Shown here piece after piece: positions 1-64,000 of a stretch of DNA of 64,000 nucleotides. This DNA is from Quercus robur (lineage: Eukaryota > Streptophyta > Magnoliopsida > Fagales > Fagaceae), in the NCBI RefSeq assembly GCF_932294415.1, contig NC_065543.1:44975777-45039776 (forward strand), read 5' to 3'. Position numbers and translations under genes: made by a program. The first letter of the stretch is position 1; each line of letters begins with the position of its first letter. The notes under the pieces were generated by a model, which was not told the origin of the DNA, ran no database searches, and saw only the letters and a program-made list of their open reading frames with translations.

Positions 1-1192
1 CTATGTATTCTCCTCATCTTCATTTTATTCATGTACTAAACGAGTTTAACAACCTTGAGTGACTCCTAAGCAGCCGCTATAAATGGATTTTCTTTTCTAC
101 CTTGCCATAAATTTCTACCCTAGGATTTGGCAACATCCAACACTTAAGTCAAAATTATATGTGACATTTCAAGAAAATTGGACATAGTTTGTCCAAAAAC
201 TAAAAACGAAAAAAACAATAGAACAGGCAAAGTGAAAGAGCATTGTCATGGAAGAAAAACTATAAATCATCTCCTTATCAACACGACTCTTAAGATTCTA
301 AATTGGAATTATTAGAAATATGAGCCATCACCATCATTGTCATGTCACTATTTCATTAAATACTCTCACATTCACATTATCAAGAAATAGTTCAATTTTT
401 TTTTTTTTTTTTTTTATAGTTAAAAAAAAAACAATAATTTAGAATGTCATTTTCCAAAATGTTAGAATTAAAAAATGGCTGGGTCATAGATCATAAAGAT
501 ACACATGAAACTCGTCCCACTTCCAGGAATCTTCCTTAGTACATCAATCTTACCTTCCCCAAAAATAAAAGATATGCAACATTTCAAGCTCGTTACCAAA
601 AGAATATCATGCTAATCCAAAGTACAATTTGTCTTGTTACCAAAAGCTAAAAGAGAAAAATAATTAAGATTTTAAAAAACCAATTTTGTCCACCATCAAG
701 TCACACGCAAATTAAATTTGTAGGGACAATAATGCGATTGCCCAATTAACATTTTTCACGTTGGCAATAAAAACAACAACCTGAAAAAAGCATATACGTC
801 AAAGATTTTGTAAATCTCTAGAAACATACACTACGTACTAAAAAATCGCAAAATAATTTACTGAAACAGTAAATTACTCGTGAGGCTAAAAATTGATGGT
901 TACTTCGTCGTGATCTTGATCCACAAGTTACGTTAGATACCGGACCCATTGCCTTTTCTCCTGTCAATCTAGAGGGCCTTAAGTCTATGCTGACTGATAG
1001 CCATGTCGGAAAGAATCCTCTTCCATTTTTTGGTTAAATATGCGGCACGTATTATTCATCTGATTTTTAAATGACACACGTAATTGGCACGTTGATTGAT
1101 ACTTGATAGCCATTATGGAACGAATTCTCATTCTTTTTTTTGGTGATGAATGTGTGACACATAATATTCATATGATTTTTAAATGTCATACT
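1..1192. other. Intergenic, AT-rich, local tandem duplication
   Basis: No gene seen. Around 995-1187 a stretch of roughly 85 bases, containing a 'tgatagccat' start and an 'atgatttttaaatg' core, occurs twice in direct orientation about 110 bases apart and diverged. A T-run lies near 395-415. The rest is plain AT-rich sequence. Confidence 0.5.
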
Positions 1193-1207
1193 TATTCTTA
1201 TTTAAGT

Positions 1208-1372
1208 TTTTTTTAAGAGAGTTTTAATCTATAGTGTCCGATTTTGATAATAACTATTTATTATCAGACTAAAACACTAATAAGTTTTTGATGTAAACGA
1301 AAATTGAACCTCAAACCTTTTATAAAATTATTAAAAACTTTACCAATTAAACTAATTAAACCCACTATAGTC
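1208..1372 (-). mobile_element. tRNA-derived SINE (family A), full length with target duplication
   Basis: Read on the minus strand this begins with a tRNA-like head (a GTTTAATTGGTAAAG A-box-like segment, then a GGTTCAA B-box-like segment) and continues into a tRNA-unrelated body that ends in an A-rich tail. It is flanked by a 15-base direct repeat with one mismatch, TATTCTTATTTAAGT at 1193-1207 and TATTCTTATCTAAGT at 1373-1387, which fits a target-site duplication from LINE-driven retroposition. The same family recurs near 55.3 kb and 57.25 kb. The family name is unknown to me. Confidence 0.75.
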
Positions 1373-1387
1373 TATTCTTATCTAAGT

Positions 1388-3780
1388 AAAAACTAAAAAT
1401 AAATGGGAATTCAATCATTCGATGCGAGAGAATCTTATCCAACACATTATCCGTATGCTTACAAGATCAAAAACGCGCTTGCCCCCATCAAAAAAAATAA
1501 AAATAAAAAACGCGCTTTGCCACTTGTACACTTGGTGGGTGGCCCATGATTTGCTAGCCAGTCGAGTGGTGTACAATAAAATGACTACAACTGATAGGAC
1601 CTAGATATGACCAATCAAGACCAGCCAAATGTCTAAAGTTTGGTTAGATTGTCGAAAGGTTTATTCTTACATAAGCAACTACATAAAATAGTTGTATTAC
1701 TTGTTTTGTCGGCGGTTTAATAGATCATTAGATTGAATTTTAAAAATAAATAAAGAGTTATAGGTTTACCTGATGTGATTTGGTTTGAATCAACGTCCCA
1801 AATTCAAATCCTTAAAAAATTGAAATTGATTTTCAAGACTTCCACTAGATGATCAACCCAAAAGGAGCTCCAACAATCCCTTATATAGGACCTTTATGTA
1901 TTTAAAGATCGGCTCTTTACTGAGTAGGTACTATTATGATCGTGTCCAAATATAATTTCTCACAAATTGGTCATCTCCTGCACTTTTTATTTTTTTAATT
2001 AACGAACAAAGGAAAATTTATAATTTACCACTTATGGTTTGGCCTTATCATAATAATTATAAGTGAAATATAAGTAACATTGCTAAGTATGTATAAACAT
2101 AAGTAAAGTACATATACGAAGCAATAAGAGAATTTGCAAAAATAGAAATTTTCAAAAAGAATGTCTAATCTCACATCTACGCACCCAAAAATATCTCTAA
2201 CTCTTAGATACCCAATTTAGTATTTTTTTTTTAATGAGTAACTACTAAGCTTCTTAAATTAAACTTAAAATAAATTTAGCTAGCCATAACTGAACATGCC
2301 CTAAGTCGACTAGGACCTTCCTTTCCATATAATAATTACTATTAAGTTTAGAGAATCAAGCTTCTAGATATATAATACCTTCTCAAAAATAAAGCTTAGA
2401 TATATAAAAACCTCAATTTAAGAGAGAGCCTCTTTAATTACTAATCAAAAATTTAATTAATCCATAATCCTTTGATTACCTCACCAAATTAAAAATTCAA
2501 ACATGCACTTCGAGTACCTTAATTTTATATAAGAACCCATACTTTGAGACTAAAGTATTCAGATCATCAAAACCCTCAAAATTGGACTAAGCCAAAAACT
2601 TAACGATTTCAATTTTGTGACTACACTTCAATCTATAATAATTTATCTCAACTAAAGTTATAAAACCCTAATTAGATGTTCCAAATTGCATGTTATTCCA
2701 CCAAATTTGATCAAAACATTACTAAATTGAAAAGTTTTTACTTAACGTAATAAATACTATAATATCAAAAGACCTACTTTTTCTAGATCACATTAATCAA
2801 GAGATAATCTGATATACTTTGGAGATTTAAACTTTAATTAGATCTTCTATTTTTTTTTTCCATTCTAAAGCATTCAATTTCATGGATCAAAGTCCATAAC
2901 ACACACACACACACACACAAAAACCCCTCAATTTGGTTATAAAACCCTAAACCTAAATTATAATTATTCCATATGCCCTTCATGTATAATTCTCTCACCA
3001 AGTTGAACATGTGGTCTTAATTACATGTTTTTATGATTAATTTTTGAAATTTATAATTGGAATATAAAATCCCCTAAATTAAGCCTAAAACCTAACCCTA
3101 ACATTAAAATTTCTCACATTCCTACCAAAATCATTATAATTAAGTAAGATCAAGATTAAATATTGAAAGAATAAGCTATATTACATCTTGAGCATGGTTC
3201 AAGACAATCTAAAAGCACAAAAACTCAAAATGTGTCGTGAACAAGCAAAAATATCAATATTTTTTTGGCAAGATTTGGATGGTTTTAGGCTACAACACAT
3301 TGTCCTAAGGTTGGGTTGCAACTAGCTATCTTGGGTAGAGGAGGCCCAAAACTCACTATTTGCCTCATATCTTGTTTTCAATGAGTTCTTTGCCATTTTT
3401 CAGTGATTCACTGTGATGATGAGACTTGGTTTGGTTTGGCTAGGGTTTCTAGAGTTTTAGGATGGTTTAGATAAGTGGCCATATATATCAATAGAGGTCA
3501 AAGACTTTCTTCAAATCGGTTTGGAAGAATCTCCTTTAATCTATTACGCGAATAATTCATAAAATCATTTATATGTATTATTTAAATTAGTCACATAACT
3601 CATTAATAAGTCATTTGACTAAAAGTATATGACAATGATTTTATTAATTACCATATAGTGGGTTGGAGCAATTTTCTTCCAAATTGGTTTAGAGGTAAAT
3701 TTTTTTCTTTTAAGTAAATAAAACTCTCTTCTTTTTTATTTACTTATTGTTTGTTTAATTATTTTATTGGCCATTACAAT

Positions 3781-3834
<54 letters not shown>

Positions 3835-4439
3835 CTTTTTACATTCTCCCCAAAATGCCTCATACCAAAGGACTGTTAATATTTGATGTAATATTTAGAA
3901 TTAGTTATTTAAATCCATGTCTTTTGCATCTTTATTAACATAAACATGTTCGATATACATAGAGGGCATTCCTACTATATTATTGAAATCATTTTAGGCA
4001 TATCTAATAAGAATATAAAAATGTTGTTCCATTATCTTAAGCTGTCAATAGAGTAGGTAATCAAGTAGCAAAATATAGAGTAGGTAATCCACCTTTTTAC
4101 CCTAATGTGGAGCTCGACATGTTCCACGAGTTTTTTTTTAGGGGGGTGGGGTTCCACGAGTATTTTTGAGACACTGAAATTGAAAACTAATTATAAAGTT
4201 ATTACAACCTTTCATTTTTATGATTATAGAATTAACTTTTAGACCCCATGATAAAGACAAAATGTGGCAACGTGTTACGTAAGGATATGCAAAGTTGACA
4301 CTTCCGCCTTAACAAACGCAATCCGCCGCTAAAACCGACCTCTGATATTTTATTTTTTATTTATTTTTTACGGAGACAACCGATAATTTTATGTTCATGA
4401 ATCATGCCTTCAAACCTTTCATTCTTTAATCTTTCTAAA
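1388..4439. other. Intergenic, AT-rich with microsatellites
   Basis: No gene recognised. It contains an (AC)n microsatellite at about 2899-2919 and a long (CT)n microsatellite at about 3786-3831. Short open frames here show no family resemblance. Confidence 0.5.
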
Positions 4440-5172
4440 TTGATCTATGACATATGCAATTGCTAGCATATTGGGTTCAAAAGTTAAAGGCTCAAACAAT
4501 AAATTTGTAGAGAATGGACTAAAAGACTAGGCCTTGGTTATCGGACAGTAGTTAGTCATGATGTTCAAGATGATCGTACATAGGTGAATTGTGTTTGCCC
4601 AAGAAGACTTTCTCCTCGGCACGGCCTGGGTGGCTCTGGTTCTTGGCCCTGGTCCTAGCCCCCTTTCTGGACTGCTTCCTTCTCCTTTTATACTAGCTTT
4701 TCCCCTCCCTTCAATGTCCACGTGTAGGTTCAGCTTTCTAGGGCTGATACTTGTCCTATCAGCCCATACCCAAAGTGGTTGGGGTGGTTGTAAAAGCTGA
4801 AAAACATGGCTCTATCAGGCGCAGAGTACTTAATTGCAGTAATGACAGTCTTTCCCTTGTCCTTTGTCGCCACATTGTTCAGTGGTCCTTTCTAGGACGT
4901 TTGTTGGCACATTCAATGCGGAGGTGTTAGTTTTTCCTTGAACCGCTCCTATACTGTATTCGCCCTTTCTTCTGAGAGCGCTTTGGAGACTACCTTTAAT
5001 GGCGTGCCGTTCCTTCCTTCTAGGTTTTGGGATGCTGAAGACAGGATCGTCCTTGGCTATATCTCTAGGCCATTTGGACTTTCGTTGCATGTTCTCGGCA
5101 ACGCCTCTCCTCGACGCGGGCCTTGGGCCCTAATGTAAAGTGGGCCGAGATCACAAATTCTCTAGCCCCACA
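4440..5172 (-). mobile_element. Solo-LTR-like remnant of an LTR retrotransposon
   Basis: On the minus strand this starts TGTGGGGCTAGAG and ends near 4440 after a segment (ACAAATTTATTG...) that is also found at the 3' end of the LTRs at 56.3 and 57.6 kb. GC content is higher than the flanks, and the short open frames across it are not genes. No internal coding region is adjacent, so it reads as a solo LTR fossil. The family (Gypsy or Copia) cannot be decided. The 4440 boundary is approximate. Confidence 0.55.
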
Positions 5173-5660
5173 GAAAACATATGACAGACTTTTTTTTTTT
5201 TGAGAAGAAAAACATATGATAAACCTAAGGGGTAAGTTTAATGATTCCTAAATATATATGAGATTCTGGGTTTGAAATCTTTAACTAGCATCTTAAAATC
5301 ACCTTCAACTCTAAGGAATTTTTCTATGAACAAAATTTCTCTCCAAATTCAAACTCTTCATATATTTTTATGTTGAGTGTGAATTTTGAATTTTTTTTTA
5401 ATCTAATTTTGAAAATCTAACCATTAGATTACATGTTCTTATTATATTTTTTATACTTGCAAAATTTCGAGAATATCAAAAATCAATTGCTATGTCACTA
5501 AACAAATGTTAAAATTTCAAATTTTTATGATTTAAAATTGTATATAAAAAATAAATTTATTGATCAAATAATAAATAATATCCGATTTGAACGAAATTTG
5601 ATATGCATATTAAAAATATAAAGAACATAAAATTCAATGATTAAAATTTTAATATATATA
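5173..5660. other. Intergenic, AT-rich
   Basis: Nothing recognised apart from short A/T runs and a small (TA)n stretch near 5651-5664. Confidence 0.5.
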
Positions 5661-5672
5661 TATATATTCTCT

Positions 5673-6335
5673 CTCACACACACCAACAACAAGATAATTC
5701 ATAAAAATACAAATAAAAATAAAATCAAAGTTTCTCTCAAATTCCTTTAGAGAGAAACTTAGATTTTATTTTTATTTTTATGAATTATCTTGTTGTTGGT
5801 GTGTGTGTTTTATTGTTATGAATTATCTTGTTGTTGGTGGGTGTGTGTGTATATATATACACACACACCAACAACAAGATAATTCATAAAAATAACACTA
5901 CACACACCAACAACAAGATAATTCATAACAATAAAACACACACACCAATAACAAGATAATTCATAAAAATAAAAATAAAATCTAAGTTTCTCTCAAATGA
6001 GAGAAGAAGACTGCAAAGTGCAAGAGGAATATGGACTAAAATCTATAAACAACGAACAAAAGAGAACGAATTTTGTCATTGATGTCATACTGACAATTCT
6101 GCAACGTGTATAAGCAGCAAGACTGAAACAATGTTGAGAGAAACTTTGATTTATTTATTTTTTTTTTTATGAATTATCTTGTTGTTGGTGTGTGTGAGAG
6201 AGAAGAAGACTGCAAAGTGCAAGAGGACTATGGACTAAAATCTATAAACAAGGAACAAAAGGGAACGAATTTAGTCAATGATGTGATACTGACAACAGTA
6301 CTGCAACGTGTATAAGCAGCAAGACTAAAACAATA
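5673..6335. repeat. Palindromic repeat cluster followed by a direct duplication
   Basis: A unit with the core ACCAACAACAAGATAATTC followed by AT-rich sequence occurs about seven times in both orientations between 5673 and 6200. The pair at 5675-5737 and 5750-5815 forms a near-perfect hairpin with a loop of about ten bases. A second palindrome centres on the (GT)n(AT)n(AC)n run near 5855. A segment starting AGAGAAGAAGACTGCAAAG then appears twice as direct copies (about 6001-6131 and 6198-6331), separated by another core unit. No protein is encoded. Confidence 0.75.
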
Positions 6336-7019
6336 ATTCAACATAACACGTGGTTATACCCTCTGAATCTAGGCATAAAACGGTGAGACAACTGTTGAAA
6401 CTTGAATAAAAGGGGCCATTCTACCAAACTATCTTTTTTTTTTGATGAACCATTCCACCAAACTATCATTAACTGAGAAAGGAACTTAGTACATATGATT
6501 ACAGTATATGCGATCTCTCTTTTCACACTACACAATATATCTCTTCCTTTTAAAATCTATACTGTTAAGGTCCAAAGGTTAAAAAATTCAGAGTTTCTGA
6601 CTGCCATTCAACATAGAGAAACATCAAAATGTTGGTTCTAATAATTAAGTTCCAAGTCTAACTGCCATTCCAAGTAGTTGTAGAACGTGTTTATAGAAAA
6701 TAAGTAAACAATAAAGAAAGAGTGCTTCTAAAAATTAAATTAGTCTTGCATAATTCACGCGTTATAAGATATACTAATATGATTTGATTAACGAGTCTTT
6801 AGAGTATATATTAGTAAATTATTTTTAAAAAAAAAAATCTATGAGAAAATGAAAGAGTGACTAATGTTTTTTGAACAACTTTTTCAATTTTTCATAAATT
6901 TTTTTTCTAAAATGGATAATTAATATGTGCTCTTGCACGATAACCACACCCATAACAATAAAGAGTCCGTAACACACTTTCAATGACTATATATATATTT
7001 TCTCAAAAGAAAAGACTAC

Positions 7020-7052
<33 letters not shown>

Positions 7053-8340
7053 TCAGCCATTACTTGCTGACTATTTATTAATATTAATATATTTTTGCTT
7101 AAGAGGATGAATGTTTGATAAAATAATAAATGTGCTTGGCGCAACATGTGGCCAAGCTCTCTGAAACTCCGAGTTCATATAAAAAACTTGTTGTCAGAAG
7201 GTTAGAAGCAAGCATTTGTGGTTGGTAGGAATACAAAATTAGATTTGAATACATAATTGGGTTTGCTTAGTGGGTGGCTATGGCTTTCCTTGCACCAGTT
7301 CTGAAAGTTTAAGTTTTGATCAGTGCATAACCTTGTTTATGTAGGTGAATAAATAGGATATATGTTGTATTTGCACTGCATACAAGAGAAGTATCCCTGA
7401 TTATTGTAAAGATTCATATATTTTTTGGCAGGTAATAAAAACTTAATGGGGATTATGTACGTTTGAGACTGATTTATAAGCTAGTTTTGTGTTTTTTTTT
7501 TTTTTTTTTTAAATTTTAACTACAGTTTATTAAAATTAAACTTCTTTATTTTTTTTTTCTTCACTTTTTAAAAATACAAATATACTTTCGACAAAAAGTT
7601 TTTAACAAAAAGTTAAATAAATTATTTCTAAACAAAAATAATTTTCATTTTATTTTATTTTTAGTTTATAACGTTTGCGTGCATGTCCATTATTCTCATG
7701 ATTCATTGTATGAAAGATTCTTGATTATTTATATATATATATATATATATAATATATATATTTATATCATTTGCATACGATGAAGCTCTACTCCAGACTT
7801 AGGTGAGGATTAACTTTGTTGGCATAAGGTCCAAAATTGTTGAGTCCACACATAAAAAATCTCCTATTAAAGTTGCTGATTTGCATTGATCCCTGCTAAA
7901 GTTACTAAAGCTACTTTGATTCCTAGATAAAAGTATGACTCTTGCTCTAACTGTTTCCTACGGGGGGATGTTTTCCTCCGGATAGTACATGCTGACAATC
8001 TTGCTGACCTACAATAAATAATAAAAGAGTTAATTTTACTGTTCACTATATATATATATATATATAAATTTTAGAAAGACAATATTATTGATAATATTGT
8101 TGTATATGAGAGACTTATAAACGCCTGAGTGTGTTTGACAACTGATTTCTTTGTTTTCGCTTTGTTGTTCATTATTGTTCTAGGCCCATACCGCAGATCA
8201 GATTAGCTTTGCAAGGCCACTCAAAAGTACTCATGGGTTGGGCTTCCTTTATGGTTTCAATTTGCCTTTGTTTCAAACTCGGCCTCATGTACCGTTAAAA
8301 TACATCTACAGTTATATATTTTTTTTGGGCCATCGTTGGG
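6336..8340. other. Intergenic, AT-rich with AT microsatellites
   Basis: No gene recognised. (AT)n microsatellites occur near 7019-7043, 7730-7750 and 8049-8066, and a T-run near 7492-7510. Nothing else structured was seen. Confidence 0.45.
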
Positions 8341-8344
8341 TAAC

Positions 8345-8590
8345 CTAGGTCATGCTAGTGGAGGGGGCTTATTCTGAGACTCCAAAGGGCAGTGGATCAA
8401 AGGTTTTTGTCGTAACATTGGACTGTCCTTGAGTGAAGAGGCAGAACTCTGGGCTTTAAGGAATGGACTAACCTTATGCATTGATCTCAACATTCTAGCA
8501 GTGGAGATTGAAATTGATGCAAGTAGTGTTTGATTGGATTTCTAACGAGTATAATTGCAACTTACACCATACCTCTCCCATTATGAATAG
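8345..8590 (+). mobile_element. LINE remnant: RNase H-like (RVT_3) fragment
   Basis: The plus-strand translation contains LSEEAELWALRNGLTLC followed by DLNILAVEIEIDASSV. This is the pattern of the RNase H-like domain found at the C terminus of plant L1-type LINE polyproteins (the EAE(A/L)xAL helix and the (L/I)xxE(x)D strand). Stop codons lie before and after. No reverse transcriptase or poly-A tail adjoins it, so this is an isolated fossil piece. Confidence 0.65.
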
Positions 8591-8621
8591 TAAGATCCTT
8601 GTCAATCAAATTTTTTAATGG

Positions 8622-8753
8622 CCTGTTTGGATAGAGGGGGGAAGGAGGGGAAGTGGGGGGAGTAGAGTAGAGCTGGCTAAAAATAAGCTAATTTTGTGCT
8701 AAATTTACTTTACTCTACTCTATTCCCCCTTTCTCTCCCTCAATCCAAACGAA
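8622..8753. mobile_element. Short MITE (about 130 bp)
   Basis: The ends are inverted: GCCTGTTTGGATAGAGGGG at the left and, on the other strand, GATTCGTTTGGATTGAGGG at the right. The inner arms are also inverted (GGGGGAGTAGAGTAGAG against CTCTACTCTATTCCCCC), so nearly the whole unit folds back on itself. There is no coding capacity. The GTTTGGAT terminus is common to hAT-like plant MITEs. I could not define a target duplication. Confidence 0.6.
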
Positions 8754-9101
8754 TCATAAATGAAGATGAATCATTGCTATCGTGAAGCAAACAAATGCAA
8801 AAATGACTTCTTATTTTTTATAGTCCGCTTGTGGACATTTCTATGCTTTCATTTTATGACAATATGGGTGTGTATTATGAGAGGAGTTATCCTCAAACAT
8901 CTGCTATTGGCTTTAGTTAGTTTCTGTTTATGATAATAATTTTTTCTACCCAAAAAAAAAAAAAAATTTCTTATAGTTATAATTTTTTGGGCCATGCTCG
9001 TCTTTATCTAAATCGATAAATTTATGGGTGGATAAGTGGATAGAAGCTTCGGAATTACTAACCGATGGCCATCCAAAGAGAGGGTGTTGATTAGGCATAG
9101 G

Positions 9102-9145
<44 letters not shown>

Positions 9146-9560
9146 CCGCTAAATTAAAAGAGATATTTGGTTTGTTGTAAGTCGTAACGTGATAAACATT
9201 ACGATATTAACTAAATGTGCTTCATTATTGTAGGCGATTGTGAAAACTTTTACTTGCTACTCTTCCCTAGAAAAAAAAGAGATCAAAAAGTTCTTTTCCT
9301 TCATGTAGAATTGGAGTAGAAAGAATTGACCCCTTCTTCCACTGTAATCTTAAGTACTACTTTGCTTTCGATGCGAAATGTCCTTTTGCCTCCCATATCT
9401 AGAGTCTCGATGAGCTGATAGTCAGAGTGATTACTGCCTCCAAGGATTACTACCTAGCTAACAGTGGAGGTCCAATATAGGGGCAAGTGGTTTCCTAGAA
9501 CAAGGAAGCAATTTCCGTCTCTCTCTACTGTTAAGCTCTTTTTTATTAAGCCAATGCTCA
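8754..9560. other. Intergenic
   Basis: No gene recognised. A compound (AT)n(GT)n microsatellite lies at about 9104-9145. The segment 9300-9550 is less AT-rich but has no recognisable product. Confidence 0.4.
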
Positions 9561-9773
9561 TTAGGCTATTCAGACCATAAAAGCTAATAATGAGAGACGT
9601 GTAAAGATCTTTATCTGGTTTTTATTGACCAGAAAGCATATGATAGGTATCATAGGTTAAGACTCGAAAGATATTATAGAAAATGTAAATCATAAGATAA
9701 GAGCATGGTAGATAAGGTGGAGAAGTGTATTAAGGAGTATCGTGTGATCGTAGAATACTTATTAAGTTAAGAG

Positions 9774-9944
9774 TAGTGCTACATATATTACAAGTTTTAC
9801 TACAATGAGTTTACAAATTAATGTGCCACTGCATCAATCATAAAGAGAGGCAATTTAAATATTCAATTATGAGATAGTTGAAACCCACCAAACACATTCA
9901 TTGTCATATTAATTTGTAAATTTTATGTTGTAAAATTTATAGTG
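9774..9944. mobile_element. MITE inserted in the RTE remnant (about 170 bp)
   Basis: The termini are imperfect inverted repeats: GTGCTACATATATTACAAG at the left and, on the other strand, GGCACTATAAATTTTACAAC at the right, each followed by TTTACAAATTAAT. The middle segment CAATTTAAATATTCAATTAT reappears near 17190, and a diverged relative lies at 18973-19195. No coding capacity. Confidence 0.55.
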
Positions 9945-10430
9945 CCTTTTGATGGGATTGACGAGAACAAGTTACCTTGACGAGGTCAACGTAGAGACGA
10001 GGTGACCCCTTGATGACGAGCAAGCCATCAACGACGAGGAAAGGAAAGTCATTCAATGGTGCCAACAAGTAATCTGGACAGTTACAAAACCAGCAGAGCA
10101 GACCGTTGGAGTCTAATAAAGGCCCCATAATTGGGTTAGAGGCGTTATGAAATAGGAGCATTTACACTCCAACGTCTAGCAGTCAGGCTCACATTTATAA
10201 AGCCCTCACATTTGCAGCAAGAGGTACGGATTCTAAGATTCTGAAAATATACTTCTTACTTTCTAGTCCTGCGAATTGCTTGATTGTTCTAACTTTGGCA
10301 TCGGAGACGTTGTGGCAGGCACCACACCGGTGACCACCTTTCTTGGAGAGAACCAGGTGCTAGCAGGGAGTTCCATCTGCCTACTGTAACTGACGAGTTT
10401 GCACCTCATCACCTTTAATATTTTCCTTAA
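9945..10430. mobile_element. Possible LTR-derived fragment
   Basis: The GC content is higher than on either side, there is a TTTATAAAG TATA-like box near 10193, and the segment interrupts an RTE LINE remnant. This looks like part of a retrotransposon LTR, but I see no clean ends, primer-binding site or coding domain. The call is tentative. Confidence 0.35.
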
Positions 10431-10639
10431 TGAAAAACAGTCACTAGAGATTATTTAGTCATGTTTAGAGAAGAGAACCATATTCAGCAATAAAAAAGAG
10501 TAAGTTGATTCAAAGTGAGCAAAGGGAATGAAAAAAGATTAAAAAAAAAACAATATAAGTATAAGAAGAAATGACATATCAGTTAAGAAAATAATAGAGT
10601 AACTTTGAATATAATAAAATAATTAAAAATAATAATATA

Positions 10640-11159
10640 TATAACCGTCTAACCGATCTAACTAATATTTTGAGAATCTATTGCTGAACTAAATTTTTTT
10701 GAAACTATATCTTTGTTGTTATTGTTTAATTGTTTGTTGGATTTATTTATTCATTTTGATTAGGTTTTTTTTTATTTTTTTTATTTTAAAGAAATGTACA
10801 AAGAGGCTTATATGGATTTAGGTATAAAGGTTAGATAACTTCATCACTTGTAAAGAGGCATTCACATAGTCATGGTTTATATAATTGTAGATACTAGTAC
10901 CATGGGACGCATCATTCCGAAAACATTTGACAAACACTGGAAGGACTGTAAACATGAAATTCTGATATAATAATAAGGTTAAATTACTTCGAAAATCTTA
11001 TATTGTTAACTCGTCTGCATCAAAGATCTCATTCCATATAAACCCACTTAAAGTGGGAGCCTTGGTACCAGTTCTGCAAAAACACAAAATCAACATTAAC
11101 TGGAAACACAATTGAAAAAAGAAAAAAAACAGGAGTACGTTTCTCAAAGTTCAATAGTC
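10640..11159. other. Intergenic, AT-rich
   Basis: Nothing recognised. Confidence 0.4.
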
Positions 11160-11164
11160 AGTTT

Positions 11165-11444
11165 TGTTAGACTTATGGTTAAGTGATTAAATTTACAATT
11201 TTCTAACAGCTTAAGTTTTTAGGACAGTCGGTAATTTAATATGGTATCAAAGCAGGAGATCCTGAGTTTGATCTGGCTTTAGTCTACCTCTCATTTAAAA
11301 TGTTAAATTCCCACTTGTTGGGCCCCCACTTATTAAGGGAAAGTTTATGCCCACAAGTGAGGAGGAGTGTTAGACTTATAATTAAGTGATTAAATTCATC
11401 ATTTTCTAACAGTTTAAACTTTTGAGACAGTCGGTAATTTAACA
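11165..11444 (+). mobile_element. Complete TRIM (miniature LTR retroelement), 280 bp
   Basis: Two direct terminal repeats of about 77 bases (11165-11241 and 11368-11444) begin TGTTAGACTTAT and end near GGTAATTTAAC(A). The left one is followed directly by TGGTATCAAAGC, which closely matches the primer-binding site for initiator methionyl-tRNA (usually TGGTATCAGAGC). A purine tract (GTGAGGAGGAG) directly precedes the right repeat. The element is bounded by the 5-base target duplication AGTTT at 11160-11164 and 11445-11449. The internal region is only about 126 bases and non-coding, so it depends on an autonomous partner. The terminal repeats are about 85 percent alike by eye, so this is not a recent insertion. 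Confidence 0.88.
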
Positions 11445-11449
11445 AGTTT

Positions 11450-12343
11450 CAGATTAGAATTAACTTAACTATTTTTTTCTTAATTTTTTTTAAATGTGCT
11501 AAATTATACTTGTAATTTAAAAAAAATTAAACCCTTATTTAATTTATTTACTAAAAATTTTAGTTAAAAATATGCTAAAAGTGTACTTACGAAAATAAGA
11601 TTTTTAAGTACTTATATGATAAAAGCTAAAATCAATGGCCATTGTCTTTCCAAGGATGGCTTGTTAGTTATCAAGTATTAGTTGTAGTAATGAAGGATGT
11701 TGATACTTTATCCATTTAAAATCAATTGCCATGGTCTTTCAAGGAATAACTTGTTAATTAGCTATGAAAGCAAGTCGTTTAACATGACTTCTATTTTTTT
11801 TGGCCCGGGGGGGGGGGGGGGGGGGGGGGGGTGGTAAAACAACCAAGGGGCAATAGCAAGCATGACCTTTGATATAGAACCAAGGTCTAATACTATAGAG
11901 TATAGACCCAAAAATTTCAAAATTATTGAGTTCATAAGTTTTTAGGTCTATTTTAGACCCTGATAATAACTTGTCAATTCAACCATTAATGAAATTTCTC
12001 GCTTGTCTCTAGAATTATTTTTGATATGGACTAAACAGATACTTTTGATCTAGGCAAATTATTTTTTCCTTCTAAATTCTTTTCACAACTAGTGCCTTGA
12101 TTTTTGTATTTAAATTAACGAATCCCACACAAGTTACAACTAAATTTCCAGAAATTCCTTGCATTTAATATGATACAATAATACAAGAAGTAAGAGCCTA
12201 GTATGGCCATAGAAACATAAACAGCAATTTAGATTTTTAGACATTGATCACACACTTAACATAAGCTTGATAGACACATACATAGCCAAACCGTTCGAGA
12301 TGGACCTAAATTTAAAGCTAAAAATAAACCAAGTCCATTGGGT
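11450..12343. other. Intergenic with a 25-base G run and the 3' flank of the GASA gene
   Basis: A short direct duplication (AAATCAATKGCCATKGTCTTT core) occurs near 11630 and 11720. A run of 25 consecutive G lies at 11807-11831. The last 200 to 300 bases before 12344 probably include the 3' UTR of the minus-strand GASA gene. No other gene is seen. Confidence 0.5.
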
Positions 12344-13440
12344 CTATGGACATTTGGTCTTGTTTCCATGGGTGGTCATATCAGTGTAGCATGTTCCACA
12401 GAGCTCTCTGTTCCCTGCAGTACCAGGTGGCACACACTTGCACCTCACACAGCACGTGCCACATGCCCTGTTGCACAAGTTCGGCCTCGAGTGAAGACTA
12501 CACCTCTGCTTGCACAAACCTCCACAATCTAAACCCAAAAAACAAAAACAAAACAAGAAAATATTAATAAATTTGAGGTACACATCTGACCAAACGAAGA
12601 CAAATAAGAACCCAAAAACCGTTAATTTATTTATTACAAAACCAAAATACTGACTAACAAAGTATTGTGAAGCTCAGAAATGATTTTGCTGAGAAATCAT
12701 AGTAATATGCAAAAATGGCTTATTGCTAAGGAGCTAAACTTCTTCATTTTTAAGAAAACCAAAATACTGACAACCTTTTCTCCAATTTTTCACCCCAAAT
12801 GAAACAAGAATCCTAAGAAAAGTGTCTAATTTTTTTTAACTAAAGTTACATTCTCCACTTCGTACACCACTAGTTACAAAGTACAATATGCAAATATGTG
12901 TTTTTTTTTCTTTCTATTTTTAACTATAGTTCTATTCTATACAAAAACTGTGACAAGTTAGAACATAAACTTTGATTATTTTTTCAACAAATAAGGGTTA
13001 GGATATTGCAATCAATTTTGTTTGGGGTTTGGTGGTGTTGGAAGAATTATGAAAATAAATTATAAACCCACCAATTTCCTGCATGAGCCTTCTGTTTCCA
13101 TCTTTCACAATAAGCTGGAAAAAGAAAATATTGCCAAATGAGACATGTGTGGAATAAGAAAATGAGAAAAGTAATAAACAGCTTTAAGAAAAAAAAAAAA
13201 AAAAGGAAAGTAAATGGATCTTTTGTATTACCTGGCTAGGAAGGGGTAGCTCTTCTTCAATCTTGATATCAGATGAAACCTACATGCATGAAGTTTTGAA
13301 GATCAAAGATAAGTATCAGTTAAAAACAACAACATGTAACAATATGATCATTTGTGAAGAACAAACAAGAAACCAGACTGCACCATTGTAAAGCAGAAGA
13401 GTAAAGCCCCCAAGAAAAAGAGCACACGTAATGCCATCAT
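12344..13440 (-). CDS. GASA/snakin-type gibberellin-regulated cysteine-rich peptide
   Basis: A small secreted peptide of the GASA (snakin/GAST) family, whose members act in the apoplast in growth, hormone response and defence. I read four exons: 13384-13440, 13232-13279, 13072-13114 and 12344-12528, with GT-AG junctions and consistent phases, giving 110 residues. Residues 1 to about 21 (MMALRVLFFLGALLLCFTMV) are a signal peptide. Next comes a short acidic linker (SSDIKIEEELPLPSQ), then the C-terminal GASA domain of about 60 residues. It runs from DCGGLCKQRC to HGNKTKCP and has the diagnostic 12 cysteines, including the RACGTCCVRCKC core. A TATAAAG box lies about 90 bases upstream of the start. 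Length and exon pattern fit the family. I cannot name the orthologue, and the exact target process is unknown. Confidence 0.92.
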
Positions 13441-13528
13441 TCTAGTCTCTCTTGCAAGTACCAAAGGCTAGCTGAAAGTGTGTGTAGTTACTTATTGCTA
13501 CTTGCTCAGAAAGCTGGCATTGCGTGTT

Positions 13529-13535
13529 CTTTATA
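13529..13535 (-). promoter_or_regulatory. TATA box of the GASA gene
   Basis: TATAAAG on the minus strand, about 90 bases upstream of the GASA start codon at 13440. This spacing leaves room for a 5' UTR of about 60 bases. Inferred from sequence and position only. Confidence 0.5.
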
Positions 13536-13539
13536 GGCG

Positions 13540-16180
13540 ATTCATCAGTGGCGATTTTACTAAAATGGTCAGAGTTCACACCTTTTTGTTTTGGTAAAAT
13601 GCTAGACCAAACAAAATTACATCATTTTGCATAATTTTACCGCAACTTTTTACGTAATTTTTGTCGCAACATATCGAGTTGTAAATGATGTAAAAAAATT
13701 AAGGGTTTTATTAATGTGTGCTAGGCACACAATAATTTTTATTTTTGAAATTTTTTTTTTTGAGAATTGAAAAAATAATATTTCTAAAAATAGATAGTTT
13801 AATATGTGTCTTAAAGACACATATTAATTGGACTCAAAAATAAAAAATGATAAATTTATGTTAGTTGATATTTTTGTTTATGCACCAGTTCCGATAAAAA
13901 TTGTGTAATATTTTGTGATCAATTTTCGTTTGTGGATTAGGATTAGGCCGACATATATATGTGGGGACTCCTCGAACTTTGGGCATTGCCAACTAGTTGA
14001 GTAGTTCTATCAAAGTATCAACCAGGGTAATTTATGTGTGAATAAATTTAAAGAGTCGGTAAACGTGGTGCTAATCAAGATTATCGGTGTTGCTGTGTTT
14101 GGGTTCAGATCCGCTGCCATCATGACGTGGTGGCGCTAAGTACTAACCAATGTTCTTTACATGCAAAGCGCACGTTTTATCTTCATAAAAGGTCATAAAA
14201 TACACGTGACGAGTGAGAATGCATCTTGTTTATACTTTATACTATTATTTTCCCTCTAGAATGTAGCATATTTTTGATAATTAGATTGTCATATATTATC
14301 AGTTTTAAAAAATAAAAAATTGGTCTCTAGTATAGATTCATTGACCTCATATATATGTGTATTATGATGGTAATATCATAATATGCAATATTATGTGTAT
14401 CATCAAAATCTTGATGAAATTATCACTCGAATTATTTACCATATAAAGTAATATGAGAACTCTTATCAACAAGCTACACTTCTACAGTGGTATATTAAGT
14501 TTTAATTGAGATATGATTACAAGACTCTTGACGAGTACATGATTTATTAATATTATAAATATGTTTTTGTTATGATTTATTTAGATAAATGTAAATTTTA
14601 AAAGTGTTACTGTTTTTTTAGATAGATTTTATTTTTTAGGCCGAGTGAGTTGATGGATTAAAGTTATCAACACCAAAACATAATTGAGACTGTGCCCACC
14701 TGAATTTAATTGGCCACATTTTGGCACTCTCAAATGATTATTCGATTGGAAGTTTGACCAAATCTTGATCATATAATTGAAGCAACCAGAAGAGTTAAAA
14801 TGGTAGTTATAGCTAGGGAAGAAAAATGGGTTTTGATTGCTAAATAGGCTTCATGCTTTTGAAATATGTCTATTCTCTTTGAAGATATAGTAGAGCTACT
14901 AAATTATACCGAGTTCTTTCGAATATATTATCTTAAACATCATGTGTTTTCTTTATTAGAGAATATTTATACTAATTTTAATGGATTATATTCTTATTTT
15001 TGCTATTAAGCTACTTACCAAAAATAAAAAATAGTGCTTGCAAGCAAAGCTTGATTTGCACAGGAGAAAGATTGAAAGAACATAGAAAATAAAAAAGTCA
15101 TATTGGAGATTAGAAAAACACTTTTTCTAAAATTCACCAATCTTGTCAGCCCAAAATCCTAATATTTTAAGAAAAAAAATCTTTTGTGGAATGCTCGGTT
15201 TATTGTATTAATCTAAGATTTCAAAATAGTGCCACTTGGAGTATGAGCTGCCAAGAACAAAGTATATAAATTAAAGGACAAGCAAAAAATAATTGTAGAG
15301 TTGTTGGTGAATTAATTGTATAATATATAATCTCTAGGTTGTTCTTGAATAATAAATATTAAATAGTACTCTAATTATTTATTATTTTCTGGTCATGACC
15401 CATGAGACATCTTAACCTTATGGGAACGGCTCGTTGCCCTTGGACCTAGGGCCTTGGGCATACTCGTACACGAGTCAAAATGGTGCTTTTACTCCACACA
15501 GCTGGATGTTCATTACGTACTGTACAGCCTGTACTGCATACTAATACCTTAGAAGACAAGAAAATAAAAAAAAATTTGGATACAACTTTGTCATGGCATT
15601 ATATGAATTATAATGAAAGTAACAGATACCGATTAATCATTATATAAGATAATTATAAAAAAATAAGTGGTAAAAAATGTAATCCTTCTATTATTCATGG
15701 AAAACTGATATTAATAATGTTATTTAAGTGTTATAGAAATATGTATGGATAAAAAAATATTGTAAAAAATTGTTATTTAAACAATACAACTGAACAAACC
15801 CAAATAGTAAAGTTGTTTTCAAAAAAGATTAAAAAATATAGAAAATGCTATATTCATATTAGTTTATGTAAACACTTATTTCTATTTTAGTATATAAAAA
15901 AAAATTATTTCTCGAAAAAAGTTGTTTCTCAAAAAAATAAAAAATAAATGGCATCAGTGTAAACTTATATACGTACTACCACTGCCATTCCTATGCAAGT
16001 TGCATGAATGACACCAACAGTTTTAAAATCTGTACGTGTCGATTGTCATATCACAGTACTTATTACAATTTGCAGTAGTAAAAATGATAAAGTATTTACC
16101 AACTCTCACCGGCACCCCCCTACAGGTCACGACAAAAAAAAGCAAAAAAGCAAAAGAATGATATAAATGGATAAGCGAGC
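13540..16180. other. Intergenic, AT-rich
   Basis: Upstream flank of the GASA gene, then about 2.5 kb without a recognisable gene or repeat. The segment at 15395-15545 is less AT-rich but encodes nothing I recognise. Confidence 0.45.
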
Positions 16181-16690
16181 TGGCAGAGGTGAGTTGTCGT
16201 GACCCGTCAGGGTTTGTTCACTCACTCACTCACTCACTAGGAATGGTATCTGTCCATACCGAGTTTGGCCTTGGGTTACTGTCAAGCATCCATTTTAAAC
16301 GCATATCAGATCGAGTGATCAGCCTTACAGCTGGCCTTGCTACCTATATATGGGGACTAGCAAAATATTGGAGACCAGCTCATCATCTCTTTCTTCCAAC
16401 CCAACTGGCCCCCATTCTCTCTTCTTTCAAAAACCATAATAAAAATATATATGAGAGTTGGAATTGGATGGATTACTTGAGATATTTTTTTGGCTTCACT
16501 GTTTATTTTTGGTAAGAGCAAGATTCGGTTTTTCGGAATTTTGTGCGTCATATATATCTCCATTGGCTCTGCTAGTCCCCGTTGTTATTTAGTGGGATTC
16601 ATGGCCCATGTCATGGGTCACTATTCTGCCCTATGCGTAGTTTTTTCCATTTTGATAACCCTATCCCATACGTAGGAGTAATGGATTGCA
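16181..16690 (+). other. Promoter-like segment without an identified gene
   Basis: On the plus strand a TATATATGG box (about 16345) is followed by pyrimidine-rich, UTR-like sequence, a possible splice donor (TTTTTG then GTAAGAGC) near 16512, and seed-type RY motifs (CATGCA) near 16687. An open frame of about 108 codons crosses it but matches no family I know and is probably chance. It could be the 5' end of a non-coding transcript or a degraded gene. Confidence 0.2.
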
Positions 16691-17435
16691 TGCAATGCAT
16701 GCGCCATGGATAAATTTACATGTTCACGAACATTACTTTCATCTTTTTCTTTTTTTTTTTTGTTTATTTAAATGAAAATATAGTAGTACCTTATCTTAGA
16801 TTTTTTTTTTATTATTATTATTATTACACTTTTTTTTTTGGCTTCAATAAGGATTTTACTGAAAAAAAAAAAAAAATTTACACAGCGCAATCCCTAAGAA
16901 AGCGTTAAAGACAGATTGGGACTTGGGAGTTGGGACTTGGGAGCATACACCAAAAGAAACAGTGCCCGTAGTAAGATTACAAGAGTGTCATTTCGCAAGG
17001 GCAAGAGCAAGAGCGGCAGCATTTAGCTTCTCTTCGAACCCAAAGAAAACAAACAGAAAAAGAAAAGGATAGAGAGTACAAATGTCTTGCACAAGCTCTT
17101 CAATAATCCATGCTTGTGTGTTTTAATTGGTTTAATTAAATGGAGGATGCATTACTATGAGAATGTGTCCTCAATCATAGAGAAACAATTTAAATATTCA
17201 ATTATAAGGTGGTTAAAACCCACCAATCAAATAAACTTTATATAATAAAACTTGTAATACATTTATTATTTTCCTTACAAAATAACGTACGTTGACCTCA
17301 TCTCCTCCGAGAAGAATAATACTATTGACATATAAAATACCATAATTTTAAGCCATAACTCGCCACATGCATCTGTCGATATAGACTTTTTACTTTTTAT
17401 TTTTCCTTCAATTCTACTATTTTCAATTCTACGCT
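16691..17435. other. Intergenic, low-complexity AT-rich
   Basis: T-rich and (ATT)n tracts near 16750-16840 and an A-run near 16862. A partial relative of the 9774-9944 MITE lies at about 17150-17270. No gene. Confidence 0.45.
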
Positions 17436-17439
17436 TTTC

Positions 17440-17921
17440 TTGTTCAGATGTGAATTGTGCTGCAACTCACCGGAATCTATTGGACATCTCCTGCGGGAGT
17501 GCCCCTTTGCCAGGAATGTTTGGGCTTTGTGTCGAGGAAAAATTCAGAAGTGCCTGAATTATGCAGGTGAGTTCTTCCTTCTATTTCGAATGCTGGAGGA
17601 AAAGCTTCCACAGTTGGAGCTTGAACGATGGGCAACAATATCATGGGCAACATGGAATGTTCGTAATAAGTTCTACTTTGACAAAGTCCAGCAGCTTTCA
17701 AAAATGATTTTTGAGGCGGCAAATGGATTTTTGAGCGAGTATCAAAGGTTATGCGTTACACAGAGGAGTAACTAGAGCAGTGCAAACCTAATTGTTTTCT
17801 CTTTTAATTCTACTGATCTGCTGTTTAAAACTGTGGCAGACTTGTTGGATTATTGTCTGTACTCTGTTTTTACCTTAATAAAATTTCTATGTTTTACCTC
17901 CAAAAAAAAAAAAAAAAAAAA
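17440..17921 (+). mobile_element. LINE 3' end: zinc-binding RT (zf-RVT) domain plus poly-A
   Basis: The plus strand encodes about 110 residues starting FRCELCCNSPESIGHLLREC, with CPFARNVW soon after. This is the reverse-transcriptase zinc-binding (zf-RVT) module of plant L1-type LINEs. It is followed by the usual WATISWATWNVRNKFYF segment that precedes the C terminus. A stop at about 17774 is followed by 125 bases of 3' UTR containing AATAAAA and then an A-tail of about 20 at 17902-17921. Everything upstream of zf-RVT is missing, so this is a severely 5'-truncated insertion. I found no clear target duplication. Confidence 0.75.
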
Positions 17922-18145
17922 ATTAAAGTTATATAGAACCTGGTAAGAAATTTATAGTATCATTGTTTGTATTTTTTAAAAATACGTGTAGGTGAAAAAG
18001 TTTACGAAAATACATGTAATATTGTTTAAACATTGAAAACTATTGTTTAAACCACTGAAACAAACAGGCTCATAGTATCAATTTTGGGTGTATGGTGCAG
18101 CTTGCTGTGATTCTTTGAAGGATGTGAATTTGATGGACATTATGT

Positions 18146-18433
18146 ACCTGTTTGGTTTTGGCATTTACTGCGTTTCAGCGTTTGCGTTTTGGGCATAAGA
18201 CCCATGCTACAGTTGCACGCAGTAAACGCATCCTTCTTCTTCTTTTTTAGCTGTTAACGTTGACTTTTCCTGTAAATAGTGCACTCGTGTACTGTTTATG
18301 GGTCCCACAAACTTCACTTTTCAACAATTTTTTCATTAAAAATGGGTCTCATGGTATTATTCACACATTTAAAAATTATTTTGCTACAGTGTTTTCAGTT
18401 TCAGTAAAAAAAGCTCAATCCAAATAGACCCTA
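18146..18433 (-). mobile_element. MITE of the family also present at 36.35 kb
   Basis: The right end read on the minus strand (GGGTCTATTTGGATTGAG) and the internal segments CTGAAAACACTGTAGCAAAA and TTTTTAAATGTGTGAATA match the element at 36351-36646. The left end TACCTGTTTGG is weakly inverted to it. It is non-coding. hAT-like by terminus style, but the target duplication is not clear here. Confidence 0.6.
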
Positions 18434-20028
18434 TATATACATATATATATATATATATATACATATTATCTTTTTATGATTCCAGAGTCGAAGGAGGGTG
18501 ATTTAAACCGTAACATTGAAAATTCTAAAAGATACCAATGAATTGAGCATTAAGACTCTTGGTAAATTTGATGGACAATTGAAACGCAAGAAAGGGGTAG
18601 GTTTAGGCCCTCTGATATACCCTCTCCTTTAAAAAACAATGGAAGTGTGAAACATTTCATTGGGCCCAAGTTTGTGGACATCTTAGCAAAGGAGTTGAAT
18701 GACTTAAGAAACAACCAAGTTTCGAGCAGCCTAGTTTCAGGCAAGAGCAAGACGCAACCCAGTTTCGGGTGCTATTTTTCCAAATTGCTTAATTATTCTT
18801 ATTAGGATTTGAACCCGATGGCATAGGTTCCTGGGCCTGCCCAAACATTGTGGAGGTCTAACGCGAAAAGGCCTTTATGTTATCATTTAAATAATATTTA
18901 ATTAGTATTTTATATAATAATTTTAAAAAAAAATTATTTTTTTACTTTTTAATATGATTTTTTTTTTTGAGAAAATGATGAAGTTACAATAAATTTTACT
19001 ACAAACTGATATTGTAACAGATTTAATGACATGAGGCTTACAAAAATATTAGAGATATTATAAAATTTACAACATGGAAATTATAAAGATATTTTACCAA
19101 TCACAAAAATTCATTCAAAAATCCATTCAATAGTTTGTTAAAGTCTACCTATCATATTTATTGTCACATCAAATTATAAAGTTATGTAGACCACTATTCA
19201 CCCTTGGCGCAGTGATAACTTCAGAAGTATAAGTGTTTGTAAGATGTAAGGGGCAAGTGTCGAGGTAAGACCTATTTATTTAAATTATGATCTTTTCTCT
19301 ATCTTTAGCATTACTTAATTATTTGAGACTTCTTAATAGTGAAAAAAAAAAATTTAACTAAAATTTTTTTTAATGTCTCCCAAAAGTATTTATTAAAAAA
19401 AAAAACAATTTTTCCCCCAAATTTGGGGCCTTTCTCTAGTAGGGGCCTAAGCAATGGCCTAATTGGCCTAAGCCTAGGGCTGGCCCTGGTAGGTTCAAAT
19501 CCTACATAGCATGATTTGGTTCCTCTTAGGTCCTAATTACAATGAAATAACTTCCCTAGCTTGTATAGCAACTCGAAATTGACCTCTTGTAGGGATTAAT
19601 AAAAGGGAGTGGTAAAAAAAAGTTAAGAAATATTAATTAATTAAAAGGTCCAACATCACTGTATTTGCAATGTAAGTATACAGTTACAAATAATTTAACC
19701 AAAGTAATTGGAATTAGACCTAGCACAATTCAAAATAGAAAAACCTCAAATCATTTTTTTTTAATAGACATGTGCAAATTTTAACCTTTGGTATTTACTC
19801 AATGACCACTACTTTATTTTAATCTAGGGTGTTATTTCCACTAGAAAATGATTGCTTTACTTTGGCAAAAACGTCATTTTGGAGTTACAGTCAATTTGGT
19901 TTCTAGTCCCTACTACGCATGTGACTACTAAAAGAATACATGAAATGCAAGTTTGGTAAAAAACTTGAAACAAAGATGAAGTGGTAGCAAGACTCAATAA
20001 ATTAAAAGATACTAAAGAGTGAGATCTT
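18434..20028. other. Intergenic with degraded repeats
   Basis: An (AT)n microsatellite lies at about 18435-18461. The segment 18973-19195 is a diverged relative of the 9774-9944 MITE. At 19200 a 'CCTTGGCGCAGTGATAA' stretch resembles a tRNA A-box and may be a decayed SINE head. No gene recognised. Confidence 0.4.
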
Positions 20029-20029
20029 T

Positions 20030-20464
20030 TGAATCTTTGATGAATAATTCTTAAGGATCTAGAGATTAAAGAGAATGTGAATTATAGGAGAAGAGTAGTG
20101 TAGATGAAGTGGAGAAGTGCATTAGGAGTATTGTGTGGTTGTAAAATACCTACTAAGTTAAAAGGAAAAATTTTATAAGACTACATACTATTAAACTAAG
20201 TATGCTCTATGGCACTAAATGTTGGAGTGCTAAGAAGCAACAAATTAATGAAATGAGAAATGAAGGAAAGTCGTGCTAGAGATGGTTAGGTCATGTTCGA
20301 AAAAGAGCAACTTATGAAAGTGTAAAAAAAGAAAAAAAAAAAAAAGAGGGTGAATTGATTCAAATTGAGATAAGAGAATGATAAATAATAAAATAGTAGA
20401 ATTAAAAAAATTAAGGACATATTAATTAAGAGAGTAACAAAGAGTGGCTTTGTATATAATAAAC
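20030..20464 (+). mobile_element. RTE-type LINE 3' remnant
   Basis: On the plus strand LYGTKCW (about 20205-20225) and RWLGHV (about 20278-20295) are signature motifs of the RTE LINE region after the reverse-transcriptase core (family patterns LYGxECW and RWFGHV). The upstream nucleotide sequence aligns with the 9.7-kb remnant. An A-rich stretch and stops interrupt the frame, so it is dead. A SINE has landed just downstream. Confidence 0.7.
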
Positions 20465-20477
20465 GACGTTACTAATT

Positions 20478-20752
20478 GCCAACATTCAGGTGGCCTAGTT
20501 GGTTAGATACCAAGCCAACAAGTCTCAGGACTTGGGTTCGAACCTCAACAACTAGTTGTGTGTTGGTGCTCCTTATATCTCATTTTCATCCCAAACGGTC
20601 CAAATGATAATAAGTGAGTTTCTCATAGACCGGGAGTATGGAGTCTCACCCAAGAGCGGGTAGGGTGCTAATATGGTTATGCCTAGGTAGGAAAGCCACA
20701 CAAGTTGCCTCCCTCTAACCATTTTTTTTTACCACAAAAAAAAGAAAAAAAT
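20478..20752 (+). mobile_element. tRNA-derived SINE (family C) with target duplication
   Basis: The A-box TGGCCTAGTTGG and B-box GGTTCGAACC are spaced as in a tRNA. They are followed by a tRNA-unrelated body and a T/A-rich tail. Direct repeats GACGTTACTAATT (20465-20477) and GACTTTACTAATT (20753-20765), 12 of 13 matching, flank it. The head and overall style resemble the widespread plant Au-type SINEs, but that assignment is from memory. Confidence 0.72.
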
Positions 20753-20769
20753 GACTTTACTAATTTGGT

Positions 20770-21095
20770 AAGGATCACTCAATAAATTTGAGACTAAAGT
20801 TTTGTTATTATTGTTTGTTTGTTGTGTTTTTATTTTTAAAGAAAACTACAGAAGACTAATATGAATTTAGGTCTAAATTTTATTTATTTTAGTTTGTTAA
20901 TAAAGAGGGTAACAATATGAACACTATATCCACTCCAATGGCCAGTTTCTACTGCTCCTTTCTACTCCCCCCTCCATCCAGATTGGTCATAACACTTGTT
21001 GTCACATTTGCTGAAGATCATCATAAATAGTAATAGTTGCATTCTAGAGCAGCAGTCACCCAAAAGCCGCTCCTTTATAGTTGTTGAAGCAGTAG

Positions 21096-21129
<34 letters not shown>

Positions 21130-21671
21130 AGCAGCAAAAGAAACCCCTTCAAACCCAACCCCCCTCTTCTTTTTCTCTTGTCATCACATGGTGTAGTTGA
21201 AAATAAAATGTAGAATTCTATCTATCTCAAAAACGAAAAAGAAAAGAAGGAACTTGCTTTTGTTAAGCAAACAAAGACCAAATGGCGTTTTTAACTTCTC
21301 CCTCACACATTAAGGGGAAATTGCATAGTGCAGTAACTCCAAATCATGCAAAACTCACTCTACTCATCTGTGGCATTTTCTAGTACACATACACACCATC
21401 AGTCTCTGCGAAAGAGAACTCCCTCAATAGAACTTGTAACATTCCCAATTTGATACATAATGTGCAGAGCAACTTAACTTTTATCCACCACCCCAAAATA
21501 AAAGGTTTGCATTGAAAATTTTCTATACGAAGTAATGAGTATTCCTATAATCTCTCATTTTCCTATTTTCTCAAATGGCTGTTAGTACAGGCCTGCCCGA
21601 TTATTTACCTCTGTGGACCAAAGTTATTATAATTCGGAAAACTTCACTTATTTCTTGAATATTACAAGGTA
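20770..21671. other. Intergenic and probable 3' UTR of the mannosidase gene
   Basis: A T-run of about 30 lies at 21098-21128. The last few hundred bases before 21672 are probably the 3' UTR of the minus-strand gene. Nothing else recognised. Confidence 0.45.
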
Positions 21672-24600
21672 TTACACGAGTAACCACAACCCACAGTACC
21701 CAGCCATGCTGCATGACCTTCGTCTGCATGTAGTCGAATCAACTCCACACTCTTCATCAGTAAAACACCTGTGGTCAGCACGAGCATCAGTGATGTGGCA
21801 AGCGCTCTCAACCTGTTGGTTATCATTAGCAGGACAGACTTGTAAAGACATTGCACTTGTCCGCCTGCCTTGCTTTTCACTCTGCACAAGTAAAAACTTC
21901 ATTACTTACATGATTCAATTCCACATTTGAGAACAACAGAAGTATAAACTACAAAAGTGAAAACTGAAATAAAAAGGTCCGAACTCCAAACTACACTTTT
22001 GGTTCTCCAGCAATAGTTGTAGTTTCAATTTCACCCATATACATTGAATGATGTCAATCCCCCTCGACTTTTAATTGTCAATTTTGTGTCCCAACTTTCA
22101 AAACTAAGTCGTTTTCTAATGAAAAAATCTACTTGATTTTCAATTGACTTGATTTTGGAATTCAAAGGACGAAATGGAAATGATTAAATATATAGGAACG
22201 AAATTGAAACTGTGACAAATGTGCAGGGATAAAAATTGTTGTTTGGACAAATTAAAATAATACAAAAAGGTTAGAGTAAACTATACATGCAAGGAAAAAT
22301 ATAAGTTTCGAAAAACTTCTATTCAATCAGGAAGCATCTTTGGAGTATGTTAAAGGAAGAGTTTCAAAAATCAATCGCTATACAACCATATAGGAAGAAA
22401 ACCTGGGCAAAACTCCAGTTAGTTGAAATATAGCTCTCTGGAAGCCTGTCATGCCAATCTCTTAATACTGGAAGGGGATGACCCTCAGTTGTGAAGATAT
22501 AATTCCGATCAACCAAAAATGAATCATCAAACAGAAGATAGAGGTACTTGCACCTACAGGAAACATTAGACATTGACATAATTTTAAGAGTGAAAATTCT
22601 ATGGCTGAGATAATATTTCTTTATTATTAATAACATGAAAAAGAAGGGAATGACAAAGCTTTACGTTTCAGCGAGGAAAAAACTATGCTGGTGATCTTCC
22701 AACTGCATAGTTGTCACGTCTCTAACGCTTGCAAATCCCCCTTCCACTTTGGTGTATAAATTAAGAGAATTAACAATCGATTCACCCACTTTTAAGTACC
22801 ACGAATCTGATAACATGAAAAAAAAAAAAAAAAAGAATCAATCAAATGTGAGAATTAACAATTAATTCACCCACTTTTAAGAACCATGAATCTGATAACA
22901 TGAAAAAAAAGATAGAAATCAAACAAATGTGAAAATCAGAATAGTCCAGAGCGCAGCTGAATAACCATGTGCCTTGATTAAAGCGAGAATTAATGCATTT
23001 GTGTGATATGCCTGCAACCATGCTCATAATGAAGCTTAAAGTACACAAGAAAGCAAGTCCTAAACCAAGCAATCCAAATTATGGACATGATAATTAAAAT
23101 GAAGGGTAAATTACATATTTGGTCCCTAATCTTTACACTGTATGCCAATTTAATCCAAGACCTTTCAAATGTGTCAGTTTGGTCCCTAATATTTTAGTAT
23201 TATGTCAAAATGGTCTCTACTGTTAAGTAATAGATGGAAAATGCTGACGTGACTAACGGCCAAAATAACATATTATTTTCATGCCACATAGATGGCCGGT
23301 ACTGGAACGTCAGCATATACTTAACCAAAAAAAAAAAAAAAAAAAAGGCAAAAAACCAAATTAGATATCTTTTGCTCTATCTTTGGGGTAATGTCACCCA
23401 CCATCAGTTGGGGTTTAAATCAAATAAGTGTAAATTAGGGTTAGAGAGAGAAGTGGATAGGTAAAGTGAACTGGGTTGATTGAGAGAGAAGGGATGAAAT
23501 CAAAAGAAAGAAAAAAAGAGTGGGGGGGGGTTGACAAAGGAATGGAAAACACTGTCTCATCAATTTCTTTTTTTTCTACCTTCCTTTAACCCGTTGTCAA
23601 ACTGTGGGCTTTCTTCATCTTATCAAATTTAAAAAGGGTAAAAGAAGGAGAAGAAGGGATGGCACTACAGAAACTCAGAAATACAAAGATCTACCATTGC
23701 CAAACAATGGGAGTCACATCTATTGTCCTCCAAATGGGGGAAAAAAGTATAATGTATTCCAAGACTACTTAATTGGAACTAAAGAAAAACTTGGAATCCA
23801 TTTCAGAAGTAGGATTTACTTCATATCCTCTTTCTTTAAATTAGTAGAAGATATGAATTAATATCTTCTTGAAACAGATTTTTTCTTTCCTTTTGTTCTT
23901 AAAGTTTTCATCATTGCCATGTTTGACTTAACCCCCTGCCAGAGAGAGCAAAAGATATCTAATTTGTTTGTTTGTTTTTTTTATGTATATGCTGACATGT
24001 CAGTACATGTGGTCATGTATGTGGCATGAAAATAATATTTATTTTGGCTGTTAGCTATGTCAGCATTTTCTATCCTTTACTTAACGGCATGGACCATTTT
24101 GACACGATATCAAAATATTAGGGATCAAATTGACACACAATGTAAAGGTTAGGCACCAATACGTAACTTACCCTAAGATGAAACTAATGTGTGCTTTGCA
24201 ACTTAATTACAAGGCTCATCAATGTTCAACTTCAATGTAAAATTACAACTTGTACATAAATGACCTAAAATTTACTACCTACAGTTGATTTACTTTTACA
24301 AGTTCAAAGTATAAATAAGCATTACATTTCCAGGGGAAAAAAAAAATCAAACAAAATAAAAATAAAAGAAACTCTCAGACAGTCAGTTCAAGCTAAAATT
24401 AAAAATAACTGATATGATACAATAAAAGACCTTTGGTGGCTTGATATAAGTAGAATGTTGACTCTGCCAATTCGGGGCGCAAAGGATAATATTTTTCTGT
24501 AGGATGCAACATTTGATGGTCCAGCAAATACCTGAATAATTACATGCTTTAACCCATTATGAAAAAAAATTCTGCCATAGTAGAGACCAAAGAGAGACAA

Positions 24601-27600
24601 AATTAAACTAAGCTAATTGTTGTTACAGAATATACAACTAAATGAAGACATAGGGAAATTTTCAAAAGCCGGTTACCTCTCAGGTAGAACTCCATACTTC
24701 TCCCATACATGGAAAAACTCACGGTGTGATGAATTAGCTGCTGCAATATCCCCAACAAGAACCTAAGCACCATATATCAAATATAAAGATCAGAAGGTCT
24801 CTCTGAGACTTAAAATTTCATTTCATAATATGTCCTTGCCTGCAGGCCGGGCCAAAATGCTTGAAGGCTTGTAAGCTGCCAATAAGTAGCCTTTCCTGTT
24901 CTCATATCAGCTTCATGATACCTACATACATTACAATAACAAGCTTCAAATCATAAACTTTTTTTTCTTTTCTTTTACAGCCTAATACTCAATAGTTGAA
25001 CATAAATTCTTTTGGCTTGTAAACTCCTAATATAAACTCTTATATTAAACTTAGTGAGTGTTTAAAAATTTACACGGTAAAATACAAATTTGAATATTCA
25101 CTCAAAAGATGTATAGCATCAACTTGTAAAACATGTAAAAAACATTTGAAACCACAAACCTCATAAAAATACCATTTAAGCAATTGAGCTAGAGCTCCAT
25201 TGTGCAAAGTTCTTATGTCTAAAGAAGAGAAAATTCCCCACATAATTTATGGTTTATTTCAAAAAGGGTGCTGACCATTCCCCTGTGTAGTCTGTATTCT
25301 TTGTACTCTGACTAATCTGTTAATTTCATCAGCATGATGATACAGTCCAGACTGTTGGCAAAGACAATACAACCCAGGTTGTAAAACCAATGGCCTGATC
25401 CACAAAAAGTACACCAATTTATTTATTTATTTATTTTAATTAGCAAGCCACATTTGCTCCAGGTTTTTTTTTTTTTTTTTTGGACAAATCAAGACCTGAA
25501 ATTTTGGGCGGGTAGAAAGTATAGCAAAGTCTGTCATTCCATATAACAGTCATGAAGTTAAAATCAATAAAGGTCACAAAATCTTGGAAAGTTGGTGAAA
25601 GTCTTTAGGCAAGTTATAAACGTAAATCAAGAAACCATAGGATGAAAATGAGACACGTAGAAACATAGAAATTATTCAAATTCAACAGAGCAAGACATCA
25701 GTGCAGTACCATGGACCGTGTCTAAAATATTTCTGCACTGCAAGATAAGCAGAATGGAACATTCGCCAAAACTCCTCCTTTCCAAAAAGAATGTGAGCTT
25801 TGAATAGATACTCATAGAATGAATCAACCCCTAAAATAAGCCACAGGGAATCCAACATCAGAAACATCAAGGTTAACTTAACAAATATAAAGAGGCAAAA
25901 AGATCCAGCATGCACCACAATCTGGAAACAGCATGGCATGCCATATTTGACAAATTTTACAATACAATATATGCTAAATTTTAAAAGGGAGCTCATATGT
26001 TTAGTGGTCTCATGAACCATATGACACAGAATCTAGCACAAAATGAATTGAAAAATCAGAGAGTACCTACCAGCCCCAATTCCAGCTGAATACTCTATCC
26101 AATCCCCAGTTACCACATCCAGCGTTGTTCCAAGTAAATTCAGTGAACTCCGCATGCCCCATAATTTACGAAGAGCACGTATAGCTACATATTCGTATGT
26201 GGGGTCACCAGTTAATTGTGATAAGGCTCCCATTTCAAGAATCAGAGAACCTGAATCCAGAATGAAAATCAGCTGATTTCAGTGCTGCACTTTTTGTGAT
26301 ACTCTCACATCATAAACTCTAAAAGATAAGCCTCTCACCACACCCAGAAGTGCTTGTTTCAGTAGTCTCATCCACCATCACTCCGTACTGTCCACAGAAT
26401 TTTGCATTGATGCGGAGTCATATATCCTTCTTACAGACAAAACCAACAGACATTTCATACATTTTGAAATGTAAATTTTTTTTGGATGAATCAAAATGTG
26501 AGTAGGCTGAAAAGTGCTTGTCTTTCAGCATCATACTAATCAAGATAGCATCAATAAGAGCATGCTTAGTATCTGATTGATGACATTCATACAGTTGGAG
26601 GATAACAAAGACCTTTTAGTTCAACATACGACAGAAGATGAACTATTTTGAATAGCACCAGAAGCATAAGATTGCAAGTTTGATATTAAAGTTTAGTAAT
26701 TGGCTTTCGCATATTATCAGACATGTTTAAAGAATGACATTTTTCAATATTTCAAGCTCAGTTGTTAAAAGTCTTGAAGTCAGGCCAATTTTTAGCATAA
26801 ATTACTGAGCACTGAATAAGGGCTATGGTTCATCTATATCAAACTAAAAGTATGCTATATCCATTATGAGACAATGGAGAAGTGATATTCTAGCTACGTC
26901 TGAAAGAATATCTCATATATAAAAACACTACAATATGAAAGATCTGCATGAGCCTTCTTCAAAGGCTAGCAAACATGTGTTGCAATAAAGGGTACAGCCC
27001 TATATATTTCTTGTTACTAGTAGGTATCCTAACACTGGTTTAGAAGGTAAGTATATATATATGCGTGTGTGTATTTGAAAATTGACTTAAGCATGTTTTG
27101 GTAGTACCTTTAAGTTAATCCATGCATATGGCAACCCAGTGGGTGTATTGAATGCAGGTAGAAAGCGTTTCCCTAAATCTTCAGCCAAGATAAGCAGCTG
27201 ATTCTTGTAAGCACCATGAACCAACCTGTTTGTAGAATCAGTTGCAAGTATATGAGCAGAAACTAGTCCTCCAAGAACTCTTATGTTGCACTACACCATA
27301 ATGACCAAGTGGAAAAGAACACCATTAAAACATTTCAAAAACAACATAGTATGTAATAATATTGCTTCTTGAATGACATTGAGAAATTAAAATTAGCAAT
27401 CTGATTCATCAAGATTTGATTAATCCATACTGCCCCACATGAAGCTTTAGAATCAACTAAACCAATGCTTTTCCAAGAACTATTTCAATCGCATACCTCA
27501 AAAAGATTTACCCTTGCATCAACATTGAATGTTATATTTTGAGAAAGCCAAAGTACTGCCCTTTCAAATTCAGTGCTGTTACCCATAATAAGAAGGCTGA

Positions 27601-28859
27601 AAAGGGAGGAGAGAGAGACAGTATCAGAATGATTATCCCACTATATAAAATGAAATCAGGAAAGCACCAAACTAGAATATATTACTGCAATAACTAATTA
27701 TCAGAAAAAAAAAAAATAATGATAGTAATAGATTATTGCAATAACTAGATACATAACAGTTAAGATTGAAAAATTAGATCTACAACCTAACTATCTATGC
27801 ACTCTTTACTCAAGTCACATGTTATACCTGGATAATGACTCAATAAGTGTGAGAGCAGATCCATTATAGTCTTGCGGCAAGTGTTCAAGCTGTAATGAAG
27901 AGAACAAACAGTTATATTTCCCCTTGCAACTAACTATTAATAGCATGCTCAATAATAAAAAATTACCCTCAGATTTCCCAGCTCGCTAAGAGAGTCAGTG
28001 AAAGATTTAGTAAGAGGCTTGAGCTCATCATGCTGCCAAAAAAGGAATAAAAAGATAAATATGATGTCATTAAATGGAAGTGTTATGTCAACTCTAACAA
28101 AATCATTGAAGATCAGGAACTGACCGGGAATGCATGGGTCATGTAGTTGTCATATGCATGGTAAAACCTGGAAAGAATGAGATATAAAACATACTGTTAA
28201 ATTTCATCTCACAATTTATTAACAAGGAGATGTCAATATAATTTTTTAATCAAAAACCCCTTTTCTGTTCCACTTTGTTCAAATAGGTAAATTCATTTAG
28301 AATCAGTGCTTAAAATGCAATGAAGTTGGTCATGAACAATCACAAAAAAGCAAAACCACATATTTCTAACATGCTTGCTAATGTTACCTCATTTGTCACC
28401 TAAAGTTTAAAAGCAAATTGAAATTGAAATTAAAATTAAAAATAAAACTATTCAAACTAGCAGAGATCTATAAAAATAAAATAAATCCCTCATCTAAAAT
28501 TTATTTGATGACAAATTTCAACCAGACACCAAGCATTGCCAACAACATAAGCCAAAGCAAATCCTGATATCAATCAATAAATTGAGAACAACCCATGATT
28601 CTATTAAGACTAAAATAGAAGACACCCGTCAGCTCAAAATGAAAACCAATACGAAAGTAATGAAATTGAGCTCAGAATATCAACTGGGTCAGTGTCAAAA
28701 TTCGAGCTTTGCTTACATCTTCCGAACCTTCTCTCTCATAACGTGTCTCTTCTTAGCTGCCCAACGAGGTTCGAGTTGGCACGTGCAAGGGTTGAAGATG
28801 TTGGGAAAGATCACAAGGAACACAAGCATCCATGCCACAATAAACTCTCGAGGCAACAT
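21672..28859 (-). CDS. MNS5: GH47 ER-degradation alpha-mannosidase-like protein (EDEM/MNS5 type)
   Basis: Glycoside hydrolase family 47 protein of the EDEM branch, which trims mannose from N-glycans of misfolded proteins in the ER to mark them for ER-associated degradation. I read fifteen exons: 28717-28859, 28125-28167, 27967-28032, 27828-27889, 27497-27596, 27108-27290, 26339-26387, 26071-26250, 25710-25830, 24840-24921, 24677-24762, 24431-24531, 22665-22806, 22403-22553 and 21672-21881. All phases agree, giving 572 residues, close to Arabidopsis MNS5. Residues 7-24 form a signal peptide or anchor. GH47 landmarks include FYHAYDNYMTHAFP, STSGCGSLILEMGALSQL, SAGIGAGVDSFYEYLFKA, RPELAESTFYLYQAT and FLAETCKYLYLLFDD. 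The last 70 residues are a cysteine-rich tail ending CSMAGYCGLWLLV. The intron after exon 10 has a GC donor. The intron before exon 13 holds a Mutator-like element and a duplicated exon piece. The coding sequence looks intact. MNS4-type is the alternative, less likely on length and tail. Confidence 0.93.
22850..22920 (-). repeat. Duplicated piece of mannosidase exon 13 with its splice acceptor
   Basis: The start of exon 13 and its upstream intron end (about 22765-22849) are repeated 85 bases further into the intron at 22850-22920. The copy keeps the CAG acceptor followed by a frame reading DSWFLKVGELIVNS against DSWYLKVGESIVNS in the real exon, then reaches a TGA after three more codons. It has no donor of its own, so it is a decoy acceptor or pseudo-exon, not a working exon. 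Confidence 0.8.
23104..24173. mobile_element. Mutator-like non-autonomous element with long inverted repeats (1.07 kb)
   Basis: The ends are inverted repeats of more than 200 bases: GGGTAAATTACATATTTGGT at the left and, on the other strand, GGGTAAGTTACGTATTGGTG at the right. Similarity continues through AAATGCTGACRT and TTAGATATCTTTTGCTC. Flanking 9-base direct repeats TAAAATGAA (23095-23103) and TAAGATGAA (24174-24182) match at 8 of 9. Long inverted repeats with a 9-base duplication are typical of Mutator-like elements. The inner 500 bases encode no transposase. It sits in an intron of the mannosidase gene. Confidence 0.75.
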
Positions 28860-30024
28860 GGTTTTTGCTTCGTGTGCTCAATTTGAAAGCTTTCTATGAG
28901 TGAGTATGAGAATTTTTCGATTTTGTTGAGGTGGTTGTTGGGGATCTTGTCGAGCAGTGCCAGTGAAAGATTGGCCATCCGTTTAGAACATGAATAATAA
29001 AGGTATTGAGTGAGAGATTCTTGACCAATGAGTTGGCGCCACGTAATATTTAGGGTTTTGTGAATTTACACTTCTAATCGGTCAAGTAAACACGTGGTGT
29101 CCACCGATTGGTGTTTGACTATTTATCATGTCTCTGACTTCTCAATTGTGTTTTGACTGTTCGTAATACTTTTTTCCGGACTTTTAACATTTTTTTTGTG
29201 GGTCTTAAATAATGATTAAGTAATAAGTAATATTAGGAGCACGTAAAATGACATAACATGTACTAAAGGTGTGATAGTGTGTAATATATTTGTAGTGCTT
29301 ATAACTTGCCATGTGGATGAGTTATGGTATAAATTGTATTATTTTACGTGATCTTTGTATTACTCATAACGTTTAATTATTTCACTCTTTTTAGAGTTAT
29401 GCTGGTGTCATGTTGGCACTATTTGTGTCACAACTCGTCCACGTGACGAGTTATGAGTAGTAAAGGGGTGTCCTCATATAAACCTACCATTATCTCTCTA
29501 CAATTCACAACTTGCAACACAAGCATAACTTTTTTTTTTTTTAATGAGAAACTAGTACCACATTTTATTTCGCAACTTCATTGTCATAATTGTGACGTGA
29601 AAGAGTGTGAGTGGTGGAAAAGAAAAATTGTGGGTTCATGTGTAAGTGATAAACCAATCTGCTACATCATAATTGTGATAAAAAAATTGTGAAATAATGT
29701 GTGGTCATAAAACTACTATTTAGTTTGTGAAATATGTACATTTAATTATTTATTTATGTACATATTTATAATTTTTATTTATTTTGAATCCTTCTACAAT
29801 GACAATATAAATTTATAACATTTCAAAATTTGTCTATTACCTCGCATATGGACATTGAAAATTTTTAATTGTAGATTAAGGTGGGTGCAAGTGTGGAGTG
29901 GTAGGCAATAGAGAAGTGTTGTAAAATTGGAGTAAATTTTTGTTGTTACCCTAACTTCATTGTTTTCTTTTCCAAAGTAGAATAATTATTTTTGTTAACC
30001 TTCAAAAAGAAAAATTCATAGATC
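28860..30024. other. Mannosidase promoter side and intergenic DNA with a small MITE
   Basis: Upstream flank of the minus-strand mannosidase gene. At about 29204-29386 an imperfect inverted pair (AGTAATATTAGGAGCACGTAAAAT against, on the other strand, AGTAATACAAAGATCACGTAAAAT, split here as the shared GTAATA and CACGTAAAAT blocks) outlines a MITE of roughly 180 bases. No other gene or element is seen. Confidence 0.45.
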
Positions 30025-32127
30025 TGACACTACAAAAAAGATTGCTATTTGCGACGAAACTTTTTTGACAACTACAAAAAGCCATCGTAAAAACTAGCTT
30101 TTTTGACGGCAAATCTCTTCCGTCGACAATTACTCGTCAAATATTAACATATTTGTGACGGCAAAATAAGTCTGTCAAAAATGCCTATTATTTTTGTCGA
30201 AAATGTGATTTTTTTCGGAGGGAAGTGTTCCCGCCTTACTTTTTACGACGGCATAAAAATGTTTGTCGCTAGTAAAGTATTATTTACGACGACTGAAAAA
30301 AAACCGTCGGAACTATTAACACTTGTGACGGCTTTGGTACGTCGAAAATACAAAACATATATTTTTTATGGTGTTAGTATTTGCGACAAACAATCTTCCA
30401 TCGTAAATATAAAAGATGGTATTATTTACAACGACAGAAGAAACACCATCGACACTATTAACACTTGTGACAGCCTTTGTGCATTGAAAATACAAAATAT
30501 ATATTTTTTATGGTGTTATTATTTACGACAAACATTATTCTATCGTGTAAAAAAAAAAAAAAAAAAAAAAAAGGTATTAACGACTGACATGAAGCCATTA
30601 AAAATGGTAAAATATTTTGGAGGGAAAATTCCCTCCTTACTTTTCACATTTGTGACAACATTTATCCATCGCAATTAATTTTTTTATTTTTCTAATTGAG
30701 TTTGTATTTACGACAAACATGCTGACCGTCGTAAATAGTTAATTTACTTTAAAAGAAAGAATGTGTAAGTAATGGAATTGGATCCCTCCCAATAAATAAT
30801 ATTTGCGATAGACCTACACCGTCGACATTGGTAATTTTTTTAAAAGGGGGAAATCATGCCCTTATTTTTCATGTGTTTGATGGTTTTTTCCATCACTATA
30901 TATTGCATTGTTATTTACGACGGATGTTGTGGTCATCGTTAATAGTTAAAATTTTCATAAGAAAAAAAGGTATTAATGACAGTAAGATAAATTTGTCACA
31001 ATAAAAGTGATTTCCAACATACATATGCCCGTAAAAAAATGATTATTTACTTTGAATGGTAAATTTTCCTCAATTTTGTCTTACAAACTCTAGAATTTTA
31101 TCTTAATTTTGAAAATAAAAAAAAAAAATTCTAAAAAGACCCACTAAGTACATGATGGCTATTTTGGTCATTTCAGAAGTAAAACGTAATTTGATCATTT
31201 TGAAGCTTTTAGGGGCACTTTCATCACTTTAGATGTTTATGGGTATTTTGGTAATTTCCTATATTTGATGGCGTATTTCAGCCATTTTGAATGGTCGGAT
31301 TGTGTCAACGGGTTAATCAAAGTTTCCTAGTGGGTGGGTACAACAACATGTATCCATCATGAAACCAGATGGAGATCCAAAATCTGGCCGTTGGATTAGT
31401 AGAATGTGGTGAAATATTTGTGTTTGTAAATTACAATGATAATCAGACGATCAGATTGTGAGAACAGAGTAGTCAAATCTTGCGAAACTTCGTCAAAGTC
31501 TATTAAACTTGGTCAATTTTGGTCAAAATTCAAAGTTGGTTCTGAGATCACTGGATTTGATCAAATTAGGTTGTTCAATGAGGTTTTAAGTGGGTTTTGG
31601 GTATTGATAAGAGTTTTAAGGTTTTCTTGGTTTTCATGTTTTTATTAGTTTCAAGTTTTAAAATGGCAAAGTCAAAAGTCATATGCAAATCCATTTGAGG
31701 TCATTTTGTAGGTTTTTGGTTGTATTTTGCAGATCATTTTCTTGATTATTAGTAATACTTATATAGTGTATAACTCTCTTAATTAGTATAGTATTAGATA
31801 TTTTTAGTGATTGAAGTTTCATTATAGGCGGATACGACACGCATCCATCTTGTGCAATAGTCGAATTTAAAATTTGACCATTGGATTGAAAAAGTATGAT
31901 AAAATAATGGTTTTGATAAATTTTGAGCTCAATCAAACAGTTGGATTAGGAGAACATGACCAATCAAAATTTTTGGTGTGCTAGTACAACAACACATGTC
32001 CATAATGCTCTAGACTCAAACCCAAAGATCGATCTTCCCACCACCACCATGCATTCTCACTCTCAAACCCTAGATTAGGCCTCTCTCTATTAGCACTCAC
32101 CGCCGCCGCTAGCCGATTGAAGCCCCC

Positions 32128-33712
32128 AATGATCAATATTTGAATATTAATTTCACTGAGTCTAGTGGTATTGGGACTATCTATTAATTTTGACTAGATT
32201 TGACTAATTTAAACTAAACTTTGACCGCACCTTTCTCTAAATCTGACTATTTGATTGTGACCATAATTTATCAAAATTAACTTTTCATTACACTCTTCAG
32301 ATCCAACGGTTAGATTTCAAATCTAAGTTTGGCGCGTGATAGACATGTGTTGTGTACTTGTATGGTTTTGTTTTCTCAATTGGACCATCCAATTGGTCTC
32401 AAATTTCACTAACACGAATATGTCACCGTACTCTTCAATCCCAATGATCAAGATTTGAATATGATTTTCACCAAGTCCAGTGGTCTCGAGACCATCTATT
32501 AAGTTTGACCGGATTTGACCAACTTTGACTAAACTTTAACCGCGGCTTTCTCTAAATCCAACTGTTTAATTGTGACCATAATTTACCAGAATTAACTTTT
32601 CATTACACTATTCAACTCCAACGGTTAGATTTTAAATCTAAGAATGGTACGTGATGAACATGTGTTGTGTACCTATATGGCTATATATATTCTCTCAATC
32701 TGACCATCCAATTGGTCTCAAATTTTACCAACACCAATATGTCATCATACTCTTCAATCCTAATGATCAAGATTTGAATATGAATTTCATCAAGCCCATT
32801 GGTATCGGGACCATCTATTAAGTTTGATCGGGTTTGACCAACTTTGACTAAACTTTGACCATGCATTTCTCTAAATCCAACCGTTTAATTGTGACCATAA
32901 TTTACCAAAATGAACCTTTCATTACACTCTTCAAATCCAACGGTTAGATTCCAAATCCAAGTATGGCATGTGATGGACATGTATTGTGTATCTATATGGC
33001 TATATATATTCTCTCAATCTGACCATCTAATTGGTCTCAAATTTCACCAACATCAATATGTCACCATACACTTCAATCCTAATGATCAAGATTTGAATAT
33101 GAATTTCACCAAATCCAGTGGTACCGAGACCATCTATTAAGTTTGATTGGGTTTGACCAACTTTGACTAAACTTTGACCACGCATTTCTTTAAATCCAAT
33201 CATTTGATTGTGACCATAACTTATTAAAATTAACCTTTCATTATACTCTTCAAATCTAATGGTTAGATTTCAAATCTAAATATGGTGCATGATGGACATA
33301 TGCTGTGTATTTGTATGGTTATGTTTACTCAATCTGACTATCCAATTGGTCTCAAATTTCATCAACACCAGTATGTTATCATACTCTTCAATACTATTGA
33401 TCAAGATTTGAATATGAATTTCACCAAGTCAAGTGGTCTCGGGACCATCTATTAAGTTTGATCGAGTTTGACCAACTTTGACTAAACTTTGACCTCGCCT
33501 TTCTCTAAATCCAACCGTTTAATTGTGACTATAATTTATCAGAATTAACCTTTCATTACACTCTTCAAATCCAACGGTTAGATTTCAAATTTAAGTATGG
33601 TGCGTGATGGACATGTGCTGTGTACTTGTATAGTTATGTTCTAAGTATGGTGCGTGATGGACATGTGCTGTGTACTTGTATAGTTATGTTCTCTCAATCT
33701 GACCATTCAATT
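32128..33712. repeat. Tandem array with a period of about 318 bp inside the CACTA element
   Basis: Units marked by CAATCTGACCATCCAATTGG start at about 32373, 32692, 33010 and 33326, with a partial copy before (from about 32128) and a truncated one after (33690). Each contains the TTTGACCAACTTTGACTAAA block, rich in TTGAC (the core of WRKY W-boxes). A 50-base piece is also doubled at 33591-33640 and 33641-33690. The related, more diverged sequence at about 31290-31600 suggests that the array once extended further left. Confidence 0.85.
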
Positions 33713-34325
33713 AGTCATATTATTTTTTTTAAAAAAAGTAAACGTAGTTAGTCACATATTAAAATTTATACATAAATTTAATAATAGCTATGATTTTAAA
33801 AAAAATTTATAAGATAGAACGTGTAATAATTTTTGTTGTGTGGTATTTTTTTTTTTTTTTTTTTTGAGAAAGTTGTGTAGTGATTTTTATTGAGTATATG
33901 TGATTATTATTTTTTATTTTTTAATTTTATTTCATAGCTCATTAATATTATATTCTTAATATTTTGAACTCATTAACTCACTTAAATATATAGATGTATT
34001 TGATTCATGTACAATTACAAAATGCACGACAAAATGGTAATTGCTAGTCAAAAATGGTAATTAATTATAATTGTCTTCTTTTATTTTTATTTTTTCCTCA
34101 AAATAAATCTGTCTTCCTTTATTTTTCCCACCCAAAATTTCCCAAAAATTTGTTTCCCTCCTAACGTGTTTCACTTAGCTCCCCCCACCCCTTCCCGCGC
34201 CGTAAAAAACCAAAATCTGACCTTTTACTTAGGTTTTTTTCCCCTAAAATTTGCTTTCCTCTCTCTAAGCTGTCACTCTTCTTCTCTTTTTCTCTCCATC
34301 CTCATTGGCCAACACGGCGGTGTAG

Positions 34326-35014
34326 TCACCGGGGCTCAAGACTTATTTCAAAACCCCAGAAGGACGTTATAAGCTACATTACGAGAAGACTCACCCTTCA
34401 GGTCTCCTTCATTATGCTCATGGCAAAACCATCACTCAGGTTCATTCTTCCAAACATTTCTGAAATTTCTATTTTTTACTTCTTCAAACCAATTTTTCTG
34501 TTTTGGGAGTTTTCTTGAATACCCATTTCGTGAAAATGGATGTTCTGTGAGTTTAAGGTTTTTTTTTTTCTTTCTTGTTGATAATGATTTCTAGGGTTTT
34601 AATTAATGATCAATACCTGTTTGTTAGAATTACCGTTTGAATATGGGTTTTGATTTATTTTGATTAATAGTTTTCCATGATTATATTTGGTTAATGTTGA
34701 TATATTTGGATATAATTTTGATACCCAATTTTCAAAATTAAGGTTTTTAGGACTATTTTATTTCAAATTTATTAACGTGTATTTCTGGAAGGTGTTTGGT
34801 TGATTCTCACGTTCTGGGATTTTCTAAAAAGTCCATGGGTCATTGGGGTCTTCGATTAAGATTAATATATAGTAGTAATAATAGGATTGGGTCATTGGGG
34901 TCTTTGAGTTCTAGTAATTCAATGGGTAATTCAAACTTCGATGGTAAAGGTTCTTATTTGGTCTTCAATGTTGGAGATGCTATCTTTATAAGCGATATGA
35001 ATTCTCAAGACAAG
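34326..35014 (+). pseudogene. Captured exons of a WDR20-like WD-repeat protein gene
   Basis: Two blocks read as host exons. Block 1 (about 34326-34439) encodes SPGLKTYFKTPEGRYKL then HYEKTHPSGLLHYAHGKTIT, ending CAG before a GT. Block 2 (about 34796-35014) contains NNRIGSLGSLSSSNSMGN, NFDGKGSYLVFNVGDAIFI and SDMNSQDK, ending AAG before GTAGTT. From memory these match the N-terminal part of plant WD-repeat proteins related to animal WDR20 and fungal creC, including the exon end at NSQDK. The downstream WD repeats are absent, and a stop lies in frame just before block 1, so no working protein is expected. Keeping an intron shows capture of genomic DNA, not a processed copy. It lies wholly inside the CACTA element. 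Confidence 0.8.
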
Positions 35015-35266
35015 GTAGTTTGGTATTTTAGTTAGTTGAGTGGTCAAACAATGAAATTTGAAATTTATGTTAGTTAGTTCAGTCTTTTTTTTTTTTGTTA
35101 CAATTTCTTGGCAACCAAATGGTGTTGAATTCTATCAGGAAATTTGTTCAAATATTGCTTGGTTGCTGAGAAAATTGCACACAAGTGACAGGAAAGTGAA
35201 ATTTGAAGTCTTACACTATTGCTATGAACATAGAGCCTTATTCATCACTTGTATTTTACATTCCAG

Positions 35267-35351
35267 TTGCTGCAATAGAGAATGGTGTGTTTACTTCTCT
35301 AGAGATGGCAAAGTCATTTGATTTCACTTCGGAGGAGCGAATATACAATTG
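35267..35351 (+). pseudogene. Captured exon of a valyl-tRNA synthetase gene
   Basis: This 85-base block sits between a splice acceptor (TTCCAG) and a donor (GTATTTT) and reads VAAIENGVFTSLEMAK then SFDFTSEERIYNW. From memory it matches the N-terminal region of plant organelle-type valine-tRNA ligase just before the ...WWESQGYFKP segment, a class I synthetase family. Only this exon is present. With no HIGH or KMSKS motifs it cannot function. It is a second, independent host gene capture beside the WD-repeat exons in the same transposon. Confidence 0.68.
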
Positions 35352-36350
35352 GTATTTTATTTTGTGATAGAACTATTGCTAATATATGCGCTTAAATTGA
35401 TTTTTATTTTATTTTATTCTGTAGCTATTAACTTCCAAGTGAATAGGTGATTCATTTTGCTTATTCTCTTTATTTCTCTTCTGATGTATATATTTTAAAT
35501 TGTTATATTTGTTTCTTCACTTTGGGTGATGAATAGATATTTTGTTTATGTTAAGTTAAAATCTTACTACAATGGTCAGTATGACATATTTCATAATGAC
35601 TACAACTTTGTTTTATTATTGTTATTAGTTAAGCTACTACTGGAAACCAATTGCATTCTATATTACCATAGTTCCATTTGGTTTCATGTTTGGTAATACT
35701 GTGTGTGGAGCCTGATATATTCCATAATGGCGATATAATTTTCATAAGCCTGTTATATATGGATGTATGCATTCACACAGCACAACCTATTTTGTTCCTG
35801 GAGAAACTCAAAATTGATCTAGAAGCCTGTGAATCTAACATGGCTATAACACTCCATAACAGTAGTATACATAAGATGGATACTATAGCTATTAATCTAG
35901 TGCTGTCTAATAGCTTTATAGTTGATGGGTATATATCATTTGTGTATTTTTCTCTCTCACCCCTTATAAATGCATAGGTGCTTTTTTATGGGAAAGGCCT
36001 CCTGTTTATTGCATATCCTTTCATCATATCCTTTCTCTTTCTGCCTATTTTTTATGTTTAAAATTTTAAATAATTTTAAAATTACTTAAAGTTGGGTTCT
36101 CTTATAAACATAAAGTCTATTGTTTGTTATGTATTTATTTATTTATTGGAAAGTTCATGAATTGGCCACACACAAATATTGGTTGTTTGTGGATTGGCCA
36201 TATGGTTTCCTCGAGATACTTTCACCAACTTGCCTTGTAGTTAATAAAATGAGTGGCGGGCACAAAGGGTGTTATCCTGAGAAATATTTTTATTTTAATA
36301 TTATTAAAAATTTTAAAAACATAAAGAGTTGCTTTTTGTTTTTTACTAAG
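35352..36350. other. CACTA interior, unidentified
   Basis: AT-rich sequence between the valyl-tRNA synthetase exon and the MITE. A frame of about 99 codons crosses 35678-35977 but shows no family resemblance. It may contain intron sequence brought in with the captured exons. Confidence 0.35.
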
Positions 36351-36558
36351 GGTCCGTTTGGATACAGTTTATTGTTGCTGAAACTGAAAATTGTTGCTGA
36401 AAACACTGTAGCAAAATAATTTTTAAATGTGTAAATAGTACCGTGGGACCCATTTTTAATATTTTTTTATATGTGAACAGTAAAAGCACAGTACGTGAAC
36501 AGTACATTTACTGTTCATAATAGTGAAATTTGTCTCCCAAAGTCAACAAAAGCGGGCC

Positions 36559-36594
<36 letters not shown>

Positions 36595-36646
36595 CGCGAA
36601 CTGGGAAAACGCAGACGCAGCGAACGCGGAGCCCAAACGCTCACTA
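36351..36646 (+). mobile_element. MITE nested inside the CACTA element
   Basis: It begins GGTCCGTTTGGATACAG and ends GGAGCCCAAACGCTC, imperfectly inverted. The body shares CTGAAAACACTGTAGCAAAA and other blocks with the copy at 18146-18433. An A-run of about 30 lies inside at 36557-36587. The flanks ACTAAG and ACTAAAAG may be a decayed 8-base duplication of hAT type. Confidence 0.6.
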
Positions 36647-36886
36647 AAAGTGCTTTTATATTGTAATTTGGGTTTGGACATATGTACATTAAAAGTTCTT
36701 CTGATTTTTCAATTGATTCACTATATGTATTCTTTGATGTTGATAATTCCATTGTTATTCATTGTAGGGATTGTTGTTGATGTTAAATTAATACGTTTTA
36801 ATATCTTTATTATGTATTGTAAATATAATTTGCATAGTAATAATTTTTTTTTGTATACTTATTCAGTTTAATCAAAATATTACAGA

Positions 36887-37000
36887 CCAATGTTGGAGAA
36901 GGAAATCAAAATGTGGACGAAGACACAAAAGATGACTCTGAGGAGGAAGATGACTTAGATGGCTCTCAAAAGGAGAATACTAACTCAAATGATGATTGAT
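36887..37000 (+). pseudogene. Acidic terminal-exon-like segment inside the CACTA element
   Basis: After an acceptor-like TTACAG the plus strand reads TNVGEGNQNVDEDTKDDSEE and then EDDLDGSQKENTNSNDD before a TGA. It looks like a real C-terminal exon by composition and splice signal. I cannot say whether it belongs to an old transposon gene or to a third captured host gene. Confidence 0.4.
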
Positions 37001-37429
37001 CTTCCAATATTTATGTTTTCAAGTTTGGTGAAGGATATTATAGCTTTCATGTAGATGTTTTAATTAATATTTTTTATTCTATTTTATAGACATTTTAATA
37101 TTTTTTTTATTGCATTATGCACTTTCTAGATTTGGACAATTATGGATTTGTGCTTGTTATTTGAATTGAAAAACTTTTGGGAGATTTATGTTTCCTCGCA
37201 ATTAAAATATTAGAAATGATCTCTTTTATTATTGACAGAATTATTTTGTTGCAAATAATGTGTTACTGACGTGGTGAATAGGTTTCAATAATGGTCAAAG
37301 TTCATTGAAAAAGGTAAATGGTCACATTGATAATGTATTGTTGACGAAAAACCCATTATTTTACGATGGCTTTTAGTCGTTGAAAAACTACATTAACGAC
37401 AACTATAGTTCATCACAAAAGTTATTTTC

Positions 37430-37910
37430 GACGACAAACCAAGTACTTATGACAGTTTTTATTCATCAAAACAAGGGCATTAACAACGACTTTAGTTTGT
37501 TGTAGAAAGTATTTGGTCATTTGACTTTCTTGTATGAAGTTACATTGTCGACGACAAACCAAGTAATTACGACGGCTTTTATTCGTCAAAAAAAGGTATT
37601 AACAACGGCCTTAGTTTGTCGTAGAAAGTATTTGGTCGTTTGACTTCCTCGTATGAAGTTACATTGTCGACGACAAACCAAGTAATTACAACGGCTTTTA
37701 TTTGTCAAAAAAAGGTATTAACGACGGCCTAAGTTCAACGTAGAAAGTATTTGGTCATACGACTTCCTCATATAAAGTTGTATTGTCGATGACAAATGAA
37801 ATAACTACGACGGTACTTTGTCGTCGAAACTATGCATTAACGACGGCCGAAGGTCGTCACAAAAGGTATTTGGTCGTCCAACTTCCTCGTATGAAGTTGA
37901 ATCTATAACG
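37430..37910. repeat. Subterminal repeats of about 120 bp in the right arm of the CACTA element
   Basis: A unit containing GTAGAAAGTATTTGGTC, ATGAAGTTACATTGTCGACG and ACGGCTTTTATTCGTC repeats about four times with a period of roughly 118-122 bases. Shorter CGACGG-type motifs continue to the terminus. Such subterminal arrays are the usual binding region for the CACTA accessory protein. Confidence 0.75.
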
Positions 37911-38115
37911 GCAATTATCAAGTACTTACGACGGAGTTGTGCTGTCGAAAATGAGTGTTAGCAACGGTCTCGTCGGTAATATAGTATTACCGACAAGGCT
38001 TTTTCCGACGGCCGTCGACGGCCTTTTACCGTCGGCAATACTAATTTGCGACAGCTTTTTGTGTTGTTTCGACGAACTTTGGCCATCGCTAATAGCAATC
38101 TTTTTTGTAGTGTGA

Positions 38116-39495
38116 CATGTTTGAGTTTGACTCTTCTAACATTTAACTAGTCCCCAAGAATGATGAGATTAGTGAACTCCGAATTACAATTCATGTAATC
38201 AAAAAAACAATAGGCCTTATTTTAAAGATAAAAAACTGTCTTTACAAATCTCAAAAAGGAAATAGGAGATAAAAATTAGAACTAAAAGAAAATCATTCAA
38301 AAGGAGGTAATCAATTAAGATCATGCTATAAATTGCGCACCACCCCCCACCCCCCCTAAAAAAAAAAAAAAAAAAAAGGTAATCCTTGATCTCTTGGCAA
38401 TGCATGTTCTGAGAATTTTTTGTGTTTAATGTACATCTAAGTTATAACTATTCTCTCAACAACAACAACAAAAAGTTCTAACTAAAGGCCTATAATTTTT
38501 TTTAATTAAAAAAAATCTAACTAAAGAATGTTATGTTTAGCTGGATGGAAAATGAAAAAAAAAAGGACAGGAGATAAGAGAACGCGGAGGAAACAGCAAT
38601 TGTTTTGTGGTAAGAAAAGAGAGAACAACCATTTTTTTCACAAGCATAGCTAATTCAGTTTTGTGGGGAAGAAACATATCCACTATCCTTCTTTTTTAAG
38701 TGAGGCAGTTTTGTGAGAATCTAGCTACATGTTTGGATCACTTTTATAAAATTTGTTTTGAGTCAAACACTTTGTTAAATTTAAACAAACATTTGGTAAT
38801 TAATTAATCAAAACAGTTTTTATATGCGAGCGGCACCATTTATACAAAATTAACAATGCAAAATTCGGACCAAAAGAGAAGCTAATTGACAATGCAAAAT
38901 TATAGGTCATATAAATCTTCCAACCCACTTTTTTCTGTTTTACTTTATATTCAACCGATTATTACTTATCATGTGGTTGATTTTTTTTTTTTTTTTTTCC
39001 ATTTTAAACTTTAATTATCTTATATAAGAAAAAAATTAAATAAATACACAGTAAGTTGTGATTGGTGAAATACAAATTTTGAGATAAAAAATTTATATTT
39101 GAATGATCTCGCTGGTTCAACGCATTCCCCGCTCGATAACCTTTCCCCTTCCAAACCTCAAAAACCAACCTTCCATACAAAAACAAAGCCATGCAAAAAT
39201 AGCATGCACAAGAAAAACACAAACAGAAACAAAAAAATTCCTCTCTTTTTCTCTCATTAATATAGCAATATAACAAACCTCCCCCCCTAAAACCTCTCTC
39301 ATCCACAATACTCTTTACCTTTTTCCCAACTCTCCTTTTCCCCCAAACCCATAGATCTGCTTTCTCTTTCCTCCCAATTCCCTCCTGTGGAGGTTGCTTC
39401 ATAGAGGAAAAACCTAGAGGAAGTAGGTCTCAACTCTCAATCCCTACCACCCTTCCTCTCATTCTTTCATTCATTCATTCTTTCTTTCTTTCACC
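38116..39495. other. Intergenic and peroxidase promoter region
   Basis: AT-rich, with A/T runs near 38350 and 38982. The final 100 bases are pyrimidine-rich with CATT and CTTT repeats, typical of a 5' UTR before the peroxidase start. Open frames on the other strand (39004-39402) look like chance. Confidence 0.5.
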
Positions 39496-40491
39496 ATGGC
39501 TTTCCCTTTCCCATTCCCTTTCCCTTTACTTTTCCTTCTCTTCCTTTCCATTCCCTTCTCAGAATCCAAGCTCTCCGTCGACTACTACACAAAAACATGC
39601 CCTGATTTTGACTCCATCATGCGTGAAACTGTCACCAGCAAACAGATCAATAGCCCTACAACCGCCGCAGGCACTTTACGTCTTTTTTTCCATGACTGCA
39701 TGGTTGATGGCTGCGATGCCTCGGTCCTCATCTCCACAAACCCCTTCAACAAAGCCGAGCGTGACGCTGATATCAACCTCTCTCTCCCCGGCGACGCCTT
39801 TGATCTGGTTGTTCGTGCCAAGACCGCCCTCGAGCTCTCTTGCCCCGGCATTGTTTCCTGCGCTGATATCTTGGCTCAGGCTACGCGTGATCTTATCACC
39901 ATGGTGGGTGGCCCTTTCTACAAAATACGTTTGGGACGTAAAGATGGCTTTGAATCAAAAGCTGAACTTGTTAACGGACAAGTTCCGCAACCAAACATGT
40001 CCGTGAACCAATTGATCAAAGTTTTCGCTGCTAAAGGGTTTAGCGCACAAGAAATGGTTGCGCTAACAGGTGCACATACCATTGGATTTTCTCATTGCAA
40101 GGAATTCAGTCACAGAATCTACAATTACAGCAACACCTCCCCATCTGACCCGGAAATGTATCCTAAGTACGCTGAGGCATTGAGAAAAACTTGTTCAAAC
40201 TACCTTAAAGACCCTGGAATGTCTGCTTTCAATGATATAATGACACCAAGCAAGTTTGATAACATGTACTATCAGAATCTTCAGAGGGGATTGGGGCTCT
40301 TGGCCACCGATCATGCACTCAGTAAGCACCCTAGAACCAAGCCATTCGTAGACTTGTACGCTTCAAACCAGACTAAGTTCTTCGAGGATTTTTCACACGC
40401 AATGGAAAAGCTTAGTGTTTTTGGTATCAAGACTGGCCGGAAAGGAGAGGTGAGGCACAAGTGTGACGCTTTCAACACTCTCAAGGCATAG
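39496..40491 (+). CDS. Class III secretory peroxidase (Prx41/65-like)
   Basis: A plant class III haem peroxidase. It uses hydrogen peroxide to oxidise phenolic substrates in the cell wall or vacuole and takes part in lignification and defence. The intronless frame of 331 residues starts at an ATG in good context (CACCATGGC). Residues 1-24 (MAFPFPFPFPLLFLLFLS...) are a signal peptide. The distal site RLFFHDC has Arg62 and His66, and the proximal haem ligand is His194 in LTGAHTIGFSHC. All eight structural cysteines are present at 35, 68, 73, 116, 122, 201, 233 and 323. DILAQATRDLITMVGGP is the conserved central helix. NMS, NYS and NQT are potential glycosylation sites. The sequence recalls Arabidopsis peroxidases 41 and 65, which also lack introns; that is from memory. 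It appears intact. The next gene, at 42.4 kb, is convergent. Confidence 0.96.
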   Translation: MAFPFPFPFPLLFLLFLSIPFSESKLSVDYYTKTCPDFDSIMRETVTSKQINSPTTAAGTLRLFFHDCMVDGCDASVLISTNPFNKAERDADINLSLPGDAFDLVVRAKTALELSCPGIVSCADILAQATRDLITMVGGPFYKIRLGRKDGFESKAELVNGQVPQPNMSVNQLIKVFAAKGFSAQEMVALTGAHTIGFSHCKEFSHRIYNYSNTSPSDPEMYPKYAEALRKTCSNYLKDPGMSAFNDIMTPSKFDNMYYQNLQRGLGLLATDHALSKHPRTKPFVDLYASNQTKFFEDFSHAMEKLSVFGIKTGRKGEVRHKCDAFNTLKA

Positions 40492-42363
40492 AAATATTTG
40501 TGATTGTTTTGATTTGTATCCAGAAGAAACAGGGTTTTAAAAAAAAACAAAGGTTCTAAATTCCCTTTAACTTCATATTTTGTTTTGCTTTTTATAAGAA
40601 CCATGATAGTGATTATATTTATATGGTGATCTGATTGATGTTCTTCATGATGACATGTTCACGACAATATAATATTTGAGAATAGAAGCTTGTACTATTT
40701 TTTTAAATATAAATGTTATGTGGTTTAAGATTAATGAATGATGAAAGAAGGGAAACGATTTTCCTCTTCATCTGCAAATTAAGTGTGTTAATTGTTTGAG
40801 GTTGTAATTTTCATAGGTGAGTAAAAATAAAATTCTTAGTTTCTCAATTGAGATTCTTTCCCCCCTTTTTCCAAGTTTGTTTTCTGTTGGCTTTTGGAAG
40901 ATGGATGAGTGGAATTCAATGGGGATGCAGCACATGTTTTAAACATGCCAAGAACTTCTCGAGGTTGAAAGTTTTTCAAACATTATTGATTCATTAGTTT
41001 GCAGAATAAGTATAAAATATCTAAACTCAGATTATAACGTATGAACAAGAGAACAAAACATGACTTTGAATTTTCCGAAGGATAATTATTAGCTTACATG
41101 AATAGTAGAACGTAAAGTGTACATTGTAGGCAAAAAGATTCTTCCAAATTGTCAAATATTTGCCACTTTGGAAGAATGTGTACCATCCTTTTGCCTATCA
41201 TGTAGGCTTTACATTCTCGTATTAATGTAAACTAATAATTTTCCTTTTCCGAATTGTCTAACGCTACAATTTTTAAGAATCAAATGATGGTGAGAGAAGT
41301 TTCTCAAAAAAAAAAAAAAAAAGGAAAAAAAATGATGGCGAGAGATCCTCTTGTCAGTGGAGTTATAGGAGGAGGCAGGTGATCGTTGATTGTGGGGATC
41401 AGTTGATGATGTTGGATCTTACCATCAACGCCACTAAAGAGCACAACCTCTATGAAGACGAACTTTGAATACTTCTTGACTCAATTCGTTTAATGTTATC
41501 AGTGTTTATGCAGTGCTGTTGCCATCCACTCACGTGGCTAATTTTATTTAAAAGCGTTTTGTTTTTTATGCTGACTAATCCCAACTTAAAACAATGTTGT
41601 TTAACAAAATCACGGCAAGTTATTATCAGATTTGGACAAAATGACTGGATTAACTCAATTTGACAAAAGGATTGAATTGACATAAATTAGACCTTAGATT
41701 TTAATTTGACAACTAAAGAAAAAGTCAGTTGACTGAATGGATTCCATGAATTTATACAACATTTGAAAAAAATGTGGCAATCAAAGTTTCACTCTCAATT
41801 CAATGTAAATTGTCATGCACATTTGTATGCGGCCAAAAACACAATTGGCTCTTTTCAATAATTTTCAAGGAGAATTTGAACAAAAATGAAAGAACAGATC
41901 ATCTGCGTATCAACTAGCAACACAAGGAAGTAGTAAACAAGCAGAAAGATCCAAAATATGCATTGCAAATAGCATCCACTTTTTAAGTAGTTGAATTGCT
42001 TATGTGAATTGCTTTCTCCGCTTAAGGTAAACTACAGACATAGAACATAATCAATAGAACTGTAAATAATTTAATCTTAAATCTAATACACAATTGCTGG
42101 TTTTTCATTGTCCAAATTGATCCAATAGCAAGCAATTAATGGATTGGCATCCTGATCATATCATAGACTCGGCGAACTGTGGTAGAATCATCCATTCATG
42201 TTACATAGGGGTACAAGGTCACAAGTCATATACTCTAAATAAGGCTGAATCTAGCATCATTGATTTATTTCAAATGGGAGATTGCTTGAAAAAAGATACA
42301 TTATGATCAACTATTGTTATAATGCAGTCTCAGACTGCCTACCTAGAGACTTTCCATAATACT
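40492..42363. other. Intergenic between convergent genes
   Basis: Contains the 3' flanks of the peroxidase and zinc-finger genes and one Mutator-type MITE at 41080-41244. Otherwise nothing is recognised. Confidence 0.5.
41080..41244. mobile_element. Mutator-type MITE, fold-back, 165 bp, with an exact 9-bp duplication
   Basis: Both ends read GGA(T/A)AATTATTAG followed by YTTACAT, the right one on the other strand. Pairing continues through GTAAAG, AGGCAAAA and TTCTTCCAAA, so almost the whole element is one hairpin. An exact 9-base direct repeat TTTTCCGAA flanks it at 41071-41079 and 41245-41253, as expected for Mutator-like transposition. It has no coding capacity. Confidence 0.85.
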
Positions 42364-43161
42364 TCACCCATCTTTTTCACTTTGAGAATCATAAAAATCA
42401 AAAGGGGAGAAGGATAAGCACTGTTTAGATTTCCCAAACTGTATAGCATGCGCTTCTGGAGGAGCTGCATTGGGCAAGCCTAATCGAATACACAGACTCT
42501 GACAGCTTTTCTTTGAAACATAGGATGGCAAAGGTTTGATGACTGCTGGTTGTTCAAATCGGCCATGAGAAGCCTGAGCTATCGGCTTGAAGACACAAGA
42601 TGCACCACTGTATAAGTTTTGATCTTGATCCAAGGAATTCAAGCCAATCTGAGACTCCTTGTGGTGTGTTATATCAGGTGCACAAGAAGAAAAGTCAATG
42701 AAACATGGGGAAGAATGACCGGGAAGGAAACCACTGTGACTTTGGAGAGGTTGAAGGTAAGCATTGAAGCTAGCCCCCTCTCCCTGAAGCTGCATTAGTT
42801 TCTTCTTTAGCCTCTCGTTCTTATGGGCATTTTGGTGGCCTCCAAATGCCTGCGAGCTTGAAAACTCCTTAAGACAAAACACACATACATACCTCTTCTG
42901 TGCTGGTTCACATATTGAACTTTTCTCTTCAAAAGATTTCTCCATCCCCAACAATTCTTTGTCAGAGGACCTAACACTTCCCTGCCTTTCAAATTTTTTC
43001 ATATATTTCTCACCCTGGGCATAAGGATCCACATCAAAGCCAAATAATTTGAGCCTTTTCGCCTCCATGTGGATATCAGAAAAGAAGTCATCATTCTTGC
43101 TCCTTCTACGCAAGAGTAAGTTAGAGGCCCCAAAGTTTGTTTGCAACATATTGTTTTCCAT
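42364..43161 (-). CDS. Single C2H2 zinc-finger transcription factor (ZFP/GIS type)
   Basis: A nuclear regulator of the plant-specific C2H2 class with one finger. I start it at the ATG at 43161 (AGAGAATGG context). The open frame continues six codons further upstream but only to a TTG. The protein has 265 residues. An N-terminal KRLKLFGFDVDP block is typical of the ZFP5/6/8 and GIS group. The finger YVCVFCLKEFSSSQAFGGHQ has Cys93, Cys96, His109 and His113 and the plant QA(L/F)GGH motif, followed by a basic NERLKKKLMQ helix. Near the C terminus SLCIRLGLP resembles an LxLxL (EAR) repressor motif. Relatives act in trichome development and hormone signalling; which of these applies here is unknown. 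A TATATAAGG box lies about 50 bases upstream. Intact. Confidence 0.9.
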   Translation of the reverse strand: MENNMLQTNFGASNLLLRRRSKNDDFFSDIHMEAKRLKLFGFDVDPYAQGEKYMKKFERQGSVRSSDKELLGMEKSFEEKSSICEPAQKRYVCVFCLKEFSSSQAFGGHQNAHKNERLKKKLMQLQGEGASFNAYLQPLQSHSGFLPGHSSPCFIDFSSCAPDITHHKESQIGLNSLDQDQNLYSGASCVFKPIAQASHGRFEQPAVIKPLPSYVSKKSCQSLCIRLGLPNAAPPEAHAIQFGKSKQCLSFSPFDFYDSQSEKDG

Positions 43162-43211
43162 TCTCTCTAAAACTAACAATTTAGCATACCCCTCTAGGCC
43201 TTGAATCTTTA

Positions 43212-43220
43212 CCTTATATA
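43212..43220 (-). promoter_or_regulatory. TATA box upstream of the zinc-finger gene
   Basis: TATATAAGG on the minus strand ends about 50 bases before the ATG at 43161. If used, transcription would start at about 43180-43185, giving a very short leader. This supports 43161 as the start over anything upstream. Confidence 0.4.
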
Positions 43221-44436
43221 GAAAACTTCTTTGGGTTCACCAATATTTTACACCCAAATAGTATTATTCCATGTTAAGAACAGGATAAATGTGTTGAAAG
43301 AGTCAATCAAAGAAAATGAGTAACAAGAACAGAAGTAGGTAGCTGGCATCCATCAGAGGATTAGGACAACATTTTAACAAAGACATGCATCAAATTTTCC
43401 ATATCAAAGAGAGATTATCTTACTTTAAATGGTATATAGGCAGCTAGGCATTTTTTACATGCAAATTTGCTGAGGCATTATTAAAAGGGATTAGCCTAAA
43501 TTATTTTATTTAACACCAAAGGTCAAAAAGAAGTGGCATGCCTGCTAGAGGGAAAGCTCTGACTTCTATACTTATCTGTACCGTACTTTCAGCATGTCTA
43601 AGACTCTGAGCTTATTAATGATCACTCCTTTCATTTGTCCACATGCATGCTTATGCTAAATTCAGTAATACTGCAGCAACTTGCCTCTTCCATAATCATT
43701 TTCATAACAGTTCCTCTGCCCTCATACAACGAATGAAAACTTGGTAAACCAAAGAATTTGGAGGCGGAGTTACTGCATAAACATGGGATGATGGAAGTGG
43801 ATAATGATGTAAGCAAAACTACTAAGGTCAAAAGAAGATCTTGGCATATATGTAAACAATGCAGGAGCAATATTATATGCCCAAAAACATGGACTTAAAT
43901 AAACCCACTCATTTAGCATTTTTAATGGAGGGGATATCAAAACTGTTGCAATCGAAAATTATTTTAAATTGAGCCAACAGGAACCATCAAGACTTTTGAC
44001 ATCTTAAAAACAATTGAAATGTGTACTTACTCAATGACTTGCAAATTGCACTCTCTCATTCCTTATCAACTCACACCCACCACCCCCCCAACCCTCCCCC
44101 ACCAAAAAAAAAAAAAAATCCATTTTGTTTTTTCTTTTAGTCCAATTTCAACTTGATTTCTTAAGTTATTGAAGAAATTCAAGTAGACCCCTTAGAAACA
44201 GTTTAATAAACTCAATTTGAAATCAAACAAGGATATACTATAAAACACACAGTGAAGAAGGGTGCAGTAATGTATTGGATGTATCACTACATTTTATGTC
44301 ATATATCTTAAAGCGAACCCAATTCATCACTTCACAAAGCTTCCTTGAGATCAAACAAGGCACTCACCCCCTTGCCCAGGGTTCCTTCTTCAAAACAAAA
44401 GGAAAAGCATAATAGGATCAAGCAAGGCTTTCAACC
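43221..44436. other. Intergenic
   Basis: Upstream flank of the zinc-finger gene and 3' flank of the glycosylase gene. No further gene or repeat recognised apart from an A-run near 44104. Confidence 0.5.
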
Positions 44437-46395
44437 TTAAATTGAATTTATTAACTTGATTTCATACAAAGAGTTCTTGCAGTAATTTAACAGAGGACAA
44501 GAGATTTCATGGGGTTCCTTTCTTTGCTGCTTACCCACTTTCTTGGTGCATTTACGGCAGAGCTTACCATGGGTATACAGAAGACAGTTAAGATCAAACT
44601 TAAGTTCATTTGGGATACGTTGATTAAGATGAAGATATGTCTTGTTCCTGTCAGCCAGAGCTGGTACCCAACCAATGGCCTTTGCAATCTCAAACACCTG
44701 CACAAACATGTGAGTATGAGGAGAATCACACAGTGCCAAAGAAGTGAGAGAAATATAGTACTCACATGTGTGTCCACTGGAAAATCGTCTAGCTGAAGAT
44801 TGAACATCAAAACACAAGCCACCTATCATCCATTTTGCAATCATTAAATTCTGATGCAATTGAGGAAAAATAGATACATGGTGTGGTGCTGTGTATGTGT
44901 GGATAAAGGATAGTAACATATAGGAAGGAAAAAAATGTAAAAACCTTCTGGACCATTTCAACTACCAGTAGATGTGCACATTCTGTGTTGATCAATATGA
45001 ACAACAAAGACAACAAAATTGGAGCTGAATTGGCAATTATATAAATATAATTGAAAAAGGCATTCATACATTCCTATTTTAAATAGACAAAAGGCCACCA
45101 ATGCTCTTGATACTATGAAGGTTTCAACAGATGCAAGGATGAAGCATACAAAAGTAACACAAAGAATCACAAAAAAGATGATCACCGTTTTGGGGCCAAT
45201 TCCTTTGAATTGAGATAGCTCAGCCTTAATTTCATCAACTGACAAATCTCGCAAGTACTCCAAGCACAATTTGCCTTTTTTCTCAAGCAAACAACTCAAT
45301 ATATTCTTAATGCAAGAAGCCTTAGTTGGGGCTAAACCTCCACATCTTATGGCATTCTCTAAACATTTTGATTCAGCAGCAAGGACCTTAGACAAAACAC
45401 AAGAATCTTTCAAAAACGGAGCAAAAGTAGCCCCAATAAGCAATAAACACCCATATCCACCTCAGGATTCATTAATAACCATCAGGTCAAAGAAAATCAT
45501 GCAGCAAATTACAAATAGTCAGAAACAATAAACCATATTGTCCATTTACAACAACTATTAAAACCAATACAAAAATAACTTATTCAAGAGGACACATTTA
45601 GGTTGAGAAACTAATTGAAACGCCCACATTATCAAAATTGTTCTATAAAACACAACCCCATGAAAAATCTAGGTCCAAAAAAGTACTAACTTTTTATGAT
45701 TTATTAAGAGTTAAGACCCATCAAACTATAACTAGACTTATCAATCAAAATAAACAAAACCCATCTCAATGCAAGTCCAAAAACACACAATTCCACCTCA
45801 AAATTCAAAATTCATCAATACCCATTGCCCACCAAACCAAAACAAGTTGAAAAAATAAAAACAACAAAAAACATACGTAATTTTATGTTTCATTAAGACC
45901 CATCAAACCAAAACTAGACCATCAATCAAAATAAACAAATCCCACCTCAATGCAAGTCCAAAAACACACAATTCCACCTCAAAATTCAAAATTCATCAAT
46001 ACCCATTGCCCAACAAACCAAAACAAGACTCGAACAAGAACAAACATACATACTTCTTCCCAGGTGGGAAAAGCAGACTTGAGAGAATCAAAAGCCCTCA
46101 GAGAATTAACTTCCGTAGTGTTCTGGGAGAGCACGGTTTTAACCAAACCGTCCAAAACAGTCTCCTTGGCATCCCCATCATCGAATTGGATTTGGTTCTC
46201 GTCTCTGCGGTACTTGGCGAACTCTTTGGGGAAGCCATGGAGGGCCAAGAGGTCGTCTCGTACGGCTATGCATTCTTCTCGGGTGGGTCGAGTGTGGGTC
46301 GGATATGGGTCCTTGGTGAGTTTGGTTCCAGAGTCAGACTCAGACTGAGGCTTGTGATCAAGCTCAAGCTGCTTTCTTTTGCGGGATTTCTGCAT
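44437..46395 (-). CDS. HhH-GPD DNA glycosylase (endonuclease III-like)
   Basis: A base-excision-repair glycosylase/lyase of the endonuclease III superfamily, close to the Arabidopsis protein At3g47830 (from memory). Four exons, 46054-46395, 45186-45386, 44766-44822 and 44437-44697, have GT-AG junctions and all join in phase 0, giving 286 residues. The helix-hairpin-helix LSQFKGIGPKTVACVLMF is followed by FPVDTH. Lys180 and Asp198 are 18 residues apart, as are the catalytic Lys120 and Asp138 of E. coli Nth. C-terminal cysteines in KLCRKC and SCPLLNYC could hold an iron-sulphur cluster with altered spacing. The basic N terminus (MQKSRKRK) may direct it to the nucleus. Intron 1 contains a tandem duplication. 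The frame is intact. The exact base specificity cannot be read from the sequence. Confidence 0.9.
45703..46027. repeat. Tandem duplication of about 180 bp in glycosylase intron 1
   Basis: A segment with AAGACCCATCAAAC, CCACCTCAATGCAAGTCC and AATACCCATTGCCCA occurs at about 45703-45847 and again at 45884-46027, offset by about 182 bases. By eye the copies are more than 90 percent alike, so the duplication is fairly young. A third, shorter echo (CCACCTCAGGATTCATTAAT) lies near 45459. Confidence 0.8.
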
Positions 46396-46539
46396 TTTCT
46401 GAATGCTTTTTGTGTTTTTGGTTCAATTCAATGCTTAAGCTGAGCTTATTAGTTTGAAGCTACTTCACTTAAGATGGACTTTCCTTTTGGACATGGGCTT
46501 TTAGTGGGCTAATAAACATTGGACAGTTTTTAAACAATA

Positions 46540-46850
46540 GGATTTCTCTTTAAACCCTATACTTTAGGGGTGGTCCATAGCATCAAATTGAAATAACACC
46601 ACCGTTGTGCACCTTTGATGTGGTTGTCACTCTATAAATATAAATATTTATGAGGTGTGGGGGGTAAAGATCAGAGTTTAAGTCCTTAAAAATAAACTTC
46701 ATACACATATACACTTAGATTAAATTAGAGTAATATTTTTATCTTATATAAAATTAAAAAAAGAAAAAAAAGAAATAACACCCTCAATTTTCATGGTTTA
46801 ATTTGGACCATCCCTAAAGTACAGGGTAAAAAGGTGAAATTTCTCCAAAT
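46540..46850. mobile_element. MITE split by a SINE
   Basis: The left arm AAACCCTATACTTTAGGGG then TGGTCCATAG, and on the other strand the right arm TACCCTGTACTTTAGGGATG then GTCCAAATTAAACC, form inverted repeats of about 55-60 bases. The arms are separated by the SINE at 46601-46771; without it the MITE is only about 130 bases long. Confidence 0.7.
46601..46771 (+). mobile_element. SINE (family B) inserted in a MITE, exact 11-bp duplication
   Basis: A 171-base unit with the body TGTGGTTGTCACTCTATAAA, a degenerate B-box (GAGTTTAAGTCC), a conserved ATACACTTAGATTA segment and an A-rich tail. It is flanked by the exact direct repeat GAAATAACACC at 46590-46600 and 46772-46782. Two relatives lie at 54145-54308 (plus) and about 55650-55805 (minus). 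Confidence 0.82.
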
Positions 46851-46914
46851 CTTTTTTTGTATAAGATAATGTTGTTTTATATTTTTTTAGACACAATCTA
46901 AAAAATAATTTTGT

Positions 46915-48025
46915 TAGCTTTTGGTTTAATTGAAAATTCCACCAATAATGACAATTGTGAGAAGAAAAGGAGTGAGGGATGGGGCAGCAACGTCAAATGA
47001 TCAACGACGGTAGCAATAACGAACAGATGGTGGCCAATAGTGATTGGTGACAATGTTCAATAATTTTTTACCAAAAAAAAGACAATGTTCAATAACCAAT
47101 AACAGCCATCAATCAATGGCCAACATGTGATTGACAACGACTGAGCTAATAATAATGACGGTGAGAGTTGTGGACGAATTCCAAACGTTTTTCAAAAAAT
47201 GTTATATGCCTTGTAAGTCGTCATTTTAGTGTATTTATTGATGACAAAAAATGTTTTCCGTTGATTAACAATTTCAATTATATCTAACATTAAGTATTTT
47301 TTTGAAAAACATTTTACGCTAATATAAACGGTACCTTTTATTTATTTATTTTTAACGGGTTTGAATATAAGAGAATGAAGAAGAAAGATTTGAGTTAATA
47401 ATATATGCCTATTGCTAACCTCCCTATTATAAAAGGCTTAAAGGGATTGTGAGGAAGAAATTGGTGGTGAGGGTTGTGGTGACGATGTCGAATGATCGAT
47501 GATGGTGACAACAACGGATGGGTGGTAACCGGCAGTGGTTGGTGACCATGTTCAACAACTAAAAACAAGTAAACAAGTAAACAACCAATGGCCAGAATGT
47601 AGCGGACAACGATGGTCAAGTTGACAACGATTGGATAGGGGGCAATGACCATCAATGATATGGAAGTAAGTGGTAGTAAATAGTAATAGCATATTGAAAC
47701 TTGAAAGGGGTAAAGGGCTGTGAGATAAAGTCCAAGATATTTTTTTGGAAAAAATTTTATGCTTATGATATGGAAGGAAGTAGAGGTGATGGAAAAATGT
47801 GTTGAAACTTGAAAGGGGATAAGAATTGTAGGATGAAGTTCAAGCTTTTCCCGAAAAATGTTATATACCTTTTAAAACATGATTTTAGTGCATCTATTGA
47901 CAAACAAAAAAAAAAAAAAGTTTTTCGTTGATTGACATTTTTAGTTGTACCAAATATTAAGTATTTTTTTGAAAACATTTCACACAAAAATAAATAGAAC
48001 TTTTTATTTATTTTTTTGGGAAAAT
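46915..48025. repeat. Two diverged direct copies of an unidentified unit of about 450-590 bp
   Basis: 46915-47356 and 47429-48025 share, in order, a GTGRYGATGWCGAATGATC-like segment, a TTGGTGACMATGTTCAA segment, AAAAATGTTATATRCCTT, TCGTTGATTRACA and AAGTATTTTTTTGAAAA. No protein or clear termini are seen, so the type of element is unknown. Confidence 0.55.
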
Positions 48026-48029
48026 TTAT

Positions 48030-48190
48030 CAGATGTCTTAAAGATATTGGTTTGGAAAATATTTTTAAAATATTTTTATGAAAATAATAATAATAAAAAA
48101 AGCAATAGATTTTTTGGACAATTTTTAAATATTTTTCATAAAAGTGATATTAACATTTTATTTAAATGATATATTAACAAATATCCTAAA
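48030..48190. mobile_element. Possible MITE, relative of 54.35 kb
   Basis: GGTTTGGAAAATATTTTTAAA and CATAAAAGTGATATTAACA followed by ATTAACAAAT match the order of blocks at 54356-54485. Boundaries and duplication are unclear. Confidence 0.35.
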
Positions 48191-48196
48191 AGCACC

Positions 48197-48995
48197 TGTA
48201 GAGACGCATTTTGGACCCTAGACCCAAAGCATGATTGGATCCAAGCCCAATAAGCTCAATACAATGAATTTGTAGAGTGTGTTGGAAAATTAAGCTCTAA
48301 TGAATGAGATAACAATCAGAATGGAATTTAAAAGATAATCAAACAGAAATGGATTGGAGTAATCTAAGTAAATTTGTCATCAGCACAATCCGAGGAGGTC
48401 TGTTCTAGTATATATTGATTGAAAATGGTTATAGATATGGTTCAAGTTGCTATAATGCTTTCTCTTACAAATTTCCGATCCTCTCTCCATGGAGGGTCTC
48501 TCATGTTATATAATTCCCTTTGAATGATCTTGGTCCTATATTTGTTGATCATCTAAACCACTACTTGAGTGCTTGTCCCATCGGACACCCCATCAGGCCT
48601 TCTATGAGTTGGGGTAGTCAAGGCAGCACTGTTCAATGGTCTTCTCCACATTGAAGCAGCCAAAAAGTTAGTTACAAAGCATTTAATGCGGTGGCAGCAG
48701 TCTTTCCTTAGATATTTCCGGGCTCCCATCTCTCTTGTACGTTCATAATGTACGTCCCTATCAGTGGAACTTCCTAGAAGGTTACTTTGAACGATAGGAT
48801 ATACACTTAGTCTGTGCTTCGCTGATCCGAGGAGTTACTCCTCCTCAGACAACCTCCCCCAATCCTTCTATTTGCCACATACTCATGAGACTCTAAACTT
48901 AACACCCTCATTAATGTTTATTCGTCCTCGGACTAACCAACGTCCTCGGCCAAAACCCAAGACCCAATATATAATTTTGGGCACTTATCCCTACA
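48197..48995 (-). mobile_element. Solo-LTR-like remnant, same family as 57.6 kb
   Basis: On the minus strand it starts TGTAGGGATAAGTGCCCAAAA and ends near 48197 in TCTCTACA. Long segments match the 5' LTR at 57638-58450 (GGCCGAGGAC, GACGAATAAA, CTCCTCGGA). No internal region is attached. A target duplication is not evident. It is an old LTR fossil, clearly diverged from its relative. Confidence 0.7.
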
Positions 48996-49067
48996 ACAGC
49001 CATTCCTTATTTTTATAACTAAATTTTATTATAAGAGAAGAAAGAAAAGAAGATTTTAGTTAATTAA

Positions 49068-49396
49068 GGCCCATTTGGTTTAGAGGTGTCTCAATTTTCA
49101 TAACTCAAACTCAAAACTCATAACTCATAACTTAAACTCCACTATCATTCAAAAAATCCAACACTTTTGTTTGGTCACAAAACTCAGTCATGTATCTCAG
49201 TTTTTAACTTCACTTTTTGCCAAAAAAATGGACCCACCCATTGACACTACATAGAAGAATATGGTTGCTACTCGTGTTCCTTTTTTTTTTTTTTCCTGCT
49301 CTTCAAACCCAGCTCCACCACCACCAATGGCAAACCCAAAAATCCACAACCACAACCACCACCACCAACAGCCCTCAACCAAATGTTTTTTATTTA

Positions 49397-49428
<32 letters not shown>

Positions 49429-50120
49429 AAAGAAAGAAGAAGAAGGAGATCTCTAGGTCCAATTCGTCAACGAAGCTTGATCTCTGGTCTTGGCTTAGTC
49501 CGATTTGTCGGCGAATCTTCCAATCTCTGTGAAGCATCAGGTCTCATGATCTGGCATGGGCTTAATCCGATTCGCCGACAAAGCTTGATCTTTGGGTTGG
49601 AGAGAGACATTACTTGATGGGACAAAATCAAAACCCAACACTGGCGATCATGGTCTTGGTGTTTCGAGGCTCTCGCTTTGGTGGTGGCGGTGGAACTAGG
49701 CTGAACCAGAGAAAGGAAGAAAGAAAGAACTAGACAAAGAACCAAAGAAAGGAAGAAAGAAAGAAAAAAAGAAAAAACAAAGAGAGAGAGAAGCGGTAGA
49801 AAGAAAGAAAAAGAAAAAAGTGGGAGAAGAAAGAGAGAGGATAAAGTAAGAGAGAGGTAACGCCATCAACACATATTGACCCCATAGAGATAAAAAATTT
49901 ACAATCCTGCCACTGAGTTATGTATCTCAGAAACCAAAAACACCAATTTGGTATTTTCGGTTTTCATCACTCTCACTCAAAATTTTTGAGTTTGAGTGAT
50001 GAAAACAAGATTAGGAAATCAAGCCAAACAAAAAAAATTGTGTGGGTCTAACGTTTTTTGATAACTCAGTTATGAGTTTTGGATCATATTACTCAAAACA
50101 CCACTAAACCAAACAAGCCC
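49068..50120. mobile_element. Terminal-inverted-repeat element flanked by TTAA (1.05 kb)
   Basis: The left end GGCCCATTTGGTTTAGAGGT and, on the other strand, the right end GGGCTTGTTTGGTTTAGTGG are inverted, with a further inverted block (ACTCATAACT). The tetranucleotide TTAA lies on both sides (49064-49067 and 50121-50124). The interior holds A/GAAA-rich low-complexity sequence (49390-49450 and 49700-49860), a small internal repeat (AGTCCGATTYGYCGGCGAA-like) and no transposase. The family is uncertain. Confidence 0.65.
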
Positions 50121-50124
50121 TTAA

Positions 50125-51624
50125 TATCTGTTGCTTTCATGAGGCATGGTATCTCATTCATTATGTCACACTAAATTAATCATTTATTCATTTAATTTGA
50201 AAACCCACAATTTATTGCAAAAACATTTTAGTGCACTTGAGTTACAAATATATACTTCTAGAATTTCATTAAGACAGACAAACTCTCATTGTCTCACACT
50301 TATGTTGACGTTTAACACGGCCTTATTTTGATGAGCATTTGACACGGCCTTAAGTTGGAAAAAACAATCGTGCACCTATTCGTAGACTTTCCTATTAGCA
50401 AAGTCAAATTGACATTCGACAGTAAAATTACCATAATTCAAAGTCTCAAAACACATTCATTAACCTGTCTGTTTTACTCAAAAAAAGAAAAAGAAACATG
50501 CAGATTTAAAAGAAGAGTCTACGCGAACCGGAGTTCAAGTCTCAGAGCCAGAAAAGAGATACTTTTTCGTCACGTCTAAATAAGACTAGTAAAAAAATAA
50601 AGAGTCTATTAATCATTTGTTTACTAGTCTCATTTAGACACGTGATAAACCATCTTTGAGTCGCTGTTTAGAATTTCAAAGTTCAAAGAACCAAAGCAAC
50701 AACAATCACATTCCTTAACAAACCTAGTCCTGGCTCAGGACTCACGAAGGACCTAAATGGCTAAATCATTTATAAAAGTCCTTGGCTTAAGAATGGTAAA
50801 ACAATCGAGAAGCCCAACTTTTGGCAAATAGAATCAAAAGCCGAAAAAGCAGTATGAACAGAACATCCCTCCACTGAGAACACAAAGTTCCAACATCGAA
50901 AAAAGAAATCCACCATATCCATAACCAACAAAATCCTAAAACAATAAAGCAAAATCAAGCAAAGCATTAAACTACCTTGATTTGGACCAAGCCATGCTCA
51001 AAAAGAAGTCAAACCCAACATTTCTTTCTCACTAAGATTCTCAGAACATACAAGACACAACATATAAACAAGCATTTGTAGCTCAAATTAGGCAATTAAA
51101 CAAACCAACCCCTTTACTATACAATCATGAACTCAAAAGAAAAAACAACATAATAATCTCAAACTTTTATGCACAATTGTGTACTTTTCCAGAGCTCTTG
51201 CCTATTCATTTCTAGTTGTATAATTTGCATTGCCACAACCCCAATAAACAAAAGACCTTTCATGATTCCAACTTTAAAGTGTGAAAAGCAAAAGCAAACA
51301 TATCCTCACAAACACATTCCACCCAAAAAAAAAAAAAAAATTTCCTTATCAGAAAGAAAAGGCCAAGGAAAAACACCAAACGTATATATTTCTAGATCAC
51401 ATTCCCTACGAAAATTTTATTATGTACACATTCACAAGGAGAATTACAAATTAACATTGACAAAATATCACAAAAAAAACCCATATATCCCACATTACCA
51501 TTTTCCCTAGTTCCTAGAAATAATTAATTACAACCCAAAAGACCCAACTTTGTTTACGAAATCCCTCAATTCATGTAAGCTGGACAGTAATTAAAAATTG
51601 GAAACTTACAGGAAATACCAAAAT
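50125..51624. other. Intergenic, 3' flank of the U-box gene
   Basis: AT-rich without a recognised gene or element. The part next to 51625 is probably the 3' UTR of the minus-strand U-box gene. Confidence 0.45.
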
Positions 51625-53229
51625 TCAAAAGGTTGTAGAGTTAGCACCATACAAGTTTTTCCCGGCAACTCGGTACCGACTCCGACTAATTCCACCGGAG
51701 TTCAGAATCCCTTCCCAATCCTCTCCTTCTTCACCTCCATCCTCCTCTTCTCTTCCCTTCATCATTCTCAAAATCCGCTTCGCCTTTTCCCTCGCCCTAT
51801 CGCTTCCTTTCTCTTCCACTTCCCTCAATGCCTCAACAGCTCTTGCTTCCTTTGCCAATCCCTTGAATCTCATACTCCCTTGGCTCAGGGCATACAACGC
51901 GGCCACGCAGTTCTCGCGCGTGGCCTCAGACTCTGCTCCTTCGCCATTCCTAAGCATTCCCACCAAACACTCCACCGCATTGGCATCCAGCATAGCTGAC
52001 CTCCCTTCCACGGATACAGCCAAGTTGCATAGAATCAACAGCACGCGACTCGCTGACTCGCCGGTTTTAGCCATTGCTAAAAGACTCGGTACGGCTCCGA
52101 GTTTCACCAGCTTGACTCGGTTGCTTTGAATAAGAGTCAGGTGGTACAGTGCCAGTGCCGAGTCGTGCCGAGTTCGCTCGCTTTCTGATCTCAGCGCGTG
52201 CATCAATGGCGGCAGAGCTCCTAACACTCCGATTGCCATTTTGTTGTCGTCCTCCAACGCTAAGCTGAAGAGAGCGCCGGCGGCGTGTTCCTGCGACTCG
52301 CTGAATCCTCCTTTCAACGCGTCGATTAAGAGCGGAACGAATCCTGACCGCACGATCTGCACCTTGTTGCGCTTTTCCAGAGAGAGGTTCACCAACAAAG
52401 CGATGGCGTTGACTTGTACGGCGGCGTATTTGGATTGAATCAACAATCGGACGGCGGAGAGTAGCCGAGGAGTACAGAGCGAAACCCTAAGGTCTTCTCT
52501 GGTCCTCGTGAGCTTTCTCAACGAAACCACAGCTTCTTCTTGCTCATACACCTCCGCGCTTTTCAACTTCGCGATGAACTGGTCCTCTTCGGGAGTGGAA
52601 GAGTTAGGGCCTATGGTTAGGCTTAGAATTTCGTTGGCGACGATTTCGGAAGAGGAAGATGAGGAAGAGTAGCACAAAGGCCGAGTCGCGAGTGGTAGAG
52701 GAGTACCTGGACTCCCCGCCGCGATAACAACCGACTCGTCGGAGGAGCTCGAGTGGAAGTGATTGACTCGGTGACCTAACTCAGTCGCCGCGTGCGACAG
52801 AATCAACGGCGGATTCTCCGCTACGCCTCTCAGAAGCTCCCGCTCCGAAATCCTAATCTCCGGACCGGAATTCCTCTCCTCCGCCTCCATTTCCGACCGG
52901 ACCATCCGCTCCACGGAGCTGTAATCCGGTGCGGACGGGTGCACCGTACCGTTGCTCTCGCACCACTTGAGGATCGTGGACTTGAACGCCTTGTTCGGAA
53001 TCTCGGTCGTGAAATCGGGTATCGACCCGTCTTCGAGCCTCGGGGAATAACCGAGGTCGCGGCAGACGCGTACGGACACGCGCTCGAACGTTTGACCCGA
53101 AGAGACCACAACCGGGTCGGACATTAAGGACCCGGAAATTGGGCAGATGAAATCCTTAGGGGTCTGTTTGGGACTGGAGTTAGAGCGGTGAAATGAAATT
53201 CTCCACCTGTGTTTTCCGTTTCCGCCCAT
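51625..53229 (-). CDS. U-box and ARM-repeat E3 ubiquitin ligase (PUB38-41 type)
   Basis: A plant U-box (PUB-ARM) E3 ligase. The U-box recruits a ubiquitin-loaded E2 and the ARM repeats bind the substrate. The intronless frame of 534 residues starts at ATG 53229. The U-box begins at residue 26 (DFICPISGSLMSDPVVVSSG, then QTFER) and runs to about residue 95, including TEIPNKAFKSTILKWC. A serine-rich linker covers about 150-200 (HSSSSDESV and a run of seven Ser). Armadillo repeats fill about 215-490 (NAIALLVNLSLEKRNKVQIV, AAGALFSLALEDDNKMAIG, ALYHLT). An acidic segment (REEEDGGEEGEDWEG) precedes the C terminus. The layout matches Arabidopsis PUB38 to PUB41, from memory. The coding region is much richer in GC than its surroundings. 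A long (GA)n tract lies about 180 bases upstream. Intact. Substrates are unknown. Confidence 0.94.
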   Translation of the reverse strand: MGGNGKHRWRISFHRSNSSPKQTPKDFICPISGSLMSDPVVVSSGQTFERVSVRVCRDLGYSPRLEDGSIPDFTTEIPNKAFKSTILKWCESNGTVHPSAPDYSSVERMVRSEMEAEERNSGPEIRISERELLRGVAENPPLILSHAATELGHRVNHFHSSSSDESVVIAAGSPGTPLPLATRPLCYSSSSSSSEIVANEILSLTIGPNSSTPEEDQFIAKLKSAEVYEQEEAVVSLRKLTRTREDLRVSLCTPRLLSAVRLLIQSKYAAVQVNAIALLVNLSLEKRNKVQIVRSGFVPLLIDALKGGFSESQEHAAGALFSLALEDDNKMAIGVLGALPPLMHALRSESERTRHDSALALYHLTLIQSNRVKLVKLGAVPSLLAMAKTGESASRVLLILCNLAVSVEGRSAMLDANAVECLVGMLRNGEGAESEATRENCVAALYALSQGSMRFKGLAKEARAVEALREVEEKGSDRAREKAKRILRMMKGREEEDGGEEGEDWEGILNSGGISRSRYRVAGKNLYGANSTTF

Positions 53230-53410
53230 TTGGGGTTTTGGGGTTATCTCTCTCTCTTTCTATATTTCTATCTTACTTTTCTCTCTCTCTCTGTGAAGTT
53301 AATGAGTGATGAGAGATTCTTCAATTTATTATTCTCGCTCTGAATGAGAAAAGTATTATTTATGGGGTCAAAAGACTCAAAAATATAGGGGCATTCTAAT
53401 TGGGCTTTTG

Positions 53411-53441
<31 letters not shown>

Positions 53442-54132
53442 TGAGAAATTCTGAGTTGGGAGTTTGTGGGGTCCATAGAAGTGTTGGTGAGACGAGAATC
53501 ATGAGAGTTAGCAATATATTATTGAGGTTTATTGAATTAGTCTAGGAAGAGTGATTTGACTTTTTGATAATGTTCTTAAGACTTTAGATATTTGATGGTT
53601 GAGGATAGTGGCTATGAGAGATGCAGCTATGTAAGAAAGAATTTTTTTTTTTTTTTTTTTTTGTTTATTTTAATTTAAGATTAGTTTCAAGTTTTGACCT
53701 TAATTTTGTACTAGCAATTACAGCTTTTTCTTCTTCTTTTTTTCTTTCAAGTTTTTAGTACAACATTGACTAGCCAATCAAAAGTCTTTGCAATCTCTTT
53801 CTGCGTCCCTGTCTGCTGCTTTGCTGATATTTTGTAATATATTATTTATTTTGAGTGTAATACAAATAAATCTCTAAATTGCAAATGGATAAGAATATTG
53901 GGAGTTTAAATGTGAGATAAGAAAAGCTAATCCAAATATGAGATGATAACAATATTTACTCATGGAGTATCAATATATTGCCTCTTTTTTGAAGAATCCA
54001 ATTCGAAAGATTTTATTACCAAAACAGAATTAATTAGAGTCACCATTTGTGAACACCATTTGTATATACAGGATTCAAGGTTTATTTGCATTGCTTACAA
54101 TTGACATTTAATTGATTTACTCACTCTTAAAT
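53230..54132. other. U-box gene promoter region and intergenic DNA
   Basis: CT-rich leader at 53240-53295, a (GA)n microsatellite at about 53410-53438 that may act as a GAGA-type promoter element, and a T-run near 53642-53662. No other gene. Confidence 0.45.
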
Positions 54133-54144
54133 TGTTACAGTTCT

Positions 54145-54308
54145 ATTACTGCACGTTTTTGATATGATGGTCACTCAACAAATATAAATACTTGTGGGAT
54201 ATTGGTTGTTGGGGGTAAAGGCCGGAGTTCAAATCTCAAAGAAGAAACTTTACACGTATATACACTTAGATTACGTTAAAGTAGAATTTCTATCTTATAT
54301 TAAAAAAA
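54145..54308 (+). mobile_element. SINE (family B) with target duplication
   Basis: Same order of blocks as the SINE at 46601: GGTCACTCAACAAATATAAA, GGGGGTAAAGGCCGGAGTTC (B-box part) and ATACACTTAGATTACG, then an A-rich tail. It is flanked by TGTTACAGTTCT (54133-54144) and TGTTACAATTCT (54309-54320), 11 of 12 matching. Confidence 0.75.
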
Positions 54309-54329
54309 TGTTACAATTCTGTATCTTCA

Positions 54330-55270
54330 GGTCACAAAAGGAAGATGAGAAAAGCTAAGGGCATTGGTTTAAGAAATATTTTTAGAAACTTTTTATAGGG
54401 AAAAAAATAATTTTTTTTAACGACTTTTATGTTTCTCATGAAAGTAGTATCAACACCTTCAGAAAATAGTCCATTAACAAATTCAAAATATGGGAAAAAG
54501 AAAGCTCTAGACCTAGCAATCAATGAAAAGACTTGTAGCTCTTTGCACAATTGTTGTTTTCTCAACCACTCCTTGAACTAAATCTGGGGTAGTTAAAAGG
54601 GAAAAAAGTATCTAATATTTTGGATGTATGATATATTACATAGCATATGAATCCAATCCACCTGTAAGGCCTATGTATTAGAAATGTGACGCTATATGTA
54701 TCTAAAACACAAGATACTTAGTTAGAAAAAAGAGAGATAAATAAATAAATAGATGGGGAGCTTTCCTTCCTAAGCACTTAATTGTTTTTTGGCTACCTTT
54801 GGTTCAAAATGAGAATTGGAATGGTTTCGGCCTTTTAGCCTTTTAGGTCTTCAAAGTTTTAAAGGAGAGAGAGGAGAAATCTTCAGCAAGATTTTCACTT
54901 TCTGCTTGGAAACGGGGCCCATTACTAGAAATTATTCCTGTCCTCTTCGGCTAACATAAGTATTCATCTTCTTTTTGAGCTTCGAATAATGTTCATCACA
55001 ACCTTTGGCTTGCATGCCAAATTATCAAGATATGAATAGTAAAATAAAAGCAGTAAAATAATTTTAGAAATTTTTTTTAATCATCAAAAGGGATTTCATA
55101 ATTTTTATTTCAATCATTTATGTTCACAAGAAAGTAAAATCTCTTAATTATTTTTAAAGCAATGTTAGTAACAGAAAGGTTATAATTATAATTTTTTTTT
55201 TGAGACACAGATAATTAGAGTAACATCATTTTCATATAAACTCACCATTAGATATCACTTTATTATGCAT
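54330..55270. other. Intergenic with a possible MITE
   Basis: 54356-54485 shares blocks with 48030-48190 and may be a copy of the same small element. Otherwise AT-rich without a gene. Confidence 0.4.
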
Positions 55271-55275
55271 TAATT

Positions 55276-55500
55276 AAAATAGACCATGGGTTATAGTTAG
55301 CTCAATTGGTAAAGTCTTTTTCTCTCAAAAAAAAAAAAAAAAAAAAACTGATAAAGTTTCTGATGGTTGAATAAGAGATATAGAATTCAATCCCTCCTAC
55401 ACCAAAAATCGATTAGTGTTTTAGTTTGATGATAATGAGCACAATTATAAGAAGTGGATGTTATAGGTTGAAAACCTATATAAAAAAAATTGTAATGTAG
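55276..55500 (+). mobile_element. SINE (family A), rearranged copy
   Basis: The head TTAGCTCAATTGGTAAAGTC is followed by an A-run of about 21 and a second head-like piece. Then come a B-box (GAATTCAATCCC) and the body TTAGTGTTTTAGTTTGATGA, as in the copies at 1208-1372 and 57250-57422. No clean target duplication. Confidence 0.55.
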
Positions 55501-55649
55501 TATGGTTCATCAAGTAATAAAGTCTCACATTGATTAATAATGACAAGATTGAGTAGTTAATATAACTAGTATGTAACCCGTGCTTACGCAAGGAATAATA
55601 AATTGTAGTGGTGCTATTGATGTTAGTTTTTATTTATTTATTTATTTAT

Positions 55650-55805
55650 TTTTTACAAGATAGAAATTCTACTCTATCCTAATTTAAGTGTATATGTATA
55701 TGAAGTTTCCTTTTAAAAACTTAAACCTCGGCCCATACCCCCCCACACCCCACAAGCACTTATACTTGTGGAGTGACCATCACACTAAGGATGTGCAATA
55801 TTAAA
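55650..55805 (-). mobile_element. SINE (family B), minus strand
   Basis: Read on the minus strand it contains GATGGTCACTCCACAAGTAT, GGGGTGTGGGGGGG, a B-box-like GAGGTTTAAGT and ATACACTTAAATTAGGA, matching the copies at 46.6 and 54.1 kb. The A-rich tail is the (TTTA)n run near 55625-55655. Boundaries are approximate. Confidence 0.65.
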
Positions 55806-56040
55806 ATAGTTTTTCTTTGCAATTTTCATGATATTAGTTATGTTAGGTTTCTCATTACATTGCTATTATGTATATAATTTTGAAAGTTACTATTAGATAC
55901 TACATATACAATATCAATTCTAATAATTGTACGTGAAATTCTACTAAATACAACACAAAATTTAAAAAAAAAAAAAATTGGTCCAATAGTATCTCCTAAA
56001 TTGAATAGGGATAGGTGCATGAGATTGTTTAGCTTAATTA

Positions 56041-56250
56041 CAATCTTTTAGGTTTAAGATCTTCGCATACAAAATATCTGAATTGAAATAGTATAAAAAA
56101 TATGTTCATTAATTATTATTTTTTTTAAAAAAAAAGCAAAAATCTAAACAATTTAATTTTTATGAAAAGCTAACAAAATTACAATTTTTTAGGTTCAAGA
56201 TCTTCGCATAAAAAATATCTGAATAGAAACAGTATAAAAAATATGCTTAT
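56041..56250. repeat. Local direct duplication
   Basis: AAGATCTTCGCATA followed by AAATATCTGAAT and CAGTATAAAAAATATG occurs at about 56050-56110 and again at 56190-56250. The segment AATCTAAACAATTTAATTTT at about 56140 recurs at 57064, beyond the solo LTR, so part of the unit was present before that LTR inserted or was copied with it. Confidence 0.55.
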
Positions 56251-56270
56251 TAGTTTAGAAAAAAAAATAA

Positions 56271-57051
56271 TGTGGGGTCATAGAGCCCAGTAATATACAC
56301 CCACCTTTTGTACTGGCCTGAGGCCCATGCCAAGGTCCATAATCGCATATGAAGAAGTCAGTGGTGATCATGGCAACCCAAGAAATCGTGTCGAGGACAA
56401 CTCTATCCTTGGCTAGCCAAAGCCAAGGTAGAAGAAAAGTGATTTACCGACAAAGACAATCTTCCAAAGCACTCCAAAGAAAAAGATAAGTACATCAAGT
56501 ACGTACACTGGAGCATGGCGGTAGAGCAATTCCAGGAAAAGCTACTGCCTCCACATTAAATGCTCCATAACTAACACTCTGACCGCATTAATGTGGAAAT
56601 GATACCCGAGCAGTGGCTTTTCAGACTCACAACTACTACCTAAGAGCTCTAGGAGGAGGTTGATGTGACAAAGACTAACAACAGCAGATCTGACCACGTA
56701 TATGGTGGAGATGAAGGAGGAAAGTAGTATATAAGGAAGAAGAAGCTCTGAGAAAAGGGATCAGAGATTTTACCAGAGAAAACATTGTAGCAATCTGAAC
56801 TAATTTTGTAACCATTATCATTGTCACTCAAGAAGTAATAAGTTGAAGCTCCTCGAACTAGTGCCGAGGATTGAATTGCTTACTCAAATCCATATTTGTT
56901 TTACTTATTCATTCTTTAAATCATCTTCAACTGTTATTACACTCATTAAAGCCTAGTTCTTCTATCAACTCTCTACAAATTTATTGTTTTGGGCTTGTTG
57001 AGCTTGAATTCATTTATCCCTTAGGAATAATGCTCAAACCCAGTCCCTAAA
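56271..57051 (+). mobile_element. Solo LTR with 5-bp target duplication
   Basis: An LTR of about 780 bases starting TGTGGGGTCATAGAG and ending near AACCCAGTCCCTAA. It is flanked by the direct repeat AATAA (56266-56270 and 57052-57056). The interior has LTR-like features: a TATATAAGG box near 56728 and an AATAA signal. There is no internal coding region, as expected after recombination between two LTRs. It is related in its 3' part to the LTRs at 4.4 and 57.6 kb. Confidence 0.72.
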
Positions 57052-57249
57052 AATAACAACAAAAATCTAAACAATTTAATTTTTATGGAAAGCTAATAAA
57101 ATCATACATAGTCATGGTATATTACATAAATGACTTGCTTATAAATTTGAATTATTTTTAGTTACACTAAAAAATAGCTCATAAATATAAAATCATTCAA
57201 ACTCGTACTTCCTCTAATTTTATATATAGAGTTAAATATATGATTATGT

Positions 57250-57422
57250 GTGGGTTCCAGTTAGATCAGCTGGTAAAGTTTCTGAAAGTTATATAAGAAA
57301 TCTGGGATTCAATCCCTAGCTACACCAAAAAACTAATTAGTGTCTTGGTCTGATGATAAAGAGCTATCATTAGGAATGAACGCTATAGGTTGAAACTCTC
57401 TAAAATATATATATATATATAT
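57250..57422 (+). mobile_element. SINE (family A) with exact 14-bp target duplication
   Basis: The tRNA-like head has GTTAGATCAGCTGGTAAAG (A-box) and GGGATTCAATCCC (B-box). The body has TTAGTGTCTTGGTCTGATGA and TATAGGTTGAAACTC, and the tail is A/T-rich. The direct repeat ATATATGATTATGT is found at 57236-57249 and 57423-57436. This is the best-preserved of three copies. Confidence 0.82.
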
Positions 57423-57449
57423 ATATATGATTATGTTTTTTTTTTTTAT

Positions 57450-57611
57450 TATTAGTTTATTTATGTTGGACTCATCGTCTTCTACATTGAATTAACTCAC
57501 TAGATACAAAAATTTAAAAGCTTAGATTAGATAGGAAACGTGGCGCAAAATTAAAATCTAATTGAATTACAATTTGAAATATAATTGGATTTTTTCTCAA
57601 CTTTGACTATT

Positions 57612-57612
<1 letters not shown>
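57450..57612. repeat. Segment duplicated on the far side of the LTR element
   Basis: The blocks TTATGTTGGACTC, CTTAGATTAGATAGGAAACG, TGGCGCAAAATTAAAATCTA and ATTGAATTACAATTTGAAAT recur in the same order at about 58980-59175. The two copies sit on either side of the LTR retroelement at 57638-58888. Confidence 0.6.
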
Positions 57613-57637
<25 letters not shown>

Positions 57638-57642
<5 letters not shown>

Positions 57643-58885
57643 GGATAAGGGCCCAAAATCATATATTGGGCCTTGGGCCTTGGCCGAGAATGTTGATTGG
57701 TCCAAGGACGAATAAATAGTAGTAAGGGTGTTAAGCTCAAAGTCCCGTAAATAACATGCAGACGAAAAGGTTGGGATAGGTGGTCCGAGGAGGAGTGTCT
57801 CCTCGAATAAACGAAGCACAGATCGAATGCATATCCTATCACTCAAAGTGACCTTCCAAGAAACTTCACTAATAAAGGAGTGCATTATGAACACATTGGA
57901 AGAGTGGGAACTAAGAAATATCTAAGAGAAATCTGCTGTCATCACATTAAATGTTCTGCAGCTAACTTTCTGACCGCATTTATGTGGAGAAGACCCCTGA
58001 ACAGTGCTGCATTGGCTATCTCAACTCACAGAGGGCTAGAAATGGTGTCCAATGCGACAAGCACTCAAGTAGTGGCTTGGATGATCAACAAATGGAGAGC
58101 CAAGATCATTAGAACGGAGATATATAATGTAAGGGACCCCTGACAAAGAAGGGGAGGGGAAATTAGAGAAAGAAATTTAAAGAGAAACACTATAGCAATC
58201 AAGAAACAATCATGTAATCATACTTAAGATAAATATACAAGAACTGATCTTCTCGGACTTGTCCGAGGACAACTTTCTTCAGTTGAAATCCATCTACCTT
58301 TTTGTTCTTGTCATTTGAATCAACTTTGTTTGCCATCTAACTCATTCTAACCCAGTTTTCCAACTCACTCTCTATGAATTTATTGTTTTGAGCTTTTTGG
58401 ACCCGAGCCTATTCATTTTTTGGGCTTGGGATTCAAACTTGGTCCCTACAATTGGCGCCATCTGTGGGAGATTTCTAGTGTTATAGTGAGTCTAACATTC
58501 AAGTATGGTAGGTTCAGGTCCACACCAAACAGAATCTATGGGGTCTCAACATATAAACCATTTTGTCAACCTCGAGCGAAGAAGAGACCGAGAGGGAAAA
58601 TTAGAAAGAGAAATCTAAAGAAAAACATTGTAATAGTCAGGAAACAATCGTGTAATCATACTTAAGATAAATATACTAAAACTGATCTCCTTGGAACTAT
58701 CCGAAGACGACTTTCTTCAATTGAAATCCATCTACCTTTCTGTTCTTATCATTTGAATCCACTTTGTTTGACATCTAACTCATTCTAGCCCAGTTTTCCA
58801 ACCCACTCTTTGTAAATTTATTGTTTTGGGCTTTTTGGTCCTGAGCCTATTCATTTTTTGGGCTTGGGATTCAAACTTGGTCCCT

Positions 58886-58888
<3 letters not shown>
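57638..58888 (+). mobile_element. Internally deleted LTR retrotransposon
   Basis: The 5' LTR is 57638-58450 (TGTAGGGATAAGGGCCC to TTGGTCCCTACA). A primer-binding-site-like TTGGCGCCATCTGTGGG follows directly. After about 120 bases of non-coding interior comes a partial second LTR at about 58588-58888, ending in the same CCCTACA. Both sides of the element are (AT)n, so it probably landed in an AT microsatellite. All coding parts are lost. The two LTR parts are about 90 percent alike by eye, so the insertion is old. The primer-site style suggests the Gypsy lineage, but this is not proven. Confidence 0.78.
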
Positions 58889-58920
<32 letters not shown>

Positions 58921-58964
58921 AGTTATACAGAAAAAAAAGACTCATAAATATAAAATCATTCACA

Positions 58965-59600
58965 ATTATGTTTTTTATGGTTTATGTATATTGGACTCCT
59001 TGTTTTCAATACTAAATTAATTCATTTGGTACAAAAATTAAAAAAACTTAGATTAGATAGGACATGTGGCGCAAAATTAAACTCTATAAATTAGATGAGA
59101 CACGTGGTGAAAAATTAGACTCTAATTGAATTTCAATTTAAAATCTAATTAAATTTTCTCTCAGTTTTACCTATATATTCAAATTTGGTAAGGATGGAAT
59201 GTAAAATCCATATTTTACACAATCTAATAAGAAATTGACACATTAGCTTTTTACTTAAAACTTAATACATCCTACCATACCTAATAATACCATATCAATT
59301 TTTTACTTAAAACATGAAATATGGTATTTATTAAGATATTATCATATGTGATTAGATGTATTTATGTTTTGGTAATATGATGATGTGTCATATCCTTATT
59401 GGAGGGTGTAAACCAAAGAGTTTACATCAAGTCCTTACAAAAGAGATTTGAGCCAGGTTAAGAATTAGCCTAACGATCAATTAAAGCTCAACATTGCATC
59501 CTATAATTATTGAATAAAAAACTACGTTTTACAACAAAATGAAAGATCGTATTTTAACAAACTCTTTGATTTTGTACATAAAAAAGAAAATTATTGCTAA
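58965..59600. other. Intergenic: duplicated segment, then AT-rich DNA
   Basis: 58980-59175 is the second copy of the 57450-57612 segment. The segment at 59200-59420 has a weak inverted pair around AACCAAAGAG/TTTACATC-type sequence without clear ends. No gene. Confidence 0.4.
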
Positions 59601-62480
59601 TTTTTTTTTTTTTGATACCATAAAAGGAAGATACAAAGTTATCAGTTTACAAAAGAAGTTGAATTAGCCCAATTGTTATGTATTGGCATTCTAATTGCCA
59701 TAGCTACAACATTATAAACAAAATCAAGTACAATCCTAGGAACCTCTAACAGCTTACAAACTAGTCCATCCATGTACAAAACATCCAGGTCAGCAATGAG
59801 AGACCTCTCATGCCTAGCTGGTTTCTTGGACTTACTAACAAGTTGAATTAGGTCCTTACTGTTGGTTAAAATAGGATCCGTTTAAAGCCATGATTCTTGA
59901 CTGTGAAGACAGCTTCCAACAGAGCCTCCTGCACAGCTCCTTTAATTGTACTAGCGTTGCTGCTATAAACACCATAGAATTTGATAACTCCTTGCTGATC
60001 TTAAGCTTCAAAAGCCCAAGCACTCCTATTAAGCCTCGGGTTTCTAGTCCCTACATTTTAATTAGGAGTTGCCACTGTCCAGTGACATTGCTAGGTTCAT
60101 TACTTAGCCTGCTTCTTGTAATAAAGGGACTGGTTGGCTTGAGAAGACCTCTTTGTACCTGCAAGACAAAGTTTGTGCTGTTAGGATTACTTTCATGGGG
60201 TTGGGCTATTTACCTTCATGTACCATCGTGTTCCTATGGAGCCAAATGGTCCACACAATGTGGTAAAGATGGACTGCATATATTCAAAAGAACCTTCTTC
60301 ATTCCAATAAAGAGCATTATTCAGATTAATTAACCATTGCTGAACAAATATGTCACTAAAATTAGAAGTATGAACAGCCAAAGATGAACCATGCCAACAA
60401 GCTCTAGCAAAAGGGCACAATAAAAACAAATGAGAAGTTGATTCGATCCTCCTTATAGTTGCACATTGGACATAGCTCATCATCAGATATACCCCTAATT
60501 TTTAAAAGCTGCAAAGTTGGAAGACAATCATGTAATAATATCCAAATAAAGGTCCAAATTTTCTGTGGAAGCTTTATCTTCCAAATCAATGCCCAAATTT
60601 TACTTTCAACCAGATTCACCCTATGACTATCAATAGAAGAAGCCAAGCAATCCTTAAGGAGAAGCCTATATGCTGTTTTGACCTCAAAGTCCCCACTCTT
60701 TAAGTGCTTCCACAATAATTTGTCACCTCCAACATTAGTTTTTGGCAAGGGAATTTTCATAATCTCCTCACAGATAGGAAAAGGGTAATAGGTTTGCACT
60801 AAATCTGCATTCCATGAGTAATTCTCTTGATTAATAAGGTCAGTTACAGAACGGTCAGTTATGAAGGGAATGTTCAACATATTATGTTTACACCTAAACC
60901 ACTCATTATCTCTTAAAGGAATGTCTAAACCCTTATTCACCCACCATCTACCTTCCTTAAGCTTAGGATTATCAGATTTAATGATGTTCCTCCAAACCCA
61001 AGATTGATGCAGTTTAGGAGAGCAAGTATGGATGGATCCCCTAGGATAGTACTTTGCCTTGAAGGTTCTTGCAATTAAGGAATTAGGATTATGGCATAAT
61101 CTCCAATATTGTTTAGCCAGCATAGCCTGATTTAAAAGACTAAATCTTCTTAGACCTAAACCCCCCGAAGACTTAGGACAACATATCTTACTCCATTTAA
61201 GAGAATGTAGTTTCTTAACCCCAGGTGCATGACCCCACCAGAATGCCCTAACTATAGAATCCATCCTCCTACATATTGTTTCAGGAACCTTAAAACAAGA
61301 GAAGGTATAGAGGGGGAGGGTTTGAAGTACATAGTTTATTAAAGTTGTTCCCCCAGCTTGAGATAACAGATTTGCTTTCCATCCTTCAAGCTTGGATTGA
61401 AGCTTGGCTACAAGGAATTGGAAGTCAGCCACTCTATTCCCCCTAAGCTTAAAATTAATACCAAGATACTTGCTAGGATATTGAACCAAATTAACATGAA
61501 GTTGTTTGGCCAAATCTTCTTGTTCAGATAGAGGCATGTTAGGAGATCAATAAAGGTCAGATTTTCTAAAATTAATGTCCTGCCCAGAAATCTTACAGTA
61601 CCAATCCAAAATTTTCTTTAAGTTTGTTATTAATTTATTGTCTTTTTTGAAGAAAAACAAAGAGTCATCATCAAACAACAAATGTGTAAAAGTACAGCCA
61701 CTCCTACCAACTTTAACTCCATTGATTAGCTTGTCATGTTCAGCTTTTTGTGAAGACAATGACAAAACATTAGCACACACGAGAAAGAGATAAGGAGAAA
61801 GAGGATAATCCTGTCTCAACCCCTTACAAGGCTTGAAGGATTTAGACCTACTGCCATTAACAAGGAGAGTGTATTGTACTGAAGTCACACATTCCATCAT
61901 CCAATATCCATTGTTAACTAAAGTTCATGGCAGTCAGAATAGCCCTAAGGAAATTCCAACTTACCCTATCATAAGCCTTTTTCATATCAATTTTTAAGGC
62001 TTCAAAGCTACCTTTTCTACCCTTTTTCTTCCTAAGAATGTCCATGATTTCATGAGCAATAAGAATATTGTCAAAAATACTCCTACCTTTTAGAAATGCA
62101 TTTTGAAAGGGAGAAATAAGACTGTCCATGAAAGGCTTTAATCTGTTAACAAGGATTTTGAAGATGGTCTTGTATATCACATTGCAAAGACTAATAGGTC
62201 TAAAGTGTGATACTTCGTCAGGAAAGGGAGTTTTGGGGATAAGGGTGAGGAAAGTGTGATTAAGGGGCTTAAAAAGGGACCCTGAATGAAAAAACGCTTG
62301 AATGGTGTTGACAACATCAGTTTTGACAACCTCTCAATACTGTTGATAAAAGAAAGCATGTATTCCATCAAGACTAGGAGCTTTGTGAGGCCCTAATTGG
62401 AAAATAGTGTCCTTAATCTCCCATGAAGTGACTAATCTACTCATATCCAAGCACTGCTAGTGGGATAGTTTAGGAATATC
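59601..62480 (-). mobile_element. L1-type LINE, 5'-truncated, with RT, zf-RVT and RNase H remains
   Basis: In minus-strand order: EIKDTIFQLGPHKAPSLDGI (about 62420, start of the RT region), FQNAFLKGRSIFDNILIAHE, FEALKIDMKKAYDRVSWNFL (catalytic Asp block) and GLRQDYPLSPYLFLV. Next is THLLFDDDSLFF, where the usual FADD reads FDDD. A 377-codon frame (60404-61537) follows, with SKYLGINFKLRG, the LSQAGGTTLI linker and FWWGHAPGVKK, and ends in the zinc-binding domain ELCPMCNYKED. Weak RNase H-like sequence follows to about 59800, and the tail is a run of A (T on plus) at 59600-59613. The endonuclease domain is absent and stops or frame changes occur near 61540, 61910 and 60480, so it is inactive. 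The canonical GLRQGDPLSP is also altered. Confidence 0.88.
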
Positions 62481-64000
62481 CAAATATTGAAGTTCCGTTT
62501 TAAATATATTCTATATGACTAAGTTAATATATATTAGAAATAATTATTCACTTATTTGTATCTTTATCTTGTATATACTTAATGGATAGTAGTTTTATTT
62601 TTCTTTTTTTTATATAACAAAAAAAAAAATTGAGCTTGCAAGTATGGTCACTATTCCTAACTCACTTAAACCTTATTTTTTTCATGTATTAATTAAGTTT
62701 TAATATATTTCTTATTCTAGAATGATCAAATTTTGTTGTCAATGTTTTAGCCCCTAAAACAAATTCCTGGATATATGTATATCCAAAAGTTCTATCAAGT
62801 TTCAATATATGTTGAAAACTTGAAATACTGAAATGTCATTTCATGAGTCCTCTTGGACATCTTCTAAAGCTCATTTTATATTATGCACCCTACTTTAGTT
62901 CAATGGAAATATATACAATGCCAGTGAATATATCTTGGTTGCTTTATGCAATTGTCAACACTCAAATCTCAATAGTATAGCCAGTAATAAAGTAAAGGAT
63001 GTCCAACTTAATTAATATACAACAGCTACAGATCATAGTTATAATATAAATTAGATAACACCACTAGAACTGTAGCATTCATCTATTCAGACCATTCCTT
63101 TGTACTCTTTTTCATTGTTAATATGAGCAATATATAATGACCTCTTCAAATCTTACGTGAGCAAGCTTACATACTGCAAAAGTTGGGTGCAGAAACAGTC
63201 CTTCTGCTGCAAATTAATGATACCTTGTATATATTATTAGATATGGAATTAATAATGCTAGCTCTTTGTTAGATTAATAAGATTGCCACAGTTCTAGCTA
63301 GAGAAGCTTATTACGCTTTGTTTGGTATAAAATATATCCCACTGTTCCACTTGTAGGATATTTTATTCACTTCTTTGTAATAATCATCCAAGTCTATGCC
63401 TTTTCATCAAGCAAAATATGAACTGTCACTGATTTATCTGTAGAACTTAGAATGAAAAAAAGAAAAAAGAAGAGAGAGTCTCAATTAGTTGCCTAATAAT
63501 ACTTATCTTTGTTGGTTGCAGCATTTTGAAACTAGAAAAGTAGTTCCTGCACAATTTGTACAACCTTGAGTTTTTGAAAGAATATTTAACTGGAGATCGT
63601 GGCCTCAAATTCTAGGTGGTTGGCAGATCACATTAAGTGTGAAAGCATTTGTAGATTTCAATATACTATTGTCGAGATTCGGTAGGCCTGTAAGAGACAT
63701 CAAGAACAAGAAGATGGGTTGTTAAGCATGGTATATTTTGGTCCTGACACTGTCCTTCATTGGGGTTTGTCTTCTAGCTCGTGCAACAGTCGTTTGATTT
63801 GAAGGGAAATAATTTTTACGTTACCAAATTTAACAAGCCAACTTTCTTATCACACTGTAACAAAAAATGTATGGCTTGCTTCACTTCACAACAATGGAAT
63901 AATTGTATAAAATTGATGGTAATAATTTTATAAAAGGAATAACCTTCCTCGGGCAAGGAGTGTCATTTTATATATCATATTCTTCGCAACTTGGAACATT
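62481..64000. other. Intergenic, AT-rich
   Basis: No gene or element recognised. A pyrimidine tract and CAG acceptor at about 63500-63521 are followed by a short open frame (HFETRKVVPAQFVQP then stop). It could be a last exon but has no partner here. Confidence 0.35.

Follow-up and report, generated by a model that had tools for sequence, protein, structure and literature searches.

The element and its ends

The window, by which we mean the whole 64-kb stretch of oak DNA analysed, contains a complete CACTA element at positions 30028–38112. Its ends and family-specific parts, with one later insertion, are as follows:

30025..30027, no strand: left copy of the TGA target site duplication
30028..30047, + strand: left 20-bp terminal inverted repeat, CACTACAAAAAAGATTGCTA, exact
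30028..30767, + strand: left subterminal arm, common to the relatives L111 (91%), L112 (84%), and L139 (90%)
32128..33640, + strand: 319-bp tandem array, 4.8 copies, in the family 5′ arm
33641..34312, + strand: family-specific 5′ leader, overlapping captured piece 1 at the joint
36351..36641, no strand: nested insertion flanked by ACTAA, a putative MITE
36726..38112, + strand: family 3′ arm (19 of 40 scored genome matches start within 2 bp of 36726)
36872..36999, + strand: exon-like stretch, the putative end of the transposon's own gene, terminated by TGA
37424..37898, + strand: CGACG-rich 119-bp repeats of the right subterminal region, 4.0 copies
38093..38112, − strand: right 20-bp terminal inverted repeat, CACTACAAAAAAGATTGCTA, exact
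38113..38115, no strand: right copy of the TGA target site duplication

The initial annotation had proposed matching termini, a TGA target duplication, CGACGG-type subterminal repeats, and the absence of a transposase, and it was right on all of these points. With up to three mismatches allowed, the two terminal repeats are the only matches to CACTACAAAAAAGATTGCTA in the 64 kb (0.04 expected), and two matches were reached in none of 100 shuffles, which excludes a chance origin of the CACTA-like ends; the left terminus has 37 exact places genome-wide. Within the element, CGACG-type motifs are restricted to the two ends (four CGACG in the left 1.0 kb and 11 in the right 0.9 kb, against none in the middle 6.2 kb), the other 55.9 kb of the window containing six. 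The ends also carry tandem arrays, of a 142-bp unit (1.9 copies) at one end and of a 119-bp unit (4.0 copies) at the other. Of the 16 loci L093–L108, 14 have a match to the 319-bp array, L095 and L107 being the exceptions, when the best four matches per locus are considered. The 5′ leader is possibly the promoter and 5′UTR of the transposon's own gene, and a frame similar to that at 36872–36999 occurs in L112 with one internal stop. No transposase domain exceeded Pfam cut-offs in the three interior peptides tried, and the sole stop-to-stop frame of at least 120 amino acids in the element (30148–30678) lies within the left subterminal repeats.

A transposase is found in a 17.6-kb relative (C5:12025450-12043086), whose left and right arms are 90% and 93% identical to those of the window element and which encodes a tnp2 protein (PF02992, E 3.9e-85; PF13963, E 6.3e-19). 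The locus thus combines CACTA/CACTAC termini, a 3-bp target duplication, subterminal arrays, and tnp2 in a relative that shares its arms, as expected for the CACTA superfamily. Two fragments of family reading frames other than tnp2, one from L112 and one from L138, reached no Pfam cut-off. As to flanking trinucleotides, L111 has GTG on both sides, and L112 has no matching 3 bp.

Host sequences in the interior

Between the arms, the element is a mosaic of DNA from at least three donor places, ancestrally four:

34302..35039, + strand: captured piece 1, of the WDR20-like gene; begins within exon 1 and runs 25 bp into intron 2 (by donor alignment)
34302..34439, + strand: WDR20-like exon 1, without start codon
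34440..34835, + strand: donor intron 1, including 34796–34835
34836..34855, + strand: 20-nt templated filler, identical to donor L109 3585–3604
34856..35014, + strand: exon 2 remnant (3′ part) of the WDR20-like gene, with the GT splice site of the donor after it; bounds approximate
35086..36089, + strand: captured piece 2, valyl-tRNA synthetase (ValRS) gene: intron, one exon, and part of the following intron
35267..35351, + strand: ValRS exon, AAIENGVFTSLEMAKSFDFTSEERIYNW in the window and AATENGVFTSPEMAKSFDFTSEERIYNW in the donor; bounds by splice consensus
36137..36350, + strand: captured piece 3, matching C35:4535214-4535484 (− strand) at 82%

Two WD-repeat exon blocks separated by an intron had been read in the first of these pieces. 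A tblastn search with the WDR20 N-terminus (identical to PDB 6jlq/5k19 at 110 of 110 letters) had these two blocks, in collinear order, as its best two matches across the window (E 0.05 and 0.41), with scores reached by 0 and 1 of 1000 peptide shuffles, and the donor gene was found at C35:4061744-4062735 (91.1% identity over 550 bp and 92.5% over 186 bp). Alignment to this WD-repeat gene of the same species, at 91–92% identity for 34302–35039, upheld the two blocks but corrected the second, in which 34796–34835 is intron 1 and 34836–34855 is filler. A start of exon 2 at 34793 with a small deletion was likewise rejected, as the donor alignment shows intron 1 there. By its identity with the donor, the filler was copied from deeper within donor exon 2. 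Missing from the window are 263 bp of the donor (L109 3292–3554) that comprise the end of intron 1, the acceptor, and the 5′ half of exon 2. What remains is an exon 1 piece and an exon 2 remnant without a start codon, and not a complete WD-repeat coding gene.

The donor retains its other exons (WD40, E 6.4e-16 for the joined donor exons), and no match to the CACTA arms was found in the 9.9 kb read there. Neither of the refuting outcomes set by the initial annotation was observed: the peptides match a WDR20-like gene, and this gene lies elsewhere, at 4.06 Mb on C35. Its position there also rules out a host gene degraded in place.

Piece 2 derives from C35:29565900-29566970 (88.8% identity over 1072 bp), where the next ValRS exon adjoins and the donor matches PF00133 (E 3.5e-25). 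A profile built from 80 bacterial ValRS N-termini (the best 80 of 591 loci retrieved with a plant ValRS) ranked the window frame 35200–35364 first of 2041 frames (E 0.12; runner-up 2.0). With Thermus ValRS as the sole reference, the exon did not stand out, its score being reached by 230 of 1000 shuffles; its identity is settled because the donor gene was found. At the place matching piece 3, no gene was recognised. None of the eight genome matches to the stretch 35030–36345 is a family locus.

More generally, the identity of the captured peptides is settled by the presence of donor genes in the same genome. Database searches with the captured peptides gave only chance matches or none with phmmer against PDB (haemoglobin, E 1.2; electron transfer protein, E 1.1) and matches far below cut-offs in Pfam and NCBIfam, because the pieces are short and the databases searched lack plant proteomes. 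The peptide strings occurred in no paper of the full-text literature searched, and the 20-bp end pattern had zero exact matches in viral_contigs. The ValRS piece, the third piece, the inserted element, and the own-gene stretch in the 3′ arm had all been overlooked by the initial annotation.

Second copy and route of capture

Searching the source plant genome (786 Mb) revealed two mosaic copies, the window copy on contig C39 and a left-truncated one running from C4:20149859 onward, whose left end is absent. The flanks of the latter (4.4–4.5 kb tried per side) do not match those of the window, which rules out a segmental duplicate. Both copies have the same donor joints, and capture therefore preceded transposition. 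The C4 copy alone has a fourth piece, of cyclophilin gene origin (donor C41:36070417-36070641, 94.2% over 226 bp; PF00160, E 1.8e-13), at the spot occupied in the window by the MITE-like insertion.

Between window and donor, K2P divergence is 0.065 for WDR exon 1 and intron (33/530), 0.015 for the exon 2 remnant (2/136), 0.053 for ValRS (51/1003), and 0.097 for piece 3 (19/208); the cyclophilin piece of C4 differs from its donor by 0.0555 (12/225). The two copies are closer to each other than to the donors, at 0.019 (10/531) and 0.007 (1/136) for the two WDR parts, 0.0215 (21/991) for ValRS, and 0.020 (4/205) for piece 3. Donor divergence is alike for three of the four pieces. Because its match reaches just 82%, piece 3 may differ in age or have a closer donor elsewhere.

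There is hardly any doubt that the locus is a CACTA element into which host pieces were transduplicated. It holds host gene DNA whose donors lie elsewhere and was transposed as a unit after capture, and it is a non-autonomous Pack-CACTA transposon. The initial reading, a whole CACTA element with a WDR20-like transduplication, holds, though it was incomplete, having missed the mosaic and the second copy.

As to how the pieces were acquired, we regard template-switching synthesis as the probable route. A member of a multi-copy CACTA family would have suffered an internal break, and its repair would have rebuilt the interior by DNA synthesis hopping between templates at short shared sequences, presumably from the WDR20-like gene to ValRS, to another stretch, ancestrally to cyclophilin, and then back to the 3′ arm; the mosaic would have transposed later with transposase supplied in trans. 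Two joints show short shared sequence and templated filler. At the breakpoint of the 5′ joint, L093, a family locus, matches the donor in 13 of 14 bases. None of 500 shuffles produced a 14-base run with a single mismatch (longest shuffle run, 13). Four family loci were compared here; L093 alone shows so long a run, and the remaining three have less in common with the donor. A genome search found no pre-capture version of the element.

The published model for Arabidopsis Pack-CACTA and other Pack-TYPE elements (PMC8903248, in the part available) is local hopping, in which two nearby related CACTA insertions lose their inner ends and move jointly with the DNA between them. Three of the four donor places lie on the single contig C35, and fused neighbours occur in this very family and have been copied: an inner joint (37150|30742), at which a cut 3′ arm abuts a cut left arm, is present in three members, on C5, on C38, and at 52.558 Mb on C4. 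The C5 member is the tnp2-bearing relative, a fused composite that lacks an exact 20-bp repeat at its right end. Fusion consequently remains a live rival, but these composites carry no captured gene at the joint, and the captured DNA is not contiguous (4.06, 29.57, and 4.54 Mb on C35, and 36.07 Mb on C41). Moreover, family arms were not detected between one piece and the next, the 5′ joint is situated 4.27 kb into the element, at the 13/14-base run, filler lies within piece 1, and several rounds with total loss of the inner arms would be required, so that we consider local hopping unlikely here. The joints are more in keeping with template switching than with a fusion of adjacent insertions. 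Given the 13/14-base entry run, the templated filler, and the similar divergence of three of the four pieces, we suggest tentatively that a Pack-CACTA element can gain several unlinked host sequences in one template-switching episode, and not by local-hopping fusion. Taken as a whole, a Pack-CACTA element with a template-switched interior, later transposition, and decaying passengers is the best explanation, and one that we hold with good confidence.

Comparison with known elements and coding potential

The suggestion that such an element had not been described may hold for this individual, which is what is new; the kind, Pack-CACTA or Tgm-Express1-like, is already well known in plants (PMC1947982 and PMC8903248, as far as the consulted parts go). 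Tgm-Express1, a CACTA element of soybean that contains five fragments of host genes according to the available part of its report (PMC1947982), is likewise several kilobases long and holds intronic and exonic pieces of multiple unrelated host genes. The oak element differs in plant and donors, in that donors, second copy, and joints are read in one genome, and in not lying, as far as seen, in a host gene intron. With the Pack-TYPE elements of PMC8903248, among which maize host DNA often comes from more than one locus, it shares non-autonomy, retained ends, and internal host coding DNA, whereas its joints suggest template switching and not, as in the text available there, mobilised neighbouring insertions. 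Animal Pack-TIR elements, attributed in the accessible part of PMC8277862 to gap filling or FoSTeST, resemble it in their internal breakpoints, in short stretches of sequence shared where pieces join, and in subsequent transposition copies; unlike these, the oak element belongs to the plant CACTA superfamily and has several successive donors in a single element. It offers a readable case of exon shuffling by a plant transposon, a phenomenon itself well known, in which donors, joints, sister copy, composites, and a transposase relative in one genome make capture mechanisms comparable from sequence.

The captured exons cannot code for the donor proteins, and the best reading of them is as decaying passengers; because they are broken, a protein function is unlikely, and the window copy is very unlikely to give rise to a protein. 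A chimeric gene that is functional, driven by the 5′ leader of the transposon and under selection, might be envisaged from the position of the leader directly 5′ of exon 1, from the sense orientation of all three genic pieces, and from the splicing of Tgm-Express1 pieces into transcripts (PMC1947982, in the part consulted). Against it, no start codon was captured, an in-frame TAG (34323–34325) stands just ahead of the WD frame, the exon 2 acceptor is deleted, and splicing of WD exon 2 to the ValRS exon breaks the frame (LLQ-stop); the C4 copy has its own separate stop within exon 1, and introns and exons were carried along alike. We therefore judge such a gene extremely improbable, and matches to WDR20-like and ValRS exons at this locus should not be annotated as genes.

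It is also improbable, if less so, that the pieces would serve as sources of small RNAs acting on the donor WDR20-like and ValRS genes. Such RNAs are reported for other gene-capturing elements (review PMC13317346, in the part available), and the exon 2 remnant differs from its donor at merely two of 136 sites, but no large inverted copy of the pieces is listed within the element. As an added function, this role would be compatible with the Pack-CACTA explanation.

The transposon and its family

The 20-bp inverted repeats are exact at window positions 30028-30047 and 38093-38112 and delimit an element of 8085 bp, with a TGA target duplication on both flanks. Together with the CGACG-type subterminal repeats (CGACG counts: four in the left 1.0 kb, 11 in the right 0.9 kb, none in the middle 6.2 kb and six in the remaining 55.9 kb of the window), these features bear out the CACTA transposon proposed in the initial annotation. 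The end pattern has no further match in the 64 kb at up to three mismatches (0.04 expected). In the 785.7-Mb source genome it has 37 exact occurrences, 21 of them forward and 16 reverse; the reversed pattern has none. The element's tandem arrays and its relatives are as follows (C, contigs of the same genome; L, fetched loci):

Tandem arrays inside the element: 142 bp, 1.9 copies
319 bp, 4.8 copies
119 bp, 4.0 copies
L111, C4: complete relative, exact ends, GTG duplication
L112, C4: complete relative, exact ends, flanking 3 bp not matching
C5:12025450-12043086: transposase-bearing relative, about 17.6 kb; left arm 90%, exact end; right arm 93%, inexact end
L138 8372-8376, C5 (within the transposase-bearing relative): inner joint 37150/30742
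L140 1242-1246, C38:5.6247 Mb: inner joint 37150/30742
L141 1476-1480, C4:52.558 Mb: inner joint 37150/30742
L110, C4:20144501-20154300: second copy of the mosaic, matching window 33055-36350 (93%, gaps counted) and 36642-38112 (97%)

The two complete relatives (7.48 and 8.76 kb) both contain window 30028-30767 and 36871-38112. Among 40 scored matches, out of 59 candidates from a genome search with window 36660-37240, 19 start within two bases of window 36726, where we place the beginning of the family's 3' arm. The 5' arm was matched in 15 of the 16 loci (L093-L108) returned by a search with window 34100-35040, the remaining one, L107, being a WDR20-like paralogue. The C5 relative is predicted to encode Transposase_21/tnp2 (E 3.9e-85) and Transpos_assoc (E 6.3e-19) domains, with a DUF4218 match below cut-off (E 6.5e-4). 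In its interior, a 3' arm cut at window 37150 directly abuts a left arm that is cut at 30742, a joint that recurs on C38 and C4. The family thus holds at least three copies of what look like composites, as if two adjacent insertions had become fused and the resulting element had then spread.

Captured gene pieces

Between its arms the element carries, or in its C4 copy retains, pieces of other loci, and two further stretches lie to their right:

34302-35039: piece 1, WDR20-like; donor on C35, 91.1% over 550 bp and 92.5% over 186 bp
35086-36089: piece 2; C35:29565900-29566970, 88.8% over 1072 bp
36137-36350: piece 3; C35:4535214-4535484, 82%, no gene recognised there
C4 copy only: piece 4, 226 bp; C41:36070417-36070641, 94.2%, cyclophilin gene
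36351-36641: 291-bp MITE-like insertion flanked by ACTAA
36642-36725: 84 bp, also in the C4 copy

The donor of piece 1, found by searching the genome with window 34100-35040, encodes exon by exon a WDR20-like protein with WD40 repeats, and a donor-independent search with WDR20 from the PDB placed exons 1 and 2 at the window's two best positions. The identity of the WD-repeat exons claimed initially thus holds; the exon-2 coordinates do not, as the alignment to the donor shows that they start inside an intron. Piece 1 comprises exon 1 without its start and intron 1 to donor position 3291, followed by a 20-base filler (window 34836-34855) identical to donor 3585-3604, and then resumes with donor about 3555 to 3735; donor 3292-3554, including the exon-2 acceptor, is absent. 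The rest of the element has no match of 60 bp or more to the donor locus's 9.9 kb.

For piece 2, the donor exon is AATENGVFTSPEMAKSFDFTSEERIYNW, and next to it on C35 comes WESQGYFRPNFDRG...PPPNVTGSLHMGHAM. The PF00133 match there (class I synthetases, E 3.5e-25) identifies the gene as a valyl-tRNA synthetase (ValRS), presumably of the organellar type. A 1.47-kb partial duplicate of this gene that includes the next exon (positions 4914-6330 of L125, G000:C3:22321001-22331000; 92% identical to L123 5871-7300) is about equally distant from the window over the shared 563 bp (K2P 0.053, against 0.057 for the C35 gene), but piece 2 is covered in full by the C35 gene alone. The joined donor exons of the cyclophilin gene match PF00160 (E 1.8e-13); in the window this stretch is absent and its place is taken by the MITE-like insertion, 64 bp of which recur at 18335-18398 (94%).

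Age and mode of capture

The C4 copy lacks the left end, and a further 10 kb leftward is free of matches to the element of at least 60 bp. Nor do the flanks of this copy match the window's, of which 4.4-4.5 kb was tried per side. A stretch adjoining its truncated left edge (L110, about 4000-4150) may encode the C-terminal end of a glutathione transferase of the tau class. Common to both copies are the entry joint, the skipped donor stretch, the filler, and the joint between the WDR and ValRS pieces.

K2P distances between copies and to donors
Window vs C4 copy, WDR exon 1 and intron: 0.019 (10/531)
Window vs C4 copy, WDR exon-2 remnant: 0.007 (1/136)
Window vs C4 copy, window 35040-36345: 0.021 (27/1303); ValRS part 0.0215 (21/991)
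Window vs C4 copy, 3' part: 0.029 (41/1467)
Window vs donor, WDR exon 1 and intron: 0.065 (33/530)
Window vs donor, WDR exon-2 remnant: 0.015 (2/136)
Window vs donor, ValRS: 0.053 (51/1003)
Window vs donor, piece 3: 0.097 (19/208)
C4 copy vs donor, cyclophilin: 0.0555 (12/225)

The shared joints and these distances show that capture came before the two copies separated. Of the four pieces, three are similarly old; piece 3 has diverged further, over few sites.

At the entry joint, family locus L093 (TCACCGGCCAACAC), which gave the best result among four loci of this family, and the donor (TCATCGGCCAACAC) agree at 13 of 14 bases, a run matched in none of 500 trials with shuffled donor sequence (longest 13). 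In animal Pack-TIR elements, one study reports shared sequence at one or more breakpoints in 190 cases (67.6%) and breakpoints skewed toward the interior (PMC8277862). Gap filling with template switching predicts what we see here, namely joints deep in the interior and donor places that are not neighbours, with no family sequence found between the pieces. The model proposed for Pack-CACTA elements instead has two neighbouring insertions mobilised jointly with the intervening DNA (PMC8903248). Such an origin would require several rounds for the present element, but the fused composites show that fusion occurs in this family. That three of the four donor places lie on C35 is a weak hint that an ancestor once sat on this contig, which fits gap filling and joint mobilisation alike.

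CACTA elements carrying fragments of several host genes are already known: Tgm-Express1 contains five (PMC1947982) and maize Pack-CACTA elements often captured DNA from more than one locus (PMC8903248). Among the titles and opening lines of abstracts listed in a largely open-access literature search, none dealt with this individual element, and we do not claim that it is unpublished.

Coding capacity and neighbouring genes

The captured WDR20-like piece has no start codon, has a TAG ahead of the WD frame, and has lost the exon-2 acceptor; WD exon 2 spliced to the ValRS exon would read LLQ-stop, and exon 1 of the C4 copy is interrupted by a separate stop of its own. Nothing in these reading frames suggests to us a functional protein. 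The element may give rise to chimeric transcripts, as shown for Tgm-Express1 (PMC1947982), or to small RNAs.

Three further features lie in the window:

39427-40488 (+): peroxidase gene, PF00141, E 1.4e-78
51625-53256 (-): long U-box/ARM protein reading frame
60404-62330 (-): reverse transcriptase pieces (RVT_1, zf-RVT), LINE-type in appearance

The peroxidase, which we take to be class III, has a reading frame beginning about 1.3 kb past the element's right end, so that the element lies in the upstream region of this gene.
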